Of a stretch of DNA of 64,000 nucleotides, positions 1 through 64,000 are shown in pieces. Made by a program: the position numbers and the translations under genes. The number at the start of each line of letters is the position of its first letter. Position 1 is the first letter of the stretch. This DNA is from a virus: positions 1-64,000 of IMG/VR virus record IMGVR_UViG_3300021088_000008; one strand, given 5' to 3'. The notes beneath the pieces were generated by a model. It was not told the DNA's origin and made no database searches. It worked only from the letters and a program-made list of their open reading frames with translations.

Positions 1-558
1 CGCGAATCGAATGAGCATTATTGCGAGCCGTTTTGGTGCAGCCAGAGGTTGTTTGAGGAGGAGAATTTTTCGCCGAGGATCTGGGACCCATGCTGCGGAT
101 TCGGGCGCATCCCGATCGCGGCGGCCCGCGCCGGTCTCGATGTGATCGGGACGGACATCGCTGATCGAGGATTCCACATGCTGGCTTCCAAACAGGATTT
201 CCTGACAACTCAGCGCGTGCTCGCGGGCCATATCGTTTGCAACCCTCCGTTCAATATCGCAAGCCGATTCGCCCTTCATGCGCTGTCCTTGGACCGCGTC
301 GAGAAAGTCGCGATGATCTTCCCCACCGCGCGCTTGAATGCCGCTCACTGGCTGCGCGGAACTCCGCTGATTCGGGTCTGGCTGATGACGCCGCGGCCGA
401 GCATGCCGCCCGGCCATACCATTGCCTGTGGCGCGAAACCCGGAGGCGGCAAGGTCGATTTTTGCTGGCTGGTCTGGGAGCGCGGATACGACGGCGCCGC
501 GCCTGAACTTTGTTGGCTGCGTCGCGATGGCAAAGGAGGAAACGATGGATCCGATTGA
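1..558 (+). CDS. DNA methyltransferase-like protein, 5' end cut off by window
   Basis: The reading frame is open from base 1, so the true start lies to the left of the window. The visible part has a class I SAM-dependent methyltransferase fold signature: a glycine-rich motif I (DPCCGFGRIPIAAARAG, about 24 codons in from the TTG at 49), an acidic GTDIAD strand, and a NPPFN motif IV, as in N6-adenine or N4-cytosine DNA methyltransferases. It probably modifies phage or host DNA, for example against restriction, but target and activity are inferred. It overlaps the next gene by 14 bases, which fits a transcribed operon. It is short even allowing for the missing start, so a degenerate or minimal enzyme is possible. 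Confidence 0.75.
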   Translation, partial: RESNEHYCEPFWCSQRLFEEENFSPRIWDPCCGFGRIPIAAARAGLDVIGTDIADRGFHMLASKQDFLTTQRVLAGHIVCNPPFNIASRFALHALSLDRVEKVAMIFPTARLNAAHWLRGTPLIRVWLMTPRPSMPPGHTIACGAKPGGGKVDFCWLVWERGYDGAAPELCWLRRDGKGGNDGSD

Positions 559-742
559 AGTGGTTACCCTGGCGCGGTTCAATCTGCGCGTCTGCCAAGA
601 TTCGCTGGCGATCGCCCGCGGTGCGGCGCCGAACTGCTGGGGTATCCGGCAGGCATTCTCGCCGTACGATATCCGAGCGTACGAAGACCGCGTCGTGCGC
701 GCCATCGACCTGCTTTGGGAAGCGCAGCAGAATGCCGCGTGA
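545..742 (+). CDS. small hypothetical protein, 65 aa
   Basis: The ATG at 545 has a strong ribosome binding site (AAAGGAGGA at 531-539) and overlaps the methyltransferase end. The product is mostly helical and soluble with no recognised domain. It overlaps the next gene by 11 bases, so it is probably translated as part of one early message. Function unknown. Confidence 0.75.
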   Translation: MDPIEVVTLARFNLRVCQDSLAIARGAAPNCWGIRQAFSPYDIRAYEDRVVRAIDLLWEAQQNAA

Positions 743-932
743 TCTCCGCAAGAAAGAGGTCGACCGCCGCGCCAAGGCCCGCCGGCAGTACGCGATCGAG
801 CGGAACGAGCTCCGCGAGGCAACGGTACCGCGCCGGGCCGCAGCGGGCGCCACGTCGTTTGCGGTCAAGGTGTCCGACCCGGAGGACCGGGCCGCGATTG
901 ATGCGTTCCTGGAGGCTCGGAAGGGCTCCTGA
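732..932 (+). CDS. small basic hypothetical protein, 66 aa
   Basis: Starts at the ATG inside the end of the preceding gene. The N-terminal half is very rich in Arg and Lys (MPRDLRKKEVDRRAKARR) and the C-terminal half is acidic and helical (DPEDRAAIDAFLEARKG). Nucleic-acid binding is possible from the charge but not shown. It is the last gene before a gene-poor stretch. Confidence 0.65.
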   Translation: MPRDLRKKEVDRRAKARRQYAIERNELREATVPRRAAAGATSFAVKVSDPEDRAAIDAFLEARKGS

Positions 933-983
933 GAGCGGCAGTGGATACCGGGGATAGCCGTTGACTCCAAAACCGATTCGACC

Positions 984-1030
984 CTACAAAACGCAAGCGA
1001 CCCGCCGGGGGCTTTGGCGGGCCGTTGTAG
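984..1030. repeat. nested inverted repeat / hairpin
   Basis: CTACAA (984-989) pairs with TTGTAG (1025-1030), and inside it CCCGCC (1001-1006) pairs with GGCGGG (1016-1021). There is no run of T after it, so it is not a standard rho-independent terminator on the + strand. It could be a processed RNA structure or terminate the operon ending at 932. Confidence 0.55.
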
Positions 1031-1306
1031 CGTTACCGATGGATATCCTTGCCGGGAACATCGGATGGCACAAGATGTATGGCTTCTGCTGCCCTGCGTC
1101 AACCTTCCATCCAAAAACCCCAGCAATTTTCCCCATCGTCACAAGTCTGCCATCTTGGCCGGAGGTTCCGGCTGACCTAGCAACGGTGGATGCGCGCGGG
1201 TGTGAGGGCTTGCCCTTTCTCGGGTGTGCGGCTGGGGAAAATGTCGAGATAGGCTCGCTGTCCCATTCCGGCTCGGTCGGTCAGACGCGGCGAATATCCC
1301 TGCCTT

Positions 1307-1326
1307 CTCAGACTTCACGGTCTGAG
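1307..1326. repeat. perfect 7-bp hairpin upstream of replication-type gene
   Basis: CTCAGAC (1307-1313), loop TTCACG, GTCTGAG (1320-1326). It sits about 85 bases before the start of the gene at 1410 and could be an operator or a leader hairpin. No T run follows. Confidence 0.5.
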
Positions 1327-1409
1327 GGGTAAGGGGTGTTCGGCCCTACGAACCCTTCCTCTCAATCGGTCAAACGACACAAAGTAAGCAAGAAAGGGGA
1401 ATCTGGATC

Positions 1410-1934
1410 ATGACTCGAAAGCCGCACAAGACGATGACGCCCGACGAATACGCAGCGCTCCAGATCGAGGGTTGGCATGAGGTCTGCCGGAATGTGGACG
1501 GCTTCGGTGGTGTCGGGGTTCGATTCGTGACGGCGGCGAAGAAATCTGGCGAGATCGACGACGATTGGCCCGAGGATTACCTCGAACAATTCTGGAAGCA
1601 ATTTCCGCCCTTCCGGCGCCAAGCCAGGGCGAAGGTTGGCCAGAAGCTCGCCAAAATCCGCGCCGCCGGCGCCGTGACCTGGCAGGTTCTATTTGCTGGG
1701 GTTTTGAAATTCGCGGCGACGAATCCCGGCGAGTACGCGCCGGCGCCGATGGTGTGGTTGAACGACGGTCGATGGGACCGGGAATATGGAAAAGGATTCT
1801 CCAATGGAAAAACTCAAGGCGCCTCCGGTGACAAGATCGGGTTCTCCGGCCTCGCCGCCAGGATCCGCTATGGTGATCTCGACGGGGAGTCCCGCCCGGC
1901 TCCCGAAGATCTCGAACCTGTTAACCGACGTTGA
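1410..1934 (+). CDS. replication-initiation-like phage protein, 174 aa
   Basis: The ATG at 1410 follows an AAAGGGGAA ribosome binding site. The central part (about residues 57-115) has the pattern found at the C-terminal end of many phage replication (O/DnaT-like) proteins: an FWKQFPP-type entry, a helical repeat with alternating Lys/Ala, then a P-x-x-W-L-N-x-G-R-W-D motif. By that analogy it would help load the replication machinery. The usual N-terminal winged helix is not obvious, so this may be a shortened relative. Its tail overlaps the next gene. Confidence 0.6.
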   Translation: MTRKPHKTMTPDEYAALQIEGWHEVCRNVDGFGGVGVRFVTAAKKSGEIDDDWPEDYLEQFWKQFPPFRRQARAKVGQKLAKIRAAGAVTWQVLFAGVLKFAATNPGEYAPAPMVWLNDGRWDREYGKGFSNGKTQGASGDKIGFSGLAARIRYGDLDGESRPAPEDLEPVNRR

Positions 1935-2385
1935 AATTCCGCGGTCGGCCTGGGCGGCTTGGATCCCGTCAGAGGGATCGCGCCAGTTGCGGCGGACTCT
2001 GACCGAAGTCGAGAGGAGCGCGCTGGTCGCGCGCCGAGATGAGTTGGCGCCGGCGGTTCTCGGATTCGCTGATTTCGAGCGGAACAAGGTCGCGCTTGCG
2101 CTCGCGGATATGTTCGGGTCGTTTCCATCGATGCGGCAGAGCGGTAGCGAAGTCATGGCGCGGCTCGACGCAGCTCAACGGGTGCTTGAGCCTTACCCGC
2201 TGTGGGCGATCCGACGGGCTTGTCTGTCGATCCAGTCGAATGGCGTTTGGCGCGAGGAAAAATTCGATCGGCAATGGCCGCCGAGCGACGCCGAGATTGT
2301 GGCCAGTGTCCGCGCCGAGATGCGCCTCTACGCCAACCAATATCATTCTGCGGTCGCGCTGCTGGCCGCTACGGTCGAGGAGTAG
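1804..2385 (+). CDS. hypothetical protein next to replication gene, 193 aa
   Basis: The ATG at 1804 has AAAGGA (1791-1796) at good spacing, which decides this start although it overlaps the previous gene by 131 bases; an ATG at 1870 is the alternative. The protein is mostly helical, with a region of about 100 residues around ERNKVALALADMFGSF and a conserved-looking WPPSDAEI motif. Similar proteins are often found beside phage replication genes, but I cannot assign a reaction. Confidence 0.65.
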   Translation: MEKLKAPPVTRSGSPASPPGSAMVISTGSPARLPKISNLLTDVEIPRSAWAAWIPSEGSRQLRRTLTEVERSALVARRDELAPAVLGFADFERNKVALALADMFGSFPSMRQSGSEVMARLDAAQRVLEPYPLWAIRRACLSIQSNGVWREEKFDRQWPPSDAEIVASVRAEMRLYANQYHSAVALLAATVEE

Positions 2386-2387
2386 CG

Positions 2388-2750
2388 ATGAGATCCTTCA
2401 ACGAGCCATGGGAACCCGAGGACATCTTCGACCGCCACGAGGCCGCAGAGCGCCGCGCGTATCTGGACCGGATCAAGGAGCGGAATGCAGCGACCGCCGC
2501 ACAGGAGGCCGCCGCTGAGGCGGCACGGCATGAATCCGCACGGCAGTTCACTCTTGAGACCACGAAGCGGGCGATCCGGCGCGATTACGAACAGGCCGGA
2601 GTCGAACCGCTGCAGGTTGGTGGGGATGGAACACCGACGGTATCCCTCCCGCTGCTGCTGTCGATGGGGTGGACTGTGGCCGATTTCAACGGCGAGCGGC
2701 AGCTCGTGCGGCCAAATCATGAGAGACCATCACACAGAGGAGACGAATGA
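2388..2750 (+). CDS. hypothetical protein, 120 aa
   Basis: Starts two bases after the previous stop. The N-terminal half is charged and likely a coiled coil (residues about 10-60, rich in Ala, Glu and Arg). The C-terminal half contains a SLPLLLSMGWTVADF segment. It overlaps the ribosome binding site of the following ASCH gene. No recognised family. Confidence 0.65.
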   Translation: MRSFNEPWEPEDIFDRHEAAERRAYLDRIKERNAATAAQEAAAEAARHESARQFTLETTKRAIRRDYEQAGVEPLQVGGDGTPTVSLPLLLSMGWTVADFNGERQLVRPNHERPSHRGDE

Positions 2751-2751
2751 A

Positions 2752-3309
2752 ATGGCCATGTTCAAGGAAATCAAGGTGATCACGTTATGGCAGCCATGGG
2801 CAAGCCTGATCATGATCGGCGCGAAGCCGTGGGAATTTCGCAGTTGGAACTACGCTACATGCGGCATCGGTGTTCGTATCGGCGACACGATCGGAATTCA
2901 TGCCGGCGCGCGACCAACCAAGCCGGCGGAAGTTCGAGACCTCCTGGCTCGCCTGGATGACGAGGATGGATCAACCGGATTGATCCCGGATCTGGCGCGG
3001 CCGCTTCTTGAGCGCCTGATGTCAGCGCACAAGTGCATGGGCATAATCGAGCACTCCGCGCTGCTCGGAACGGCGACAATCGGAAAGCCAATTCTGAGTT
3101 GTGATCTCAAACCTGAATGGGCAGCCCTGATCAACGATAGCGATCGGCTGGAGCATTGCAATTGGGCGTGGCCAATGTCGGATATCAGCCGATTCGATGA
3201 GCCGATCAAAATCAATGGCCATCAGGGATTTTGGAATTTCTCGATGCCAACCGAGCTTTGGGAACATCAAGCTGGAATTGATCACGTGCATCGCCGCGCG
3301 ATAGCTTGA
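2752..3309 (+). CDS. ASCH/PUA-fold domain protein, 185 aa
   Basis: The N-terminus carries the ASCH signature: ITLWQPWASLI followed by GAKPWEFRSW, then a beta-rich core with IHAGARPTK. ASCH domains are PUA-like folds thought to bind RNA or modified nucleotides, and they are frequent in phages. The start is fixed by GAGGAG at 2737-2742. It ends tail-to-tail with the leftward gene at 3212-3619, with a 98-base overlap. The C-terminal 60 residues are Trp-rich and may bind the ligand or a partner. Confidence 0.8.
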   Translation: MAMFKEIKVITLWQPWASLIMIGAKPWEFRSWNYATCGIGVRIGDTIGIHAGARPTKPAEVRDLLARLDDEDGSTGLIPDLARPLLERLMSAHKCMGIIEHSALLGTATIGKPILSCDLKPEWAALINDSDRLEHCNWAWPMSDISRFDEPIKINGHQGFWNFSMPTELWEHQAGIDHVHRRAIA

Positions 3310-3619
3310 GATGCTTCAAAACCTCAAGCGGATGCTGCTGGTCGAGGATGCCGGCACGGATCAGCGCGTCGGCGTAGTCGCCCAGGACCATGCCGAGCAT
3401 GGCCCGGCCGCGCTCGGTGAGCACCGTCGTCCTGGGTCTCACAGCTCCGGTGGGCGAGCCGCGGAGGTAGCCTTGGCCGATGAGCGCGTTCCGAGACTGG
3501 ACCTTGTGGGGGTCGCAGATGGTGACGTCGACCTCTCCATCGATATGTCCGATCAGCATGTTCCGTTGGCAAACGGTGAGTTTCCGGAGTTCGGTTTCGC
3601 TGATCGGGGCCATCGTCAT
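3212..3619 (-). CDS. winged-helix-like small regulator, 135 aa
   Basis: The ATG at 3619 is preceded by AGGAG with 8-base spacing. The middle of the protein reads like a winged helix: a helical stretch ending in SRNALIGQGYLRG (recognition helix) and then a basic wing with RPRTTVLTERGR. It is the only leftward gene in the first 15 kb and has its own promoter-like sequence, which fits a regulator of the flanking rightward genes. The last 30 residues are coded opposite the end of the ASCH gene. Confidence 0.6.
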   Translation of the reverse strand: MTMAPISETELRKLTVCQRNMLIGHIDGEVDVTICDPHKVQSRNALIGQGYLRGSPTGAVRPRTTVLTERGRAMLGMVLGDYADALIRAGILDQQHPLEVLKHLKLSRGDARDQFQLDVPKARLASRNSKIPDGH

Positions 3620-3646
3620 GGGCGGATCTCCTGGGTTCCATGCAGA

Positions 3647-3674
3647 TTTATCTACCGATTTGCGCATTTGTCCA
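3647..3674 (-). promoter_or_regulatory. candidate sigma-70-like promoter for the leftward regulator
   Basis: On the - strand TGGACA (3669-3674) and GATAAA (3647-3652) are separated by 16 bases, about 30 bases upstream of the start codon at 3619. Five of six and four of six bases match consensus. The plus-strand small gene at 3728 starts on the other side of this intergenic region. Confidence 0.4.
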
Positions 3675-3727
3675 TAGCCAGAGGTGATAATTGTCGCTAA
3701 AACTGATTCCGAAACGGAGGCGTGGCC

Positions 3728-3913
3728 ATGAAGCTAGATCGCAACATCAACGGCACCGGTCGTGGCAAGTACGGGTTGGTAAACAATCGCAGCGTATTGA
3801 TCTCCAGCGCGAGAACCGACGCCTCCGGCAGGAGATCGCCGCGCTTGAGGCATTCGAAGATCCAATGCCGTGGCCGCCACGCCGACAATACCAATTTTCG
3901 GAGGATCAACTGA
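3728..3913 (+). CDS. small protein with MKLDRNIN N-terminus, possibly frameshifted, 61 aa
   Basis: A good ribosome binding site (GGAGG) precedes the ATG. The N-terminus MKLDRNINGTGRGKYGLV has the look of a small phage protein family starting MKLDRN-x-N-x-x-GRGKY. After about residue 21 this frame turns into an unlikely Ser/Arg-rich tail, while the -1 frame reads as a plausible coiled coil (DLQRENRRLRQEIAALEAF). The stop TGA overlaps the ATG of the next gene, so the annotated end may be real or may reflect a frame change. Confidence 0.5.
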   Translation: MKLDRNINGTGRGKYGLVNNRSVLISSARTDASGRRSPRLRHSKIQCRGRHADNTNFRRIN

Positions 3914-4098
3914 TGTCTGAATGCATCATTGATGGTTGCCAGAAAAATCTTCTCCTCGCTGAGATGGACGAGCGTGTAAAAGCTGAACGCGAGCGCTGCA
4001 TTGCCATCGTGCAGGCTGCTCGCCGAGGCGATATCGATGGTGACCTCAGGTGCCTTATCAGCCGCATGAAAGATCCTAACGACAGGGGCGAATCCTGA
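3913..4098 (+). CDS. small hypothetical protein, 61 aa
   Basis: Starts in a TGATG overlap with the preceding gene and has GGAGG about ten bases upstream. It has a short Cys pair (CIIDGC) near the N-terminus followed by a long helix (LLLAEMDERVKAERERC). The same frame is open upstream and encodes a coiled coil, so this may be the C-terminal part of a longer protein. Confidence 0.6.
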   Translation: MSECIIDGCQKNLLLAEMDERVKAERERCIAIVQAARRGDIDGDLRCLISRMKDPNDRGES

Positions 4099-4448
4099 TG
4101 GCACAGCGAACGCCTGGACCGTGGAATTACGTGCGAGCTCCGCAGCCAACAGATGGTGAGTTTGATTGCGCCATCAGCGCCTTTATCGATGGCAAACGGC
4201 AGGTGATCGCCGAATGCTTCGGCCGCGTCGCTCATAACGTAAGGCCAGATTCGCAGGCGAACGCCGCTGCGATCGTCAAATGGGAGAACTCGTTCGACGA
4301 ACTCGTGAGAGTGCTGGAGGATCTGCTGAGATGCGGAAGCGCCATCATCGGAGCTTCGACCGATGATCCCCAAGCAGAAGAGGCATTCAAGATGTACGAC
4401 ACGGCGAGAAAGCTAGCGCGCGCCGCCCTCGCCAAGGCCAAGTCATGA
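4098..4448 (+). CDS. conserved phage small protein with TPGPW N-terminus, 116 aa
   Basis: The sequence starts MAQRTPGPWNY, then QVIAECFGRVAHN, ANAAAIVKWENSF and a C-terminal helix ending ARAALAKAKS. This layout (TPGPW start, ANAxLIAAAPELL-like centre) is that of a very common phage family of unknown function; the usual AAPELL piece is altered to VKWENSF here. Overlaps both neighbours by 1 and 4 bases. Confidence 0.75.
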   Translation: MAQRTPGPWNYVRAPQPTDGEFDCAISAFIDGKRQVIAECFGRVAHNVRPDSQANAAAIVKWENSFDELVRVLEDLLRCGSAIIGASTDDPQAEEAFKMYDTARKLARAALAKAKS

Positions 4449-4612
4449 CTGATCCATCCATGCACGACGCGCTGACACCGCCGCGCCAGCGCCCCGGCTA
4501 TAACTGGGAGCGCCATGAAGGCTGCTCCTGCCGTTCGTGCCCGTGGAAGGGAAACTGCAGGGGCGAGGATACTGAGCACTGGATTCGGATTGGAGAAGAG
4601 CATGAGACTTGA
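4445..4612 (+). CDS. 55-aa Cys-rich zinc-knuckle-like protein
   Basis: A short gene starting in an ATGA overlap with the preceding stop. It contains CSCRSCPWKGNC near the middle, four closely spaced cysteines that could bind one zinc, with an RPGYNWERHEG stretch before them. The tight packing with neighbours (its end overlaps the next start by 11 bases) supports it as a real gene. Function unknown. Confidence 0.6.
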   Translation: MTDPSMHDALTPPRQRPGYNWERHEGCSCRSCPWKGNCRGEDTEHWIRIGEEHET

Positions 4613-4799
4613 AGCCATCATCAAATCCGTCATCGAGGACGGCGAAGAGCTAAGCATCTCTATCAGAGGATGGGCTGATTCCGATCCAGTCGGGACAATG
4701 AACCGCCCGCTCGGCACAATCAAAATTCCTTCAAGCCCCCGCAACTGTCGCGCCTATCATGTCGGGCGCCGCTTGTTTATCGACGTGAAACCAGCCTAA
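4602..4799 (+). CDS. small hypothetical protein, 65 aa
   Basis: The ATG at 4602 follows GGAGAAGAG. Predominantly beta (VIEDGEELSISIRGW, GTIKIPSS, GRRLFIDVKPA), soluble, no membrane segment and no known family. Part of a row of short early genes. Confidence 0.65.
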   Translation: MRLEAIIKSVIEDGEELSISIRGWADSDPVGTMNRPLGTIKIPSSPRNCRAYHVGRRLFIDVKPA

Positions 4800-4862
4800 T
4801 ACCCCTCTTGCCTCCGGGGACAATCCACCCCTAAAGTAGGATTTGAAACGAAAGGAATCGAA

Positions 4863-5051
4863 ATGCGCGTATCCGAAATGCAAGCGAAGATCGCTGTGGC
4901 GAAAGCGAAGATTGCGGCTGAGCTTCCCATGTCCGGCGTCGAAGAAAAGAAGGTCGCGGAATTTATCGCTATCGGGCTCGACCTCCTCGGAGAGGTCTTC
5001 GTCGATCTGAAGCGGATCGCCGACGCCGTTGAAGCGCTCAACAAAGGCTAG
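4863..5051 (+). CDS. small helical hypothetical protein, 62 aa
   Basis: AAAGGAATCGAA before the ATG is a good ribosome binding site. The product is all helical with heptad-like spacing (MQAKIAVAKAKIAAELP and LLGEVFVDLKRIADAVEAL) and could oligomerise as a coiled coil. Its stop overlaps the stop of a leftward membrane peptide gene. Confidence 0.7.
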   Translation: MRVSEMQAKIAVAKAKIAAELPMSGVEEKKVAEFIAIGLDLLGEVFVDLKRIADAVEALNKG

Positions 5052-5137
5052 AATAGGATCTGCACCACGGCGACGCCGAGCGCCCAAGAGCAAGCGGTGG
5101 TGCAGGCGATCACGAGAATAAGGCGTTGAGCGAACAT
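5048..5137 (-). CDS. 29-aa single-pass membrane peptide, antisense to neighbours
   Basis: On the - strand AAGGAG with 7-base spacing precedes an ATG. The peptide is one hydrophobic helix (LILVIACTTACSWALGVAVV) after a short basic start. It lies alone between two rightward genes with stop codons overlapping on one side. The ribosome binding site and clean membrane helix argue it is real. Role unknown; small phage membrane peptides can act on membrane proteins or lysis. Confidence 0.5.
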   Translation of the reverse strand: MFAQRLILVIACTTACSWALGVAVVQILF

Positions 5138-5192
5138 TGGTTTTCTCCTTCTGTCGAGGCGACAGTAGGCGGCAAAGATTGAGGAGAGGTTA

Positions 5193-5420
5193 ATGAAAGC
5201 TATTGGTGTCATCGTCACGACCCTTATCGAGCATGTCGATGTTGATCTTCCTGACGATCTTCCTGAGAGCGAAGTGGGAGAATTATTCATGAGGATCGCA
5301 ATGACCCTGTCATCGAAAACTCTGCTTTCAAAACAGGTTCAATTTTGTCCTCTCGCCCGCGGACTTCCCGACCCGCCGACCGAAAATAAACAGCCGACAA
5401 ATATCGACCCAACAGATTGA
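5193..5420 (+). CDS. small hypothetical protein, 75 aa
   Basis: Starts after GAGGAGAGG. The N-terminal part alternates beta strands and acidic turns (VDVDLPDDLPESEVGELF); the C-terminal 25 residues are Pro/Asp/Asn-rich and probably disordered. No known family. Confidence 0.65.
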   Translation: MKAIGVIVTTLIEHVDVDLPDDLPESEVGELFMRIAMTLSSKTLLSKQVQFCPLARGLPDPPTENKQPTNIDPTD

Positions 5421-5446
5421 CATCATTTACCGATCGGCACCTCGCA

Positions 5447-5782
5447 ATGTCACGCCCCAAAGGCTCAAAGAATCGACCCAAACGCCACGTCAATCCCTTG
5501 ACAAAACGAGAGGCCGTAGTCGCTCAATCCGGTGTCACCCCACTGGAATACATGCTCCGGATCATGCGGGACCCCCGCGCCTCCAAGGAGCGCCGCGACG
5601 ACATGGCCAAGGCCGCGGCCAGGTTCGTTCACCCGATTCTAGGCGCAATAGCCAGCATCCAGGCCCCGCAGGTCATGCCGGACCAGCAGAAGACGATCCA
5701 GCATGAGGGTAATGTGGTGCAGATCGACGACCCGGTGGCGGCGGCCCGGCTGTATACGCGGATGATCAAGCAGGTCAGGTAG
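5447..5782 (+). CDS. candidate small terminase subunit / DNA-binding protein, 111 aa
   Basis: N-terminus MSRPKGSKNRPKRH is of the basic, GSKN-type start seen in small terminase-like proteins. A helical block follows: PLEYMLRIMRDPRASKERRDDMAKAAARFVHP, quoted here in two parts (PLEYMLRIMRDPRA and MAKAAARFVHPIL). Proteins of this form often lie upstream of the large terminase, which here is 2.8 kb downstream. The assignment is tentative. A TTG at 5417 is an alternative start. Repeated GTTAC/GTAAC motifs follow directly. Confidence 0.5.
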   Translation: MSRPKGSKNRPKRHVNPLTKREAVVAQSGVTPLEYMLRIMRDPRASKERRDDMAKAAARFVHPILGAIASIQAPQVMPDQQKTIQHEGNVVQIDDPVAAARLYTRMIKQVR

Positions 5783-5784
5783 TC

Positions 5785-5823
5785 GTTACCGCTTGACGTA
5801 ACGGCGCGTTACTTTAAGGTAAC
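5785..5823. promoter_or_regulatory. double inverted repeat GTTAC/GTAAC, candidate operator or terminase site
   Basis: Four 5-base arms are arranged GTTAC (5785-5789), GTAAC (5798-5802), GTTAC (5808-5812), GTAAC (5819-5823), i.e. two inverted repeats in tandem. A TTGACG (5793-5798) lies inside and could be a -35 box with TAAGGT (5815-5820) as a weak -10. It fills the whole gap before the gene at 5829, so it may control that operon or bind the preceding protein. Confidence 0.5.
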
Positions 5824-5828
5824 TCCCC

Positions 5829-6017
5829 ATGAGCGAGGTCACAGAGGCTATTGGGCGGATCCGGCGCGCGATGCCTCGCAATGCCGATGCCATGCTGATC
5901 TGCGATGAGCTTGACCGTCGGCTTAGATCAAGCCCGACCGAGACGCCGAAATTAACCCGAGCCGAGATCCAGCGGAACTACCGGATCCGACAGAAGGCCA
6001 AGAAGGAACAATCCTGA
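5829..6017 (+). CDS. small hypothetical protein, 62 aa
   Basis: Helical and charged; the C-terminus is strongly basic (IQRNYRIRQKAKKEQS), so nucleic-acid binding is possible. The ribosome binding site is weak (AAGGTAA overlapping the upstream repeat), consistent with control by that element. Confidence 0.6.
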   Translation: MSEVTEAIGRIRRAMPRNADAMLICDELDRRLRSSPTETPKLTRAEIQRNYRIRQKAKKEQS

Positions 6018-6077
6018 TGCCCGTTCGAATCGCCCGCCGCCGAGCCGGCCCGCACCGCACGCCGAGATCTGCTCACG

Positions 6078-6332
6078 ATGTTCGGGTTCGCGGTGCCGGC
6101 TGCGATCATCAATTTACCGGTCCCGGTCAAAGCCGAGGATCGCACGCAGCCAGCCATCACGCCGCGAGATGTCTTTGAGATCTCTCTTGAGACCGCGATC
6201 AATGCATTGCCGATGCAATATCGGGATGCCGCGATGAATCCGAGCGGAGTTATGCATTCTCTCCTCGTGGCGAATGCCATGGCGGCGGCGCATGTTTTCT
6301 CCTTCCAGCAGCATTTTCTCAGGAGCGTCTGA
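6078..6332 (+). CDS. small protein with hydrophobic N-terminus, 84 aa; start uncertain
   Basis: The first ATG in frame is at 6078, giving MFGFAVPAAIINLPVPVKAE, which looks like a signal or membrane segment. In the same frame just upstream the codons read ARRDLLT, which would make a Tat-like start, but the frame is closed at 6015 without a start codon. An ATG at 6017 in another frame (MPVRIARRR) would supply it if there were a one-base shift. A frameshift or a sequencing error is possible. The rest is helical. Confidence 0.5.
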   Translation: MFGFAVPAAIINLPVPVKAEDRTQPAITPRDVFEISLETAINALPMQYRDAAMNPSGVMHSLLVANAMAAAHVFSFQQHFLRSV

Positions 6333-6781
6333 TGCCGTTCGAAGAGCTTGAGACGATCACCCGGGCGAATGCGCCGCCGATGGCGACGATCTCTTACAGC
6401 TTGGCCTACAAGGGATCGAAACGGCCAGATAGAGGCGACAGAAAACCGCGCCTCCTCATCACGATCCCGACGACGTTATGCGGGGCCTCAAAATCCGAAA
6501 CGTTTCGGCTGTTGATCGGAACTGGACCCGATGCCGGAAAGCTCATGATCAAAGGTGATAACGTTTCCCGTGATGGCGGTGTCGCGCCAGCTCAATTGGC
6601 GCATTTCTTTCGCTGGAACTTCGGTTTTGTCCCGCGGCTCGGCGATGATCTTTTCGAGGGCGAAAAGCGGCCCGTAAAGAAAATCTCGGATGAGGTATTC
6701 GAAATCTCGGTTCCGGTGAGTTGGTTCGAGGGGGCGATCGAGGAAATCCCGTCGATCCTGAAAAAGACCAAGGTGGCGTAA
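6332..6781 (+). CDS. hypothetical protein, 149 aa
   Basis: Starts in an overlap with the previous stop and ends in TAATG with the J-domain gene. Mixed alpha/beta with a repeated beta pattern (RLLIGTGPDAGKLMIKGD) and a Trp/Phe-rich centre (LAHFFRWNFGFVP). I recognise no domain. Its translational coupling to the J-domain protein suggests a shared process. Confidence 0.65.
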   Translation: MPFEELETITRANAPPMATISYSLAYKGSKRPDRGDRKPRLLITIPTTLCGASKSETFRLLIGTGPDAGKLMIKGDNVSRDGGVAPAQLAHFFRWNFGFVPRLGDDLFEGEKRPVKKISDEVFEISVPVSWFEGAIEEIPSILKKTKVA

Positions 6782-7452
6782 TGGACCTGAACCCCTACGA
6801 CGAGCTCGGCGTGGCGCGCGATGCGACCGAGGCGGAAGTCCGCAAGGCCTATCGCAAGAAGGCCAAGTCGACGCATCCGGATAGCGGGGGAGATCCCGCG
6901 GAATGGTCGCGCGTCTGCACATCGCTCGTAGTCCTGACCGATCCAAAGAAGCGCAAGACCTTCGACGACACCGGCCGCATTGAGGAGAATCGCCCGGACA
7001 ACGATCGCGCGGCCGCGCTGCAGATCATCGAAATGCACATGGGCACGATCTGCAACGAGTTCATCCAGAGCGGCTTCCTGCCCGATCGCGACCCGCGCCG
7101 CATTGACGTCATCAAGGTGATTCGCCACAAGGTGACATCTGAGATCGCTGAGGCCAAGGTCGGCATCAAGGGCGGCGAGAAGGTCATTGCGTTCATGCGC
7201 GACATGGCGAAGCGATTCACCCAGGCCAAGACGGCTACGGCAGGCGAGCCCGATCCGATCGGTCGCGGCCTCGAGCTACAGATCAGAAACGCCGAGGAGC
7301 AGATCGCCGGCATCCGGGCCAATGTGCGCCAGCGCGAGTTGGTCCTGACGATCCTGGATGGCTACCGGTTTGAGATGGATCGGCGCGGCCCCGAAAATCC
7401 GATGCGGGAATACAACGAGTATAGCCTCAAGTTCGGGATTTTTCCGTCGTGA
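6781..7452 (+). CDS. J-domain (DnaJ-like) protein, 223 aa
   Basis: Residues 4-65 form a J domain: NPYDELGVARDATEAEVRK, YRKKAKSTHPD with the invariant HPD at 32-34, and a helix IV region ending KRKTFDDTG. J domains stimulate the ATPase of Hsp70 (DnaK). The remaining 150 residues are helical and acidic/basic mixed, without the Gly/Phe-rich region or zinc finger of DnaJ, so this is a class III type. It may recruit host DnaK to phage replication or assembly complexes. It overlaps the genes on both sides by 1-4 bases. Confidence 0.85.
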   Translation: MDLNPYDELGVARDATEAEVRKAYRKKAKSTHPDSGGDPAEWSRVCTSLVVLTDPKKRKTFDDTGRIEENRPDNDRAAALQIIEMHMGTICNEFIQSGFLPDRDPRRIDVIKVIRHKVTSEIAEAKVGIKGGEKVIAFMRDMAKRFTQAKTATAGEPDPIGRGLELQIRNAEEQIAGIRANVRQRELVLTILDGYRFEMDRRGPENPMREYNEYSLKFGIFPS

Positions 7453-7739
7453 AGAAGCCGCGCGCCGACATGCTGACCAAGCCGAGGCGCCAAAGCTATT
7501 GCGATGACTGGAGTTGCCCAGCCGCGCGATCCTGCGCGAATCACTTCGGGAGATCGTTAGCATATGCTCGAATGAGCTTTCATCATCCTAAGACCGAACA
7601 TGGCTCCGGTACGCCATACGATCGGCACGCGAGCGAGGACCGGCAATCATGTTCCGCCTACCGGTTCGATCGACAGAAGGAATGGCTCAAGATCGAGCCG
7701 TGGCAGACCTCGCATCGCGAGCCTGGGCTCCCCCAATGA
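7449..7739 (+). CDS. Cys/His-containing small protein, 96 aa
   Basis: GTG start within the previous stop. The motif YCDDWSCPAARSCANHFG followed by RSLAYARM is typical of a small phage family of unknown role; Cys and His could bind a metal. The C-terminal third is His/Arg/Trp-rich. Confidence 0.65.
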   Translation: MKKPRADMLTKPRRQSYCDDWSCPAARSCANHFGRSLAYARMSFHHPKTEHGSGTPYDRHASEDRQSCSAYRFDRQKEWLKIEPWQTSHREPGLPQ

Positions 7740-7993
7740 AGAAGCCAGCCGATCGCCCCGAGATGCCAACCCCAAAGCAGCGGCGCCCTTCTCCGCAGCA
7801 CGCCGGCAATATCCCGAAGCTCTGCTCGAACTGCCAGCACTTCCTGCCGAGCAAGTCCAGCCGATACCGCGGTGACTGCCGCAACGGCATCTCGGGGCGC
7901 CTGACCACCGACGCCGGCGAGAAGTGCGAATACGGATTTTACCCGTCGGTTGAGCGGTTCCCGCTGCGCGCCGGGCCCGGGGGCGTCAGGTGA
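7736..7993 (+). CDS. Cys-rich small protein, 85 aa
   Basis: The start overlaps the previous gene. After a basic Pro-rich N-terminus it has CSNCQHFLPSKSSRYRGDC and then DAGEKCEYGFYPSV, four cysteines that probably hold a zinc. Similar short zinc proteins are common in phage early operons. No enzyme motif seen. Confidence 0.65.
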   Translation: MKKPADRPEMPTPKQRRPSPQHAGNIPKLCSNCQHFLPSKSSRYRGDCRNGISGRLTTDAGEKCEYGFYPSVERFPLRAGPGGVR

Positions 7994-8283
7994 GCGACCG
8001 AATCGGATGCTGCATCCCTTTCTGTCGTCGTACTGTAGATGCCGATCGCTTCAAGGGACAGGAAATCATTTGCGGGAAGCATTGGCGGATGGCGTCTCCA
8101 ACATTCCGCCGGCGACATAGCCGATTATTTCGACGATATCGGCGCCTTTTCGGTGATAATGGATTCTGGCACTTTCCGCCCGGATCTCCAGCCCGACTCG
8201 AAGCTGTCAGATTGCATAGGTTGCTTGAAACATTGTGGGAACGCTGCAAGCGCCAAGCAACCGAGATCGCTGCGGGGATCTGA
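7990..8283 (+). CDS. small Cys/Arg-rich hypothetical protein, 97 aa
   Basis: GTG start overlapping the previous stop. N-terminus has RIGCCIPFCRR and later IICGKHWRM, a possible metal site, followed by a strongly basic helix (FRRRHSRLFRRYRRLF). This suggests nucleic-acid binding. It immediately precedes an HNH nuclease gene. Confidence 0.65.
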   Translation: MSDRIGCCIPFCRRTVDADRFKGQEIICGKHWRMASPTFRRRHSRLFRRYRRLFGDNGFWHFPPGSPARLEAVRLHRLLETLWERCKRQATEIAAGI

Positions 8284-8612
8284 TGACGAAGCCGTTTGTC
8301 AGGTCCCGCCGGCAGAACGGCAAGCTCTGCACATATTGCGCGCGGCCGATGAGCACCGACGTTCCGCTGCTCTACCCCACACGGGATCACGTCGAGCCGA
8401 GGTCCAAGGGCGGCCGCATCCTGGTTTGGGCATGCGCCACGTGCAACCACGTCAAGCGGGACATGACCGAAGAGCAATGGGCGGTGTACCGATTTGAGCA
8501 TGATTATTGGTGGAGACCGGGCCGGCGCCGAGTGCCTACGAACTGGAGGCCGCATCATCATCGCGAAAATGCCGGCTGCCCAAAGTCTTTCGCCGCCGAG
8601 GAATCCAAGTGA
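8283..8612 (+). CDS. HNH endonuclease, 109 aa, next to terminase
   Basis: A compact HNH domain: CTYCARPM (first zinc pair), then TRDHVEPRSKGGRILVW with the catalytic Asp-His, then CATCNHVKRDMT (second zinc pair and Asn/His). HNH proteins of this type lie beside the terminase in many phages and are needed for efficient cos cleavage or packaging in some of them. The stop overlaps the terminase start by four bases, which supports a packaging role. Confidence 0.8.
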   Translation: MTKPFVRSRRQNGKLCTYCARPMSTDVPLLYPTRDHVEPRSKGGRILVWACATCNHVKRDMTEEQWAVYRFEHDYWWRPGRRRVPTNWRPHHHRENAGCPKSFAAEESK

Positions 8613-10294
8613 ACATCCCCAAGATTGAGTACCAGACCGAGAGCCTCCCGGTTCTGGCGATGAACTGGAAACAGCCGGAATATGCGGCGATCTTCCGGGC
8701 GCGGCTCGAGAACCTCGAAAAGCTCCGCGAGCATCCGGAGCGATTGCCCGAGCTCAAGATCTATTACGCGGCGCACCCGGCCGACTTCATCAACGACTGG
8801 GGTGTAACGCACGACCCCCGCAACGCCGACGTCGGTCTGCCGACGCTGATCCCGTTCATTCTGTTTCCGCGGCAGCGCGAGTGGATTGACTGGGTAATCG
8901 ATCGCTGGAAGAACCGGCGACCCGGCCTGTGCGAGAAATCGCGCGACATGGGGGTGTCGTGGCTGGCGCTGTCGCTGTCCTGCACGCTGTGCCTGTTCAA
9001 CGATGGCGTGGCGATCGGGTTCGGCTCGCGCAAGACGGAATACGTCGACAAGATAGGAACCTACAAACCGCTCTTACCGAAGGGGCGCATGTTCATGGAG
9101 CATCTGCCCGAAGAGTTCCGCGGCGGGTTCGTCCCCTGGCGCGATGCGCCGTACATGCGCATCACGTTCCCAGAGACCGGCTCCATCATCGCTGGCGAAG
9201 GCGGTGATGACATCGGCCGCGGCGATCGAACCACGCTGTATTTTTTCGATGAGGAGGCCCACCACCCGCGCCAGGAGCTCGTAGCAGCTGCTCTATCGCA
9301 GACGACCAATTGCCAGATCGGGATGAGCTCGGTCCGCGGCATGAACAACCTGTTCGCGCAGAAGCGCTGGGGCGGAAAAATCGACGTCTTCATTTTCGAT
9401 TGGCGTGAGGACCCACGCAAAGATGAGGCCTGGTACGAACGCCAGTGCGAAGACTTGGACCCAGTCATCGTCGCCCAGGAGATCGACCGGGACTATTCGG
9501 CCTCGATCCATGGTGTGGTCATCCCGGGCCTGTGGGTGCGCGCGGCGATCGACGCCAAGAAAAAGCTCGGCATCGCGCCATCGGGCAAGAAGGGCGTTGC
9601 GTTCGACGTCGCCGACGAGGGGGACGACAAGAACGCGATCGCGCGCTGCGAGGGGACCGAGGTCGTCGAGACCGACGAATGGAGCGGCAAAGGCGGCGAT
9701 ATCTTCTCGTCGACGGAATACGTCTTCGATGTCTGCGATGAGAACGGATACCCCGAGTTCCGATACGATGCCGACGGCATGGGCGCCGATGTCCGCGGTG
9801 ACGCCCGGGTGATCAACGAGCGCCGCGTCAAGAACAAGGCGCGGGTGATTCGGGCGATCGGCTACCGTGGCTCGGAGAGCGTCTATGACCCTGAAGGGAT
9901 CGTCGAGGGCACCATTGGCTCAGAGGGCGACGCCGGCCGCACCAACCAAGACTATTTCGGGAATCACAAGGCGCAATCGTGGTGGTCGCTACGGAAGCGG
10001 TTCCAGCGGACTTATCGCTGGGTCGAGACCGGCGTGACGTGCGCGCCGGACGATATCATCTCGCTGAATTCCGAGAATCCGAACCTGATGAAGCTCGTCG
10101 CAGAGTTGAGCCAAGCCACGTACAAGCAAAACGAGGTCGGTAAGATCATCATTGAAAAGAAGCCGAATGGCCGGAAGAGCCCGAACCAGGCCGACGCTGT
10201 TGTGATCCATTACGCGCCGATGGAGCAGCCACCGGTCGAGATCACGATGGACATGCTGAGGCAGATCGCGCAGGCAGGCGCACGGAGAAGATAG
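8609..10294 (+). CDS. terL: terminase large subunit, 561 aa
   Basis: ATPase motor plus nuclease that packages DNA into the prohead. The Walker A-like motif of terminases is EKSRDMGVSW (about residues 108-117) and Walker B with catalytic Glu is LYFFDEEAHH (about 210-219). The RNase H-like nuclease follows with Asp residues in AFDVADEG (about 331) and YDADGMGADV (about 386) and a final NQADAVVIHY (about 526). The GTG at 8609 overlaps the HNH gene. Length is normal for the family. Confidence 0.93.
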   Translation: MNIPKIEYQTESLPVLAMNWKQPEYAAIFRARLENLEKLREHPERLPELKIYYAAHPADFINDWGVTHDPRNADVGLPTLIPFILFPRQREWIDWVIDRWKNRRPGLCEKSRDMGVSWLALSLSCTLCLFNDGVAIGFGSRKTEYVDKIGTYKPLLPKGRMFMEHLPEEFRGGFVPWRDAPYMRITFPETGSIIAGEGGDDIGRGDRTTLYFFDEEAHHPRQELVAAALSQTTNCQIGMSSVRGMNNLFAQKRWGGKIDVFIFDWREDPRKDEAWYERQCEDLDPVIVAQEIDRDYSASIHGVVIPGLWVRAAIDAKKKLGIAPSGKKGVAFDVADEGDDKNAIARCEGTEVVETDEWSGKGGDIFSSTEYVFDVCDENGYPEFRYDADGMGADVRGDARVINERRVKNKARVIRAIGYRGSESVYDPEGIVEGTIGSEGDAGRTNQDYFGNHKAQSWWSLRKRFQRTYRWVETGVTCAPDDIISLNSENPNLMKLVAELSQATYKQNEVGKIIIEKKPNGRKSPNQADAVVIHYAPMEQPPVEITMDMLRQIAQAGARRR

Positions 10295-10358
10295 ACATCG
10301 AGGATAAATTTCCCCATAATTGTTCGGATCGTCCCTCTATAAAGAATGGTGACCCCAC

Positions 10359-10658
10359 ATGTCGATTGCTGAAAAAACCTCGGATGCCTGCATGGAACGA
10401 GAGTTGAACCTCTTGGAAGACGGAAAGCTTCCGCCCGACATCTGGATTTCTGATGAAAAATGGTTTCCTTATGCTGTGCCTGGGGCTGTGCATCACATCG
10501 AAGTCGCCAACGCTCGACATTGCACGATAAATATGATCACGCCAAGTAGGTCTGATCCATTGAAGAAATACTCTCAATTCTATCTCTCGATGGTTCAGAT
10601 GGCGAAGAACTTGAAAGACGTCGGACGGCTGAAGTTTCACGGAAGTGCCGAAGGTTGA
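10359..10658 (+). CDS. hypothetical protein, 99 aa
   Basis: Lower GC than its neighbours, with many Lys, Ile and Asn codons. It has a mixed alpha/beta pattern (LPPDIWISDEKWFPYAVPGA) and no clear ribosome binding site. It follows the terminase after a 64-base gap. No known family; possibly a recent insertion. Confidence 0.55.
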   Translation: MSIAEKTSDACMERELNLLEDGKLPPDIWISDEKWFPYAVPGAVHHIEVANARHCTINMITPSRSDPLKKYSQFYLSMVQMAKNLKDVGRLKFHGSAEG

Positions 10659-10783
10659 TCACCGATTCGGAATGGCTGGCGATGCTCGATATCTATCGCG
10701 CCGACGAGAAGCCGGCGCGGAAATCTGGGAATAGGCCGCGCGCGGCGCTGGACACGGGGGACAAATCTCCCTATATCGTTTGA
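10655..10783 (+). CDS. possible 42-aa protein, TTG start
   Basis: A TTG inside the preceding stop starts a short frame reading MITDSEWLAMLDIYRADEKP then a basic tail. The overlap and acidic/hydrophobic N-terminal helix are suggestive, but the evidence is weak and it could be chance. Confidence 0.35.
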   Translation: MITDSEWLAMLDIYRADEKPARKSGNRPRAALDTGDKSPYIV

Positions 10784-11155
10784 CGGCCCAGACGGTAGCC
10801 GACGCACCAAGGCCATTTAGCGGGTAAGTTCGGTGGGACTATCGAGTGCAGCCCCGGCCAGACGAAGGCGACACCGCATTCGATCTCACGCGGTAGAAGA
10901 CCGCGGACCTCCATGCTGGCGGTGGGCCCTCCAAGTCGCCGCTGGCATGGATCAACGAAGGCGGCCGAGAAAGCGCCCCCAGCTCGGCCGCCTTTTTGTT
11001 CCATGTTTCCTCCGTCTAGGAGCTTACGCGCGGAAGGCAAAAGACGGTGCGACACCTGCATAGTGGTGTGGCTTAGGGAAGGACTGGCGGCCTTCGGGTG
11101 CGGCCCAGCGGTGGAGAGAACCGGTCCCTGCTATTCATTTCGGAGCTTGTTCGTC
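10784..11155. other. gene-poor stretch ending in a strong terminator and leader
   Basis: No convincing gene in 372 bases. It contains small hairpins (CGCGGT with ACCGCG near 10890-10906; ACACC with GGTGT near 11050-11070) and the terminator at 10958-10997. The strong terminator without an adjacent gene end hints at a short non-coding transcript from about 10790 to 10997. Confidence 0.4.
10958..10997 (+). terminator. rho-independent terminator
   Basis: GGCGGCCGAG (10960-10969) pairs with CTCGGCCGCC (10983-10992), extended by two A-T pairs, and is followed by TTTTT (10993-10997). This is a perfect 10-base GC-rich stem with a 13-base loop. It would stop rightward transcription from the terminase operon before the portal operon. 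Confidence 0.85.
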
Positions 11156-11368
11156 ATGAAACGGACCCGGAAGTACGTGATCAGACAGAAGCCTAGGCGG
11201 CATGTGTCGGTTTCGGTTGCTGCGGCGAAGAAGGGCTGGCGCACTCGGCGTAAGCTCGCGCGGGCGGCGCCGCCTATTCTGCTCCGCCTGCTGGACGAGG
11301 TTCAAGCCGAAAGACGACGGGGACGCGGCCTGACCCGCCGGCTTGAATCCATCCGACTTTGCAGATAG
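11156..11368 (+). CDS. small, very basic protein, 70 aa
   Basis: The ATG at 11156 follows CGGAG. The product is full of Arg and Lys (MKRTRKYVIRQKPRRHVSVS, later RRGRGLTRRL) with an amphipathic middle. Nucleic-acid binding is plausible. Isolated between two gene-poor regions. Confidence 0.5.
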   Translation: MKRTRKYVIRQKPRRHVSVSVAAAKKGWRTRRKLARAAPPILLRLLDEVQAERRRGRGLTRRLESIRLCR

Positions 11369-11407
11369 AAAAAGAAAGCCCGGCTCGAGTTTGCGACTCG
11401 GCCGGGC
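11367..11407 (-). terminator. hairpin with T run on the minus strand
   Basis: GCCCGGC (11378-11384), bulged T, CGAGT, loop TTGCG, ACTCG, GCCGGGC (11401-11407). Read leftward it is followed by TTTCTTTTTCT, a good rho-independent terminator for transcription coming from the right. On the + strand it is only a hairpin after the gene ending at 11368. Confidence 0.6.
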
Positions 11408-11493
11408 AAATCCGCAGGCATCCTTGGCAGGGTTTGCGGAAGTTGGTCAGATCTTTGAATAGACGCAAGCATGCTCTTTTTCAAGATCAAAAT

Positions 11494-11519
11494 GTTCAAA
11501 AATGTTCAAAAAGTTCAAA
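11494..11519 (+). repeat. GTTCAAA cluster A (three copies)
   Basis: Copies at 11494-11500, 11504-11510 and 11513-11519, spaced 10 and 9 bases, about one helical turn apart. The first two are exact 10-base tandem repeats AATGTTCAAA. Confidence 0.8.
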
Positions 11520-11856
11520 GATGCCTGCCAGCCCGGCTATCGCCGATTGAGCCTCGGATCATCCTTCATCGCAAAGCGAGCCTCGCCGTAGAACGGAGCG
11601 AGGGAGTAACGGCGAGCGGGAACTTCACCTTCCGACCGCGATCGATTGCCGCCAAGGGGATCGATCGGAAACTGAGGCAAGTACGGCATTTTTGTTTCCT
11701 GTTTGCGGGAGAGTGATTCGCAAGCCCGGGCGGCTGGCCCCCGATATCACGGGCACCTCAGCTCTACTCGCTGCCACCCTCGGGGTGGAATGCTTGGTAC
11801 CTCAACCGCATGGCATAGATGCCGGGTCTTGCGGAAGGACGGCTATGCCTTTAACA

Positions 11857-11882
11857 GTTCAAAGAATGTTCAAATGTTCAAA
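11857..11882 (+). repeat. GTTCAAA cluster B (three copies) before portal start
   Basis: Copies at 11857-11863, 11868-11874 and 11876-11882, ending 14 bases before the portal ATG and covering the place where its ribosome binding site would be. Confidence 0.8.
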
Positions 11883-11896
11883 GCCGGGGTGATTCG

Positions 11897-14800
11897 ATGG
11901 CGCGCGGCGGATTTCGGAAAAACAGCGGACCGAAGCTTGATGCAGATGGAAAGGCATTGAAGCCGTACAAGCGTCGCGATGGGGAAAGTTCAGAGAGTTC
12001 AAACGGGGAAAGTTCAAACGTTGTTCAAATGCGTGCGGCCAAGGCTGTGCCGGCCGAGCCAAAGGCCGAAGATGACCCTGCGATCAATCCCCGCGCCTGG
12101 GCGATGATGCTCCCTGAGATCGAGGAGATCAGCCGGCGGTATTCGGCGAAGAAAGAGCGGACGTCGGCCGACAACCCGTTCCAACTGCCAGCGTTCCCCA
12201 AGGCCGCGGTTCCATCCGATCCCAAGCTGCTGATGGCGCAGGACAGCGCCCTAACGGCAAATCTGGGGTTCGCCTCGAATCAGTGGCTCGCCGGCGGCGA
12301 TGGCGGGTTCGCCGGCGAAGGGTTCATGTTCTTGGGCTACACCTACCTGTCGGAGCTCGCGCTGCGCCCCGAGTACCGCGTCATGGCCGAGACGATCGCG
12401 GATGATGCGACCCGGAAATGGATTGATTTCGACGTCGTTGGCGATGAGAAGACGCAGCAGGAGGACCGCGAGAAGGACCCGGCCGGCTACGACGAGCGCA
12501 TGGCCGATCCAGACGAGCGCAAGAAGCGCGTCAACGGCGCCGGCAAGACGGACAAGGTCAAGGCGCTGCAGGACGACCAGCTGCGCCTGGCGGTCCGCGA
12601 CCGCTATTACGAGCAGGCGCGCAACGGCGGATTCTTCGGCCGCAGCCATCTCTTCCACGACATCCGAACCAACGATTCGGACGACATCAACGTCGAGGAG
12701 CTCAAGAACCCGATCGGGAATGGCCGCGACGCGCTCAGCAAGACCAAGGTTCCGATAGGATCGTTCAAGGCGCTGAAGACGATCGAGCCCATGTGGGCCT
12801 ACCCGCTGATGTACAACGCCGCATATCCGTGGCGCCAGGACTGGTACAATCCGCAAGTCTGGTACGTGAACGGCCAGGAGTTTCACGGCTCGCGGTTGCT
12901 GACATTCATTCCGCATCCGGTGCCGGACATGCTCAAGCCGGCCTACGCGTTCGGCGGGCTCAGCCTAACCCAGATGGCGAAGCCGTATGTCGACCGCTGG
13001 GTCACCACCGTCTCGAGCGTGAACGCGCTGATCCACTCGTTCTCGGTCATGGTTCTCGCGACCGATCTGTCGACGCTGATGCAGCCAGGCAACATGGCCG
13101 CACTGATGGCGCGCCTCGCGATGTTTAATATGTTGCGCGATAATCAGGGCGTTTTTGCCATCAACAACAAGACTGAGGACTTCAAGAACGTCTCGGCCTC
13201 GCTGGCCGGCTTGCACGAGCTCCAAGCGCAAAGTCAGGAGCATATGTGTGTTCAGGCCGGAACCCTAATCGAGACGGACCGCGGTCCAGTCCCGATTGAG
13301 GGCATGACCACAAATGATCAGGTGTTGACCCGTAATGGCTTTGCTTCTATCAACTGGATAGGAGTTACCGGGCACGTCGACACTTTGATCAGAATCGAGG
13401 CTGGCGACTCCATTATCTCGGTCACGAAAGAGCACCCGATATGGTCGGAGACAGCCGACGATTTTGTCGCTGCGAAGAATGTGAATCCTTCCCACCGCCT
13501 CTTCGTGCTCGAAACCGTAAGCCCGGGAAATATGGGTCGTCCATCGCTTGGCGAGGTCGATGGTGGTGGCATACGAAAGAGGGCTATTACCGCGGTCCTA
13601 TCCCGGACGGCTATGAAATCCATCATGGCGATGAGGATGGCACCAACAACGAATGGGGCAATCTTGAGTTGCTCACCTATTCAGAACATCAGGCTCGCCA
13701 CATTCGGATTGGATTCAACGTCTACGATCGAACATACGCGAAAAAATGCGTGGTTTGCGGCGATGGTTTCACGAGCGTTTTCGTGGGTGAGAGATCTCGG
13801 TATTGCTCTCAATCCTGCAAATCAAAAGCCCTCAAAATTCGACGTGGCTGGAAACCTAGGCGGGATCCGAAGCGGTGCGAATGTTGCGGAGATATGTTCA
13901 CGCCAATACGTAAAAGCACCACTAGATTTTGTTCTGACAGATGCTATCAGCGCGACGGATACCGGAAACGCCGTGGCTCACTCGACAAGAGATGCCTCCA
14001 TTGCGGCGGGAAATTCACCCCAAAGCGAATCGATTGCAGATGCTGTTCTCCTGCGTGCAACCGCTCGCTCATTAACCAAAATCGGCGCGTTCAACGTGCC
14101 GCGACAGCCCGTCTATAACATCTCAGTTGCGAACGGATTTTTGCCAGAATTCTTCGCCAACGGAATCCTTGTTCATAATTGCTCCGTCAATCGGATCCCG
14201 CTCGTCAAGTTCACTGGAATCCAGCCTGCTGGGCTGAATGCATCGTCGGAAGGCGAGCTTGAGTGTTATGACACTACCATTGAGGGCTATCAGGCGCGCG
14301 TCCTCGACGGCAACCTGAGAACCACCATTAACCTCGAGCAACTCTCGTTGTGGGGCGAAATAGATCCGGAAATTACGCACCGATGGGAAAAGTTGCGACC
14401 GATTACGGAAGCCGAGCGCGGCCAGAAGCAAAAGGACGACGCGGACACCCGTGAGAAGTACGTCGACATGGGTTCGTTCTCGCCGCAGGAGATCCGCAAG
14501 ATCGCGATCGAGGATCCGGAGTTGCCGTTTGGGGGGTTGGATCCGGATGACGTTCCGAAGCCGCCGGCGGAGGAGGGCCTGCTCGGGCCTGGCGCGGGCG
14601 CCGCGGCGACCGAGTTCGAGAAAGAGGCCAGCGGCCAGGGCGGCGACAAGCCCGACAAGGGAGGCGGGGCTAGCGATGCCGTCCTCCCTTTCCTCGCGGG
14701 CGACGCTGAGTTCGTGGAATCGGACCACCCGCGCGCGCCAGACGGCAAGTTCGGAAGTGGCGGGGGAGCATCAGCGCCGGCCGAGCATCCCCATGGGAGC

Positions 14801-15772
14801 ACGCCGAAATTCCACGCAATGGTCACCAAGCACAAGATTCCAGAGGCGGCCAGTGAAGTCGCTAAGTCGGCGCGCGCGCTCAAACAGAAGCAAAGCACCG
14901 TTGCCAAATACGCGAAGTACATCACTTCCCTCAACGAGAAGGTGGACGAGATTACGAATTCATCCTCTTCGCCGGATCAGCTCATCTCGTTGCGCGACTT
15001 GGCTGAGGCTCCGACACCCGACGAAATTAACGATTTCGCGCGCGGTCTGGTCCGTGAGGGCAAGGTCAAGGACGTCCTTGGATTCGAGGACGATAAGGAT
15101 GGATTCAAGGACTTGATGGAGGAGCTCAGCCCGCAGGAGAAGCAAGACCTGATGATGCTCAAGGGGCGGCTGGAGGCGCTTTACCCGAAGGCATTCGAAG
15201 CGGCAAAGGAGACCCGTAAGATCGCGCTCGAGACCGAGAAGGCGATGAAGGTCATGCGGAAGCGGATCGACAAGTCGCCATCGTATGACGATTTCGATGA
15301 CCCCGACGATATCGAGCATCTCTATGCTGACCAGATGGCTACGCTCTTTGATCAGGACCCGGAAGACCTCGATGATCTGATCGGCGTCACGAGCTATCTC
15401 GCTGATGAGCCAATATCGGCCGAATATGCCGAAATCCTCCACGGTCAGAAGGAGGACATCGACGAATCGGCCGCCGAGCGGCGACGGTTCGACGCGCTCT
15501 CAGAAGAGGAGCAGGCGGAGGAATTGGCGGAAAAGGCCGAGAAAGAGCGACTAGATAAGGCGATGGAGGACAAGCACCGAGAGTTGACCATCGAAATCGC
15601 CATGCGAGACGGCTGGAAACCGGAATTCAATGACATCGGCAGCGTGACGAATCGGCCTGAGAGCGTGAAACAGGTCGCGTCATCGCCGACCAGCATCGGG
15701 AAGATGTACCGATTCCTGAAGGCATCCGGCGTTGAGATCCCAGAGGCCGGGAAGCGATTCCTGGATTGGTGA
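11897..15772 (+). CDS. portal protein (DUF1073 family) interrupted by an intein, 1291 aa precursor
   Basis: The portal forms the ring through which DNA enters the head. Residues about 60-450 and 762-900 match DUF1073/phage portal proteins, with conserved pieces such as LADDATRKW-like IADDATRKW, and RIPLVKFTGIQPAGLNASS after the intein. Codons 451-761 are an intein, so the spliced portal would be about 980 aa. That is still long: after about residue 900 a 390-residue acidic, coiled-coil extension is present, starting with a linker containing ESDHPRAPDGKFGSG. The first 45 codons contain four copies of a GTTCAAA-like heptamer and encode a Ser/Glu repeat. No good ribosome binding site is visible besides the heptamers. 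Confidence 0.9.
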   Translation: MARGGFRKNSGPKLDADGKALKPYKRRDGESSESSNGESSNVVQMRAAKAVPAEPKAEDDPAINPRAWAMMLPEIEEISRRYSAKKERTSADNPFQLPAFPKAAVPSDPKLLMAQDSALTANLGFASNQWLAGGDGGFAGEGFMFLGYTYLSELALRPEYRVMAETIADDATRKWIDFDVVGDEKTQQEDREKDPAGYDERMADPDERKKRVNGAGKTDKVKALQDDQLRLAVRDRYYEQARNGGFFGRSHLFHDIRTNDSDDINVEELKNPIGNGRDALSKTKVPIGSFKALKTIEPMWAYPLMYNAAYPWRQDWYNPQVWYVNGQEFHGSRLLTFIPHPVPDMLKPAYAFGGLSLTQMAKPYVDRWVTTVSSVNALIHSFSVMVLATDLSTLMQPGNMAALMARLAMFNMLRDNQGVFAINNKTEDFKNVSASLAGLHELQAQSQEHMCVQAGTLIETDRGPVPIEGMTTNDQVLTRNGFASINWIGVTGHVDTLIRIEAGDSIISVTKEHPIWSETADDFVAAKNVNPSHRLFVLETVSPGNMGRPSLGEVDGGGIRKRAITAVLSRTAMKSIMAMRMAPTTNGAILSCSPIQNIRLATFGLDSTSTIEHTRKNAWFAAMVSRAFSWVRDLGIALNPANQKPSKFDVAGNLGGIRSGANVAEICSRQYVKAPLDFVLTDAISATDTGNAVAHSTRDASIAAGNSPQSESIADAVLLRATARSLTKIGAFNVPRQPVYNISVANGFLPEFFANGILVHNCSVNRIPLVKFTGIQPAGLNASSEGELECYDTTIEGYQARVLDGNLRTTINLEQLSLWGEIDPEITHRWEKLRPITEAERGQKQKDDADTREKYVDMGSFSPQEIRKIAIEDPELPFGGLDPDDVPKPPAEEGLLGPGAGAAATEFEKEASGQGGDKPDKGGGASDAVLPFLAGDAEFVESDHPRAPDGKFGSGGGASAPAEHPHGSTPKFHAMVTKHKIPEAASEVAKSARALKQKQSTVAKYAKYITSLNEKVDEITNSSSSPDQLISLRDLAEAPTPDEINDFARGLVREGKVKDVLGFEDDKDGFKDLMEELSPQEKQDLMMLKGRLEALYPKAFEAAKETRKIALETEKAMKVMRKRIDKSPSYDDFDDPDDIEHLYADQMATLFDQDPEDLDDLIGVTSYLADEPISAEYAEILHGQKEDIDESAAERRRFDALSEEEQAEELAEKAEKERLDKAMEDKHRELTIEIAMRDGWKPEFNDIGSVTNRPESVKQVASSPTSIGKMYRFLKASGVEIPEAGKRFLDW
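11988..12029 (+). repeat. GTTCAAA cluster C (four copies) inside portal 5' end
   Basis: GTTCAGA at 11988-11994 and GTTCAAA at 11997-12003, 12012-12018 and 12023-12029. They form an imperfect 24-base tandem that begins with GGGGAAAGTTCA twice and encodes a Ser/Glu/Asn-rich stretch. Confidence 0.8.
13247..14179 (+). mobile_element. intein in the portal gene, 311 codons
   Basis: Begins at Cys451 of the precursor with block A (CVQAGTLIETDRGPVPIEG), has block B with the conserved Thr-x-x-His (SVTKEHPIW) about 58 residues in, and ends with blocks F/G (PVYNISVANGFLPEFFANG then ILVHN) before Cys762. Splicing would join ...EHM to CSVNRIPLVKF, a highly conserved portal site. Cys1, His-Asn and Cys+1 are all present, so it should be able to splice. 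The 226 codons between B and F do not look like any endonuclease in this frame; they are the antipartner of the HNH gene in the other frame. Confidence 0.93.
13441..14118 (+). CDS. HNH homing endonuclease nested out of frame inside the intein, 225 aa
   Basis: Read in the -1 frame relative to the portal. The HNH core is about residues 40-90: GRWWWHTKEGYYRG, then GYEIHHGDEDGTNNEWGNLE and SEHQARH, with the His-His, Asn and His of the HNH_3 group. Three zinc fingers of the form C-x2-C-x(12-16)-C-x3-C follow (CVVCGDGF..., CECCGDMF..., CLHCGGKF...), probably DNA-binding. The ATG lies in block B of the intein; GAAAGAG (13426-13432) is a weak ribosome binding site. The stop at 14116-14118 lies just as block F begins. 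GC is lower than in the flanking portal. It probably drives homing of the intein. Confidence 0.85.
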   Translation: MVGDSRRFCRCEECESFPPPLRARNRKPGKYGSSIAWRGRWWWHTKEGYYRGPIPDGYEIHHGDEDGTNNEWGNLELLTYSEHQARHIRIGFNVYDRTYAKKCVVCGDGFTSVFVGERSRYCSQSCKSKALKIRRGWKPRRDPKRCECCGDMFTPIRKSTTRFCSDRCYQRDGYRKRRGSLDKRCLHCGGKFTPKRIDCRCCSPACNRSLINQNRRVQRAATARL

Positions 15773-15775
15773 GGA

Positions 15776-16417
15776 TCAGCGAGGCTTGATTGAGGTCATT
15801 GCAGCGCGGCCGATATACTCGGCATAAGCCGGTGGGATCGCCTGGGTGATCTCGCGCCAGTTCATCCAATCGATGCCCATGGCATCGCGAGCTTCGCCGA
15901 TCGATCGTGCCCTCGGGATTCTGTAACCGTCCCCGAAGTGACCTTGCGGATGCTCGCCATATACTCCCACGAGCCGCTTGCCGCGGCACGAGCATTTCTT
16001 CCATATGCAGCAACCGAAGCTAGTTTCGAAGAGCCGATGGCGGCGAACGCCAAGGCCGAAGTGGGTACCGCATAGCGTCATCGCGTTGCGCAGAGGCGCC
16101 CCGATCACGTTCTCGATCACGGTCATCGGGCATGCGGCCAGCAATTTCCGCACATCGGCAATCAGCGAAACATGGGAATTATCGTTCCACGAAGCGTTGA
16201 ATCCGACATGCGCCTGACATGGAGGGCTCGCCCATACCAAATCGAAACGCTGTAAATCGAATGGCAGCCGAAGCGCGTCGGCCTGCACGAATCGGAACGG
16301 ATAAGCAGGCTGCGGTTTACTGTCGACGCCGATCAAGTCGAATCCGGCCCGATGCAATCCCATGGATGCACCACCGGCGCCGCAGAACAGATCAAGAGCA
16401 ATAGGCCTGTGGTTCAC
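15776..16417 (-). CDS. C5 cytosine DNA methyltransferase, 213 aa
   Basis: Motif I DLFCGAGGASMG (9-20), motif IV SPPCQ with catalytic Cys67, motif VI ENV (102-104), motif VIII-like RRHRLF (125-130) and a C-terminal QAIPPAYAEYIG resembling motifs IX-X. It transfers a methyl group from SAM to cytosine in DNA. At 213 residues it is shorter than typical enzymes and the target recognition region is small (about 130-175). Overlaps the preceding leftward gene by 4 bases. Most likely protects phage DNA from host restriction. Confidence 0.9.
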   Translation of the reverse strand: MNHRPIALDLFCGAGGASMGLHRAGFDLIGVDSKPQPAYPFRFVQADALRLPFDLQRFDLVWASPPCQAHVGFNASWNDNSHVSLIADVRKLLAACPMTVIENVIGAPLRNAMTLCGTHFGLGVRRHRLFETSFGCCIWKKCSCRGKRLVGVYGEHPQGHFGDGYRIPRARSIGEARDAMGIDWMNWREITQAIPPAYAEYIGRAAMTSIKPR

Positions 16418-16608
16418 AGCAGGTCCTCTTTCCTGAGCTTCCCGGCGATCAGCAGCTCAATCACCTTCGCAACGAGCTTCGGGACTGGACCATCGCCGGC
16501 TGCGATTCGCTGCGCCTGCCGGCGGCCGATCCCGAAATACAGGGCGGCGCCGACGATCGTGATGCCGAGGCTTTTCAGGGCGGCGCGGTATTTGGCGGGG
16601 GTCATCAA
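16414..16608 (-). CDS. small helix-turn-helix-like protein, 64 aa
   Basis: One helical domain with GAALYFGIGRRQAQRIAAG, a recognisable recognition-helix pattern, and VAKVIELLI after it. This family of short XRE-like proteins is common beside methyltransferase and other small phage genes. It could regulate this leftward cassette. Confidence 0.7.
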   Translation of the reverse strand: MMTPAKYRAALKSLGITIVGAALYFGIGRRQAQRIAAGDGPVPKLVAKVIELLIAGKLRKEDLL

Positions 16609-16913
16609 CTCAGGATCTCGGTGAGGACCGAGGCCAGCGGGACGGGCGGCAAGCGATTGTCATACAGAAGCTTGCTGGTATCCAAGAAGCCCGTGAATGC
16701 GTCGAACTTGTTGCTGAGTGGCTGATCCCAGACGCGGCCGTTATAGGAGATGTGCCCGATGGTCTCGGTGGTGCCAGCGATATAGACGTTGACTGGGCGG
16801 AAGGTGGAGCATCCCTCGCCGCTCTCGTCTCGGATCTCGCAGTAGCATTCCGATAGCCACTTCAGATCGCCTTGGTGCATTTCACCGCGGATATTGGCGT
16901 AGAATTTGGTCAT
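16605..16913 (-). CDS. hypothetical protein, 102 aa
   Basis: Mostly beta strands with a pair of cysteines (SECYCEIRDESGEGC). Starts 11 bases to the left of a tiny membrane gene and overlaps the next leftward gene by four bases. No recognised family. Confidence 0.65.
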   Translation of the reverse strand: MTKFYANIRGEMHQGDLKWLSECYCEIRDESGEGCSTFRPVNVYIAGTTETIGHISYNGRVWDQPLSNKFDAFTGFLDTSKLLYDNRLPPVPLASVLTEILS

Positions 16914-16924
16914 GGTGTGATCCT

Positions 16925-16996
16925 TCAGTTCGCTGTTACCAGCATGAAGATGGCGTAGAGCATTGCGACGGTGACGGAGGCGGCGAGGAGGTCCAT
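16925..16996 (-). CDS. 23-aa single-pass membrane peptide
   Basis: MDLLAASVTVAMLYAIFMLV, then a short polar end. Its ATG forms a TGATG overlap with the preceding leftward stop and AGAGG lies 7 bases upstream, both indicating real translation. Too short to assign. Confidence 0.5.
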   Translation of the reverse strand: MDLLAASVTVAMLYAIFMLVTAN

Positions 16997-17178
16997 CACT
17001 TGGCCTCTTCGAGATTTATTGCCGCTCGCAGTTCCTGTTGGAACTTGTACAGTTCAAAAAGGGCATGGCCTTCTCGGCTTTCATAGCCGTAATTGCCAGG
17101 AGCGCCGAACGCTGCATGGATCTGCAGGATTTGCAAATCCGCCTTTCTGGCTGCTTCAAGTAGGGTCATCGGTGCCAT
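16996..17178 (-). CDS. small hypothetical protein, 60 aa
   Basis: The ATG at 17178 follows GGGAG. A helical N-terminal part (TLLEAARKADLQILQIHAAF) and a charged C-terminal helix. First gene of the leftward methyltransferase cassette, downstream of a promoter-like sequence. Confidence 0.65.
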   Translation of the reverse strand: MAPMTLLEAARKADLQILQIHAAFGAPGNYGYESREGHALFELYKFQQELRAAINLEEAK

Positions 17179-17203
17179 AATGCGCTCCCGTTTCGATGAC
17201 CAA

Positions 17204-17231
17204 ACCATACGCCCTCCCGAGAATACGTCAA
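17204..17231 (-). promoter_or_regulatory. candidate promoter of the leftward methyltransferase cassette
   Basis: On the - strand TTGACG (17226-17231) and TATGGT (17204-17209) are 16 bases apart, 26 bases upstream of the start at 17178. Five of six and four of six consensus matches. Confidence 0.5.
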
Positions 17232-17243
17232 TAGGTCGCATCA

Positions 17244-17297
17244 ATAAATCGTAGATATTTATCCCCGATTGTGCAATATGGGCGGAACGGCGATAAT
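17244..17297 (+). promoter_or_regulatory. candidate divergent promoter and palindrome before MazG-like gene
   Basis: TTGTGC (17269-17274), 17-base spacer, GATAAT (17292-17297), 19 bases before the start at 17316. An AT-rich palindrome ATAAAT/ATTTAT (17244-17249 and 17257-17262) lies between the two divergent promoters and could be an operator for both. Confidence 0.4.
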
Positions 17298-17315
17298 GAC
17301 CGAATGGAGGTTCCA

Positions 17316-18557
17316 ATGACCGACCCAGCAATCCACGATGAGGCCTCGCGCCAGGCGAGCGGGCCGGCCGACGCCATCCGAGACGCGCACGACAATCTCA
17401 AGGCGGGGATTGAGATCATGGGATGCGTTCATGACATCCCGCCCCAGATCCACAAAGCCATGCACGCGCTGAGCTATGCGGTGAAGGCGGCCGCCGCTCT
17501 GCCGACAGCTCCAGAACCCGGTTGGTTGCAGCCGGCGTTGGATTCTGCGGCTAAACGGGCCAATGCAATGCCGGATTGGATGGTTAGGCGAGATGCTGCT
17601 CCTCCCGCGGTGAAGATGTCGGCTGATGCGCCAACATTCCAGCGTCGCGCTCAGGATTGGATGATGGCTACGTTCTCCATGGAAGTCTGTCGCGACACCA
17701 TCGAGCGCAATCACCGCTTTCTTGAAGAGGCGCTTGAGCTCGTACAAGCTCTTGGATGCACCGCCAGTGAGGCACATCAGCTTGTCGATTACGTCTATGG
17801 CCGTGACCAGGGAGAGGTCAACCAGGAGATCGGCGGCGTCATGGTGACATTGGCCGCGCTGTGCTTGGCGAACGATCTTGATATGCATCAGGGGGGCGAA
17901 ACCGAATTGGCGCGCGTCTGGACCAAGATTGATCAGATCCGGGCGAAGCAGGCATCGAAACCAAAACATTCTCCGTTGCCTCAGACAGCCGACGCCAAGG
18001 CAGAGCCGCTGCGGAGCAATAACGTTTTGATGCGTGATATAGCGGACACATTCGAAAAGGTCCGTATCGTACTTCGTTGGACAGTGAAAAATGCGCGCAA
18101 GGTCGGCCCCATGTATAGTCACGCCAATACTGCGATGTGGGCGCTAACCGAAACCGAAAAGAAACTGATTTCCATTCTCGCCGCCCCTCCCGCCGTGGAC
18201 AGAGCCGCGCTCGCTCAGGCAATTCGCAAAGCACTCATTGAAAACTGGCGAGAAGACCTAGGGGCCAAGTGGGACGAGGATGTGCTGCTCACTGGCTGCC
18301 GAAAGGTTGGCGGCGGGCGCGGCTATCAAAACGCCGAGGAAGCAGCCCAAAATCTGGCATTGGATGCCGCTGATGCTGTCATCAAACTCCTGCCAACAGA
18401 CGTGGACAGAGTGGCGGTGATCGAGGCGGGAAAACAAGCGAAATTCAGAGGTAGCGAAGGAGGATGGTTCGGGGTTACACCAGACCATAATAATCCGGAT
18501 TCGTTCGAATATCGCACCATCTACGCCCTCGCCGATGCCAAGGGGGATGGGAAGTGA
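17316..18557 (+). CDS. MazG-like nucleotide pyrophosphohydrolase domain protein, 413 aa
   Basis: The ATG follows GGAGG. Residues about 110-210 form an all-alpha NTP pyrophosphohydrolase-like domain: HRFLEEALELVQALG (ExxE metal site), then YGRDQGEVNQEIGGVMVTL and ETELARVWTKIDQIRAKQ. Such enzymes hydrolyse NTPs or alarmones to monophosphates; phages use them to keep the host metabolically active. The remaining 200 residues at the C-terminus are of unknown role and include a second helical region and GGWFGVTPDHNNPDSFEYRT. Its place among head genes is unusual. Confidence 0.75.
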   Translation: MTDPAIHDEASRQASGPADAIRDAHDNLKAGIEIMGCVHDIPPQIHKAMHALSYAVKAAAALPTAPEPGWLQPALDSAAKRANAMPDWMVRRDAAPPAVKMSADAPTFQRRAQDWMMATFSMEVCRDTIERNHRFLEEALELVQALGCTASEAHQLVDYVYGRDQGEVNQEIGGVMVTLAALCLANDLDMHQGGETELARVWTKIDQIRAKQASKPKHSPLPQTADAKAEPLRSNNVLMRDIADTFEKVRIVLRWTVKNARKVGPMYSHANTAMWALTETEKKLISILAAPPAVDRAALAQAIRKALIENWREDLGAKWDEDVLLTGCRKVGGGRGYQNAEEAAQNLALDAADAVIKLLPTDVDRVAVIEAGKQAKFRGSEGGWFGVTPDHNNPDSFEYRTIYALADAKGDGK

Positions 18558-18754
18558 GCGAAGAACAGAAAGATGCAATCTACGCGGCATATCTCGGAAT
18601 ATGCGTTCTAAAAACCATGTTTCGCAGGGTCGGACTAACGTTAGGTCAGCAACGCTCTGCAGATTTGCTGACTGAACTGAGCGACACCTTCCCATGGCTC
18701 GCTGAGCGAGTGGCGCTTTCCGCACTTCGCTCTGCCGATGGAGACAAAAAGTGA
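18554..18754 (+). CDS. small hypothetical protein, 66 aa
   Basis: GTG start overlapping the previous stop by four bases. Helical (AIYAAYLGICVLKTMFRRVG), no recognised domain. Confidence 0.6.
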   Translation: MSEEQKDAIYAAYLGICVLKTMFRRVGLTLGQQRSADLLTELSDTFPWLAERVALSALRSADGDKK

Positions 18755-18830
18755 GACACTGGCCGCCAGAGCCGGCGGCGCTGGCTATCTGTTACGGGAG
18801 GGCATGGTGAAAATTGCAGGAGATTGGCCG

Positions 18831-19172
18831 ATGATCCTTCCCCGCCGCCAGTTTCTCGCTGGCTTGGCTACTACTCTGGCGGCTCCTGCGATCGTGCGGG
18901 CTGATTCGTTGATGAAGCTGCCAAGGCCTTCATTGATACGGATGGGCCAAATATCGGCCACCATCCGCACGAAGATGATCCCACCTCAAATGACCGCCAA
19001 AGAAGCTCACGAATGGCTTCACAATGCCCTTCAGCATGCGCTTTTTGAGGCCATGCAGACCAAGGGGCCGATTCGTCACTCCAATTCCGGGTGGGATATT
19101 CTTCAGGCCGCGGCAGAATCTGCAATGAGCGGCCTGCCTCCAACCTACAATGTAGAGGTCACCGTCAGGTGA
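18831..19172 (+). CDS. protein with a Tat-type signal peptide, 113 aa
   Basis: The ATG at 18831 has AGGAG (18818-18822) at 8 bases. The N-terminus MILPRRQFLAGLATTLAA then PAIVRAD has the twin-arginine motif RRQFL, a hydrophobic core and an A-x-A-like site, so the protein should be exported folded. The mature part is short (about 85 residues), helical, with TAKEAHEWLHNALQHALFEA. A start at 18738 would bury the signal. Exported phage proteins of this kind may alter the host envelope. Confidence 0.65.
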   Translation: MILPRRQFLAGLATTLAAPAIVRADSLMKLPRPSLIRMGQISATIRTKMIPPQMTAKEAHEWLHNALQHALFEAMQTKGPIRHSNSGWDILQAAAESAMSGLPPTYNVEVTVR

Positions 19173-20218
19173 GGGCAGCCAAGGGAAAAATACTGCGGCC
19201 CGTACATCCCAATGTCGGCGTGTCGGTTGAGTACCGCCGCCGCCTCGACGACCTGATTGCAGATATGCAGGCATCCTACGAATTCTGGCTGACCGCGGCC
19301 TACCGCGCGAATCAGCCCGAGATCGCCCAGGACAAGGCGCCCGACACCGGCGCGCCGGCGCGCGTGACCGCGGTACAGGCCGAGATCGGCTCGCGGAATG
19401 TGGTGTGGCTGGCCTACGTCGACGGGCGGCCGCTAATGGACCGCCGCGGCGCGCTGCGGACGTTCCGGAGCCGGGATGCGGCTGAGACCGGAGGGTTGCG
19501 CAGCAGCGGCCTGAACATGGTCCTGACCAAGCCGGTGCCGCTCGGTGGGCGCCTTGATCCGGTGTCGCTGGCGAACCTGCCGGTCGAGTTTACCCCCGCC
19601 CAGAACCTGCAGGAGACCATCGACAAGCTCGGCGCGCGATGGGAGGCGCGATTCGACGAGGCTGCGCCGAAGCTCGCCCGGTGGTTCGCGCAGACCGCCG
19701 GCAAGCGGTCCGATGACGGGCTCAAGAAGGTGCTGCGGGACGGCGGAATGTCGGTGCGGTTTGACATGACCCCGGTCATGCGGGATGTCATGCACGCGAC
19801 GGTCGCCGAAAATGTTTCTCTGATCAAGTCGATCGGATCGCAGTACCACTCAGAAATCACCGGGATGGTCATGCGCTCGGTCTCAACCGGACGCGATGTC
19901 GGCGGTCTGACCCGCGAACTCGAGCAGCGGTTTGGCGTCACGCGCCGGCGGGCCGCCTTGATTGCGCACCACCAAAACAACCTAGCAACGAGCAGCTTCG
20001 TTCGGGTCAGGCAGATTCAAGCGGGGCTGCAGGCTGTATGGCTGCATTCGCATGGTGGGAAGGAGCCCCGCCCTACGCATCTTGCCAACTCCGGCAAGAC
20101 CTATGACCCGGCCAAGGGCTGGTTCGATAGCGACCCCAAAGTTCGGAGGTTCATCTGGCCTGGCCAACTCATTAACTGCCGATGCGTGAGCCGCACGGTT
20201 GTTCCCCGTTTCTCATAG
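19169..20218 (+). CDS. head morphogenesis protein, Mu F / SPP1 gp7-like, 349 aa
   Basis: GTG start overlapping the previous stop. The C-terminal domain has the family signature: FGVTRRRAALIAHHQNN, then WLHSHGGKEPRPTHLAN and GQLINCRCVSRTVVP. These minor head proteins lie next to the portal and are taken into the prohead, in some phages being injected with the DNA. The position between portal and protease genes is standard. Confidence 0.88.
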   Translation: MRAAKGKILRPVHPNVGVSVEYRRRLDDLIADMQASYEFWLTAAYRANQPEIAQDKAPDTGAPARVTAVQAEIGSRNVVWLAYVDGRPLMDRRGALRTFRSRDAAETGGLRSSGLNMVLTKPVPLGGRLDPVSLANLPVEFTPAQNLQETIDKLGARWEARFDEAAPKLARWFAQTAGKRSDDGLKKVLRDGGMSVRFDMTPVMRDVMHATVAENVSLIKSIGSQYHSEITGMVMRSVSTGRDVGGLTRELEQRFGVTRRRAALIAHHQNNLATSSFVRVRQIQAGLQAVWLHSHGGKEPRPTHLANSGKTYDPAKGWFDSDPKVRRFIWPGQLINCRCVSRTVVPRFS

Positions 20219-20229
20219 GAGGCTTTTCA

Positions 20230-20616
20230 ATGTTCAAGATGGCAGTAGCAGTTGCGGCGACCATGTGGGTGTGCCTGTCTATCTTCCTCGTAGAGGCGTA
20301 TGTTCATCGCGCTCAGGCCCGCGATGACGGCCGCTACGCCGGATCACCGCTTAAGCCATGGTTCGACCACCTCTCAAGCGGCAAGGGGCTCTGCTGCAGC
20401 GATGCAGACGGTACCGCGCTTTCCGATGTCGACTGGGATTCCAGGGACGGGAAATATCGCGTACGCATTGATGGCGATTGGTACGACGTTCCGCCCGATG
20501 CGGTAATCACCGAGCCCAACCGCGCCGGTCGGACGATGGTGTGGCCATTTCCGATGTGGGATGGCACCAAGCACGGGTATGGAATCAGATGCTTCATGCC
20601 AGGGAGCATGACATGA
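20230..20616 (+). CDS. secreted protein of a rhizobial family, 128 aa
   Basis: AGGAGG precedes the ATG. A signal peptide (MFKMAVAVAATMWVCLSIFL, cleavage near AQA-RD) is followed by a beta-rich domain with GLCCSDADG, VRIDGDWYDVPPDAVITEPN and GIRCFMPGSM. I recognise this arrangement as a common small secreted family in Bradyrhizobium-type bacteria and their phages; two to three disulphides are likely. Function unknown; probably host-derived or shared with the host. Confidence 0.75.
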   Translation: MFKMAVAVAATMWVCLSIFLVEAYVHRAQARDDGRYAGSPLKPWFDHLSSGKGLCCSDADGTALSDVDWDSRDGKYRVRIDGDWYDVPPDAVITEPNRAGRTMVWPFPMWDGTKHGYGIRCFMPGSMT

Positions 20617-20849
20617 GCGACGACCGATATCCCAAAGCCCGAGAAGAACTCGAGGTCGAGAACCGCGAACTCCGCGCGGCCGTGGCGCGCCTTCAGGCCT
20701 CGGTCGGATCGCTGCAGGCGACGATCATCGCCAGAGAGACTGAGATCGGCAACCTGCGGCATCCGAAGCCGGCCCCGCGCGTGCTGGACAAGAACGCGAA
20801 GGACAGGTTCGATCGGCCGGCGTATTCGGCACGGAGGTACCCGCTATGA
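20613..20849 (+). CDS. coiled-coil small protein, 78 aa
   Basis: ATGA overlap with the previous gene. Residues about 10-50 are a heptad repeat (ELEVENRELRAAVARLQASV) with a basic tail. Probably dimeric; no known function. Confidence 0.65.
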   Translation: MSDDRYPKAREELEVENRELRAAVARLQASVGSLQATIIARETEIGNLRHPKPAPRVLDKNAKDRFDRPAYSARRYPL

Positions 20850-21166
20850 GCGACGCGAAGGTGCGATTTGAGACGCTGGAATACGAGGCCGCCACGGTTG
20901 GCCAGGAGCAGACTTTCGGATTCAACTGTCCGATCCACGACCGGCGCTGCGAGGGGCTCGTGATCGCCGGAAAGACAACGCTTCCGCGCGATCCGCAGGG
21001 CCAGAACGGAGGTATCGCGCAATGGGATTGGGATGGCCAGCGCGAGCACCCAACGTTCACTCCGTCCGTCAATTGCGGCAAATGCTGGCACGGCTACATC
21101 CGCGCCGGGCGCACGGTCGATTGCCAGGGCCACGATGAGCCAGATATTCCGAGGACCAGCACATGA
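20846..21166 (+). CDS. DUF6527-like phage protein, 106 aa
   Basis: The core reads FGFNCPIHDRRCEGLVI, then IAQWDWDGQREHPTFTPSV and KCWHGYIRAGRTVDC, the layout of a small phage family usually called DUF6527. Cys and His suggest zinc. Often found near structural genes. Role unknown. Confidence 0.7.
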   Translation: MSDAKVRFETLEYEAATVGQEQTFGFNCPIHDRRCEGLVIAGKTTLPRDPQGQNGGIAQWDWDGQREHPTFTPSVNCGKCWHGYIRAGRTVDCQGHDEPDIPRTST

Positions 21167-21405
21167 CCGCCCCGGCTAGATGCGCTATCCAGGTTTCCAA
21201 GATGGATGTCGGATTCTTCTGGTGTCGCGTCGCGACGATCCCGGGTGTCAGCGAGGCCGAAGCTGAAGCTTTCCAATCTCGGACCCTGGTCGGAGAGCGG
21301 CTGCTCGAGGTCGAGCGCTTGGTGATCGAGGCGCGCGAGGCCCTGTTTCAGGCCACGGTCCCAGGCGCTCAGGACTGGATGCCGACGAAGCGATCGATGA
21401 ACTGA
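21163..21405 (+). CDS. hypothetical protein, 80 aa
   Basis: Overlaps the previous stop by four bases. A beta-rich N-terminal half (QVSKMDVGFFWCRVATIPG) and a helical C-terminal half with ERLLEVERLVIEAREALF. No family recognised. Confidence 0.6.
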   Translation: MTAPARCAIQVSKMDVGFFWCRVATIPGVSEAEAEAFQSRTLVGERLLEVERLVIEAREALFQATVPGAQDWMPTKRSMN

Positions 21406-21458
21406 CGGGAACTTTTGTTCCTGCGGCGAATTGGCTCAGTTCACCGGAGGACTACGCT

Positions 21459-21710
21459 ATGTCCTGCTTTTCTCTCGATTTTATGGAGCGTGTGTGCATC
21501 CTGGTCGTCATCTGCATGGGCTTGTGGGCGATCATCAAGCTGTTCCTGCCTTTCCTGATGGCGCACTTGCCGCCACTCGTCGTTCAGATCATCAACATCG
21601 TCATTTGGGTCGTGATCGCGATCATCTGCATCGTCATCATCTTCGCGCTGCTGTCATGCCTCGTCGGCGCCATGGGAGGGCTGGGCGGATTGAGCCATCC
21701 CTTTCGCTGA
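21459..21710 (+). CDS. small membrane protein, two helices, 83 aa
   Basis: CGGAGG lies 10 bases before the ATG. Two long hydrophobic helices (VCILVVICMGLWAIIKLFLP and IINIVIWVVIAIICIVII) separated by a short loop. Holin-like in size, but a holin far from the lysis genes would be odd. May be a lysogenic-conversion membrane protein. Confidence 0.65.
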   Translation: MSCFSLDFMERVCILVVICMGLWAIIKLFLPFLMAHLPPLVVQIINIVIWVVIAIICIVIIFALLSCLVGAMGGLGGLSHPFR

Positions 21711-21913
21711 GAACGGCCAGGAGTGCATCGATACCCAAAGCGACGCGCCAGATTGCATTCCGCCGATCCCGAAGGGACCGAGGTCGATTTGTCGTGGATG
21801 TTGATTGCGGTATACCGCCGAAGGCGTAGGCTGCGCTCGGTGATTGGACTGCCAGAGCTCCTTGGCCCCGGTTTTGAACCCGGGGCCTTTTTCTTGCGTG
21901 GAACCTCGCCGCC
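21711..21913. other. non-coding gap ending in a terminator
   Basis: No gene is visible in these 203 bases. The hairpin GGCCCCGG / CCGGGGCC with T5 at 21864-21892 closes the upstream transcript before the protease operon. Confidence 0.5.
21864..21892 (+). terminator. rho-independent terminator
   Basis: GGCCCCGG (21864-21871), loop TTTTGAAC, CCGGGGCC (21880-21887), TTTTT. Perfect 8-base stem with a U tract. Confidence 0.9.
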
Positions 21914-21925
21914 GTGATAGAGGCG

Positions 21926-23185
21926 ATGATGCTCTCACTCGCCCCGAACGCTGCCATCCCCGCCGGCCTCCGCCGCAAGACCGCCTTTGATGCATCGGGG
22001 ATCACCAAACATGCAGCTGGGGTGCTGTTTGTTGCGCCGGATGGCGATATCCTGCTGCTGCGCCGCACCGGGACGCCAGGCCAGGACAACTTCGTCGGGC
22101 ATTGGTCCCTGCCGGGCGGCGGCGTCGAGGAGGGCGAGACACCCGAGATCGGCGCAGCGCGCGAGGCCAAGGAAGAGATGGGCGTCGACACCGACCCCAA
22201 GAGCTTCAAGGTCCTCGACCAGAAGGTCACCCCAACCGGGATGGCGTTCCACACTTTCGCCCAGCCGGTCGAGAAGAAATTCTGGCCGCAACTGAACGAC
22301 GAGCACAACGGCGCCGGCTGGTTTCCGCTGAGCGAGTTGCCGAGGCCGATCCACCCCGCGGTCGAGGCGATGCTCAAGAGCAAGCTCGGCGATGACCTGG
22401 GCGGCGCGCGCGACGGGCTGGTTGCATGGTCGAAACTTGCCGATGAAGAGGCCGAACGCGGCCGTGCGGCAGACGCTTGCCCGACCTGCGGCGGGACTGG
22501 TGAGCTCGCAGGCCCTGGCTGCAAGTGCGAGGACTGCGGCGGGACCGGAAAGAAACTCGGAGCGACTGATTCGGTCTTCCTGATCGCCATGGACCGGGAC
22601 AGCGTCCGATCCTTCGACCGTGATGGCCGCATGCGGGTTGCCATTGCCAATCTGAGCAAAGAGCAGATCAGGCCCTATGTCGGTCGAGAAATTCCCGGCT
22701 GGGATGACGCAACCCAGACCCACAAGTTGGGATTGGATCCGGACAAAATCTACAATCTCTATTGTCCTGGTGAGGAATTGGAAAAAGCGGCAGAAACCTT
22801 CAATGGGATTCAGCTTCTCAAGAAGCACACGCCGGTGAATGCAGAGGATCATAAAAAAAACGACATCATTGGGACGACCGGAACGAATGCGAAATTCAAT
22901 TCTCCGTTCTTGCAAAATAGCTTGGTTGTTTGGACGCAAGAAGGAATCGACCTCATCGAATCCGAGGAGATGAAGGAATTGAGTTGCGGGTATTTTTATG
23001 TACCGTTGATGAACCCTGGTGTTTTCAAGGGAGAGCCTTTCGACGGAATCATGACGCAACTATCCGGCAACCATTTAACGATTGTCGGCGATGGTCGAGC
23101 TGGATCGGAATGTCAGGTAGAGGATTCTGCCGTAGAATTGCAGTGGGCCGCGATCGAGCGGGCAATGATGGACATGACGACATGA
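21926..23185 (+). CDS. NUDIX hydrolase / DnaJ-type zinc finger / DUF2213 fusion protein, 419 aa
   Basis: Residues about 25-150 are a NUDIX domain with the full box GGGVEEGETPEIGAAREAKE then EMG. Around 185-212 two CxxCxGxG repeats (CPTCGGTGE, CEDCGGTGK) make a DnaJ-type zinc finger. From about 218 the rest is DUF2213, with YVGREIPGWD, LDPDKIYNLYCPGEEL, TPVNAEDHKKNDIIGTTG and ELSCGYFY; DUF2213 proteins stand in the place of the phage prohead protease and probably mature the head. The DUF2213 part is more AT-rich, including A8 at 22855-22862. GTG at 21914 or ATG at 21929 are other starts. Confidence 0.85.
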   Translation: MMLSLAPNAAIPAGLRRKTAFDASGITKHAAGVLFVAPDGDILLLRRTGTPGQDNFVGHWSLPGGGVEEGETPEIGAAREAKEEMGVDTDPKSFKVLDQKVTPTGMAFHTFAQPVEKKFWPQLNDEHNGAGWFPLSELPRPIHPAVEAMLKSKLGDDLGGARDGLVAWSKLADEEAERGRAADACPTCGGTGELAGPGCKCEDCGGTGKKLGATDSVFLIAMDRDSVRSFDRDGRMRVAIANLSKEQIRPYVGREIPGWDDATQTHKLGLDPDKIYNLYCPGEELEKAAETFNGIQLLKKHTPVNAEDHKKNDIIGTTGTNAKFNSPFLQNSLVVWTQEGIDLIESEEMKELSCGYFYVPLMNPGVFKGEPFDGIMTQLSGNHLTIVGDGRAGSECQVEDSAVELQWAAIERAMMDMTT

Positions 23186-23376
23186 TCGACGCCCGCGCCA
23201 TCCGAATTTCCCTCAATCTGACACAAGAACAATTCGCAAAGCGCTTCAGCCTGAATTTGGCTACGATACGCGAATGGGAGCAGCATCGTCGCGAGCCCAC
23301 GATGCATGCAAGAGTCCTTCTCGCCATCATCGCGTACGCTCCCGAAGTCGTCGATCAGGCGCTTCGAGGCGGCTAA
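23182..23376 (+). CDS. helix-turn-helix (XRE/HigA-like) protein, 64 aa
   Basis: Overlaps the protease end by four bases. ARAIRISLNLTQEQFAKRFS, then LATIREWEQHRREPTMHARV is a complete XRE helix-turn-helix with the C-terminal LLAIIAYAPEVVDQAL seen in HigA-like regulators. There is no toxin-like partner gene. A regulator buried inside the head operon is unusual. Confidence 0.75.
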   Translation: MIDARAIRISLNLTQEQFAKRFSLNLATIREWEQHRREPTMHARVLLAIIAYAPEVVDQALRGG

Positions 23377-23377
23377 T

Positions 23378-23400
23378 AATCTGACGCACTATCAGATTTT
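23378..23400 (+). terminator. weak hairpin with short T run, possible attenuator or operator
   Basis: AATCTGA (23378-23384), loop CGCACTA, TCAGATT (23392-23398) and TT. A 7-base AT-rich stem. It follows the helix-turn-helix gene and precedes the scaffold gene, so it could be that regulator's operator. Confidence 0.4.
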
Positions 23401-23455
23401 CCCAAAATAAGCGAAAGATTGCGGCATCAATCCCCGAATCCTCCGAGGGAGATGA

Positions 23456-24520
23456 GTGGGTAAGCTCGGTGACGAACTCCGGAAAAAGTACAAAACGCCC
23501 CGGGAAGCCCTGCGGGCGCTTGGCCTTGATGAAGCCCTACTCGACATCTCCCGCCTCGCTTATGATGGAGCAAATCCGATGAAGGCAACCAGGTTCGGCG
23601 CGGTCGCGCTCTCGATGACCGCGGCGCACGTCGCGCCGCTTCTGGCGATGGACCAGAAGGTGGTCCTGCCGAAGGATCTGTTCGCTCCCCTGACGACCAA
23701 GAACTTCAAGGCCGGCCGCGACAAGCTTCTGGCCGGCGTCCGTCTGGCGCTGGACGGCAAGCTGCGGAAAGGCCTCGCCCTCGACGGCAGCATGCAGAAC
23801 TTCGCCAAGGCGATCGACGCCTTCAACGAGAACATGAGCGGCGCCGGCGTCGACGAGGAGGCCCCGAAGCCCGAGGAGATGGAGAACGCGGCCACGGTCG
23901 GCCCGCTCGACGTCACGGAGCCCCGCAAGGAGCCCGGCGAGAAGGGCTTCGATGCCGAGCCGTTCAAGAACTTCCTCCGCGAAAAGGGCATGGGTGAGGA
24001 CGACATCATGAAGGCGTGCGACATGATGCCGAAGTCCGACATCACCGGCGACGCCGAGGAGACCCCGGAAGAAAAGGCCGCCCGGGAGAAGAAGGAAAAG
24101 GATGCCGCCGCAGCAAAGGACGCCGAGATGAAGGACATGGTCAGCAAGCCGGCGATGGATGCCGCCCTCAAGGCTCAGGCCAGCGAATTCCAGAAAGAGT
24201 TGACCAAGGTGCGCGACAACGAACGCGGCGTCCGCGCGGCAATCGCCGAGGTCCATCCCTGGGTCGGCGAGCTTCCGGCGACCATGGCGTTCGATACCGC
24301 CGCCGACGTCCACCGCCACGCGCTCGTGATGCGCGGCGTCGATGGCGCCAAGACGCTGCACGCCGATGCGCTGTTGCCGATCCTGAAGACGTTGCCGAAG
24401 AACGGCGCCCGGGCTCCCGAAAACAACGGCGGTGGCGAGCATATTGCCATGGATTCATCCGACCGCGCTGCGGTTGTCGCTCTGGCTCCCGATTTCGCCA
24501 ACATCTCGACCACGCTCTGA
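23456..24520 (+). CDS. scaffold-like head protein, 354 aa
   Basis: GTG start after GAGGGA. The middle is extremely charged and helical (EETPEEKAAREKKEKDAAAA), typical of phage scaffold proteins that guide capsid assembly, and it sits between protease and cement/capsid genes as scaffolds do. The C-terminal region has AAIAEVHPWVGELPATM and ALLPILKTLP. The N-terminal domain (about 1-110) is basic and may be the part that contacts the portal. Confidence 0.75.
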   Translation: MGKLGDELRKKYKTPREALRALGLDEALLDISRLAYDGANPMKATRFGAVALSMTAAHVAPLLAMDQKVVLPKDLFAPLTTKNFKAGRDKLLAGVRLALDGKLRKGLALDGSMQNFAKAIDAFNENMSGAGVDEEAPKPEEMENAATVGPLDVTEPRKEPGEKGFDAEPFKNFLREKGMGEDDIMKACDMMPKSDITGDAEETPEEKAAREKKEKDAAAAKDAEMKDMVSKPAMDAALKAQASEFQKELTKVRDNERGVRAAIAEVHPWVGELPATMAFDTAADVHRHALVMRGVDGAKTLHADALLPILKTLPKNGARAPENNGGGEHIAMDSSDRAAVVALAPDFANISTTL

Positions 24521-24585
24521 CCGCGTAGCGAAACGGACTTTTTATTAATTCCGGGGTTCGCCCCCATCGACGAAGGAGTCAAATC

Positions 24586-25551
24586 ATGAGCGGAACGGGC
24601 GGCTGGCAGGTCCAAGTGGCCGTGCAACCTGCGGCATTTATTCCAGGCAATCGAACGAGTGTGAATCCGCTCTTCAGTTTCGATGCCGGCCCTGGCGGGC
24701 TGGTATCTGGAGCGTCGCTCTTCGTCGGCCGTTTCGCGTGGGTGACCCCGCCGCTGGATCCGAACGGTGGCCCGACCATCGCGAACAGCTTCGGCAACGG
24801 GCCTCCGAATGGCTTCCTGCTTGGCGTGCAGCAGGCACTGAACACGACGTTCCTCTCAAATGCCGGCTTGCAAGTCCAACCAGGCGCTCAGACGGCGCTG
24901 CAGATCGCCGGCGACTTCGCAGTTCAGAACGACGGTACTACCGAGGCTGAGTACGGCCAGAAAGCATTCGCATTCGTTGCTACCGGCAAGGTGGCGTTCG
25001 CACCGACCGGGACAGCCTTCGGTGGCGCCTCGGCGACGACCAGCACCATCGCTCCGGCCACGTTCTCGGTGACCGGTTCGATCTCCGGCAATATCATGAC
25101 GGTCACGAACGTCGGTTCTGGCACCGTCACACCTGGAGCTGCAATTTCCGGCACTTCGATACCGACCGCACCGGCTCCGCTGATCGTGGCCCAATTGACT
25201 GGAACTCCCGGAGGAGTGGGAACATATTCCCTTAACGTGGGTGAGATCACGGCCGCATCAGAGACGATTTCAGGCACCTATGGAATCCTGACCATCGGTA
25301 CCGCGACCGGAACATTCGCGGTGGGGGATGTGCTTACTGGCCCGACTGTCGTGGCTGGCACCACGATCACCGCCAATATCACGGGCACGGGCGGCACGGG
25401 CGGAACGATGGCCGTGAATCCGACCCAAACCGTCACATCGAATACGATTGTAGCCAGCCTCGCGGTCGAAACCGCCTTCTACGCGCGCTCGACTGGCCTG
25501 CCGCTCGAGCCCGTGAAGATCAGTTCGTTCAAGGACGCCGGCGGTAACTGA
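24586..25551 (+). CDS. structural cement/decoration protein with inserted repeat module, 321 aa
   Basis: The N-terminal 150 residues have the gp24-type cement/DUF2190-like pattern: AAFIPGNRTSVNPL, VGRFAWVTPP, GFLLGVQQAL, then IAGDFAVQNDG and YGQKAFAFVATG. From about residue 158 to 291 there are two copies of a beta-rich module (GSISGNIMTVTNVGSG and TGTPGGVGTYSLN). The C-terminal ETAFYARSTGLPLEPVKISS belongs again to the first domain, so the module is an insertion in a loop. Confidence 0.75.
   Translation: MSGTGGWQVQVAVQPAAFIPGNRTSVNPLFSFDAGPGGLVSGASLFVGRFAWVTPPLDPNGGPTIANSFGNGPPNGFLLGVQQALNTTFLSNAGLQVQPGAQTALQIAGDFAVQNDGTTEAEYGQKAFAFVATGKVAFAPTGTAFGGASATTSTIAPATFSVTGSISGNIMTVTNVGSGTVTPGAAISGTSIPTAPAPLIVAQLTGTPGGVGTYSLNVGEITAASETISGTYGILTIGTATGTFAVGDVLTGPTVVAGTTITANITGTGGTGGTMAVNPTQTVTSNTIVASLAVETAFYARSTGLPLEPVKISSFKDAGGN
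25060..25458 (+). repeat. beta-rich virion module, copies 1 and 2 (cement protein)
   Basis: Protein-level repeat. Copy 1 has FSVTGSISGNIMTVTNVGSG and TGTPGGVGTY; copy 2 is shorter (AVGDVLTGPTVVAGTTITAN). See the other copies at 31864-32069, 37033-37245, 38091-38500 and 46468-47215. Confidence 0.75.
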
Positions 25552-25616
25552 TAGGGTTGTCACTTTTTGACGTCTCGTTTGAGGCGGATTGAAACGGGAA
25601 AGCAGGAGCTTCATCG

Positions 25617-26729
25617 ATGGACCGGAACCAAGCAATCGCCGAGTTTAACAAGGTGAGGCACGTCCTTAACCACGAGGGCGGGGTTATTTTCGATGGCGCC
25701 CGAATGTTCATTCCCGATGAGTGGAAGAACACGGGGGACAAGTCGCTCAGACAAATGGCGTTCGATGCCGCCGGCACCTTGGGCACCGATCCGAATGCGG
25801 CGCTCCCCGCGATGCTCACCACCGGCATCAGCCCGGATGTGATCCGGTTCGTATTTGCCCCGCTGCAGATCGCCAAGATCCTCGGTGGTGAGCGCAAGGT
25901 CGGCGACTGGCTGATGGAAACCTACATCTTCCCGGTCATCGAGGAGAACGGCGAAGTTTCCAGCTACGACGATTATTCGAACAACGGCCGCACCGGCATC
26001 AACTTCAATTACCCGCAACTCCAGTCCTATCTGTTCCAGACCTTCGTCAACTACGGCGAGCGGGAGACCGAGCGCGCCGGCTTGATGCGGATCAACTACG
26101 TCGGCGAACTCACCAGCGCTGCGGCCGGATTGCTCAATCGATTCGGAAACCTCGGATATGCCTTCGGCCTGGCTGGCCTGCAGAACTACGGCTTGATCAA
26201 CAACCCGTACCTCTCGGCGTTTTTGACGCCCGCCATCAAGGCGTGGGGCGGGACATCATGGTTCAACGCCGGCTCGCCGGCCGCAACTGCCAACGAGGTC
26301 TACAACGACATCCTGGCGGTGGTCGAGCAGATCATCAATCAGACCAACAGTGCGGTTGAGATGGACTCGCCGATGACGCTGGCGCTATCGCCGCAGTCGC
26401 AACTTGCCCTGGAATTCGCGAACTCGTTCGGCGTCTTCGTCAAGGATCTCCTGAAGCGCGGCTTCCCGAACATGAAAATTGTCCCCGCGCCGCAGTACGG
26501 GCAGAAAACCACCAACAACACCCAGGGCGATTCCGCCATCGGGAACGTGTTTCAGATCATCGTCGATAACATCGATGGCGGCAAAGTCGCCTATCCAGCC
26601 TACAACGAGAAGCTCCGCGCACACAAACTGATCCCGCAGGCCTCAAGTTGGCTGCAGAAATACACGAGCGGGATCTTCGGAACGGTTTGCCGCATGCCAG
26701 TTGGCATCGCCGGCATGCTCGGAGTTTAG
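25617..26729 (+). CDS. major capsid protein, DUF2184 family, 370 aa
   Basis: N-terminal part has NKVRHVLNHEGGVIFDGARM and LARLT-like LTTGISPDVIRFVFAP; the middle has YDDYSNNGRTGINFNYPQ and the C-terminus KLIPQASSWLQKYTSGIFG then TVCRMP. These are features of DUF2184 coat proteins with the HK97 fold. Length is normal. Good spacing from AGGAGC upstream (GGAAAGCAGGAGC). Very high expression is expected. Confidence 0.85.
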   Translation: MDRNQAIAEFNKVRHVLNHEGGVIFDGARMFIPDEWKNTGDKSLRQMAFDAAGTLGTDPNAALPAMLTTGISPDVIRFVFAPLQIAKILGGERKVGDWLMETYIFPVIEENGEVSSYDDYSNNGRTGINFNYPQLQSYLFQTFVNYGERETERAGLMRINYVGELTSAAAGLLNRFGNLGYAFGLAGLQNYGLINNPYLSAFLTPAIKAWGGTSWFNAGSPAATANEVYNDILAVVEQIINQTNSAVEMDSPMTLALSPQSQLALEFANSFGVFVKDLLKRGFPNMKIVPAPQYGQKTTNNTQGDSAIGNVFQIIVDNIDGGKVAYPAYNEKLRAHKLIPQASSWLQKYTSGIFGTVCRMPVGIAGMLGV

Positions 26730-26746
26730 CGTTGCAATAATGATTG

Positions 26747-26764
26747 GGGTGATGTAAGACACCC
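26747..26764 (+). promoter_or_regulatory. small hairpin next to HNH start codon
   Basis: GGGTG (26747-26751), loop ATGTAAGA, CACCC (26760-26764), only two bases before the ATG at 26767. It would mask the start in capsid read-through mRNA. Only a five-base stem, so weak. Confidence 0.35.
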
Positions 26765-26766
26765 GA

Positions 26767-27723
26767 ATGAACGCAAAAACCGGTACCGACAAAACGTGCC
26801 CCGCTTGCGGGGCATTGTTTTATGTGCAGGCCCATCGCGCCACGGGGGCCAAATTCTGTTCAATGAAATGCCTTTGGGCCGGGCGCCGCCCGCGCCCTGG
26901 GCCAGAGCTTCCCGTTACTCTGGTCTGCGCCAATTGTGGGAAGGAATTTCCTGTTCGACCTTATCGCAAGGATATTGCCAAGTTCTGCTCTCCGCGATGT
27001 GGTGCGCTTTTCAGTGGCGACAAACTAAAAAAGGCGAGAGCAGCAAAGCGAAGGCCAGGCGTAAAAACTTGTTCAAAGTGTAAAATCGAGAAACCGCACT
27101 CCGATTTCTGGAAACACTCCACGAGTTCTGACAGGATGCGCGGCGTCTGTATTCCGTGCCGTCAATCCGTTCACGATCAATGGATGGCTGCAAACCCTGG
27201 AAAGAAATTGGAGGCGGATCGTCGCTATTATGCAGAACATGCCGTTCAATTGAACGAATCCTCTCGGGCCAAATATGCTGCGAATCCAGAGCCTTTCTCC
27301 GAGCGTAACCGGGCGTGGCGCGCAGCTAACCCAGAAAAGGTAACGGCATCTAATATTCGAAAGCGGGAAAAGCACGGCGATAAGTTGCGCGCTGGAAAGC
27401 GTGCGCATTACCGGAAAAACAGCGCCATTTATAAAGCCCGAGCCGTTGCAAGGATGAAGCACATTAAGATCGCGACGCCGCCGTGGGCCGACATGGCGAA
27501 GATCTTCGCGATCTACGCCGAGTGCGAGCGCCTGACGAAAGAAACCGGTATTCCGCATCATGTCGACCACATTTACCCGTTGCGGGGAAGAACGATGTGC
27601 GGACTCCACGTCGAGGGAAATCTGCAGATCCTGCACGCCGTTGTAAATCTGAGGAAATCGAATAGAGTTCACGGAGACGATGGGGTGCCAGATTATTCCC
27701 TTCCAGGTGAAAATTGTGTATGA
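26767..27723 (+). CDS. free-standing HNH homing endonuclease with zinc fingers, 318 aa
   Basis: Three zinc-binding units at the N-terminus (CPACGALFYV..FCSMKC, CANCGKEFPV..FCSPRC, CSKCKIEKPHSDFW..CIPC) are followed by a long basic linker with many RKRE/ANPE-type repeats. The C-terminal HNH domain is PHHVDHIYPLRG, GLHVEGNLQIL and NLRKSNR. It is more AT-rich than its neighbours and sits between the major capsid gene and the next head gene. No good ribosome binding site is seen. This is the usual form of a homing endonuclease inserted in an intergenic space. Confidence 0.85.
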   Translation: MNAKTGTDKTCPACGALFYVQAHRATGAKFCSMKCLWAGRRPRPGPELPVTLVCANCGKEFPVRPYRKDIAKFCSPRCGALFSGDKLKKARAAKRRPGVKTCSKCKIEKPHSDFWKHSTSSDRMRGVCIPCRQSVHDQWMAANPGKKLEADRRYYAEHAVQLNESSRAKYAANPEPFSERNRAWRAANPEKVTASNIRKREKHGDKLRAGKRAHYRKNSAIYKARAVARMKHIKIATPPWADMAKIFAIYAECERLTKETGIPHHVDHIYPLRGRTMCGLHVEGNLQILHAVVNLRKSNRVHGDDGVPDYSLPGENCV

Positions 27724-27739
27724 AGCCTTCGAGGGCTTC
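27722..27739 (+). repeat. hairpin directly after HNH gene
   Basis: GAAGCC (27722-27727), loop TTCGAG, GGCTTC (27734-27739), overlapping the stop codon. No T tract. It may mark the edge of the inserted endonuclease segment or protect mRNA. Confidence 0.5.
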
Positions 27740-27758
27740 ATGACAGAGGGAAGAGATC

Positions 27759-28448
27759 ATGTCGACACTGACGGCCAAGCAGAAGCGAGCGGAGCGTGAG
27801 GATCGTCTGCGGGCCGAGGGCGCCGCGCAGGCCCGGGCCGAAATGGCAGGCACCGCTCCACGCGAATCCAATGGCCCGACATCCGAGCAAATCCAGGCGC
27901 TGAATCAGAAGGCGTTCGCTGATCCTGGCGCCGTTGCGGCCGCCTCCGGGGGTGTCGCGCAGCCCCAGCGCGCTGGCGCAAAGGTAATCGTCGCCTGCAA
28001 GATCGGCGTGCCGTACGTCAACCTGCAGCTTTGCGAGATGATCGAGGTCAACGAGGAGACGCAGACTGGATCACGGAAACGGATGCAGGCTCGGCGGACC
28101 GGCTCGGTGGTCCGGCTTCGCGGCACGGCCTATCCTCGAGGCGCGAAGCCATCGGAATTTCCCGACCCTCCGGTCATGGTCGGCGGCGCCGCGCTCAACT
28201 ACGGGATCGACAAGGACTGGTTCGATCAATGGCTTGACCAGAACAAGCGCAGCGCGCTCGTGATGAATGGGTTGATCTTCGCCCACGAAAAAGAGGATAT
28301 GGTGCGCGGGCAGGCAACCGAACAGGCATCCATTTTGAGTGGCCTGGAGCCGATCAATCCGAAGTCGGATCCGCGCATCAGGGCGTTCGCCAAGCCCACC
28401 CGGGAAGAGGTCAGCGATGTTGAAACCAGACCAAGAAAAGGCGTCTAG
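27759..28448 (+). CDS. head-associated hypothetical protein, 229 aa
   Basis: The first 75 residues are charged and Ala/Gln-rich, probably disordered. Then a folded part begins with VIVACKIGVPYVNLQLCEM and contains RLRGTAYPRGAKPSEFPDPP and GIDKDWFDQWLDQNKRSALV. The last piece is shared with the next gene product (DAEWWGKWLAQNK), so the two look like tandem relatives. Part of the capsid-connector operon; exact role unknown. Confidence 0.7.
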   Translation: MSTLTAKQKRAEREDRLRAEGAAQARAEMAGTAPRESNGPTSEQIQALNQKAFADPGAVAAASGGVAQPQRAGAKVIVACKIGVPYVNLQLCEMIEVNEETQTGSRKRMQARRTGSVVRLRGTAYPRGAKPSEFPDPPVMVGGAALNYGIDKDWFDQWLDQNKRSALVMNGLIFAHEKEDMVRGQATEQASILSGLEPINPKSDPRIRAFAKPTREEVSDVETRPRKGV

Positions 28449-28773
28449 CGAGGTGCAGCCGGAACGGAAGATGGTGCGCATCGCCTGCCGCATCCCGAAC
28501 GGTGTCGCAATCCGTCTCTCGAAAGTGGGTTGGGATGACGGCACAGGCGTCAAGCCGACGGTCCATGATGGTCCCGGCATCCGGCTTAACGGCCCTTCCC
28601 CGCTGCACACGGGCGCCGGCAACACCAGCCCGGAAGATCTTGAGCCCGGGATCACGGACGTCGATGCGGAATGGTGGGGCAAATGGCTGGCGCAGAACAA
28701 GCTGAATCCGGCCGTCGAACTCAAGCAGATCTTCCTCCTCGAGGAGGACACGAAGCCAAACCCTACGCTGTGA
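28417..28773 (+). CDS. relative of the preceding protein, 118 aa
   Basis: Overlaps the previous gene by 32 bases. MVRIACRIPNGVAIRLS, GPGIRLNGPSPL and VDAEWWGKWLAQNK match the folded half of the upstream protein in order and spacing. Probably an ancient duplication; role unknown. Confidence 0.65.
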   Translation: MLKPDQEKASSEVQPERKMVRIACRIPNGVAIRLSKVGWDDGTGVKPTVHDGPGIRLNGPSPLHTGAGNTSPEDLEPGITDVDAEWWGKWLAQNKLNPAVELKQIFLLEEDTKPNPTL

Positions 28774-29126
28774 CCTTCGCGGAGACGCTCGCGAAGAGTC
28801 AGGAACTGGACCGCGTTCTGGCGGCGCCTTTGAAGGATGGACGGATGCCTCAGGAGATCGGTGGGAAGCGGTTGGCGGGGGAGCTCGGCGCGATGTTTTC
28901 CCAGATCCAACAGGTGGTGGACAAGGCCAAGCTCGGCGTGGCGGCGGCCGCGTCGGAGTTGATGGAGGAGGTTCGCGGCGTCGAGGCGATTGAGAAGGCA
29001 GTGCGATCGGAGACCGCCGCAGTGCGCGCGTTCAAGGCACAGATGCTCGGCGACAACGCGCTGGCCGGCGAGAACGAGGACAAGGCCGAGCAGGAACCCA
29101 AAGTCACCGGTCAGGCTGCGGAATGA
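28770..29126 (+). CDS. hypothetical helical protein in connector operon, 118 aa
   Basis: GTG start in the previous stop. Almost entirely helical and charged: GELGAMFSQIQQVVDKAK, ASELMEEVRGVEAIEKAV. Likely coiled coil. Found between capsid and connector genes, perhaps an assembly factor. Confidence 0.65.
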   Translation: MTFAETLAKSQELDRVLAAPLKDGRMPQEIGGKRLAGELGAMFSQIQQVVDKAKLGVAAAASELMEEVRGVEAIEKAVRSETAAVRAFKAQMLGDNALAGENEDKAEQEPKVTGQAAE

Positions 29127-29626
29127 CAACGCCAGCGATCACATTCGTTTTCACGGATTGGACCGCGCAATTCGGCGAGTTCTCGGCTGTGAACCCGGTG
29201 GCGGCGCAGGCGTGGTTCAACCGGGCCACCAATTTCTGCAGCAACGATACCTGCAACCCGGCCTATCAGCAGGATCCGACCGGCGGGATACTGACGGGGC
29301 TGCTCTACCTGCTGACGGCACACATTGCCTGGCTCAACGCGCCGCGGGATGCGTTCGGCAATCCGGCAGCGACCGGCCAGCCGGCCCCGCCGATCGTGGG
29401 GCGAATCAATACGGCATCGGAAGGCTCGGTCTCTGTCGGCGCCGATATGGGCGACGCAAATGAGGGCTCCCCGTCGCAGGCCTGGTACATGCAGACGAAG
29501 TACGGCAGCGAGTTCTGGTACGCCAGCGCAACTTACCGGACCGGGTTCTACGTCGCCCAGCCGACGATCCTGCCTGAGAATAGCCTGTTTTTCCCGTATG
29601 GACCCCGCTGGCGCGGCGGATATTGA
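29123..29626 (+). CDS. DUF4054 head-tail adaptor, 167 aa
   Basis: Starts with an overlap of four bases. FTDWTAQFGEFSAVNPVAAQ, LTGLLYLLTAHIAWLN, GRINTASEGSVSVGADM and AWYMQTKYGSEFWYASA are all typical of DUF4054, the small head completion protein that sits below the portal. Length is normal. Confidence 0.87.
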   Translation: MTTPAITFVFTDWTAQFGEFSAVNPVAAQAWFNRATNFCSNDTCNPAYQQDPTGGILTGLLYLLTAHIAWLNAPRDAFGNPAATGQPAPPIVGRINTASEGSVSVGADMGDANEGSPSQAWYMQTKYGSEFWYASATYRTGFYVAQPTILPENSLFFPYGPRWRGGY

Positions 29627-29637
29627 AGGAGACTGAA

Positions 29638-29982
29638 ATGAGAATCGATTGGTCAGTTGCGGATGAATCCATCCGATTTATTCGGTTTCAAGCCACCAAC
29701 GTGACCTTATCGTTGCGTGATCTTGACGAGCTTGAAATGTGCACTGCAACCGAAGTTCTAGCCGAAATGCATTTTGGATCTCCAGAGAATCTGTTCTCGG
29801 GACTTGATGGCCAGCATAAGGTCGTGAGATGGGCTTCAATCCACATCCTGTGCAGGAAGCCAAAGGGATACCCTCGACTACAGAGGAATTGGCTGAAATA
29901 CAGCCTTTCCGACAGCGATCAGGTTGTAGATTCCGAGGGAAATCGTGCGCGATGGGATGATGATCAGGTAGCCGCTGCCTAA
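29638..29982 (+). CDS. hypothetical protein between connector genes, 114 aa
   Basis: AAGGAG at 7 bases before the ATG. Lower GC than neighbours. Beta-rich start (MRIDWSVADESIRFIRFQAT) and a helical end. The previous and following genes are standard connectors, so this is probably a recent insert with unknown function. Confidence 0.6.
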   Translation: MRIDWSVADESIRFIRFQATNVTLSLRDLDELEMCTATEVLAEMHFGSPENLFSGLDGQHKVVRWASIHILCRKPKGYPRLQRNWLKYSLSDSDQVVDSEGNRARWDDDQVAAA

Positions 29983-30516
29983 ATGCCCGTCCGCGGCGGG
30001 AACAAATTCCAGGCCCAACTGCAGAAGATGGCAGGCGCCGTGACGTCGGCTCAGACCGTCAAGGTCGGATTCCTTGAGAACGCGACCTATCCGAACGGGA
30101 CCAAAGTCGCGATGGTGGCCAGCATCCAAGAGTTCGGCGCCCCCCGCGCTGGCATTCCCCCGCGGCCGTTCTTCCGAAACATGATCGCGGCCAAGAGCCA
30201 TGAATGGGGCCCGGCCGCTGGCGCGCTGCTGGTCGCCAATGGCTACGATGCCACCGCGACGCTCAACATGGTCGGCGAGGGCATCGCCGGGCAGTTGCGG
30301 CAATCGATCGTGGATACGAATGCACCGCCTCTCAGCCCGGTCACGCTGGTCCTGCGCGAGTTTTTCTGGACGAATCCTTGGGACATTCGTGCTAGAGATG
30401 TCGCAGCGGCTCGCGACTTGGTCGCCCAGGGTCATACGGCTTCGGCCGGCACCTCGACCAAACCTTTGGTCTGGACAGGAATGCTTCTGGGATCGATTGA
30501 CCACGAAGTGACGTGA
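29983..30516 (+). CDS. tail completion / neck protein, 177 aa
   Basis: Its ATG directly abuts the previous stop. VKVGFLENATYPNGTKVAMV, ASIQEFGAPRAGIPPRPFFR and NMIAAKSHEW are the conserved centre of the gp10-like/virion morphogenesis family. The C-terminus has LVWTGMLLGSIDHEV. It probably closes the neck or caps the tail tube. Confidence 0.82.
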   Translation: MPVRGGNKFQAQLQKMAGAVTSAQTVKVGFLENATYPNGTKVAMVASIQEFGAPRAGIPPRPFFRNMIAAKSHEWGPAAGALLVANGYDATATLNMVGEGIAGQLRQSIVDTNAPPLSPVTLVLREFFWTNPWDIRARDVAAARDLVAQGHTASAGTSTKPLVWTGMLLGSIDHEVT

Positions 30517-30537
30517 ACCCAACCTGAGGAGGGTCCT

Positions 30538-31047
30538 ATGGATCTCGATAGCTTCTATGCCGACTACCGGGCCTTCAAGGCGCGCGTTGCTCCGATGATT
30601 GATGATTGGGAGCGGGTGAATGCGGAACCGGCGATCAGCGCCGAGCTCGCGGCCCAGATCAATGCGCCTCTGCCGCCGAGCAACCCGATGACGCCGCTTG
30701 GTGGCGACCACGTGCTGGCGGCAACGCCAGCCGCGCCGAGCGCCGCGGCTCCGCTGCTGCCCGCCGCACCGACCGTCCGCGGCGAATCAGCGCCCGCGCT
30801 CCAGTCCGGCGGCCCGACCATCCAGCAGTGGGTTGCGGCCGGCTACAAGGCCAGCGCCTATCCGCCGTCGCCATACGCGTCCCAGAGCTCGCCAGAGGAC
30901 GTGGCCGCCGCACAGGCTGCCGAGGTCGAGGCTGCGGCCGCCAAGGCTCCCGCGCCGCCTACCCCGCCGACCGATGAGGCCGCGGCCGCCGCCGCCCTCC
31001 AGGCCGAGATCCACAAGCCGCTTCCGCCGACCTCCGCCGTCGGGTAA
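30538..31047 (+). CDS. Ala/Pro-rich low-complexity protein, 169 aa
   Basis: Starts after GAGGAGGG. A helical N-terminal 45 residues, then a Pro/Ala-rich disordered linker, then a helical-acidic part (SPEDVAAAQAAEVEAAAAKA) and PPLPP-like ends. No known family. It may be a flexible virion or assembly protein. Confidence 0.65.
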   Translation: MDLDSFYADYRAFKARVAPMIDDWERVNAEPAISAELAAQINAPLPPSNPMTPLGGDHVLAATPAAPSAAAPLLPAAPTVRGESAPALQSGGPTIQQWVAAGYKASAYPPSPYASQSSPEDVAAAQAAEVEAAAAKAPAPPTPPTDEAAAAAALQAEIHKPLPPTSAVG

Positions 31048-31093
31048 TTCTGACTGATGACGCCCAAAATCCGACCTGAAGGAGACTGATCGA

Positions 31094-31702
31094 ATGGCCG
31101 CCGCATCTCTCACGCTTTTCTCGTCTATTGGCGATGTCGCAATCCCAAATTTGAGTTCGAAGGGATTCACGTTCGGATCCGGCGGCTCCCTCATGGGTGG
31201 AGAGGGCAACATCTACCGCGAGATTCTCAATCCCGGACGCAATCCCGGCGGTCTAGCGGCCGACAATGTCATTGCGGCTTACCTGCTGTCGGCAAGTTCA
31301 TTCGACGCCGCCGGCCGAGGCGTCAATCTTCTCGCGCAGGGCAGCGTTGCCAATAATGCCAATTCCAAAGAGATGAAAATCTATTGGGGATGTACGACGG
31401 CGGTGATCGGATCAACCGTTACCGGCGGCACCGTGATTGCCGATAGTGGAGCATACACGACGGCGGCGGCCGTCGGTTGGTCGCTTGAGGCCAATGTGTT
31501 CAAATACGGAAATCCAGGCTCGAATACCCAGTTGGCGCTGCACATGAGCGCTCAGATTGGTTCCACGGTAGGATCCCTGTTGGTTCCAACGCCTCTGACC
31601 ACGCCAGAGAATGCCGGCATTTTGATCGCGGTGACGGGTAATGCTGCTACAGCATTGACCAACATCGTGCAGTCGTTCTTCGAAGTTAATGCGATGAACT
31701 GA
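31094..31702 (+). CDS. structural protein, 202 aa
   Basis: Good ribosome binding site (GAAGGAGAC). Small residues and beta strands dominate (FTFGSGGSLMGGEGNIYR, AAYLLSASSFDAAGRGVNLL). Reads as a virion protein, perhaps a decoration or tail-head component. Exact family unknown to me. Confidence 0.65.
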   Translation: MAAASLTLFSSIGDVAIPNLSSKGFTFGSGGSLMGGEGNIYREILNPGRNPGGLAADNVIAAYLLSASSFDAAGRGVNLLAQGSVANNANSKEMKIYWGCTTAVIGSTVTGGTVIADSGAYTTAAAVGWSLEANVFKYGNPGSNTQLALHMSAQIGSTVGSLLVPTPLTTPENAGILIAVTGNAATALTNIVQSFFEVNAMN

Positions 31703-31727
31703 TTCCTGAGATGATGGGAGGCGGCCG

Positions 31728-32414
31728 GTGAACCTGCATGGTCTGGTCGGTCCCTACGTCGGTTCGGTCAACCCTCTGATCCCTGTCACAGTCCAGATCA
31801 GCACCGGGCCCGGCCCGCAGAACCCAGACGGCAGTCAGGTGCCTTCGTTCGCGACCCCTGGCGCAATCACTGCCTCGGTCTCGGGCGATGTCCTCACCGT
31901 CACCAACGTCGCCAGCGGGGTTCTGCAGCCCGGCCAAACGCTATCCGACGCCGGGGCGCTGCTGCCGACCACCACGATCACGTCTCAGTTGACGGGAACC
32001 GCCGGGGGCCTCGGGACGTACCTCCTCAGCCAGATCCAGCCGGCGCCGATCGCCTCGGAGGCGATGACCACCGCGCTCAATCTGATCGGGCAGGTCCAGC
32101 CGATCTCAACGCCGGATTTGAAGCAGCTCGAGGGGATCAATCTCGGCGGCGTCCATTGGAAAATTTACCTGTCCGGCGAGGTCGATGCTATCGTGCGGCC
32201 GGAGCGGAAGGGCGGGGACCTCGTCACGATCGGATCCGGTCGACATCAGGGAGTCTGGCTTGTGGTTGGAGTCCTGGAGCAGTGGCCGGATTGGTGCGTC
32301 GCAGGAATCGTGCTGCAAAATGACGCTGTTGTTACCGCGCCAGTTGCTCCGTTCTCGCCTTCGCTGGACTTCTCCGACCCGAGAAATTCACAGTTCTTGC
32401 CAGGCATCACATGA
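31728..32414 (+). CDS. head-tail connector with an inserted repeat module, 228 aa
   Basis: GTG start. The outer parts fit a phage connector/completion family: VTVQISTGPGPQNPDGSQ at the front, then VQPISTPDLKQLEGINLGG, VHWKIYLSGEVDAIVRPER and GVWLVVGVLEQWPDW. Between them, residues about 45-115, sits one copy of the beta module (ASVSGDVLTVTNVASG ... TGTAGGLGTYLLS). Without that module the protein would be a normal-length member. Ends in an overlap with the first signal-peptide gene. Confidence 0.75.
   Translation: MNLHGLVGPYVGSVNPLIPVTVQISTGPGPQNPDGSQVPSFATPGAITASVSGDVLTVTNVASGVLQPGQTLSDAGALLPTTTITSQLTGTAGGLGTYLLSQIQPAPIASEAMTTALNLIGQVQPISTPDLKQLEGINLGGVHWKIYLSGEVDAIVRPERKGGDLVTIGSGRHQGVWLVVGVLEQWPDWCVAGIVLQNDAVVTAPVAPFSPSLDFSDPRNSQFLPGIT
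31864..32069 (+). repeat. beta-rich virion module, copy 3 (connector)
   Basis: ASVSGDVLTVTNVASGVLQP, then LTGTAGGLGTYLLSQ and ASEAMTT. It is inserted between VPSFATPG and VQPISTPDL of the host protein. Confidence 0.75.
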
Positions 32415-33952
32415 AGAACATTCTCGCAAGCCTCGTGCTCCTCATCCTTTCCGCCGTTCCGGTAATGGCGGACTATCTCGCCAAGGATGCCAACGGCAAT
32501 ATCATCACGCTCAAAGCGGGGGTTCTTGGTGGCAATGTGCTTCCGTGGGTGTCTCCCGTGGATGGGACCGGAACAGCCTACGGGACGGTCAGCAATCCGT
32601 TCGCCGTCGCGCCCGGAACCGGCGCGTCATTTCCGGTCACCGGAACATTCTGGCAGGCGACGCAGCCAGTTAGCGCGGCATCGCTTCCGCTACCGGCCGG
32701 TGCGGCGACGTCAGCCCTCCAGAGTTCGACCATCACGGCGCTCGGCTCGCCGTTCCAGGCCGGCGGCAACATTGGTAACACCTCATTCGGGATCTCGGGC
32801 ACGCTCCCCGCATTCGCTGCAACGCCGACGTTCAACTGCGGGAGCGGATGTTTCCAGGCGACGCAGCCGATATCAGGAACGGTCACTGCGGCGCAGGCGA
32901 CCGCAGCCAACCTGAATGCGACCGTGGTGGGGACCGGAACGTTCGCAGTTCAAGCTGCCCAATCAGGAACATGGAACATCGGCAGCATCACGACTCTGCC
33001 GGCATTGGTGGCGGGCTCGGCGATCGTCGGAAAGGTCGGCATCGACCAAACCACGGTCGGCACGACCAACGGCGTATCGCTTGCCCAGATCGGAGCCAAC
33101 ACAATCTCGACTGGCGCGGGTGCAACGGGCACCGGAACGCAGCGGGTAGGCGTCGCGCAGGACACCACCACCGTCGCCGGGTCGGCGCCGGGTACCGCAG
33201 GAACGCCCTCTGCTAACGTCGTAACGGTGCAGGGCGCTGCGTCGATGACACCGGTGGCGGTTAACGGAGCATCCAGCAATGCGTCATCTGGCGTGGCGAC
33301 AAGCTCGACGAACGTCCCGACGGTCGCTTACAACTATGGATTCAATGGATCAACGTGGGACCCGGCCAAGAGCAAAGCCGCGAGCACGCAGGCGGCATTC
33401 ACGGATACAGCGATAGTCGCTGATCCCCGACCTAATAGCGCCGCGACGATTTCCGGCACCACGACGAATCCAACGACAGGCGCCTATACGCTGACGGCGA
33501 CCACGACCGCATACACTGCGGGACAATTGATCGCAAACAACGGCACCGCAGGTTCGGTTACGAACCCGAGTTTTTCCATTGCCAACTCGGGAGGTGGCGC
33601 CGCTATTCCGAGACTGCGATTGATCAGCAACGACACGACATCGACGGCATGGGCTGCGCAGACGGTCCAGGTCGATCTTTGGTCCGCCGCTCCGACATGG
33701 ACAAATGGCGATAGAGGCGCATGGTTGCCGCTGACGGGTAGTGCTTCGCATCTCGGGTCATTCACTTGCGTTTTCCCATCTGCCGAATGGGGTGACGGCA
33801 TCGCGACCGAATGCTCACCCGTAGTGGGGAACTTCTCTCTTTCGGCTCTCGCGTCAGGATCAACAATATACGCGTCGTATAAGGCCGTCACCGGATCTGG
33901 TGTCACCGGAGCGTCCAAGACCTTCACACTGATTGCAGAGGAAATGAACTGA
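32411..33952 (+). CDS. secreted/virion spike-like protein, 513 aa
   Basis: Starts with a signal peptide (MKNILASLVLLILSAVPVMA) and overlaps the previous gene by four bases. The rest is Thr/Ala/Gly-rich beta repeats, with VTGTFWQATQPVSAASLPLP twice in variant form and TGTFAVQAAQSGTWN, a pattern common in phage head-fibre or spike proteins. The C-terminal 100 residues look like a separate beta domain (AWLPLTGSASHLGSFTCVF). Probably a virion surface protein; why it has a Sec signal is unclear. Confidence 0.75.
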   Translation: MKNILASLVLLILSAVPVMADYLAKDANGNIITLKAGVLGGNVLPWVSPVDGTGTAYGTVSNPFAVAPGTGASFPVTGTFWQATQPVSAASLPLPAGAATSALQSSTITALGSPFQAGGNIGNTSFGISGTLPAFAATPTFNCGSGCFQATQPISGTVTAAQATAANLNATVVGTGTFAVQAAQSGTWNIGSITTLPALVAGSAIVGKVGIDQTTVGTTNGVSLAQIGANTISTGAGATGTGTQRVGVAQDTTTVAGSAPGTAGTPSANVVTVQGAASMTPVAVNGASSNASSGVATSSTNVPTVAYNYGFNGSTWDPAKSKAASTQAAFTDTAIVADPRPNSAATISGTTTNPTTGAYTLTATTTAYTAGQLIANNGTAGSVTNPSFSIANSGGGAAIPRLRLISNDTTSTAWAAQTVQVDLWSAAPTWTNGDRGAWLPLTGSASHLGSFTCVFPSAEWGDGIATECSPVVGNFSLSALASGSTIYASYKAVTGSGVTGASKTFTLIAEEMN

Positions 33953-35010
33953 TGCGACGACGATCTTTCATCGCAGCAGCACTGGCAGCATCCGCGCTGC
34001 TGGCGCTTGGGTGGCTGGGGTCGGCGGATGCGGTCTCTGGAAGCCGGTTGCTTCTGCTTGGGGGACCCCCTGGATGGGTCCAAAAAGGTGCGATCATTGA
34101 TGAGGTTTTTACAACTTCTCAGTATTACCCGCGCCCGATCGCGCAGGAACTAGTCGATACCAGAGCTTCATCCAAATTTCTTACGCCAACGAACGGAGTG
34201 CTTGTTTCTATCGGGAATAACGTGCTGCCACTTAGCAGCGCTGGTTTGTTGGTTGAACCGTCCGCGACAAATGGCGCGCTTCAGTCTCAAAACTTCTCTG
34301 CGACGTGGGCAGGAGCTCACAGCGGGATCGCCACGGCAAATGCCACAACGGCACCGGATGGAACTACGACAGCAAGCAAGATTGCTTATGGGTCGGCGAC
34401 GAACCAAAACTATCTGTTTGCGCAAGCTCAGACTTACGTCACGTCATCGGGGTATATCGTTTATACTTACGCCAAAGCAGCGGACTACAATTTTCTGGCG
34501 CTTGTGACGTTCGACGGAACCGACAATTTCGGTGTCATCTATAATTTGAGCACTGGAGCAGTTGTCGGAAATATCACCAACGCGCCGGTAGGAACGATAA
34601 CGGCAAGCGGCTCGTCCGCATTAGCAAATGGTTGGTATCTTTGCTGGTTCGCATTCACCGCGACAAATACCGGCTCGGCGTCGTTCGGCATCCAGGCAGG
34701 GCCGCAGCAAAGCAACAGCCAGAATATCAATACCCCCGGCGCTGGGGCGACCGGGAGTGGAATCTATGTTTGGGGTTATCAGAGCATGCTCGGATCGCTG
34801 CCATCGTCATACACTCCAACCACAACATCGACCGCTCCGCGCGCTGCCGACTCAATCGTCATTCAAAGAACTGGTATCGGGCGCATCGTTTTCACATTCG
34901 ACAATGGGAGCACGCAGACGATCTCTGGCATCAACCCTGCGGCTCAATACACTATCCCGACAAACCTGAACCGCGCGCTGATCACCCGAATAACGGGATA
35001 TGCATCGTGA
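33952..35010 (+). CDS. head-spike / carbohydrate-binding-like protein with signal peptide, 352 aa
   Basis: ATGA overlap. Signal peptide MRRRSFIAAALAASALLALG with cleavage near SADA. The mature part resembles the head-spike carbohydrate-binding fold of phages: LLVEPSATNGALQSQNFSAT, then TTTASKIAYGS and LANGWYLCWFAFTATNTG, SGIYVWGYQSMLGS. It may bind a surface polysaccharide. More AT-rich than the tail genes. Confidence 0.75.
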   Translation: MRRRSFIAAALAASALLALGWLGSADAVSGSRLLLLGGPPGWVQKGAIIDEVFTTSQYYPRPIAQELVDTRASSKFLTPTNGVLVSIGNNVLPLSSAGLLVEPSATNGALQSQNFSATWAGAHSGIATANATTAPDGTTTASKIAYGSATNQNYLFAQAQTYVTSSGYIVYTYAKAADYNFLALVTFDGTDNFGVIYNLSTGAVVGNITNAPVGTITASGSSALANGWYLCWFAFTATNTGSASFGIQAGPQQSNSQNINTPGAGATGSGIYVWGYQSMLGSLPSSYTPTTTSTAPRAADSIVIQRTGIGRIVFTFDNGSTQTISGINPAAQYTIPTNLNRALITRITGYAS

Positions 35011-36455
35011 AGTGGGGCCTAGCTTTATTTATGCTCGCCTTCGCCCAGGACGCGAGCGCTCAATCGATGTCGCTGACGTTTCCGACATCGCTCACGATGG
35101 CATCAGGCCTACCGCTGCCATTCACGGGCGTCACCATATCCGATCCGAATCCAAATGCGACAACGGACACGGTCACGATTTTAATGAGCGGATCGGCTGG
35201 AGGAACACTGAGCGGTCCTGGCTTGACGGGGTCTAACCCCTATACGCTGATCGACGCGCCGGCCAATATCACGGCGGATCTGCAGGCCCTGACATACACC
35301 CCTGCGGTCGTTGGAAACACAAATGCGATTTTCGATATCTCGGTGTTTAGCACAGCAATCGCCACCTTGCAGCCTTCGGCGGCAGAGGTACAGATTCAAA
35401 ATATCAATCTGACCGATGAGGTACCGTACCCAGCGCCGTCCTGTACGTTTGTCTCGAGAAACTTCAAGGGCGTCAATATTTCCGGGGCGGAAAACACTTA
35501 CCCGGCAACGTCGCAATTCAATTATATCTACCCTGCGAATGTGGAACTGGATTACTTCGCATCGAAGGGATTCGGGCTGATTCGCATGCCGGTCCAAATC
35601 CGCCGCGTGCAAGAGTTTTCCTATGGCGACCTTGATCCCATCGGGCGCACCGACGAACCGGCTGTATCCGGGTCGGTGCCGGGAACGCAAACCAACCTAT
35701 TGGCGATGAAGTCAGTTTTTGATCACGCATGTGCCGACAACCTCTATGTCGTGATTGATTCGCACGATTACGGTTACATTCAGGATACGAACACCAATAC
35801 GTCTAGACCGATCGGATCCGATCCCGAGGCAACAGCGCAGTTCAAGGATTGGTGGATTCGGGTATCGACCAAATTTAGCAATTACCCAAACTTGATCTTT
35901 GGGATTATGAATGAACCATATGCGCAGACGCCCGGACAGTGGCAAGTGGGCGCGGTCGCGGCCATCAACGGCATTGCGCAGGTAACGACTTCGCGGATGG
36001 TGTTCATCCCAGGTACATCGTACACAGGTGGACATTCCTGGGTTTCGAGCGGAAACGCTGCAGCATGGGCTGGCTACGTTCCGCCAGCAGGGATGCAAAT
36101 CGCGTTCGAGATGCACGAATATCTTGATAGCGATTTTTCCGGATCGCATGCGGTTTGCGCTGGCAATGGTTCGGCGCCGATGACAGCAGCAACCGCATGG
36201 GCACAAGCGAATGGGTTTAAGATTTGGATCGGAGAAATCGGCTGGTCGCAAGATCCGAGCTGTCCTCCTGACGCCGCAAATCTGATGGGCTATTTCACGG
36301 CAAACGAACCCACATATCTCGGGTGGGCTTACTGGGTTGGCGGCAGTCAGGCGTTCTACGGCTCGTATATGTACACCGTGCAGCCGACCGGCTATCCAAC
36401 CGGACCGTTTGCGGATAAGCCGCAGATGTCGGTCCTCATTGGAAATCTGAATTGA
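35007..36455 (+). CDS. glycoside hydrolase family 5 (endoglucanase-like) with signal peptide, 482 aa
   Basis: GTG start. Signal peptide MKWGLALFMLAFAQDASA. Residues about 20-130 are an Ig/cadherin-like beta domain, and from about 145 a GH5 barrel follows: FKGVNISGAEN, YLYVVIDSHDYG-like NLYVVIDSHDYGY, FGIMNEPY with acid/base Glu303, EMHEYLDSD and IWIGEIGW with nucleophile Glu410. It should cut beta-glucan or a related polysaccharide, such as cellulose or mannan. In this context it is a secreted or virion-borne depolymerase. Confidence 0.87.
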   Translation: MKWGLALFMLAFAQDASAQSMSLTFPTSLTMASGLPLPFTGVTISDPNPNATTDTVTILMSGSAGGTLSGPGLTGSNPYTLIDAPANITADLQALTYTPAVVGNTNAIFDISVFSTAIATLQPSAAEVQIQNINLTDEVPYPAPSCTFVSRNFKGVNISGAENTYPATSQFNYIYPANVELDYFASKGFGLIRMPVQIRRVQEFSYGDLDPIGRTDEPAVSGSVPGTQTNLLAMKSVFDHACADNLYVVIDSHDYGYIQDTNTNTSRPIGSDPEATAQFKDWWIRVSTKFSNYPNLIFGIMNEPYAQTPGQWQVGAVAAINGIAQVTTSRMVFIPGTSYTGGHSWVSSGNAAAWAGYVPPAGMQIAFEMHEYLDSDFSGSHAVCAGNGSAPMTAATAWAQANGFKIWIGEIGWSQDPSCPPDAANLMGYFTANEPTYLGWAYWVGGSQAFYGSYMYTVQPTGYPTGPFADKPQMSVLIGNLN

Positions 36456-36469
36456 TCGGAAATTGAAAC

Positions 36470-36844
36470 ATGACGAAATCAAGTTTGAAAACATGGCTCG
36501 GTATCGCCTACGTCGTGATCGGGCTGATCATGTTTGCCTCAGCAGCTTTTTCTCAGGGCATCACCGATCAGCCCATGGTTCCGCTCGGATATTGCCAACT
36601 TACCGCGCCGGCCGCCGCAACCAAACTATCGACTTGCGCTGGCGGTATTCCAGCCAACGCAAGGATGGTTTACATCTACGTGGAGACTGGCGCGGTTCGA
36701 TATCGCGATGATGGCGTTGCGCCGACAGCCGCGATTGGCATGCCGATAGCTGTTGGTGGGACGCTATTTTACACGGGGACATTGAGCAGCTTTCAGGTTA
36801 TCCAGCAGGCGGCATCAGTGGTAAATATTCTGTTTTATCGATGA
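36470..36844 (+). CDS. small virion-like protein with signal peptide, 124 aa
   Basis: N-terminal signal (LGIAYVVIGLIMFASAAFS). The mature part, MVPLGYCQLT, AGGIPANARMVYIYVETGAV, RYRDDGVAPTAAIGMPIA, belongs to a frequent small phage protein family, usually without a signal. Ends with the four-base overlap to the neck gene. Probably a decoration or spike-linked protein. Confidence 0.7.
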   Translation: MTKSSLKTWLGIAYVVIGLIMFASAAFSQGITDQPMVPLGYCQLTAPAAATKLSTCAGGIPANARMVYIYVETGAVRYRDDGVAPTAAIGMPIAVGGTLFYTGTLSSFQVIQQAASVVNILFYR

Positions 36845-37590
36845 CGCCGTCTCCGACCCAGTCAAACGTCTTCGCGCAACTCCGAAGCTTCCTGCTGGCG
36901 GTGCTACCTTCGGGTGTCGTGGTCGTTCCAGCGCAGCAGAACCGGGTGCCTGAGCCTGCCGGGGTCGACTTCGTCGTAATGACGCAGATCCGACAGGAGC
37001 GGCTTGAGACTAACGTCGATGGCTACGCCGACGGCGTGTTCACAGGTTCGATCGCTGGCCCGACGATGACGATAACCGCGGTGAACCCCAAATTTCCGAA
37101 CGCGCAGATCGGGGTCGGCAGCACGATCTTCGGCGTCGGGATCGCGGCGGGGACCTCGGTGAGCGCGATCCTGACCGGAACCGGCCAGATCGGGACCTAC
37201 ACCGTGACGCCGTCCCAGACCGTTGGGCCTCTGACCATCTCGACCGGCACAAAGCAAATCATGATGCCGACCAAGCATACGATCCAGATCGACTTCCACA
37301 GTGCTGATTTGAGTTCGGCCGGGGATATGGCGGCGACCGTGAGCGCACTATTCCGGGATGAATTCGCCGTGCTCCAATTCCAGGGACAATCGCCCTATTA
37401 CGGCGTCGCGCCGCTTTACGCCGACGATCCACGCCAGATCCCTTGGACCAACGATCAGCAACAGATCGAATGGCGCTGGACCTTGGACGCTTTGCTCCAA
37501 TCGAACATCGTGATACAGGTTCCTCAGCAGTTCACAGATTCCGTGGTTCTCACGCCGGTAAGCGTCGATGCAAAATATCCCCTGCCTTAG
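36841..37590 (+). CDS. neck terminator-like protein with inserted repeat module, 249 aa
   Basis: Starts in the previous stop. PAQQNRVPEPAGVDFVVMTQ is the typical N-terminal segment, and the C-terminal part has IDFHSADLSSAGDMAATVSA and PWTNDQQQIEWRWTLDALLQ. Between residues about 64 and 136 there is one copy of the beta module (GSIAGPTMTITAV ... GTGQIGTYTVTPSQTV). Sits immediately before the sheath as in related phages. Confidence 0.78.
   Translation: MTPSPTQSNVFAQLRSFLLAVLPSGVVVVPAQQNRVPEPAGVDFVVMTQIRQERLETNVDGYADGVFTGSIAGPTMTITAVNPKFPNAQIGVGSTIFGVGIAAGTSVSAILTGTGQIGTYTVTPSQTVGPLTISTGTKQIMMPTKHTIQIDFHSADLSSAGDMAATVSALFRDEFAVLQFQGQSPYYGVAPLYADDPRQIPWTNDQQQIEWRWTLDALLQSNIVIQVPQQFTDSVVLTPVSVDAKYPLP
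37033..37245 (+). repeat. beta-rich virion module, copy 4 (neck protein)
   Basis: FTGSIAGPTMTITAVNPKFP, then GVGIAAGTSVSAILTGTGQ, IGTYTVTPSQTVGPLTIS. The insertion site is between a conserved NVDGYADG and MMPTKHTIQIDF. Confidence 0.75.
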
Positions 37591-37602
37591 GAGGACACCG
37601 CT

Positions 37603-39600
37603 TTGACGACGATCCCAGCCTCGTTGTTTGTAAACGTCGTCCCGTCCGTCCTCTCGACCGTCGGCCAGGCCGTCAGTCTCAACGGCCTGATCCTGACTGG
37701 CAGCAACCGGGTCCCATTGGGGGCCGTCTATAGCTTCGCGAGCGCCACGGCGGTCGCCGCGTTCTTCGGGTCGTCCTCCCAGGAAGCCCTGATGGCCGGC
37801 GGCGGCAGCGGCAAGGGGGCGGGCTATTTCGGCGGATTCGCCAACTCCAATTCGCTGCCGGGAGCGCTGCTGTTCGCCCAATACAATGCCGCCGCCGTCG
37901 CGGCGTATCTGTGGGGTGGGAATGCCGGTGCGGCGCTGACGCTGGCGCAACTGCAGGCCCTGAACGGGTCCCTCAATATCGTCATGGACGGCTACGCGCA
38001 CGCGATCGCGTCAATCAGCCTTTCCTCGGCAAACAGCTTCTCCGCCGCAGCGGCCGCGATCCAGGCGGCCTTCACCGACCCCACCGAGGCCTCATTTACC
38101 GCGGCGATCGGGGCCACCTTCACCGCGACGCAGGCCGGAACGAACATGACGACGTCGGCCGTCACCGGGCTGATTTCGATCGGCGACACCATTACCGGGA
38201 CCGGTGTCGCGGCGAACACAACGATCATTTCCCAGACCTCCGGGACCACGGGCGGCGCTGGCGTCTACGTCACCAGCGTGAGCGGCACCGCCTCCGGTGC
38301 GGCGTGCATCGGCTCGAGCACTGTCCTCAATGTCACGGTGGAATCGGTTGTCTCCCTGGCGGTCGGTCAGACCGTGGTCGGGGCCGGGGTCACGGGCGCG
38401 CCGACGATCACCGCGCAGATCACCGGGCCCGCCGGTGGCGTGGGGACTTATCGCCTCAGCGGCGCACAACAGCAGGTCGCCAGCGAGGCCATGACGGCGA
38501 TTGCGACGGCTCCCCTGGTCACCTTTGATTCGCAATCCGGCGCGTTTGTGATCACCTCGGGGATCACCGGCGCGGCCTCGACCTCGGCTTTCGCCACCGG
38601 GACGCTGGCGGCCTCGCTGCTGCTGACCTCGGCGACCGGCGCGTTTCTGTCGCAGGGCGCTGCGGCGGTGACGCCAGCGAGCGCCATGAACGCCGTGGTT
38701 GCGATCACCACGAACTGGGCGACCTATACGACCACGGTTGATCCGGATGGCGGCGTCGGCAACACGCTCAAGCAAGCCTTTGCCGCTTGGAAAAACTCGT
38801 TCCCGAATCGCTACATGTACGTGGCTGGCGATACCGATGTGCTGGCCCGGTCGAACCCGCCGCAGGCTGAAACCCTGGGGCAGGTATTGGCCGGGAACGG
38901 GGATTCCGGGACGTTCCCGATCTCCGAATTAACCGATCTCAATCAAGCCGCTTTCGTGATGGGAATCGCGGCATCGATCAATTTCAACCAGAAAAACGGC
39001 CGCACCGATTTTGCCTTCCGCAGCCAGACAGGACTCGTTTCCGATGTCGTCTCCGGACAGACTGCGATCAACATCGGGGGTAATCCGCAGGTGCTCGGCG
39101 ACCGCGGCAACGGGTACAATTATTACGGCGCGGTCGGCTCCGGAAATGCCAATTTCACGTGGCTGCAGCGTGGGATCGTCACCGGACAATTTCTCTATGC
39201 CGACAGTTACGTCAATCAGATCTGGCTCAACAGCAACTTGCAACTCGCGCTGCTGAATCTCCAAAACAACTTGCTATCGATCCCGTTCAACACAATCGGC
39301 GCTGCATTAATCGAGGCCGCGCTAGCGTCTCCGATCCAGGCTGGATTGGATTTCACTGCCTTCGCACCCGGCACCATTTCGCCGGCGCAGATCGCCGCAG
39401 TGAATTCGCAGGCCGGGGCCAACGCCGGCAACCCCAGCCTCAACATCACCGATACGCTGCAGGCCCAGGGCTACTACCTCCAGGTCCTGCAGCAGGCGAC
39501 CAACATTCGGCTGAACCGCGGACCATGGGCGATCACATTCTGGTACCTTGATAGGGGCTCAGCGCAAAGCATCAGCCTGTCCAGCGTCGCCATCCAATGA
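37603..39600 (+). CDS. tail sheath protein (DUF3383) with two module copies, 665 aa
   Basis: TTG start with AGGAGG in front. N-terminal VNVVPSVLSTVGQAVSLNGL and FFGSSSQEALMAGG, and C-terminal QIWLNSNLQLALLNLQNNLL, TLQAQGYYLQVLQQ and RGPWAITFWYLDRGS, are DUF3383 features. This forms the contractile outer tube. Family members are usually 450-520 residues; the extra length comes from two module copies between about residues 163 and 300. Confidence 0.88.
   Translation: MTTIPASLFVNVVPSVLSTVGQAVSLNGLILTGSNRVPLGAVYSFASATAVAAFFGSSSQEALMAGGGSGKGAGYFGGFANSNSLPGALLFAQYNAAAVAAYLWGGNAGAALTLAQLQALNGSLNIVMDGYAHAIASISLSSANSFSAAAAAIQAAFTDPTEASFTAAIGATFTATQAGTNMTTSAVTGLISIGDTITGTGVAANTTIISQTSGTTGGAGVYVTSVSGTASGAACIGSSTVLNVTVESVVSLAVGQTVVGAGVTGAPTITAQITGPAGGVGTYRLSGAQQQVASEAMTAIATAPLVTFDSQSGAFVITSGITGAASTSAFATGTLAASLLLTSATGAFLSQGAAAVTPASAMNAVVAITTNWATYTTTVDPDGGVGNTLKQAFAAWKNSFPNRYMYVAGDTDVLARSNPPQAETLGQVLAGNGDSGTFPISELTDLNQAAFVMGIAASINFNQKNGRTDFAFRSQTGLVSDVVSGQTAINIGGNPQVLGDRGNGYNYYGAVGSGNANFTWLQRGIVTGQFLYADSYVNQIWLNSNLQLALLNLQNNLLSIPFNTIGAALIEAALASPIQAGLDFTAFAPGTISPAQIAAVNSQAGANAGNPSLNITDTLQAQGYYLQVLQQATNIRLNRGPWAITFWYLDRGSAQSISLSSVAIQ
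38091..38500 (+). repeat. beta-rich virion module, copies 5 and 6 (sheath)
   Basis: Copy 5: AVTGLISIGDTITGTGVAAN and [17 protein letters not shown]. Copy 6: VESVVSLAVGQTVVGAGV and TGPAGGVGTYRLSG, then ASEAMTA. The two are tandem. Confidence 0.75.
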
Positions 39601-39612
39601 GGAGGATCTGAA

Positions 39613-40041
39613 ATGGGCGTTATCACCGCATCCGATGTCGTGCTGACGCTGACGCAGGCGCTGCTCTATCCGACGCCACAGCAGCTTCAGGGATTTGCGG
39701 CGGATGACGTCTTCGACATTCCCGCGATCAAGTCGATCGAGTCGACGATGGGCGTCGATGGCGTCCTATCGGCCGGCTTCGTTTTCGTTGAGATTCCTTG
39801 GGATATCGTGCTGCAGGCGGATTCGGCCTCGAACGCGATCTTCGATCGGATCTGGGGTCAGCAGCAGGCGACAAAATCGACCTATCAATTGTTCGGGTCA
39901 GTGAAAATTCCGGGCACGTCGACGAAGATCGCACTGACCGCGGGGTTCTTGAGCTCCTACAAGGCGCCGTCCGCCAAGAAGGTACTCCAGCCCCGGCGCT
40001 ACCAGATGATCTTCCAGAGCATGGCGGTTGCGCCGGCATGA
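39613..40041 (+). CDS. tail tube protein, 142 aa
   Basis: Follows the sheath at 12 bases with GAGGA. Compact, beta-rich (SAGFVFVEIPWDIVLQADS, YQLFGSVKIPGTSTKIALTA). Place and size fit the inner tail tube of DUF3383-type phages. Confidence 0.78.
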   Translation: MGVITASDVVLTLTQALLYPTPQQLQGFAADDVFDIPAIKSIESTMGVDGVLSAGFVFVEIPWDIVLQADSASNAIFDRIWGQQQATKSTYQLFGSVKIPGTSTKIALTAGFLSSYKAPSAKKVLQPRRYQMIFQSMAVAPA

Positions 40042-40238
40042 CCGAGGCCTGCCCGCGCTGCGGCGATGCGTGGCATCATCCGCTGATCCAATGTCCATAC
40101 GTCAAGGCGGTCACGTTCGCCGATGATGGGGTTCGGATCGTCCGCGTGGAATTCCTGACGCTGGCGGATATGCCGCAGGTCCGCGGCGCGCCCGGCGCCG
40201 ACCAGCCCGACGATTACCCCAAACTCGGAAGGTCCTGA
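40038..40238 (+). CDS. small Cys/His protein, 66 aa
   Basis: ATGA overlap. CPRCGDAWHHPLIQCPYVK can bind one zinc; the rest is a beta strand pair and acidic tail. A frequent small passenger gene between tube and chaperones; role unknown. Confidence 0.68.
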   Translation: MTEACPRCGDAWHHPLIQCPYVKAVTFADDGVRIVRVEFLTLADMPQVRGAPGADQPDDYPKLGRS

Positions 40239-40714
40239 TGGCGAGACAGAGCCAATTGGTAACGGTCCCGAGTTTCCCCGGCACCCGCAACCGGGACCTC
40301 GGCAAGCTGTTTCTCATCACCGAGTGGCCAGCCGCGCGCGCCGAGGAATGGGGTCTCCGGATGACCTTGCCCCCCACCACGCCGCCGGGCTCTCTCCCGA
40401 TGGATCTGGCCGGCATCGGGATGGAGGGGATCGCAATCCTCGGGATCAACACCTTCCTGCGCGGCAGCATGGAAGCGGCTGAACTGATCCCGCTGCTGAA
40501 CGAACTGCTAGAATGCGTCCGGATCATCCTGGACAAGAAAAACATGGAGGTTTCGCAGGAGATCACGTCGCCCGACGATATCGAGGAAGTCGCAACCCGC
40601 CTCTGGCTGAGAAGCGAGGTGATAAAACTCCACACAAATTTTTCACCGGCCGACGCCCTGTCGGCCTTGATCTCCTCGATTATGACGACGTCCCCGGTCT
40701 CCGCGAGTACGTGA
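40238..40714 (+). CDS. tail assembly chaperone, short form (gpG-like), 158 aa
   Basis: The zero-frame product, 158 residues, with RDLGKLFLITEWPAARAEEW, ELLECVRIILDKKN and EEVATRLWLRSEVIKLHTN. It lies in the normal place just before the tape measure gene and helps fold the tape measure. The next frame continues it through a -1 shift. Confidence 0.85.
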   Translation: MARQSQLVTVPSFPGTRNRDLGKLFLITEWPAARAEEWGLRMTLPPTTPPGSLPMDLAGIGMEGIAILGINTFLRGSMEAAELIPLLNELLECVRIILDKKNMEVSQEITSPDDIEEVATRLWLRSEVIKLHTNFSPADALSALISSIMTTSPVSAST

Positions 40715-40881
40715 ACGTTCCGCCGCGGATCGGCATCCTGATTTCCCACGACAAATCGCTGATCGGGCCGCTGACGCAAACGCTCAGCCTTCGTGATATG
40801 TATGACCTGCTCGAGGTGATTCAGATTGATGCCTTCAATGACCGCGCAGTCGAAGCGCACAGGAAGAGGAACGAGCGTTGA
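40238..40881 (+). CDS. tail assembly chaperone, long form made by -1 frameshift (gpGT-like), about 214 aa
   Basis: Reading 40238-40642 in frame 0, then slipping back one base and reading 40642-40881, gives a fused protein whose second part is FTGRRPVGLDLLDYDDVPGL, then REYVNVPPRIGILISHDK and RDMYDLLEVIQIDAFND. The shift uses the heptamer A AAT TTT at 40636-40642. An internal GTG at 40711 could also give a 56-residue protein but lacks a good ribosome binding site. Confidence 0.8.
40636..40666 (+). promoter_or_regulatory. programmed -1 ribosomal frameshift site
   Basis: Slippery heptamer AAATTTT (40636-40642), phased as A AAT TTT in the zero frame, 5-base spacer, then a perfect stem GGCCGAC (40648-40654) / GTCGGCC (40660-40666) with loop GCCCT. 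Confidence 0.88.
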
Positions 40882-42350
40882 GCACCGTGATCGACTCCCT
40901 CGTTGTCGAACTTGGCCTTGACCCCAGGAAATTTACCGAAGGTCAACGCGAAGCCTTGGCTGCATTCAAGAAAACGCAGGAGGGTGCTGAAGAGTTCGGC
41001 AAGGACATTGACGCGCAGGGCCTGAAATTCACCGAGATCTTTGGGGCCATCAAAAAGGGACTCCTCGGTGCGGCCGGCGCGATCGGCGGCTATGAAGGCC
41101 TGGCGATCATCAACCACCTCAACAATATGGACGCCGCGACTGGGCGGTGGGCGAAGACGATCGGCACGAACGTCGAGAATCTGTCGACATGGCAGGGAAT
41201 GATCCGGCAGGTCGGAGGATCTGCCGAAGAGGCGACGGCGACAATGTCGGCGCTGCAGGACCAGATCAACAACGTCCGCATGGGCAGCGGCATGTTCGAT
41301 AACCAGTTCGGCTTCCTGCTCAACAAGATCGGCGGCGCGCAGGGGAAAAACGCCGATCAGATCATGCGGGAACTCCAGGCGTATTTCGCCAACCAGATCT
41401 CATCCGGACAAATGACTCCGGCCGATGCGGCGACTCAATTGCGGTGGGTCCCCGGCATGAACCAGAACATGATCAACGTGATGCTCTCCAACCTTCAGAA
41501 GTTGGAGGCTGCGGCCAAGGCGGCCGGTACCGCGACGAAGGAAAGCGCAGCGGAGGCGATCGCATATCAGGAGAGCCTGAATCAGTTGTCCATCTCGGCG
41601 GAAGGCCTTGAGCGCGTGCTGGTCGTGAAACTGACGCCTTCGCTGGTTCAGTTCCTCGATCGCACGAAGCAGATCATCCAGGAACTCAGTCGGGGCATCT
41701 TCATTTCGCCGGACAGTTGGCTGGGGAAGCTCCTTGGCCGCACGCCAGCGCCAGCTGCCGTACCATCATCAGGGGAAGGGGCATCATTCAACGATCGGTT
41801 CGGAGCGGCGGGCGGCGGCGCGCCGGCGGGCGGCACGACCCGCGGCGACCGCAACAACAACCCGGGGAACATCAAGTTTGGTCCATTCGCCCAGGCGCAC
41901 GGCGCCACCGGCCAGGATGAGCGCGGCTTTGCGATCTTCCCGACGCCATCCCTCGGCGGGGCCGCCCAGGTCGCGCTGGTCACCGGAACGTCCTACAGCG
42001 GCCTGACGCTGGACCAGTTCGCGGCCCGGTACGCCGAGGGCAGCCAAGCATGGGAAGGGACCGTCGGCGGCGCTTTGGGAATCAGGGGCGGCGACATCGT
42101 CAACAATCAGGACCCGAGGCTGATTGATGCGATCCGCCGCGCCGAGGGGACGAGCCAGGGCGCCCGAGGCGCGGCCGCAGCGCGTGGCGGAGGCTCGACC
42201 AGCACTTCAACGTCGACATCCGAGGTCAATATCGGGAACATCCACGTCAACGCGCCAAATGCGACCGATGCCGACGGGATCGCGCGCGAGATCGGCCCGG
42301 CGATGAAGCGGTCGGCGATCACGTCCCCAGCAAATTCAGGGCTGGTGTGA
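40878..42350 (+). CDS. short tape measure protein with lysozyme-like domain, 490 aa
   Basis: TTG start overlapping the chaperone. N-terminal half is helical, with IDSLVVELGLDPRKFTEGQ and AAFKKTQEGAEEFGKDID. A region at about residues 320-420 is glycine/asparagine rich with RGDRNNNPGNIKFGPFAQ, ATGQDERGFAIFPTPSLGG, the front part of a muramidase-type domain found in tail tips. The short length implies a fairly short tail. It fixes tail length and may help open the cell wall. Confidence 0.83.
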   Translation: MSTVIDSLVVELGLDPRKFTEGQREALAAFKKTQEGAEEFGKDIDAQGLKFTEIFGAIKKGLLGAAGAIGGYEGLAIINHLNNMDAATGRWAKTIGTNVENLSTWQGMIRQVGGSAEEATATMSALQDQINNVRMGSGMFDNQFGFLLNKIGGAQGKNADQIMRELQAYFANQISSGQMTPADAATQLRWVPGMNQNMINVMLSNLQKLEAAAKAAGTATKESAAEAIAYQESLNQLSISAEGLERVLVVKLTPSLVQFLDRTKQIIQELSRGIFISPDSWLGKLLGRTPAPAAVPSSGEGASFNDRFGAAGGGAPAGGTTRGDRNNNPGNIKFGPFAQAHGATGQDERGFAIFPTPSLGGAAQVALVTGTSYSGLTLDQFAARYAEGSQAWEGTVGGALGIRGGDIVNNQDPRLIDAIRRAEGTSQGARGAAAARGGGSTSTSTSTSEVNIGNIHVNAPNATDADGIAREIGPAMKRSAITSPANSGLV

Positions 42351-42351
42351 C

Positions 42352-42972
42352 ATGGCAGATGTGCCGCAGCTTCCCGGCGTTCCGGACCTCTCGAGCTACA
42401 GCGCGAGCGATATCGTGCTGCTGGCGGCGGATGTCGCGACGGCGATATTTGGTGGGTCATTTGGGTCGCCATGGGGTATTTTTCTCGATGGGCAGCAGGC
42501 GTTCGAATACAATTCCGTGGTTGATTTCGACTACAAGCAGGATTTCCCCGTTTCAGACTATCAGCTCGAGGACGGCGGGTTTCAGAGCTACGACAAGGTT
42601 CAACTGCCGTTTGACGTTAAGGTCCGCGTGGCCTCCGGAGGTGCGGAATCCGATCGCGAGGCGCTTCTAACCTCGGTGCGCGCGGCCGCGAATATTCTCG
42701 ATTTGTACGAGGTGGTTACCCCAGAGCAAACCTACGAAAGCTGCAACATCACGCATGTGGATTTCAAGCGCACGGCGACGAATGGCGTCGGCCTGATCGT
42801 GATCGACATCTGGTTCGTTGAGATCCGGGTCACATCGACGTCGACCTATTCGAACACGCAACAGCCGGCGGTGGCGGGTCAACAGAACACGGGCAGCGTG
42901 GCGCCGACAACTCCGTCGAGCTCAGTCACCCAGGGCCTGACGGACAGCAGCGGCAACTCATTGGTGCAATGA
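42352..42972 (+). CDS. baseplate protein, Dit-like or first hub ring, 206 aa
   Basis: Directly follows the tape measure. GSPWGIFLDGQQAFEYNSVV, FDYKQDFPVSDYQLEDGGFQ and VKVRVASGGAESDREALL are the conserved parts of a baseplate family in DUF3383-type phages. C-terminal Ser/Thr/Gln-rich tail. Confidence 0.78.
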   Translation: MADVPQLPGVPDLSSYSASDIVLLAADVATAIFGGSFGSPWGIFLDGQQAFEYNSVVDFDYKQDFPVSDYQLEDGGFQSYDKVQLPFDVKVRVASGGAESDREALLTSVRAAANILDLYEVVTPEQTYESCNITHVDFKRTATNGVGLIVIDIWFVEIRVTSTSTYSNTQQPAVAGQQNTGSVAPTTPSSSVTQGLTDSSGNSLVQ

Positions 42973-43292
42973 TGTCCCAGGTCATCCCCGTCCAGCCGAT
43001 CCCGAACCAAACCTTTCAGGTCCAGGTCGCGAATCAGCCGTGCGTGATTGAGCTCCAGCAACTCGCCTATGGGATGTTTATGACCCTGTTCGTCGGCAAT
43101 TCGTTGGTGGTCGGCGGCGTGATTTGCGAAAATCTCAATCGGATTGTGCGAGACGCCTATTTCGGATTCATCGGGGATTTTTGCTTTCTGGACACCCAAG
43201 GCGGCAGCAATCCATCGGATCCGGTGTTCACCGGCCTCGGAACCCGCTATCAGTTGATCTATCTGGAGACCACCGACCTTCCGGGAGGCTGA
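42969..43292 (+). CDS. baseplate plug-like protein (DUF6983 type), 107 aa
   Basis: Four-base overlap. NQTFQVQVANQPCVIELQQL and YGMFMTLFVGNSLVVGGVIC, then YFGFIGDFCFLDTQGG and RYQLIYLE. Small beta protein that closes the hub in related phages. Other start at 42972. Confidence 0.82.
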   Translation: MMSQVIPVQPIPNQTFQVQVANQPCVIELQQLAYGMFMTLFVGNSLVVGGVICENLNRIVRDAYFGFIGDFCFLDTQGGSNPSDPVFTGLGTRYQLIYLETTDLPGG

Positions 43293-43295
43293 CAC

Positions 43296-44318
43296 ATGGC
43301 GGATGGACCGACACGGGTCATCATCACTGGAGGAACGACCGACACCTCAACGATCGCGCCTCAACCTCCATTCCAGGGTCAGCAGAGCTTCGTCCAGCGC
43401 CTGATCGAATTGACGATCTCGCTCCAGGCAAATCAGCAGACCAACCAACCGAATAAATTCGCCGGGACCGATTCCGATACGATCACGCTGTCGGGGTTTC
43501 GGACGTCGGTTCGAATTGAGAACAGCGGCGGCGTGGATTGTAGCGCCACCGTCTCGATTTATGGACTGGCGCCGAACCTCGTGAATCAATTGTCGACGCT
43601 CGGCATGATTTTCGACATGGTCCAGAAAAATAGCATCACGATATCCGCAGGGGATGCGCAGGCTGGGCTGACGCCTGTGTTCACGGGGACGATCGCCTTC
43701 GCGTTTCCGGACTTCAGCGGGATGCCGCAAGTGGCCATGCATTTCGAGTGCCGGACTGGACTGATCGCTGGGACGGTGCCGATCCCCGCATCGAGCTTCT
43801 CGGGCTCGACCGATGTGGCAACGATCATGGCCGGATTCGCTCGGCAGATCCCGGCCGGATTCGAAAATAACGGTGTCACGATCCAACTGCCCTCGAGCTA
43901 TTTCCCGGGTACCTTGCGGGATCAGATCCGGGAATGCGCCGAGCACGCGCATATCAACGCCGAGATCCTGCCCGGCAGCGGAGGCCAGCAGGTCCTGGCG
44001 ATCTGGCCGATCGGCAGCCAGCGCAACACCAACGGACCAGTCCCGCTGGTGTCGAAGGATACCGGCATGATCGGCGCGCCGAGCTTCGCGCCCAACGGCT
44101 ATGCGGTCGTGAAATCGCTGTTCAACCCGCAAATCGCCTTCGGCGGTGTCATCCACATCACCAGCGTAGCGGTACCGCAGGCTAATCGCGATTGGGTAGT
44201 GCAGAGGCTATCGTTGGCGCTTGATTCGCTGGTCCCCAAGGGGCGCTGGGATGCAACGATGATCTGCTATCCCAAGGGATTCGCGGCGCCGGTCCCGCCG
44301 CAGGGGGGCGGCACGTGA
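43296..44318 (+). CDS. baseplate hub protein, 340 aa
   Basis: Beta-rich with hub-like layout: SVRIENSGGVDCSATVSIYG, FTGTIAFAFPDFSGMPQVAM, and a C-terminal GGVIHITSVAVPQANRDWVV. Equivalent of gp44/gp27-type hubs; binds the tube and spike. Place between plug and spike genes supports this. Confidence 0.83.
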   Translation: MADGPTRVIITGGTTDTSTIAPQPPFQGQQSFVQRLIELTISLQANQQTNQPNKFAGTDSDTITLSGFRTSVRIENSGGVDCSATVSIYGLAPNLVNQLSTLGMIFDMVQKNSITISAGDAQAGLTPVFTGTIAFAFPDFSGMPQVAMHFECRTGLIAGTVPIPASSFSGSTDVATIMAGFARQIPAGFENNGVTIQLPSSYFPGTLRDQIRECAEHAHINAEILPGSGGQQVLAIWPIGSQRNTNGPVPLVSKDTGMIGAPSFAPNGYAVVKSLFNPQIAFGGVIHITSVAVPQANRDWVVQRLSLALDSLVPKGRWDATMICYPKGFAAPVPPQGGGT

Positions 44319-45070
44319 GCGACACCAGCTTCGGTTATGGTCACGAAACGCCGAATGATTCGGGATCCGATTATCGATCAATGCTGTTCGTCGCCCGGCA
44401 GGTTGTGGTTAAGATATCGACCATGGCACCGGTCAAGGTGCTGGCGGTCACCGCAGGCGCGGGAACGCCGCCCGCGGCCGGCACGGTGGACGTCCAACCC
44501 CTGATCAGCCAGATTGACGGCAATGGCTACGGGACGCCCCACGGGACGGTGCATGGTATCCCCTGGTCGCGGGTCCAGGGCGGCAAGAATGCCATCATCT
44601 GCGACCCGGTGGTGGGGGACATCGGGTTTATCGTCGCAGCCAGCCGCGATATGTCCAAGGTCAAGAACACCAAGGCCGCGGCGCTGCCGGGCTCGCGGCG
44701 CCGGTACAACCTCGCGGATAGCGTCTATGTGGGCGCCATCCTCAATCCGGCCCCGACCTGCTACATCCAGTTCACGGCCGACGGTCATTTCAAGTTCGTC
44801 GATGTCGACGGAAATATGGTAGTCAGTTCATCGACAGGATGGTCAATCACCCCAAAGTCGGGCCAGCCGGTGACCATCAACGGAGCGCTCGTGGTGACGA
44901 ACAACCTTCAGCTCGGCGGGACGATCACAAGCGAGGCGGGCGGAACGTATTTCGGCAACATCGTTCTCACCGGTACGGTCACAGCGGCCGACGTCATTGC
45001 CGGTGGCAAGAGCGGCGCAACTCATGAGCACTCCGATCCGCAGGGCGGCACCACGGGGCCGCCGATATGA
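44315..45070 (+). CDS. baseplate spike (gp138/gpV-like), 251 aa
   Basis: OB-like start (VDVQPLISQIDGNG, VGDIGFIVAASRDMS) and a beta-helix-like C-terminus (INGALVVTNNLQLGGTITSE, TGTVTAADVIAGGKSG). Ends with HEHSDPQGGTTGPP, whose His-x-His can bind a metal at the tip. Punctures the outer membrane. Confidence 0.87.
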   Translation: MSDTSFGYGHETPNDSGSDYRSMLFVARQVVVKISTMAPVKVLAVTAGAGTPPAAGTVDVQPLISQIDGNGYGTPHGTVHGIPWSRVQGGKNAIICDPVVGDIGFIVAASRDMSKVKNTKAAALPGSRRRYNLADSVYVGAILNPAPTCYIQFTADGHFKFVDVDGNMVVSSSTGWSITPKSGQPVTINGALVVTNNLQLGGTITSEAGGTYFGNIVLTGTVTAADVIAGGKSGATHEHSDPQGGTTGPPI

Positions 45071-45450
45071 GCACTACTTTGCTTCTTGACAGAACCCTGT
45101 GGGATTTGACCCTCGATAGTTCGGGGAACATCGCGGTCGCCAGCGAGCCATACTCCCTTGCGCAAGATGCCGCCTCGGCGATCAAGACGTTCATCGGGGA
45201 ATGCTATTTCGATACGACGATCGGCATCGATTATCTGGGCATCATCTTCGGCGGCAACCCTTCGTTGGCGCAGATCAAGGGGTTGTTCGTGGGCGCTGCG
45301 CTGACGGTGCCAGATGTCGGTTCGGCGGTATGCTTCATTTCATCGGTGAGCGGACGATCGATTTCAGGCCAGATCCAGGTCGTGAGCAAATCGACCGGTC
45401 AGACCTCGTTCGCCAGCTTCGCCGTCGTGAACCCGCAAGGAATCGGATGA
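45067..45450 (+). CDS. baseplate wedge gp25/W-like, 127 aa
   Basis: [20 protein letters not shown] and [20 protein letters not shown], then [19 protein letters not shown]. Typical gp25-like wedge. Overlaps both neighbours. Confidence 0.85.
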
Positions 45451-45451
45451 G

Positions 45452-47317
45452 ATGGCCGGAACGTCGGTTCCTCAGATCCAATGGACGTCGGCCGGGTTTC
45501 TGGCGCCATCGGGCCCGTCCGTGCTGGCAGGCGTGCAACTCGACATCAGCGGCGCGTTTGGGAGTGCCCTCAGCTACGGGCTGACGACACCACAGGGTCA
45601 GCTGGCGCAGTCATGGGGCGCGATCGTTGTCAATTCGTATTCCACCGCGGTCTATTACGCTCAACAGTTCGACCCGGCCTATGCGTCCGGCAGGTTTCAG
45701 GATGCGCTGGGGCGGCTGATCCCCGGCTTCGCCCGGCAGCCTTCGGAGCCGACCGCACTCCAGATCATCTGCAACGGCGCGCAGGACGTTCAGATTCCGA
45801 TCGGCGCCTTGGTCCAGGACATCAACCTGAACCTCTATCAGTGCGTCCAGGCCGGCACGATCCCGGTCGGAGGCGCGATTACGCTGTCGTTTGCCGCGGT
45901 GGTGCCGGGCCCGCTGGCGGTCCCTGCCACGGTGACGCTGACGCAACTCATCCCCGGATGGGATTCTGCCACCGTGCTATCGGGCGCGATCGGGCGCAAT
46001 GTCGAGAGTCGCGCGGCATTTGAAACGCGGCGGCAGGACAGCGTCGCTGGCAACAGCTTCGGCCCGGTCGGCGCCATCATCGGCGCCGTCGCCGAGGTGC
46101 CGGGGGTGCTCGATTATTACGGTGTTGCCAATCCCACGAACGGCACCGTGGTCATCAACGGGGTCTCCATCGCCGCCTATTCGACGTACATCTGCGTTGC
46201 CGGCGGCGCGCCGGCGGCCGTGGCGCAGGCGATTTGGTCCAAAAAGAGCCCGGGCTCGCCGATGGTGGGCAACACCACGGTGACGGTTTACGACTCCAAC
46301 CCGCTGTATTCCGCGCCGGTTCCGTACCAGATCACCTATGAGATCCCGCCAGCGCTTCAGGTGCTGTTCAAGGTTGTGGTCGCTAACGGCCCGCTGGTCC
46401 CGTCGACATTCCAGACCCAGATCCAGAGCGCGATCCTCGCGGCGTTCTCGGGCCAATCCCTGCAGGCCAATTTCACCGGGTCGGTGGCGGGTACGACGTT
46501 GACGGTTTCCGCGGTGAATTCTGGAACGCTGTCGATCGGCCAGACGATCGATGACCTCACCGGCAACCTGGTCGCCAATACGACGATCACCGGGTTCGGC
46601 ACCGGGACCGGAGGAATCGGCACCTATTCTGTCAGCGTAGCGCAGACCGTCACCAGCGAGCCGATGACATCGGCGACCACCACCACCGGGACGACGATCC
46701 CGCGAGCACGGATCAATTCTCAGCTCTATGCGATCCAATATGTTCCCGCGGTGGCGGCATTGGGGACATGGGCGCAGGTCGCTGCGATCGGCATCGGATC
46801 AGCCAATGAATCCGATGCGGTGGTGGTTGGGAATATTTCCGGGAACAATCTGACGGTCACCGCGGTGACGTCAGGAACGTTGGTCACAAACGACGCGCTG
46901 TTCGACGTGCTGAATCTCACACTGAATGCCACCTATATCACCGGCCAGACCAGCGGTACCCCGGGTGGAGTCGGCGTCTATACGGTCAATCAACCCCAGA
47001 CGCTATTTGGCGCGACGTTCACGGGCACCGGATCAGGTTTTAACTTGACCGTTACGGCTGTGACCGGCGTGATTGTAAACGGCAATGTTCTGACCGGTAC
47101 CGGCGTTCCGGCCAACACCATCATCGTCAACCAAACCAGCGGCACGCCCGGCGGTGCTGGCGTTTACGTGACGAGCAACACCACGACGTCGAGCGGTGCG
47201 GCGCTCACCACCAACGGAGTCTTCACTGCGGCGTCGGCCGATCAGATCGTGATCCAGGTCAACGCGAATCAGGTGCCGCAACTCACCGCGGCGAACATTT
47301 TGGTTTCGCACACATGA
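45452..47317 (+). CDS. baseplate J-like protein with three repeat modules, 621 aa
   Basis: The first 300 residues are baseplate [59 protein letters not shown] and [20 protein letters not shown]. Family members are about 380-450 residues. Here three module copies enlarge the C-terminal third (residues about 340-410, 458-520 and 520-590). Ends with the usual [19 protein letters not shown]. Contacts the sheath and holds tail fibres. Confidence 0.87.
46468..47215 (+). repeat. beta-rich virion module, copies 7-9 (baseplate J)
   Basis: Copy 7: [20 protein letters not shown] and [18 protein letters not shown]. Copy 8: [16 protein letters not shown] and [17 protein letters not shown]. Copy 9: [14 protein letters not shown] and [15 protein letters not shown]. 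Copies 8 and 9 share almost the same second half. Confidence 0.8.
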
Positions 47318-47991
47318 CGGACACAGGCGCGCCTTATCCGAAGTACGCCCCCGGCTTCACGCCCGGCTCGAATGCTATCGGGACTTTCGCCATAGGCGTG
47401 AGCCCATTGGGGATGATTCCGCCGTTCGATCCGTGGGACACCGTGATGTCCCAATATGCGAACTCACCAATCATCACCGGCCTGATCACATCGTTCAACG
47501 CTGCGATGGACCTGACGCAGTTCTACGAGCAGTTCCTCGAGAACGAAGTGGATATCACCACCGCCGTCGGCTATGGGCTCGATGTGCTAGGTCGGATCGT
47601 CGGTGTCACCCGCGTGCTGAAATTCTCCGGCTTGACGCCGAGCTTTGGGTTCAACGAGGCGAACAGTTGGACCGGATTCAACCAGGGCAGCTTCGCCAGC
47701 GGCTCATCGTCGGTGTCGAACTTCATCCTGCAGGATTCCGACTTCCGGCGGCTCATCCTGGCCAAAGCTGCAGGAAATATCTCCGACGGGTCAATCCAAT
47801 CGACGAACAGCATCCTGCTGCAGCTTTTCCCCGGCCGCGGTACTGCCTACATCGCCGACAACCAGAATATGACGGCCACCTATACGTTCAGCTTTCCCCT
47901 GACACCGGTCGACCTCGCCATCCTGCAGACCCCTGGTGTCTTGCCCGATCCGGCTGGCGTCGGTATTAACATCACAGCCCCGCCGTCCTGA
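47314..47991 (+). CDS. DUF2612 baseplate protein, 225 aa
   Basis: [56 protein letters not shown] and [20 protein letters not shown], the signature of DUF2612. It is equivalent in place to protein I of Mu-type tails and links J to the fibres. Confidence 0.87.
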
Positions 47992-48008
47992 TGGGAGAAA
48001 ATTACCGC

Positions 48009-49223
48009 ATGAAGAACCGAATCATAGCGGCCCTTGTCGCGGCTCTGGCGCTGTTCACTGCGAGCGGCGCGGGCGCCATCCAACAGGCCAATGTCCCGCC
48101 AAAGTTCGCGCTGACCTGGGGCGCGTTTGCGGCTACCCCGTACATCCGATCGATTCCGCAGCCATCGCAGATCGGCATCACGAATTGTTCGGCGTCGCTC
48201 ACGGACGGGTTTCCGCCGCTAACCTTCGTGCCTGCCGCAGCCGGCGGCTGCGCGCCGTTCGGGCAGGATTTCAACGGTATTCTTCGGCAGATCACGCAAT
48301 GGGATCAGTGGACCTCCGCAGGCGGACCCACCTTCTATGATGCAACGTTCGCGACGGGTGCGGCGAATGGATACCCGAAAGGCGCTATTCTCCAATCCAC
48401 GATCGTTCCGGGCGATTTCTGGTTATCGACCGCCGACAACAACACCTCAAATCCGGACACCGGCGGCGCGAATTGGGTGCCGTTGCCGAGCACATATCAG
48501 ACCGGATCGATCGCATGGACGTGGACGACTGTGCCCTCTGGATGGGTTAACCTGAACGCCTCGACTACGATAGGTAATGCGTCGTCCGGCGCGACAGTGG
48601 CCAACTCGACGACGCAACTTCTGTACGTTCTGCTGTGGAACAATTGTTCCAACACGCAATGCCCGGTCACCGGAGGGCGCGGCGCGAATGCTGCGGCGGA
48701 TTATGCCGCGAACAAGCAAATCTCTGTGTTCTCCATGGCCGGCTCCATGCAGATGGGGAACGACCAGGGCACAGGGGTTCTGAATAGCGTCCCGGTCATT
48801 TTCGGCGGCGGCCCGAACTTCAATCTATCATTGATCGGCGAGGTCTTTCACACCAACACTGTCGGCGAACTCCCGGCGCACACGCACAACATCAACATCA
48901 CGAGCAGCATCGAGAGTGCTGCCCACACACACACCGGATCAGGTACGACAGGAAACGATAGTCCGGATCATTTCCATTCGGTCGAGGGTTTCGGCGGCGG
49001 CGGTGCGAATGTCGCTGGCGGCGGCAGCTTCAACAATTCGAGCGTCAACACGTCAGGCGCCAATACGCGTCATCAGCACGCCTATTCGTTCACGACGAGC
49101 ACCGAGAGCGCCAACCACACGCATGTCGTCAACGGCGCCACCGATGGCGGTAATGGACTTTTCAACACGCCGGCCAATAACACGCCTCGAGCCATGATCG
49201 GCATATGGATTATCAAGCTATGA
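48009..49223 (+). CDS. tail collar / fibre protein with signal peptide, 404 aa
   Basis: Begins with MKNRIIAALVAALALFTASG, a good Sec signal. A start at 47991 in a TGATG overlap would add six residues. The middle has VPSGWVNLNASTTIG. The C-terminus is a tail-collar type: ELPAHTHNINITSS, AAHTHTGSG, NTRHQHAYS and ANHTHVV. Such His-x-His repeats bind metal inside trimeric fibres. It probably tips or collars the tail. Confidence 0.83.
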   Translation: MKNRIIAALVAALALFTASGAGAIQQANVPPKFALTWGAFAATPYIRSIPQPSQIGITNCSASLTDGFPPLTFVPAAAGGCAPFGQDFNGILRQITQWDQWTSAGGPTFYDATFATGAANGYPKGAILQSTIVPGDFWLSTADNNTSNPDTGGANWVPLPSTYQTGSIAWTWTTVPSGWVNLNASTTIGNASSGATVANSTTQLLYVLLWNNCSNTQCPVTGGRGANAAADYAANKQISVFSMAGSMQMGNDQGTGVLNSVPVIFGGGPNFNLSLIGEVFHTNTVGELPAHTHNINITSSIESAAHTHTGSGTTGNDSPDHFHSVEGFGGGGANVAGGGSFNNSSVNTSGANTRHQHAYSFTTSTESANHTHVVNGATDGGNGLFNTPANNTPRAMIGIWIIKL

Positions 49224-50101
49224 AACTCGCATCCCTGATCTTCGCCACCGTCATCATGTCGATTTTTTCGACTGGATTGGAGGCGGAACCCGCAAAGATT
49301 CTGAAATCCCAAGTGGGCCCGACGTTTCAGGCGGACGTCGCGGCCTATGCCAAGGAAATGATGGATTGGAAGGCTCACATGGCTGCGGTCGCTGCAGACA
49401 AGGCTGCCGGCGTGCCGAAGGAAAAGGCCCATGCGCCCTTCCCGCCGCCAATAGCTCCTGCCGACGTCGCCGCGGCGGTCGACGATACGGGCACACCGAA
49501 CTATGTCATCGTCGACGATGGCCCGACACCGGATCAAGTTCTTGCGGCGAAGAAACAGGCGCTGATCAGCGAGATCCAGGAGGCCGAGGTAGCGCAGATC
49601 GAGAAAGTCATCCCGGCGGCGAAGCTTCGCGCCGCCGAGTTTCGAGCCGCCGACATACAGGTGGCGGATGCCGCGGCAGTTGAGCAATCGCTGCGCGCGG
49701 TTGACAATGAGCGGAACAAGTTGGCCGCTCTCAATAGCCAGCAAGAGAAAATTGAAATGAAGTTGGCGGCCGAGCAGCCGGGACTGATCGGAGCGGCCAT
49801 GCAATCTATGACCGGGCTCGGCGCGGTGATTGCCTCTGATCTGGCGGCAGCAAAAGCGCTTGATCAGCCGATCGCCGATCAGGCCGCGGTGGTGAAGCAG
49901 GCCGAGGCCGCCTACGCCGACCGGCCAGCCCTAATGGCGAAGACCAGATCACCCGCCGATCACGCCTTCATGCTGGCGCGAGAGGCCAACAGGAAGACGG
50001 TCGAATCGATTCACCGATGGGCGGCGCAGGCGATGTCCGATGTTGCCGATCTGACCACGGCGAATGTCGATGCGTGGAAACTGCCACCGTTCCAGAACTG
50101 A
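49220..50101 (+). CDS. secreted coiled-coil protein next to fibres, 293 aa
   Basis: Overlaps the previous stop. Signal MKLASLIFATVIMSIFSTGL, cleavage near EA-EP. Long helical regions follow (EIQEAEVAQIEKVIPAAKLR, RAVDNERNKLAALNSQQEKI). Probable structural or chaperone role for fibres. No known family. Confidence 0.68.
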   Translation: MKLASLIFATVIMSIFSTGLEAEPAKILKSQVGPTFQADVAAYAKEMMDWKAHMAAVAADKAAGVPKEKAHAPFPPPIAPADVAAAVDDTGTPNYVIVDDGPTPDQVLAAKKQALISEIQEAEVAQIEKVIPAAKLRAAEFRAADIQVADAAAVEQSLRAVDNERNKLAALNSQQEKIEMKLAAEQPGLIGAAMQSMTGLGAVIASDLAAAKALDQPIADQAAVVKQAEAAYADRPALMAKTRSPADHAFMLAREANRKTVESIHRWAAQAMSDVADLTTANVDAWKLPPFQN

Positions 50102-50110
50102 GGGGAATCG

Positions 50111-52321
50111 ATGCGCCATTTCAAAGCGGCCCTCTTCGCGTTGCTGGCGCTCCTGCCGAGCGCCGCGCTGGCGCAAAGTCTGCCGCCATGGCCGATCACG
50201 ACATATGGATATGTTGCGAGCCCGGCGCAGTGGGGCGTGCTCGCCACCATGAAGCAAGACTACCTCGGCGCACCTCCGGTCTTGACGTCCGGCGGAATCA
50301 TGACCGGCGAGTTGACCACGGCGCCCGCGACTGCATCGAGGTCGGGATTCAATTGTCCTCCTGGCGTGGCGCCGACGTCACCTGTCAACGGTGATATTTG
50401 GTGTACCAATGCCGGTGTGTTCTCTCAAGTTAACGGATCGACGATCGGTCCGCTGATAGGTGGCGGATCATCAACATTCACGGGAACGTCTCCCATTGTT
50501 CCGACGTTTCCAGGCGGAGGCGTCGTTAATTACGCATTCAATTTCTCGGTTTCAAATACGTTCCTGGCGAATCAAACCGGGCAGGGCGCGACCACGACTC
50601 AGCCAGGATGGTATGCACAGATCTCCGGAGACACATTCGCTCGTGCGCGCATCGGTCCCAATTCGGCTGATGTTGCGGCAGTAAGCTTCGGACCGGGCAA
50701 TGCCGCGCGAGACACCCACATTGAGAGAGCGGCGCCAGCTACGTTGCGCCTTGGATCCACCGATGCAGCGGCTCCGATCGCCCAAACGCTTATCGTGCAG
50801 AACGTCATCGCTGGAACGTCAAATACGGCTGGAACAAATCTAACGATTAATGGGTCACAGGGGACTGGAACCGGTGGCGGCGGCTCCATTATCTTTCAGG
50901 TTGCCCCGTCCGGAAGCACTGGGACCGCACAGAATGCACTGTCTCCGGCCCTGACTCTGAACAGTTCTAAGTTGGCAACATTCGGTGGTCACGTCTCAAT
51001 TGAAGGAGTTACGTCCGCCGGGGCCACCGGCACCGGAAATTTGGTGTTTGGATCGTTACCGACGATATCAACGCCGACTATCGCAGGCGGCGCGCTATCT
51101 GGCACATTCTCAGGAACGCCAACATTCTCTGGCGCGAATTTCCTAACCCTGTCAAATCTTGCGCAATCGTCGGCCGGCGCCCAATTCCTCGGTGTTTCCG
51201 GAGCATCTACCGCTAACTATGCGCCATTCACGCTGGCTAGCCTCGCCAATTTGGCTTCTCCTAGCCCGACGCTTGATCTGATCCCGATCACCGACCATAC
51301 GACCGGAACCATAAAAAACGTGACGCCAGCCGCGATCGCAGGATCGGTGGTTTCCGGTGTCGCGACCCTGAACAGCCAGACCGGGAACCTCGTCGGATGG
51401 ACGCCGCCGCAGGGGCGCCTCAGTCTCAGCACCGCAGCAGTCATGACCGCGAGCGTTGCCGGCGCTACGGCTATCAACTATGTGGCTTACACCGGCCACA
51501 ACGTTCCGATCTACAACGGAACTGCCGTCGTGCAGGCCCAGATCTGCGCAGCGAATACTATCGGGAATTGCTTGCTATCCGTGACGCTCGGGAGCAACTG
51601 GCTAGCCAGCACGTTCTATGATTGGCTGATCGCATGGAACAGTGGAACGCCAACACTGTGCAGCGTCGCATGGACCAATTCGACGACGCGGGCGACGGCG
51701 CTCACCCCGATAGATGGCCTGAACACCAATGCGTCGTCATTCACATGCGCCACCGGCAACAGCACAAGCATCACCGTTCCAGCAAACCAGGGAACTTACG
51801 TCGGGACGTGCGAAACTGGATTGGCCGGACAGTTTAATCACATCTATGGCGGCACGGCTGCCGGCGGCACGGCGGCCTTCATAGGGTGCTGGAATGCCTT
51901 CAACCGGATCCAGCAGCGAACAATCGTCAGCGATACAACGGCATCATGGACCTATGCCGTCGCACTCACGTGGCGCGCCGCAAACGCCGGGCTGCCGGCC
52001 CACGTACAGGGAACATTCGTGAGAGGCCTCGCAGAGGATAGCCTTGTGGGAACCTACTATGGGTTCTCGCAGCCGGGCGCCGGATCGGCATCTGCCGTCG
52101 GCGTTGGATTGGATTCCACAACGACGCCATGCGGGATAACGATGCCGGCCACACAAGCTGCCGTCAATCAGGCCGTAACAGCGAACTGCGCTTCGATTCC
52201 AGGGATTGGCGCTCATGTCATGGCCGCCCTCGAATGGAACTTCAATACGACTGCTGGTACGTTCTACGGACTTCCGAATGCTGGCGGTCAAACCGGACTT
52301 GAAATGGTCTTCTCATACTGA
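50111..52321 (+). CDS. tail fibre / receptor-binding protein with signal peptide, 736 aa
   Basis: MRHFKAALFALLALLPSAAL gives a signal cut before QSLPPW. The middle is Gly/Thr/Ser-rich beta (GNLVFGSLPTISTPTIAGGA, a frequent fibre motif). The C-terminal domain from about 440 (LSLSTAAVMTASVAGATAIN, YVAYTGHNVPIYNGT) is a compact beta domain with several Trp and Cys and is likely the receptor-binding head. Confidence 0.8.
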   Translation: MRHFKAALFALLALLPSAALAQSLPPWPITTYGYVASPAQWGVLATMKQDYLGAPPVLTSGGIMTGELTTAPATASRSGFNCPPGVAPTSPVNGDIWCTNAGVFSQVNGSTIGPLIGGGSSTFTGTSPIVPTFPGGGVVNYAFNFSVSNTFLANQTGQGATTTQPGWYAQISGDTFARARIGPNSADVAAVSFGPGNAARDTHIERAAPATLRLGSTDAAAPIAQTLIVQNVIAGTSNTAGTNLTINGSQGTGTGGGGSIIFQVAPSGSTGTAQNALSPALTLNSSKLATFGGHVSIEGVTSAGATGTGNLVFGSLPTISTPTIAGGALSGTFSGTPTFSGANFLTLSNLAQSSAGAQFLGVSGASTANYAPFTLASLANLASPSPTLDLIPITDHTTGTIKNVTPAAIAGSVVSGVATLNSQTGNLVGWTPPQGRLSLSTAAVMTASVAGATAINYVAYTGHNVPIYNGTAVVQAQICAANTIGNCLLSVTLGSNWLASTFYDWLIAWNSGTPTLCSVAWTNSTTRATALTPIDGLNTNASSFTCATGNSTSITVPANQGTYVGTCETGLAGQFNHIYGGTAAGGTAAFIGCWNAFNRIQQRTIVSDTTASWTYAVALTWRAANAGLPAHVQGTFVRGLAEDSLVGTYYGFSQPGAGSASAVGVGLDSTTTPCGITMPATQAAVNQAVTANCASIPGIGAHVMAALEWNFNTTAGTFYGLPNAGGQTGLEMVFSY

Positions 52322-52332
52322 GGTAAGATTTC

Positions 52333-53268
52333 ATGCTATATGCTCGGATCATCGTTCTTCTATTTCTCGCCTTCATCATCAGCCCGGCACTAGCGCAGCG
52401 CGGTTCATCATCGCCCGATCCTAACCAATTGAATACGAACTTTCCCGTTAGCATCGGATGTACGATCAATCCAAATGTCAATGCCGTAACGCTGCAAGCC
52501 AGCCAGATTCCAAATCCGGCCAACCATTATCTTGTTGCGATCGTCGACGGGCAGTCCAACGGCACCAACATCATCCCCACGACCTACACGCCAACGAACG
52601 CGTCTGCTATCCTGCAGATGAACATCGGTGATGGAGGTGTCTATTCGATTTCGGACCCGGTTCTTGGGACATGCCTCAACGCGGCTGGTTCTGGTTGGAG
52701 TATGCTGCAGCTTTTTGACGCCTTGATCACGGCGGGTAAATTCGACCACGTCCTCGTTGAGCCTATCAACGTCGATGGCACGGCGGTTGCCGACCACGCG
52801 AGCGGATTTCTTCAAGGCAGGTTGGCTACGGCAATCAATCGTCTCGCCGCGAAGGGCTGGGTTGCCGGAACCAACATCACAGTGATCGTGATCTGGATGC
52901 AGGGCGAGAGTGACAATCTAGCGGGAACCACTCAGGCAAATTACACGAGCACATTGAACTCTCTTATCGCGCAGAGCCGAGCCGCCGGGTTTGCTGGGCC
53001 ATGGTTTGTTCCGGAAGAAACTTGGGATAACGGTGCGGCATCGACCGCCGTGCAGCTTGCACAGACGAGTGTATCACCAAGCGGCGTGATCAACACTTCC
53101 GCGAGCGTCTATCCGGGCCCCAACCTTGACGCTCTGGTTGGATCGATATGCACAGGGTCGGCGGCATGTCGACAGGCCGATAATACGCACTTCACGACCG
53201 CAGCACGTGCTAATGTCACGTCGGTATGGCAGACCGCACTTCACGCCGCATTGCCATCCATTTTTTAG
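52333..53268 (+). CDS. SGNH / sialate-O-acetylesterase-like carbohydrate esterase, 311 aa
   Basis: Signal peptide MLYARIIVLLFLAFIISPAL. Block I is IVDGQSNGTN with nucleophile Ser75; block III-like IWMQGESDN (about 188-196) supplies the oxyanion Gln; block V ADNTHFT provides Asp283 and His286. This GQSN-type pattern is that of CE6/SASA esterases, which remove acetyl groups from sugars. It should de-acetylate a surface polysaccharide, working with the fibre and the GH5 enzyme. AT-richer than baseplate genes. Confidence 0.85.
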   Translation: MLYARIIVLLFLAFIISPALAQRGSSSPDPNQLNTNFPVSIGCTINPNVNAVTLQASQIPNPANHYLVAIVDGQSNGTNIIPTTYTPTNASAILQMNIGDGGVYSISDPVLGTCLNAAGSGWSMLQLFDALITAGKFDHVLVEPINVDGTAVADHASGFLQGRLATAINRLAAKGWVAGTNITVIVIWMQGESDNLAGTTQANYTSTLNSLIAQSRAAGFAGPWFVPEETWDNGAASTAVQLAQTSVSPSGVINTSASVYPGPNLDALVGSICTGSAACRQADNTHFTTAARANVTSVWQTALHAALPSIF

Positions 53269-53277
53269 GAGTTTCCG

Positions 53278-54132
53278 ATGCGCCATCCTTTCGAGATCCT
53301 GAAGCCGGAATATTCGCAGTTGCTCTCTGCGATGGTGATCCGGAAGGAATGCCGCGCCGAGGTCGACCACGTCGCGATGAAGTTGGTCGGGTTCAAGCCT
53401 CGGTATCAGTCCGTGAGCGTGGCGACCGGCGTGCCGATCGTCTTCATGGCTACGCTATTCGAGCGCGAGGCCGGTTCTGATTTCACGAGAAACGCAGGTC
53501 AAGGCTGGCCTTTGAATAGCATATCGCGGGACATTCCCAAGAACGGACCCTTCCGGACGTGGGCAGATTCGGCGATTGCTGCGTACCATCTCAATGGACT
53601 CGATCGCGTTGGCGCGCCCAACTGGATCTGGGAATTGATCTGCTTCTATGGAGAACTTTTTAACGGGTTTGGACCGCGCGACGAGCATCATCAGCACACC
53701 AGCTATCTATGGGGAGGAACGAACATTCAGACCCCTGGCAAATACGTGAGAGATCACGTTTACGATCCAACCGTGATGGACGAGCAGTTGGGTATCATCC
53801 CGGTCGCCCGCCGAATGGTCGAGATCGACCCGTCGCTGGCGTTGCCGAGCGCTGCGATCGCACCGCCGATCCATTCCGGCATTGCGGCGCCTGAGACCGG
53901 CGTCGATACGAAGTGGGTTCAGACCGCCCTGAACAAGATCGGCTGGGAGCCTCCGCTGCACGTCGATGGCAGCTATGGCGACAAGACGAAAAAGGCGGTG
54001 GAGCATTTCCAGCGTTCCTACAATCTCACGGTTGACTTCGCCGGGCCTGAGACTGTTGCCGCGCTCAAGGAAGCGCTGGCCGCGCTCGACGCGCCGAAGG
54101 AAGAGCCAGCGGCACCGAAGGTTGCGACGTGA
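53278..54132 (+). CDS. endolysin with peptidoglycan-binding domain, 284 aa
   Basis: N-terminal lysozyme-like domain: VFMATLFEREAGSDFTRN (catalytic Glu is probably 62 or 64), GWPLNSISRD and HLNGLDRVGAPNWIWELICF. C-terminal PG-binding type 1: KWVQTALNKIGWEPPLHVDG and SYGDKTKKAVEHFQRSYNL. No signal peptide is seen, so a holin or pore would be needed for export. Confidence 0.88.
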   Translation: MRHPFEILKPEYSQLLSAMVIRKECRAEVDHVAMKLVGFKPRYQSVSVATGVPIVFMATLFEREAGSDFTRNAGQGWPLNSISRDIPKNGPFRTWADSAIAAYHLNGLDRVGAPNWIWELICFYGELFNGFGPRDEHHQHTSYLWGGTNIQTPGKYVRDHVYDPTVMDEQLGIIPVARRMVEIDPSLALPSAAIAPPIHSGIAAPETGVDTKWVQTALNKIGWEPPLHVDGSYGDKTKKAVEHFQRSYNLTVDFAGPETVAALKEALAALDAPKEEPAAPKVAT

Positions 54133-54332
54133 GCCTGTCCAGGGCGGAGATGCTCCAGGCGGTCAAGGATGGTCTGATCGACGCGACCAAGTCGCGCGCG
54201 GCGAACTGCGCCACCAACGGCATCGGCGAGGGCGTTCCCGCCGCTGCGGCGCAGTTCGAGAACGGCATGAAAGAGCTGAAAGACGCTTACGTCGCGTTCT
54301 GCGCCGTGATAGACAGAATTTTCCCCGAATAG
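54129..54332 (+). CDS. small hypothetical protein after endolysin, 67 aa
   Basis: GTG overlapping the endolysin stop. Helical, no membrane segment: EMLQAVKDGLIDATKSRAAN and GMKELKDAYVAFCAVIDRIF. Possible lysis accessory; unknown. Confidence 0.65.
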   Translation: MSLSRAEMLQAVKDGLIDATKSRAANCATNGIGEGVPAAAAQFENGMKELKDAYVAFCAVIDRIFPE

Positions 54333-54341
54333 GAGATCCTG

Positions 54342-55058
54342 ATGCGCCGACTTCTCATCGTACCGGCCCTGCTGCTGTCCTTGGTTCTGCCGGCGGCCGC
54401 GCAGTTCAACAACATCCATCCCGAAGGCGTTCCAATGCCGACTTCGGCCGATGTGGTCGCGTCCCAGAGGGTGGGTGGTCCGGTCGCGATCGGCCAGGCG
54501 CAGTTGCAGAAGGACGATGGCGGCAAGGTTGCGCTGATCTCGGCGCCGGCACCGCCCTCTGGAGGCCTGATCCAGTTTTCCGCCTTCGGCTGGCTTGAGC
54601 CGTACGTCGACTCGGCCGCCAATGCCTTGATCCTGGCGCTCGTCGGGTACATGGCAACCGTGCTCAAGACGAAATGGAATATCGACCTCGATCAGGGGCA
54701 TCGCAACGCGCTGACGACGTTCCTGCAGAACCGCGCTGCATCGCTGATCTCCGATGGCGCCGTTAGAATGAGCGGTAAGTCCGTGCAGGTCGATAACGCG
54801 ATGCTGGCGCGCGCGGCAAATCAGGCGTCGCTGGCAATACCCGGCGTGCTGAAGCGATTCGGCCTGACCCCGGACGTGGTCGCCGCCAAAATCATCGACG
54901 CCATCCCGCAGACGACCGCGGGAGCTGCCATCATCGCCGACGCGCACAAGGACAGCCCGGAGCCGCCGGTAACGGTCACCGACCGCCCCATTGTGCCCTC
55001 GGCGAACGCCGCACCGAGCTTCCTCGTTCCCCCCACGGCGCCGCTGACGGCTGCATGA
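54342..55058 (+). CDS. membrane/exported protein, candidate holin-like, 238 aa
   Basis: AGGAGATCCTG gives a good start. Signal-like start (MRRLLIVPALLLSLVLPAAA), a second hydrophobic helix about residues 85-106 (AANALILALVGYMATVL), then a helical region typical of LLH-type phage holins (NALTTFLQNRAASLISDG, ARAANQASLAIPGVLKRF). C-terminal 40 residues are Pro-rich. Next to the endolysin, it is the best holin candidate but not proven. Confidence 0.6.
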   Translation: MRRLLIVPALLLSLVLPAAAQFNNIHPEGVPMPTSADVVASQRVGGPVAIGQAQLQKDDGGKVALISAPAPPSGGLIQFSAFGWLEPYVDSAANALILALVGYMATVLKTKWNIDLDQGHRNALTTFLQNRAASLISDGAVRMSGKSVQVDNAMLARAANQASLAIPGVLKRFGLTPDVVAAKIIDAIPQTTAGAAIIADAHKDSPEPPVTVTDRPIVPSANAAPSFLVPPTAPLTAA

Positions 55059-55297
55059 ACCGGGTCATTGCGGCGCTGCTGGCCTCGGTGGCGCCTGCGG
55101 CCGCGGCCGAGCACATGGTGATGTTTTCGGTCGCTCCGGATTGCTGCACCACCACCGCTCAGGTCCGCGGCGTGCCATTCTCTCTGGATTCGGGACAGCG
55201 GTTTTGGATCCCGCAATCGTGGTCCAAAGATGCTATCGAGGCCGGCTATCATCCCTGCGGCCGCTATGGCTGCGAGCAGCCCAATGAGCGGCGGTGA
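55055..55297 (+). CDS. small exported Cys protein, 80 aa
   Basis: Overlap of four bases. Signal peptide MNRVIAALLASVAPAAAA. Mature part has PDCCTTTAQVRGVPFSLDSG, GYHPCGRYGCEQ with four cysteines. Could be a spanin-like or host-modification protein; no proof. Confidence 0.6.
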   Translation: MNRVIAALLASVAPAAAAEHMVMFSVAPDCCTTTAQVRGVPFSLDSGQRFWIPQSWSKDAIEAGYHPCGRYGCEQPNERR

Positions 55298-55414
55298 TGC
55301 AGAAATGGCACGGTGGGAGATAATCTGACCCGAATTGCCGCATTTCCTCTTCGACCTGACGTGGTCGGCGCGTACCTTCCCGCGCATTCCGTCACCCCCT
55401 TGAGAGGACACCCC

Positions 55415-56155
55415 ATGAAGAACTTCCTCCGCATTGCGGCGATCGCCGCAGCTTTCCTGGCCGGTCCCGCGCTCGCTGCGGACCTTGCCGTGAAGGCGCC
55501 AGCAGCCCCCGTCTTCACCGGATACCCGTTCGGCACCTCCGGCTTCTACGCCGGCATCTTCACGGAGGCGGGCGGCGGCCCGGTGGTCGCCAGTGTCCCC
55601 GGCGTCAATCCGGCTAGCCTGACCACGACCACAGCAGGTGTTGGCCTGAATGCCGGCTATGCCTGGGGCAGCAAGACCAGCATGTTCGCCTATGCGATCG
55701 AGGGCAAAGTCTCCGCGACCAATTTCAACGGCGCGAATCAGGGTTTCTCGGTCTCAGGTCCAGTTTCGTTCGAGGGTACCGGTCTGATCTGGACGCCCGT
55801 TTCAACCATCCAGAATGCACTCGGGCTGCTGAGCCTGCCGAATCCGTTCAGCAGCGTCGCGCCCTTCCCGCTACTCCCGGTCGGCGTGACCGCCAGCAAT
55901 GTCCAAACCGGGTTCGGCGCCGGCTTCCGCGCCGACGACGTGACGGTGGCATTTCTCGGCGCCGGATCGAACAAGGTCTGGTCGTTCTCGCCCAAGATCG
56001 AGTTCGACCTGATGGAACAGCTCAGCAACGGTTCGGCCGTTCGCGAATATGTCGAGACCGTATTTCAAAATAAGGGCGTCACGTTCGGCGGCCCGGTCGG
56101 AGTAACGTCGACCGTGGGCACGAAGTATCTCGCCGGCGTCGCCGTCGAGTTCTGA
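55415..56155 (+). CDS. outer-membrane beta-barrel-like moron protein, 246 aa
   Basis: AGAGG before the ATG and a signal peptide (MKNFLRIAAIAAAFLAGPAL, cut near ALA-AD). The mature start ADLAVKAPAAPVFTGYPFGT, then GFYAGIFTEAGGGPVV, is the style of Omp25/porin-like proteins in Bradyrhizobiaceae. It ends in Phe after a beta strand (YLAGVAVEF), the outer-membrane barrel signal. It has its own leader and terminator, as expected of a moron. Possible role: blocking superinfection or changing the host surface. Confidence 0.78.
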   Translation: MKNFLRIAAIAAAFLAGPALAADLAVKAPAAPVFTGYPFGTSGFYAGIFTEAGGGPVVASVPGVNPASLTTTTAGVGLNAGYAWGSKTSMFAYAIEGKVSATNFNGANQGFSVSGPVSFEGTGLIWTPVSTIQNALGLLSLPNPFSSVAPFPLLPVGVTASNVQTGFGAGFRADDVTVAFLGAGSNKVWSFSPKIEFDLMEQLSNGSAVREYVETVFQNKGVTFGGPVGVTSTVGTKYLAGVAVEF

Positions 56156-56197
56156 TCGGATCGCGCGCGTCGCGCGAATCATGACAACTGATGCAAC

Positions 56198-56241
56198 CGG
56201 CCTTGATTCCATATATGCAGGAATCAGGGCCGTTTGTTTTT
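56198..56241 (+). terminator. rho-independent terminator after the outer-membrane gene
   Basis: CGGCC / GGCCG and TGATTCC / GGAATCA form one stem (56198-56210 and 56220-56232) with a T-rich tail TTTGTTTTT. Confidence 0.88.
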
Positions 56242-56280
56242 GGTCGCCCAGGACAATTTCGGAGAGTAGGATGCTACCCG

Positions 56281-56577
56281 ATGACCCTGGAGAACTTGGG
56301 CGATTTTCTCGAAAAAGTGTTCGCGTTCATCGCAGCACATGGGATCGCTGGAGCCTTCGCGATCCTGTGGGTGTCCGCGGAGTTCAGGTGGTGGATGGAA
56401 CGGGACGAGCGGAAATCGGCGCAGGCCGAGTTGAAGCAGGTGTCGAGAGACACCACCGAATCAATGAACGACACCGCGAGCGCAATCGACAAGATGGCCG
56501 AAGCGCAGCGATCGACGAACGGAATTTTCGATCGAGTTCTAAACGTGAAGCCGACGAACGGGCGAGGCCGGCGATGA
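56281..56577 (+). CDS. membrane-anchored coiled-coil protein, 98 aa
   Basis: N-terminal hydrophobic segment (VFAFIAAHGIAGAFAILWV), then a charged coiled coil (RKSAQAELKQVSRDTTESMN). Form fits a small phage membrane protein such as an Rz-like or holin partner. The ATG has AGGA ten bases upstream. Confidence 0.6.
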   Translation: MTLENLGDFLEKVFAFIAAHGIAGAFAILWVSAEFRWWMERDERKSAQAELKQVSRDTTESMNDTASAIDKMAEAQRSTNGIFDRVLNVKPTNGRGRR

Positions 56578-56759
56578 CCACGTGGGTGAGGCTCTGGGAA
56601 AAGCTGACGGGGCGTCCCCATCGGCTTAACGATTCGGAGCGCGTGCACGTCGCACGACAGCGGCTGAAAGAGCGAACCTCCATCCTGTCGGCCAAACTTG
56701 ACCCTCTCATTGCCATCGCAATCTACTTCACTACCGACGATCAGAAGGAAGATGAATGA
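56574..56759 (+). CDS. small hypothetical protein, 61 aa
   Basis: ATGA overlap. Basic and helical, with SERVHVARQRLKERTSILSA and an end LDPLIAIAIYFT that may be a short hydrophobic helix. Unknown. Confidence 0.55.
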   Translation: MTTWVRLWEKLTGRPHRLNDSERVHVARQRLKERTSILSAKLDPLIAIAIYFTTDDQKEDE

Positions 56760-57199
56760 TGCAGGCCTTGATCGCTCTCAACGAATACGCGAACACAGAG
56801 TCGGCCATCGTCGCTGTGATTATGCTCCTCGTTTTGTTCGTCTACATTTACGAGCTGTTCCGGCTTCTGAGCGGGCATCTCAGCCCGATCAAGTTCGAAC
56901 GATTCGACGAAGATGACATATATCAATGCCTGATTGGCGTCGCTGGGATGCTGTGCTTCGAGGGCGCCGGCGCCGCCATCACGCGGGTCACCGTCTGGTA
57001 TTGGCGCCGGATCGGGATCGGAGGTGGGGGCGGTCCTATGAACTCCACCCAGGTCACGCTGATGATCATCGGGGCGTTCTTCCTGATCATCGGGCGCGTC
57101 GGGGTGACCTATTTCCTGACGCAACGCGCGCTCGGGAATTGGCCGTGGATGCTGTCGGTCGCGGCCGTTGTAGTCTCGACGGCATGGTATTGGGGTTAA
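56756..57199 (+). CDS. multi-pass membrane protein, 147 aa
   Basis: Overlaps the previous gene. Four hydrophobic helices: AIVAVIMLLVLFVYIYELF, CLIGVAGMLCFEGAGAA, LMIIGAFFLIIGRVGV and SVAAVVVSTAWYW. The number of helices is more than usual for a holin, but location in the lysis end makes it a candidate. 56759 is an alternative start. Confidence 0.65.
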   Translation: MMQALIALNEYANTESAIVAVIMLLVLFVYIYELFRLLSGHLSPIKFERFDEDDIYQCLIGVAGMLCFEGAGAAITRVTVWYWRRIGIGGGGGPMNSTQVTLMIIGAFFLIIGRVGVTYFLTQRALGNWPWMLSVAAVVVSTAWYWG

Positions 57200-57203
57200 A
57201 TCG

Positions 57204-57776
57204 ATGGCCGCCACCACAGCGACTACGATAATCCGTCCAGATCCAGATCCGACGCTGCTTACGACGGAAAACCTGCGTCGTGAGATTGCCAATCTTAAAG
57301 AACTCAGCGATACGAAATTTGGCGGAGTAAGTAACTCCATAGGATCACTTCATGATCTGTTCACCGCCGAGTTGGATAAGTTGGCAAGCGTTACGGCGGA
57401 ACGATTCACTGCTGTTGGGGCTCAGTTCACGGAACGCGATACGCGAACAGATCAGCGGGCTGGGGATACCAAACTGGCCGTTGATGCCGCATTTGCCGCC
57501 GCCAAAGAAGCAACAGCGGAAATCAAAACAGGATTCACGAAATCCATTGATGCGCTGCAGACTTTGATTACGGCGAATACCAAGGCCGCGGATGACAAGA
57601 TTGATGATCTCAAGGAGCGGCTCACGACGATGGAAGCTAGAACCCAGGGGATAGGATCTGCAAATCAGGATAATCGGGCTCTAGTATTCGCGGTCATCGG
57701 ATCCGTATTCGGCGTGATAGCGCTTTTCATCGCAGCCGGATCTCTGATCACCGCGATAATCTCTCATAGCCATTGA
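57204..57776 (+). CDS. coiled-coil protein with C-terminal membrane helix, 190 aa
   Basis: Long helical coiled coil with Thr/Ala/Lys-rich heptads (AEIKTGFTKSIDALQTLITA, DKIDDLKERLTTMEARTQ) followed by one hydrophobic helix, FAVIGSVFGVIALFIAAGSL. Tail-anchored type. Possibly a lysis or membrane-targeted protein; unknown. Confidence 0.65.
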   Translation: MAATTATTIIRPDPDPTLLTTENLRREIANLKELSDTKFGGVSNSIGSLHDLFTAELDKLASVTAERFTAVGAQFTERDTRTDQRAGDTKLAVDAAFAAAKEATAEIKTGFTKSIDALQTLITANTKAADDKIDDLKERLTTMEARTQGIGSANQDNRALVFAVIGSVFGVIALFIAAGSLITAIISHSH

Positions 57777-57800
57777 AGAGCGACGTCGGGGAATGGGGAA

Positions 57801-57989
57801 ATGGCCTCGGTGCAATGGAAGTGCCTTGCCAACGTCTCAAGGAACGGCGACGAGATGTTCTTGCTGAAGCCGGACCCGCCGGACGGCGGATCGCATCTGA
57901 TGGGCCAGATTTCAAAGGCAATCGTTCAATTCGCGATCGGCGAGACCTGGGAGGTCACATTTCGTAAGGTCGAGCCGGAGGCGCCTTGA
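57801..57989 (+). CDS. small hypothetical protein, 62 aa
   Basis: Last gene of the rightward set. Beta-rich, no membrane segment: MASVQWKCLANVSRNGDEMF, TWEVTFRKVEPE. Its end runs 35 bases into the leftward gene at 57955. Confidence 0.6.
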   Translation: MASVQWKCLANVSRNGDEMFLLKPDPPDGGSHLMGQISKAIVQFAIGETWEVTFRKVEPEAP

Positions 57990-58158
57990 GCCAATCGACC
58001 CTTCGAATCCACGATCCGCACCGGTAGCCCCCGCTCCGAACCTCATTGTCGATGCAGCACACTGCTTTCATCACGTCATCCTCTGGAACCGAAATTGATT
58101 TGTTCCACCTGCCGCAGTTCGAGCAGGATCGATGCCCGATCGGATCAAGAGCGCTCAC
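57955..58158 (-). CDS. Cys-rich small protein, 67 aa
   Basis: GTG start. CSNCGRWNKSISVPEDD, CCIDNEVRSGGYRCGSW gives a zinc-binding pattern common in short phage proteins. First to converge with the rightward genes. Overlaps the next leftward gene by four bases. Confidence 0.65.
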   Translation of the reverse strand: MSALDPIGHRSCSNCGRWNKSISVPEDDVMKAVCCIDNEVRSGGYRCGSWIRRVDWLKAPPARPYEM

Positions 58159-58292
58159 TTGCCCAATTTCCCCAACCTATCGCGCATGACCGGCGGCGGA
58201 TTGCCCATAAGAACCGCCTGCCAAAAAGCAAGCGTGATGCCGATTGGTATCATGATCCATGCGGTGGGGTCGAATATGCTGTTGCGGTTCAT
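58155..58292 (-). CDS. 45-aa single-pass membrane protein
   Basis: AGAGG lies 8 bases before the ATG. One hydrophobic segment WIMIPIGITLAFWQAVLM and a basic tail. Too short to assign; tight overlap with the neighbour supports it. Confidence 0.55.
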   Translation of the reverse strand: MNRNSIFDPTAWIMIPIGITLAFWQAVLMGNPPPVMRDRLGKLGK

Positions 58293-58295
58293 TGG

Positions 58296-58838
58296 TTACC
58301 TCTTCAGGCTGTTCGGCGGCAGCCGCTGCAGGATGCTGGAGATATCGTCGAGGTCCATCGGATGGATGGCACGACCCTCAGGCGCAGGGCGCGCTGCGGG
58401 CTGCTCCTCGATCGGGGGCGGCTTGGGAAGAACGCCGCCGGCGGCGGCATCGGCTTGGACCACATAAAGCAGCGCCTGCACGATGACCGAGAAACTTGCC
58501 CGGAGCCCCTGCGCCTGGCCGTGAAAGTCCAGGGCGCGCCGCTTCTCGTCGTCGGCCTCCTCGACCAGGAACGCGACTTTTTCCCGGAGCTCGCGCTCGA
58601 GCGCGTCAACCCGTTCGCTGAGGCGCAGGTTCTCCTGCCGGTCCCGCTCGGCGGCGAGGCGGGCCTCATCGCGTTCCAGCCGCATCTCCTCCCAGCTGGC
58701 GGCGAGGTCCTCGGCGGCGCGGAGGATCGGATTGTCGCGGGTGCGGGGAACCGTGCGGACCGATTCCGGATCTGGCATGGAAAGGACGGCCTCGGCCATC
58801 TGGCGGTCGCGAAGTCGCTCGACAAAGGGTGGTGCCAT
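58296..58838 (-). CDS. coiled-coil protein, 180 aa
   Basis: AGGAG at six bases before the ATG. Residues about 40-110 are a long heptad repeat with many Arg/Glu (LERDEARLAAERDRQENLRL, ERVDALERELREKVAF). C-terminal half contains ADAAAGGVLPKPPPIEEQP. No membrane segment. Unknown. Confidence 0.65.
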   Translation of the reverse strand: MAPPFVERLRDRQMAEAVLSMPDPESVRTVPRTRDNPILRAAEDLAASWEEMRLERDEARLAAERDRQENLRLSERVDALERELREKVAFLVEEADDEKRRALDFHGQAQGLRASFSVIVQALLYVVQADAAAGGVLPKPPPIEEQPAARPAPEGRAIHPMDLDDISSILQRLPPNSLKR

Positions 58839-58852
58839 GGGGAACTCCTGTT

Positions 58853-58912
58853 TCAGGGGTGATGCCCCAGCGGAGGCCGCTGGGCGCGGTTGGTGTTGAG
58901 GTAGGCCACCAT
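58853..58912 (-). CDS. possible 19-aa peptide
   Basis: ATG GTG start, MVAYLNTNRAQRPPLGHHP. It lies immediately upstream of the coiled-coil gene on the same strand and may be a leader peptide. Evidence weak. Confidence 0.25.
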   Translation of the reverse strand: MVAYLNTNRAQRPPLGHHP

Positions 58913-58964
58913 AGCGGCCGGTTCGGAATGACGCGCATGGGCCAGAATGTGGCCCGACGTCGGT

Positions 58965-59651
58965 CTATTTGGCGGAAACGTCGTCGTCGAGGATGGGGCC
59001 AAGCGCGGAAAGGACCGTTACCGGTATATCGTTCCGGTCCATGTGGAGTTCGCTGGCCTTGATCCGGGCGAGGTCCTGGGTCCCGGGCGCGGGACTGGCA
59101 TTGAGGTCGGCGTACTGGCGCTGGAACTCGTCGTATTCGGGCGTACCGGGCTTGATCTCGGTCACCGGCTTGTCGGGGGTCCGCTCATTCGCCTTGGCGA
59201 GGAGTTCCTTGATGATCGCCTGCCGGGAGGTCTCGACCGATCTCGCGACGCCGTCGAGAATCGCAATGTCGCTAGCGATCCGGAGCCGCAAAGATGCCGA
59301 TCCGAAGTCCCACGGGATCATGACCATGTTGTCGATGCCGCCCTGTTTCACGACGATAATGTGGCCGTCCATGTTCCTCAGCGCCGTGGCCATCGCGGCC
59401 GCTTGGGCAATCGTGATCTTGCCGGCGGTCTCCGCTTTCGCCGCGATCGGGATGAAAATGAGGACCGCGATAAAGATCAGCATCAGGATTGCCGCAGTAA
59501 TCGCCGCCGCATAGCCGACGATCACCGACGCGCGGTGGATCAACGCCGCATCGCTCAGCAATTCCTCATCGACAAACGAGGGCCGCGCGGTTCTAAATGG
59601 CCCTCGGCGGATCGGGTATCGGCTCATATCGACCGTATGCTCGTTCTTCAT
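58965..59651 (-). CDS. membrane protein with soluble domain, 228 aa
   Basis: A membrane helix about residues 44-72 (AAAITAAILMLIFIAVLIFI) separates a short cytoplasmic basic start from a 150-residue soluble part, MDGHIIVVKQGGIDNMVMIP and VETSRQAIIKELLAKANER. No recognised family. Confidence 0.65.
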   Translation of the reverse strand: MKNEHTVDMSRYPIRRGPFRTARPSFVDEELLSDAALIHRASVIVGYAAAITAAILMLIFIAVLIFIPIAAKAETAGKITIAQAAAMATALRNMDGHIIVVKQGGIDNMVMIPWDFGSASLRLRIASDIAILDGVARSVETSRQAIIKELLAKANERTPDKPVTEIKPGTPEYDEFQRQYADLNASPAPGTQDLARIKASELHMDRNDIPVTVLSALGPILDDDVSAK

Positions 59652-59689
59652 TGGACGTTCCTTTAGTTGGCTTACTGGATTCTATGGGT

Positions 59690-59755
59690 TCAGGCCTCAA
59701 TCATCTTTTCGAGATAATCGGCAAGCGACCTCCGTTGTTCGGCAGTCAATTGCAT
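59690..59755 (-). CDS. 21-aa peptide coupled to the repressor
   Basis: MQLTAEQRRSLADYLEKMIE A; its ATG forms TGATG with the repressor stop, so it would be translated by coupling. Single helix. Probably real but role unknown. Confidence 0.4.
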   Translation of the reverse strand: MQLTAEQRRSLADYLEKMIEA

Positions 59756-60078
59756 CACCGAGCGACACGAAATCCCTGAGGCTTCGTTAGGAATGAAACG
59801 ACGTCGTTAAAATCTCCTGTCGATGTCTCCGAGTTGTCCATGATCCCAAGCAGATCATTCGTCGTCACGCCGAGATGGGCGGCGACCTCTTTGATGCGTC
59901 CGGAGCCGACTTTGTTCACCCCCATTTCGTACTTCTGAATCTGCTGGAAACTGACCCCGATCTTATCGCCTAGATCGGTCTGGCTGATCTTCTTCGACAA
60001 TCGGTGCAGGCGGATACGAGCGCCGATCTCTTTGTCGGCCGCAGTCGGGGATCGCGCGGCGTGCTGTGATGTCGTCAT
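59755..60078 (-). CDS. Cro/CI-type transcriptional regulator (XRE HTH), 107 aa
   Basis: A complete XRE domain: DKEIGARIRLHRLSKKISQT, DLGDKIGVSFQQIQKYEMGV, then NKVGSGRIKEVAAHLGVTT. The QQIQKYE piece is typical of a large rhizobial regulator group. Only a short C-terminal tail, so it lacks a CI-type protease-sensitive domain. AGGAG is at the start. Likely controls the leftward operon or lysogeny. Confidence 0.85.
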   Translation of the reverse strand: MTTSQHAARSPTAADKEIGARIRLHRLSKKISQTDLGDKIGVSFQQIQKYEMGVNKVGSGRIKEVAAHLGVTTNDLLGIMDNSETSTGDFNDVVSFLTKPQGFRVAR

Positions 60079-60102
60079 TTCATTCTCCTAGTGATGCTGC
60101 TG

Positions 60103-60117
60103 AACCCGCAGCGGGTT
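60103..60117. repeat. palindrome before the repressor
   Basis: AACCCGC-A-GCGGGTT, a 15-base near-perfect palindrome between the DUF1643 stop and the repressor start. It could be an operator of the regulator or a small hairpin (loop GCAGC). Confidence 0.45.
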
Positions 60118-60121
60118 TGGA

Positions 60122-60781
60122 TTAAGGCCGCTTCCATTTCCGCAATTCGGTTCCTTCTGGGACGCGGTTGCGGCCGCGCGCGAGAGGGTGGATAGGACTT
60201 CCATCGGATGTCGTTCCGATGCAATGCCATGTCGGCGGGATCGGAACGCAGCCATACTCGGTGTCCTGAACCCGCATGCAGACGCCGACCAGGAAGTTAT
60301 CCAGGTCGACCGGGTCGGGGCCGAGACCCCAAGCGGCGACGCAGGTCGTATCCTCGGTGATCAACCCTGAGATGACGCGCTGATTGTGCAGGAAGGCCGA
60401 CCAACTTCCGCGGTCGATGCCGGTTTCCCAGAGTGGCATGCCGAGAGCTTCGTGGGCCTTATGATCGAATGTGCGCCGCCAAGCGTGCAGATCCTTGGGT
60501 TTCGACGCGATGAAAGGGTAGACGTTCGTGACCGTCATCGACCCGTACCCCCACGAATAGCTGAACTGCATCATCCGGAGCGTCGTCGGGTCGTCGCGCT
60601 TTCCATCGGCATCAGACGCGTTGAACAGATTCCAGAGGATGCGGGGCCCGGCACCCCAGGCGCGCGTCATGGACCATCGGTAGGGGCCTTCGATGTCGGC
60701 CGATCGGATGATTGGCTCCGACGGTCGCGGATGTTGCCGGGGCTCGACAGCGCCGGCGAATAGCCCGAGCTGCTCGGTCAT
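60122..60781 (-). CDS. DUF1643 family protein, 219 aa
   Basis: GGAGG precedes the ATG at 60781. The centre has RWSMTRAWGAGPRILWNLFN, DDPTTLRMMQFSYSWGYGSM, TNVYPFIASKP and a C-terminus THCIGTT-like WHCIGTTSDGSPIHPLARGR. This family occurs in phages and bacteria and is thought to act on nucleic acid or a nucleotide, but its reaction is unknown to me. Confidence 0.85.
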   Translation of the reverse strand: MTEQLGLFAGAVEPRQHPRPSEPIIRSADIEGPYRWSMTRAWGAGPRILWNLFNASDADGKRDDPTTLRMMQFSYSWGYGSMTVTNVYPFIASKPKDLHAWRRTFDHKAHEALGMPLWETGIDRGSWSAFLHNQRVISGLITEDTTCVAAWGLGPDPVDLDNFLVGVCMRVQDTEYGCVPIPPTWHCIGTTSDGSPIHPLARGRNRVPEGTELRKWKRP

Positions 60782-60987
60782 ATCGCCTCCAGCCGCTCGC
60801 GGATGAAAATTTCGGTCTGGTCGAACACCACCGCGAACGCGCGATGCGAATGGTGCAGCCGAACCGTCTTCTCCGTTCGGACGAACGTGCATCCATTGTG
60901 TTGGATCACGAAGCAGATCTCGGGGACCTGGACCTTGCCGACCCGGCGGTCGCGCTCGTCGATCAGGACTGCGGTTCGTGTGGTCAT
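60778..60987 (-). CDS. small hypothetical protein, 69 aa
   Basis: The ATG at 60987 follows GGAGACC. Beta-rich: TTRTAVLIDERDRRVGKVQV, FVRTEKTVRLHHSHRAF. Overlaps the next gene by four bases. Unknown. Confidence 0.6.
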   Translation of the reverse strand: MTTRTAVLIDERDRRVGKVQVPEICFVIQHNGCTFVRTEKTVRLHHSHRAFAVVFDQTEIFIRERLEAI

Positions 60988-61310
60988 GGTCTCCACTTTC
61001 CTTCGATGTTGATCTCGCCGCCGCGTGCGGCCGACCACGCAAGGAAATCGACCTGTTGTCCGGTGAACGGGACTGGCATCGTCCAATCTGTGCAGTCGGA
61101 TACCTGTAAGACCTGTCGATAATAGAGATCACGCGTCAGTCGGCAGGCCCTGGAGCCGTCTGGATGTGTGATCCATTCTCCAGCGCGGGCGATCGGAATA
61201 TGCTGATCGGCCATATCGACCGGAATCGGTCTTGGAGAAAAATAAGCGTATCCCGATATGATCACGATAGCTGACAACAAAAGAACTGAAAATTCGACGG
61301 GGGTCTTCAT
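60984..61310 (-). CDS. membrane-anchored/exported small protein, 108 aa
   Basis: N-terminal hydrophobic anchor (FSVLLLSAIVIISGYAYF). Soluble part has SRACRLTRDLYYRQVLQVSD and CTDWTMPVPFTGQQVDFLAW with two cysteines. Unknown exported or anchored phage protein. Confidence 0.65.
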   Translation of the reverse strand: MKTPVEFSVLLLSAIVIISGYAYFSPRPIPVDMADQHIPIARAGEWITHPDGSRACRLTRDLYYRQVLQVSDCTDWTMPVPFTGQQVDFLAWSAARGGEINIEGKWRP

Positions 61311-61735
61311 GACCTTTTCCTTTTCGGGAATGGACGGCTCGGTATCTTCGCCTTGTGCTTCGGGGAGCGCTCTAGCCGGACGGCTTTCCTGAACTCTTTG
61401 CGTTCGGCCCTCATGTCGGCTTGCGCGGCGTATTCCTCGAAATACTTCATTGCAAGCTTGAACGGGTCAATTCCGTGACGTGACCACCACACAAGCTCGT
61501 CGCCGAAATCGTGTTGTGCCATGTGATGCGCATGCTTGAGCGGAAGCGCCCAACAATCCGAAGGTTTTTCGGACATGCCTGTGGGGCGCTTGCCATGCAG
61601 CACAGAGCCCGCGCGCAGATGCGCCGCGTCGGACGGCGCTGGCGATCCGCATCCACAAGCGCACGGCTGTTTGCGAAGCCACGCCAGATAGCCGGGACAG
61701 ACGATGCGTGGCTGCTTTTGGCGCAACTCAGTCAT
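61307..61735 (-). CDS. Cys/His nuclease-like protein (DUF968/HNH type), 142 aa
   Basis: Residues 13-75 have CPGYLAWLRKQPCACGCGSP, DAAHLRAGSVLHGKRP and WALPLKHAHHMAQHD, the pattern of small HNH/NinG-like or DUF968 phage recombination nucleases. It may process DNA junctions. C-terminal part very basic (KHKAKIPSRPFPKRKRS). A start at 61753 would add MEEGEA. Confidence 0.72.
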   Translation of the reverse strand: MTELRQKQPRIVCPGYLAWLRKQPCACGCGSPAPSDAAHLRAGSVLHGKRPTGMSEKPSDCWALPLKHAHHMAQHDFGDELVWWSRHGIDPFKLAMKYFEEYAAQADMRAERKEFRKAVRLERSPKHKAKIPSRPFPKRKRS

Positions 61736-61767
61736 TGCTTCGCCCTCTTCCATTTCCAGTTTGAAAT

Positions 61768-61992
61768 CTAGTCTTCATACCAATCGAATGGCGGTTCCTG
61801 CCCGCAATTGTCGCAATACGTTCCATCGCGATGACGGTTAAAATCGTGATCGGGGCAGTGATCCGGGCAATAGGTGCGCCGAAACAGGTAGGCCCAGAGG
61901 CCGCGCGGATCGTAACTGATGACGCCTGCGCTTGATCCGCATACTCGGCATCGCGACATCAACCGATTCGTGATTTGAAGGCGCGGCATCAT
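61768..61992 (-). CDS. zinc-ribbon-like protein, 74 aa
   Basis: Cys/His positions: CRVCGSSAG, TYCPDHCPDHDFNRH, GTYCDNCGQEP. Likely binds two zincs. Starts in an ATGATG overlap with the preceding gene. Unknown role. Confidence 0.65.
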   Translation of the reverse strand: MMPRLQITNRLMSRCRVCGSSAGVISYDPRGLWAYLFRRTYCPDHCPDHDFNRHRDGTYCDNCGQEPPFDWYED

Positions 61993-62144
61993 TTCTTCCT
62001 TCCGCCGGACCTGATTTTCTTCGCCCCTTGCGTCTTAGCAATCTGGGCTCTGAGGTCCGAGGTCGAGGGCTTTTTACCCTTCGCCTGCTTCCCCTCGCGC
62101 AGTGCCTTCAATTGAAGTTCCTTCACTCCCGGCGGTGGCGACAT
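61989..62144 (-). CDS. very basic small protein, 51 aa
   Basis: AGGAG is at 7 bases before the ATG at 62144. MSPPPGVKELQLKALREGKQ, then Lys-rich to the end. Its first 71 bases are coded inside the previous gene. Nucleic-acid binding is likely. Confidence 0.55.
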   Translation of the reverse strand: MSPPPGVKELQLKALREGKQAKGKKPSTSDLRAQIAKTQGAKKIRSGGRKK

Positions 62145-62325
62145 CGGTCTTCTCCTGTTTTGGCTTCGGATTGCAGATATCACATCGCTTCGAGCAGTAC
62201 CGGCACCACGGATCATCCTGATCAACGCAGCATCCGTCAATGCAATCATTCACCCGGCCTTCGCCACCGCAATTCCAGCACTCGCTGTCGTCAAGATCGT
62301 CATCGTATTCGTGCGGGTCGCTCAT
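62074..62325 (-). CDS. Cys-rich small protein, 83 aa
   Basis: CWNCGGEGRVNDCIDGCCVD, then DDPWCRYCSKRCDICN: eight or nine cysteines, probably a zinc cluster, similar to the DnaJ-type CxxCxGxG in its first half. It overlaps both neighbours. Unknown. Confidence 0.65.
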   Translation of the reverse strand: MSDPHEYDDDLDDSECWNCGGEGRVNDCIDGCCVDQDDPWCRYCSKRCDICNPKPKQEKTDVATAGSEGTSIEGTARGEAGEG

Positions 62326-62912
62326 GCTCCGAGTTCCTGCTTGGCCTCTTGATAGGCAACATTGAGTTCTGCCATGAGGCTGTCGTTACCGCCCGCATCT
62401 GGATGGCGGTTCCTGGCCTTCTCCCGGAAGATTTCCGTGATATCGCCACGCCAATCCGGTTTGACACCGAACACCTCGCGCCAAGGCTTCTTCCAATCTG
62501 GCGGAGCGATGGCGGCAAAGCCGGCGAAGGCGCGCTCCATCATGACGGACCCGCCATGGCGCTCGATTGATCGGATTGATTCAATCGTGAGAACCAAAGA
62601 CCGCATGTTTTCCCATGGAGTCCAATAGCGATCACGGGCCATGGAGAGCGGCCGCTTTTTCAAATTGAAATAGATCGCTACGCCAGGATCGTCATAGCGA
62701 CGCTTGGCTGCGTCGGAATACGGCAGCCCGTCCTGCCGGACTGGGACATTCGATGAGACGATGACGTCCGTGGCGCCGAGCAACCGAAGCTCGCGCTGGA
62801 GTTCCTTGATTTGGTTGTAGGTATTGCCGCCAAACCTTGACTTCCCGCGCTGCGACCATGTTGAGCGCGGCCAGCCGGCGGGCCAGTGAAGCGGATAAGA
62901 TTCCATGGTCAT
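62322..62912 (-). CDS. J-domain protein with phage N-terminal domain, 196 aa
   Basis: C-terminal 55 residues are a J domain: PWREVFGVKPDWRGDITEIF, then REKARNRHPD with HPD 170-172 and LNVAYQEAKQEL. N-terminal part reads YPLHWPAGWPRSTWSQR, VIVSSNVPVRQDGLPYSD and AFAGFAAIAPPD, a common prophage domain. J domains act with DnaK; coupling to a Cys-rich DnaJ-like protein downstream is notable. Starts in TAATG with the previous gene. Confidence 0.85.
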   Translation of the reverse strand: MTMESYPLHWPAGWPRSTWSQRGKSRFGGNTYNQIKELQRELRLLGATDVIVSSNVPVRQDGLPYSDAAKRRYDDPGVAIYFNLKKRPLSMARDRYWTPWENMRSLVLTIESIRSIERHGGSVMMERAFAGFAAIAPPDWKKPWREVFGVKPDWRGDITEIFREKARNRHPDAGGNDSLMAELNVAYQEAKQELGA

Positions 62913-63238
62913 TATGCTGATCCTTCCCCATAAGCCTCAAGCGCTTGACGAATATGATGCCAATTAGCGACCACGACATTCGCGACCGCGACCATCTTGC
63001 CTTCGTCGTACCAGCCATGCGAGGTCTTGGCCGCCTTCATCCGAAACATGACCTTTTCAAGCTCGGTGAGTGCGGCGCTGTTCGGGAGCTTCGACCGCGC
63101 GCGCAGATCCGCGGCAATCGCCGTGAGCGCTTCGAACATCTCCGCATTGCCTGCCGGCTCGCCTCGCCTCCGGTGCGCGATGATGACTTGCTCGATCGCT
63201 TCGATCTGCTGCGCCAGTGTCGATACGTTCAGGCTCAT
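62912..63238 (-). CDS. hypothetical protein, 108 aa
   Basis: Helical: LAQQIEAIEQVIIAHRRRGE, FEALTAIAADLRARSKLPN, VANVVVANWHHIRQALEAY. Next to the J-domain gene and probably in the same transcript. No family recognised. Confidence 0.65.
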   Translation of the reverse strand: MSLNVSTLAQQIEAIEQVIIAHRRRGEPAGNAEMFEALTAIAADLRARSKLPNSAALTELEKVMFRMKAAKTSHGWYDEGKMVAVANVVVANWHHIRQALEAYGEGSA

Positions 63239-63245
63239 GATACGC

Positions 63246-63431
63246 TCATCTCAATTTTATTGGTTCGATTGAACGCAATTCAATTTTATGGAAGGCATAA
63301 GGCGGCTTCGGCCCCTCCCACGAAACAAATGAAAAGTCACTATTGAATACGCTGATTACTCGATCCTGCTGCTTCAGTAGAAGATCTACCAGCATGAGGT
63401 CCGTCGTAACTATCTTGATCTCAGTCGGCAT
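63246..63431 (-). CDS. small hypothetical protein, 61 aa
   Basis: Lower GC. Beta-rich: EIKIVTTDLMLVDLLLKQQD, DFSFVSWEGPKPPYAFHKIE. Overlaps the preceding stop by one base. Unknown. Confidence 0.6.
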   Translation of the reverse strand: MPTEIKIVTTDLMLVDLLLKQQDRVISVFNSDFSFVSWEGPKPPYAFHKIELRSIEPIKLR

Positions 63432-63979
63432 TAGGCACTCCTCCCCGCGTTTTGCTTCAACTCTGCCGGCGTCGTCCTAGCCATTGAGGCAGCTCGAGCC
63501 AGGACAGCATCCTTGCTCGCCTGGAACCTATCTTTATGCATTCTGTTCGGCCCATACATCGCCTGGGATTCCGGCGTGTAGACGATCGCAACCGAGCCGT
63601 TAATCTTCACAATCGTGGCTTTGTCCTGCACCTTCAGCACGTCTCGTAGCACCCTGGCATCGGCGGCCGTGTTGAGTTCGTAACGGGTCTGGGTGCAAAA
63701 CCCCTCCATGCAGAGACACCACGCGCGCAGATGCTCCACCGAATCAAATTCCTGAGCGTATTCTTCGGCCAGGTTGTCGAAGGCCTCGGTGAGCGATGCG
63801 AAATAGTGGTTGTGCGATGCCAGCGAACGATTCTCGACCAGCATGAGAGGATATTCTTCGTTGACGACAAACTGCGAAGCGCAAAGCCGTTCGAACCGCG
63901 GAAGCGGGATCATGTGCTGACCATCCCAAATGCAGATGATTGGTCGGAGCTTCGCGCTACGTGGTTTGCCGGCCGGCAT
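63431..63979 (-). CDS. hypothetical early-type protein, 182 aa
   Basis: Starts in TGATG with the cut gene at the edge. MIPLPRFERLCASQFVVNEE, MLVENRSLASHNHYFASL, RAWCLCMEGFCTQTRYELN. It has a likeness to DUF1367-type early phage proteins, but I am not certain. Mixed alpha/beta, no membrane segment. Confidence 0.65.
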   Translation of the reverse strand: MPAGKPRSAKLRPIICIWDGQHMIPLPRFERLCASQFVVNEEYPLMLVENRSLASHNHYFASLTEAFDNLAEEYAQEFDSVEHLRAWCLCMEGFCTQTRYELNTAADARVLRDVLKVQDKATIVKINGSVAIVYTPESQAMYGPNRMHKDRFQASKDAVLARAASMARTTPAELKQNAGRSA

Positions 63980-64000
63980 CAGGTCCGTTCCCGCTCTTTC
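63979..64000 (-). CDS. end of a further leftward gene, cut by window
   Basis: The minus-strand frame closing with KERERT and TGA overlaps the next ATG, so an upstream gene ends here. Nothing more can be said. Confidence 0.35.

Follow-up and report, generated by a model that had tools for sequence, protein, structure and literature searches.

In canonical homing-endonuclease inteins of the PI-SceI kind, the nuclease forms a domain of the intein polypeptide itself and is encoded in the intein frame; an HNH example of such an intein was reportedly described by Dalgaard in 1997. Fractured genes with split inteins, in which a free-standing endonuclease lies between the two halves, are said to have been described by Dassa in 2009. 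The closest precedent found for the locus studied here is the ShiLan domain, an HNH encoded out of frame in a mycobacteriophage methylase without a splicing domain (Arsenault, Gosselin and Gogarten 2025, PMC11855218). The ShiLan insertion is believed to remain part of the methylase protein, since neither intein splicing motifs nor an intein fold are present there.

The stretch of DNA analyzed here (the window) comprises positions 1 to 64,000 of the 73,218-base virus record IMGVR_UViG_3300021088_000008 in IMG/VR. It contains a phage portal gene with an intein, and an HNH gene is nested in the -1 frame of this intein. The features are as follows:

11897-15772, plus strand: portal ORF, 1291 aa, open straight through the intein at 13247-14179.
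11897-13246, plus strand: portal N-extein (Phage_portal_3/DUF1073), C-terminus ...QAQSQEHM (Pfam PF06381, 1e-50; phrog_146 portal, 1e-44).
13247-13519, plus strand: Hint N-half, intein residues 1-91, with Cys1 and block B TxxH as TKEH (Hint_2 match; invariant C1/T60/H63 columns; AlphaFold pLDDT>90; mini-intein fold matches).
13441-14118, plus strand: nested HNH gene in the -1 frame, 225 codons plus TAA (Pfam HNH_3, 1.8e-10; phrog_15471 HNH endonuclease, 1.4e-19).
13441-13443, plus strand: HNH start ATG, formed from the rare Ile codon ATA and the TGG of block B HPIW, atATGG (sequence; site-a comparison).
13441-13530, plus strand: stretch coding in both frames, with conservation of host DDFVAAKNVNPSHRLF as well as HNH CRCEECESFPPP (N-overlap columns; alignments).
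13520-14029, plus strand: host-frame filler, intein residues 92-261, predicted to be disordered (AlphaFold pLDDT<50; host-frame dN/dS about 1 in relatives).
13525-13531, plus strand: GGGAAAT, a non-conserved heptamer in the host frame where coding passes to the other frame, possibly slippery for a -1 shift (sequence).
13588-13692, plus strand: HNH_3 core, HNH residues 50-84, H-N-H residues kept (Pfam; alignment).
13747-13818, plus strand: zinc finger 1, C103, C106, C122 and C126 (invariant Cys columns; pLDDT 77-92).
13876-13944, plus strand: zinc finger 2, C146, C149, C164 and C168 (invariant Cys columns).
13993-14058, plus strand: zinc finger 3, C185 to C206 (sequence; pLDDT 80-93).
14030-14179, plus strand: Hint C-half with blocks F and G, penultimate His and terminal Asn (TIGR01443; pLDDT about 90 or more).
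14116-14118, plus strand: stop codon TAA of the HNH gene, within VYN of block F, GTC TAT AAC, taTAAc (sequence).
14180-15772, plus strand: portal C-extein with Cys as the +1 residue, CSVNRIPLVK (sequence; homologous empty site QEHMASINRIPLVK in the intein-less relative L003).
15776-16417, minus strand: cytosine-methyltransferase-like ORF LDLFCGAGGASMG, directly 3' of the portal gene.

The intein and the -1 HNH ORF had been proposed in an earlier note on this DNA; their coordinates are correct, and both frames are open. In the portal frame, the intein junctions read QEHM/CVQAGTLIE...EFFANGILVHN/CSVNRIPLVK. A class 1 intein is defined by Cys or Ser at position 1, TxxH in block B, and a C-terminal His-Asn followed by Cys, Ser or Thr; the window has C1, TKEH and HN/C, and these residues are near-invariant across relatives. 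The Hint_2 match in the portal frame (1e-5) is slightly below the Pfam cut-off, and the intein_Cterm model TIGR01443 (NCBIfam) scores above its cut-off with the whole portal as query. AlphaFold modeling with 17 related inteins gave pLDDT >90 over most of residues 1-91 and 262-311 and <50 over residues 92-261, and this low-confidence middle coincides exactly with the HNH-coding interval. The top matches of the intein model in the PDB are mini-inteins (DnaB, DnaE, gp41-1 and RecA; E 4e-5). Profile searches against Pfam and PHROG found no nuclease match in the intein frame, in agreement with the earlier view that this frame carries no endonuclease between blocks B and F, and no family match to the host-frame middle. 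The HNH thus lies in the -1 frame of the intein and not in frame as in the canonical arrangement, and the portal ORF is unbroken, which differs from a split intein in a fractured gene.

The nested gene encodes the expected 225-residue HNH protein with three zinc-finger-like Cys clusters. The AlphaFold model of this product has its highest confidence in the zinc-finger part; a fold search with the model returned zinc-finger matches only, weak and not significant, and a sequence search of solved structures found no match. Alignment revealed that 17 residues (RNEKAGGLLHRVMWETH in the related intein L002a) are absent before the HNH core in the window, so this copy may be an impaired nuclease.

To place the locus among its relatives, a census was made by HNH similarity, blind to the host frame. 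The profile scan took in 80 of 558 relatives and, among the matches listed, gave at least 79 HNH loci that passed the threshold; 48 of them were nested in the -1 frame by a strict motif, 18 more were recognized as such by eye, seven were split and six were free. After removal of identical proteins, the census comprised at least 89 nested -1 loci, one nested +1 locus, 10 split and 14 free loci, and the addition of L166 and L169 brought the total to at least 91 distinct nested -1 inteins; since the sequences are related, these counts are not independent. The host genes of the 91 are 72 terminase large subunits (TerLs), 16 portals (with two insertion sites) and three genes too short to place. Extein clustering produced one cluster of 72 that includes annotated TerLs and another of 15 portals (16 with the window), and six TerL representatives were confirmed by profile. 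Searches with the portal and with the HNH, which cover the comparison of portals with and without the intein that the earlier note had suggested, located nested inteins at site a, the site used in the window (L002, L008, L035-L037 and L039-L042), and at site b some 20 codons downstream (L002, L004, L007, L009, L013, L043 and L046), as well as empty homologous sites in L003, L005, L006, L010 and L028, with L003 and L005 being close relatives without the intein. Both sites are occupied in the L002 portal, whose two nested-HNH inteins (2807-3643 and 3704-4666) are about 20 codons apart. The arrangement is also present in a prophage of the cultured bacterium Asaia astilbis (JCM 15831; L046/L049) and inside the TerL inteins of three phages (Tetrasphaera phage TJE1, Acinetobacter phage Highwayman and Rhodobacteraceae phage LS06-2018-MD07). 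The archaeon Halobacterium sp. GSL-19 has it as well, in a TerL encoded on a complete plasmid. The three phage loci are annotated only as terL and the archaeal one as a single protein, so that public records which show one protein here have missed a gene.

Other forms were encountered as well. The L042 phage has two nested-HNH inteins, at 213-722 in a TerL-like gene and at 2965-3471 in the portal. The sole +1-register nested HNH among the matches listed (L084/L085; HNH 2689-3336 in host ORF 288-3641) lies in the intein of a portal/minor-head fusion gene and has a different N-terminal zinc-finger arrangement. Split-intein relatives are L031, L070, L076, L083, L109, L121, L130, L132, L140 and L144. 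In the fractured TerL of Vibrio phage 1.245.O (L031, 2441-3175), the N-intein ORF stops within the overlapping HNH and the C-intein ORF begins near the HNH end. In Brochothrix phage BL3 (L167, 502-2382), TerL is annotated as gp2 and gp3 with N- and C-intein halves, and the HNH is reduced to a zinc-finger tail. A free HNH in L071 (2858-3679) lies at the 3' end of the terminase gene, near the TerL intein site, and is flanked on both sides by a terminase-like C-terminus (DRYG...YY.NIWR). In the site-b intein of L013 (4129-4860), the HNH core is gone; the deletion removed a multiple of three bases, and both frames are still open. Two Planctomycetota inteins (L060 and L061) contain a related HNH in frame, that is, in the canonical arrangement.

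Selection on the two frames was then compared across relatives. Position 3 of the HNH codons was the most variable in the core of 30 of 30 portal-group pairs and, in a wider set, in 159 of 159 pairs, in all of which HNH identity also exceeded host identity. In the listed pairs with unsaturated dS, dN/dS was about 0.06-0.36 for the HNH frame and about 1 (range about 0.7-1.75) for the host frame; pairs with saturated dS were left out, and the method ignores frame overlap, yet the contrast is large. These two results identify the nuclease as the selected gene and the host-frame middle as filler: the HNH frame is under purifying selection and the host frame is near-neutral, which bears out the earlier proposal that the nuclease is maintained in one frame while the other is only kept free of stops. 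Over the 34-65 codons before the HNH core, both frames are conserved in the portal groups, and this stretch is therefore truly dual coding. The observation that both frames read as sensible protein near the borders holds true there, with clear dual coding restricted to about 40 codons after block B and to the block F edge. It is very improbable that the middle of the host frame forms a functional domain of its own, with both frames coding throughout; host-frame identity in the core is 25-60%, as such a domain might show, but its dN/dS is about 1, pLDDT is <50 over residues 92-261, and the middle has no family match.

The openness of the host frame had been regarded as surprising on the basis of (61/64)^226 = 2e-5. 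The arithmetic is correct, but the value overstates the surprise of a single case: with the HNH protein fixed, the probability of no host-frame stop is 0.118 by codon permutation and 0.015 with portal extein codon usage. A host-frame stop is possible only at HNH Leu, Ile, Met or Val codons ending in A or G, and such residues make up about 13% in the HNH family vs 20% in the portal extein; 2e-5 is thus too strict, as the HNH/zinc-finger composition makes the -1 register nearly stop-free. The strong evidence against chance is comparative. Across 21 nested inteins, host-frame stops number 0 vs about 34 (permutation) or about 49 (extein usage) expected, where a nested locus has an open host frame by definition but loci were retrieved for their similarity to the HNH or the portal, irrespective of frame. 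The third frame of the same inteins has 2-27 stops each, and free-standing HNH homologs have 0-15 each in the host-equivalent frame. Chance as the source of the open frame is ruled out by this comparison across relatives. The single-case range of 0.015-0.12, together with the 17-residue deletion in the window copy and the core loss in L013, might be taken to favor a decayed fossil, namely an in-frame HNH displaced by indels in an intein that stayed stop-free by chance. This is extremely unlikely: purifying selection acts on the HNH frame in all comparisons, the same register is kept in at least 91 diverged inteins with recurring start and stop positions, and the in-frame HNH inteins among the matches are the two distant Planctomycetota loci; the selection tests rule the fossil reading out. 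The probability that the frame difference is an artifact of sequencing or assembly is close to nil. The assembly quality of the IMG/VR source record is unknown, but isolated or cultured sources (TJE1, Highwayman, the LS06 record, A. astilbis JCM 15831 and the complete GSL-19 plasmid) share the arrangement, and this recurrence refutes the error explanation. Neither one-base errors that would place the HNH in frame nor relatives with an HNH frame full of stops, both of which the earlier note had named as ways in which it could be wrong, were found; many diverged relatives keep both frames open.

The start and stop of the nested gene follow a pattern that could explain how the nuclease is made. 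The ATG in block B (HPIW) and the stop at block F (VYN) of the window were both verified. At site a, all six divergent members with HP[IV]W use ATA or GTA immediately before the Trp codon, and either of these codons followed by TGG creates an ATG start; ATA/GTA are mostly scarce in the exteins of the same six (3/40, 6/42, 0/32, 2/27, 4/45 and 7/29). At site b, six of seven members carry an ATG seven codons earlier, which arises where a codon ending in A precedes the Cys codon TGC; the remaining member has GTG instead. Among the 89 nested genes, 69 have ATG as their best candidate start, and over the whole set the median Shine-Dalgarno energy is -4.6 vs -3.1 in matched controls (p=7e-7, relatedness not corrected); the window HNH has a weak value of -2.2. 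In the portal groups, HNH stops fall in or near block F. A rival explanation is that the nuclease comes mainly from programmed -1 frameshifting of the portal frame, giving an N-intein-HNH fusion that needs no start of its own. The GGGAAAT of the window is placed where coding switches between the frames, a slippery heptamer occurs at this hand-over in 8 of the 16 inteins compared, and heptamers across the upstream region were found in 13 of 89 cases vs 5.6 expected. On the other hand, the heptamer is absent from L008, L035, L004, L009, L013, L042, L043 and L045, an invariant HNH lysine at its position explains much of the pattern, and it is start codons and Shine-Dalgarno-like sites that are conserved or enriched. 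With the heptamer in only half of the inteins compared, frameshifting is retained as a minor rival and considered unlikely.

The locus is thus very probably a mobile element of composite nature, in which a complete HNH homing-endonuclease gene lies out of frame (-1) within an intein that splices in cis. This reading is supported computationally by the open frames, the Hint fold, purifying selection on the HNH, the near-neutral filler, the near-fixed -1 register, the recurring starts and stops of the portal groups and the empty sites. The dominance of the -1 register probably reflects the scarcity of stops that HNH/zinc-finger proteins leave in it, together with the ability of blocks B and F to provide a start and a stop. 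Gene structure and selection are well supported; for splicing, initiation and homing, we infer the following course. Ribosomes in the portal frame would produce the precursor protein, in which the Hint halves would fold about the disordered linker and excise the intein by splicing. The nuclease would be a separate product, most likely of internal initiation at a start codon in or near block B, with translation ending in or near block F, as the start-codon and Shine-Dalgarno signatures suggest. It would then cleave intein-less alleles, and repair would copy the element in.

Homing of the element is suggested by its distribution and by the nuclease that it encodes, and the 17-residue gap in the window and the core loss in L013 would be ordinary signs of a homing cycle. 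An identity dip around the insertion site is also seen between the intein-less relatives L003 and L005 and is therefore not specific evidence of homing; accordingly, a co-conversion signature was dropped as proof. In the HNH tree, the nucleases of each portal site group in a single supported clade close to TerL members; the tree intermixes nested, split and free forms and needs about 14 changes of state among them. The earlier suggestion that the arrangement is possibly an intermediate is plausible, and the tree, in which these forms mix, does not give a direction. Besides in-frame fusion and split genes, the arrangement offers a further way for an intein and an endonuclease to be associated. 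It illustrates how a mini-intein could take up a free-standing nuclease gene with no need for matching frames, as the host gene only requires a stop-free insert when the insert is spliced away. Moreover, a single nuclease family that occurs nested, split and free makes the origin of homing inteins and fractured genes directly testable by comparison of these forms, and the locus is a natural case of overlapping genes where drift in one of the two frames is almost unconstrained.

When compared with known systems, the locus shares features with each of them. As in ShiLan and Pacc40 gp60, a zinc-finger HNH is encoded out of frame within a phage gene, with an open host frame, a 5'-proximal start, a stop at the 3' end and a sporadic distribution, and the register of ShiLan gp65 is the same third (-1) frame as that of the window. 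Unlike ShiLan, which is absent among the listed phage matches of the window HNH family, the window HNH lies inside a splicing-type intein with clear Hint halves, and the genes involved are terminases and portals. Like canonical homing inteins, the element has Hint halves with the endonuclease between blocks B and F and would home by cutting empty alleles, whereas its nuclease is a separate overlapping gene. It resembles fractured genes in having an independent nuclease gene between intein halves, a form taken by ten relatives of the window family, but its host ORF is unbroken and splicing would therefore be in cis. The free-standing HNHs of phages PAE1, BP10, EauM-23 and CL2 are homologous HNH and zinc-finger proteins from the same terminase/portal neighborhood; unlike the nested HNH, they lie outside other genes, and their host-equivalent frame usually contains stops. 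The passages compared from two other phage-intein papers (PMC5050341 and PMC9957025) describe no out-of-frame nuclease inside an intein; the main threat to novelty is a preprint on actinobacteriophage inteins of "non-canonical architecture" (10.1101/2025.01.02.630785). The third arrangement proposed earlier stands as an arrangement but not as a one-off, since it is a widespread class and an out-of-frame HNH without a splicing domain has already been published (PMC11855218). It is real, conserved and widespread, a homing-intein variant that is new relative to the literature compared. We lean slightly towards regarding it as a large undescribed class of packaging-gene inteins in bacterial and archaeal tailed viruses, in which the endonuclease is an overlapping gene in a near-fixed -1 register, splicing motifs serve as its start and stop, and the nested form is a switching state between free nucleases, composite inteins and fractured genes.
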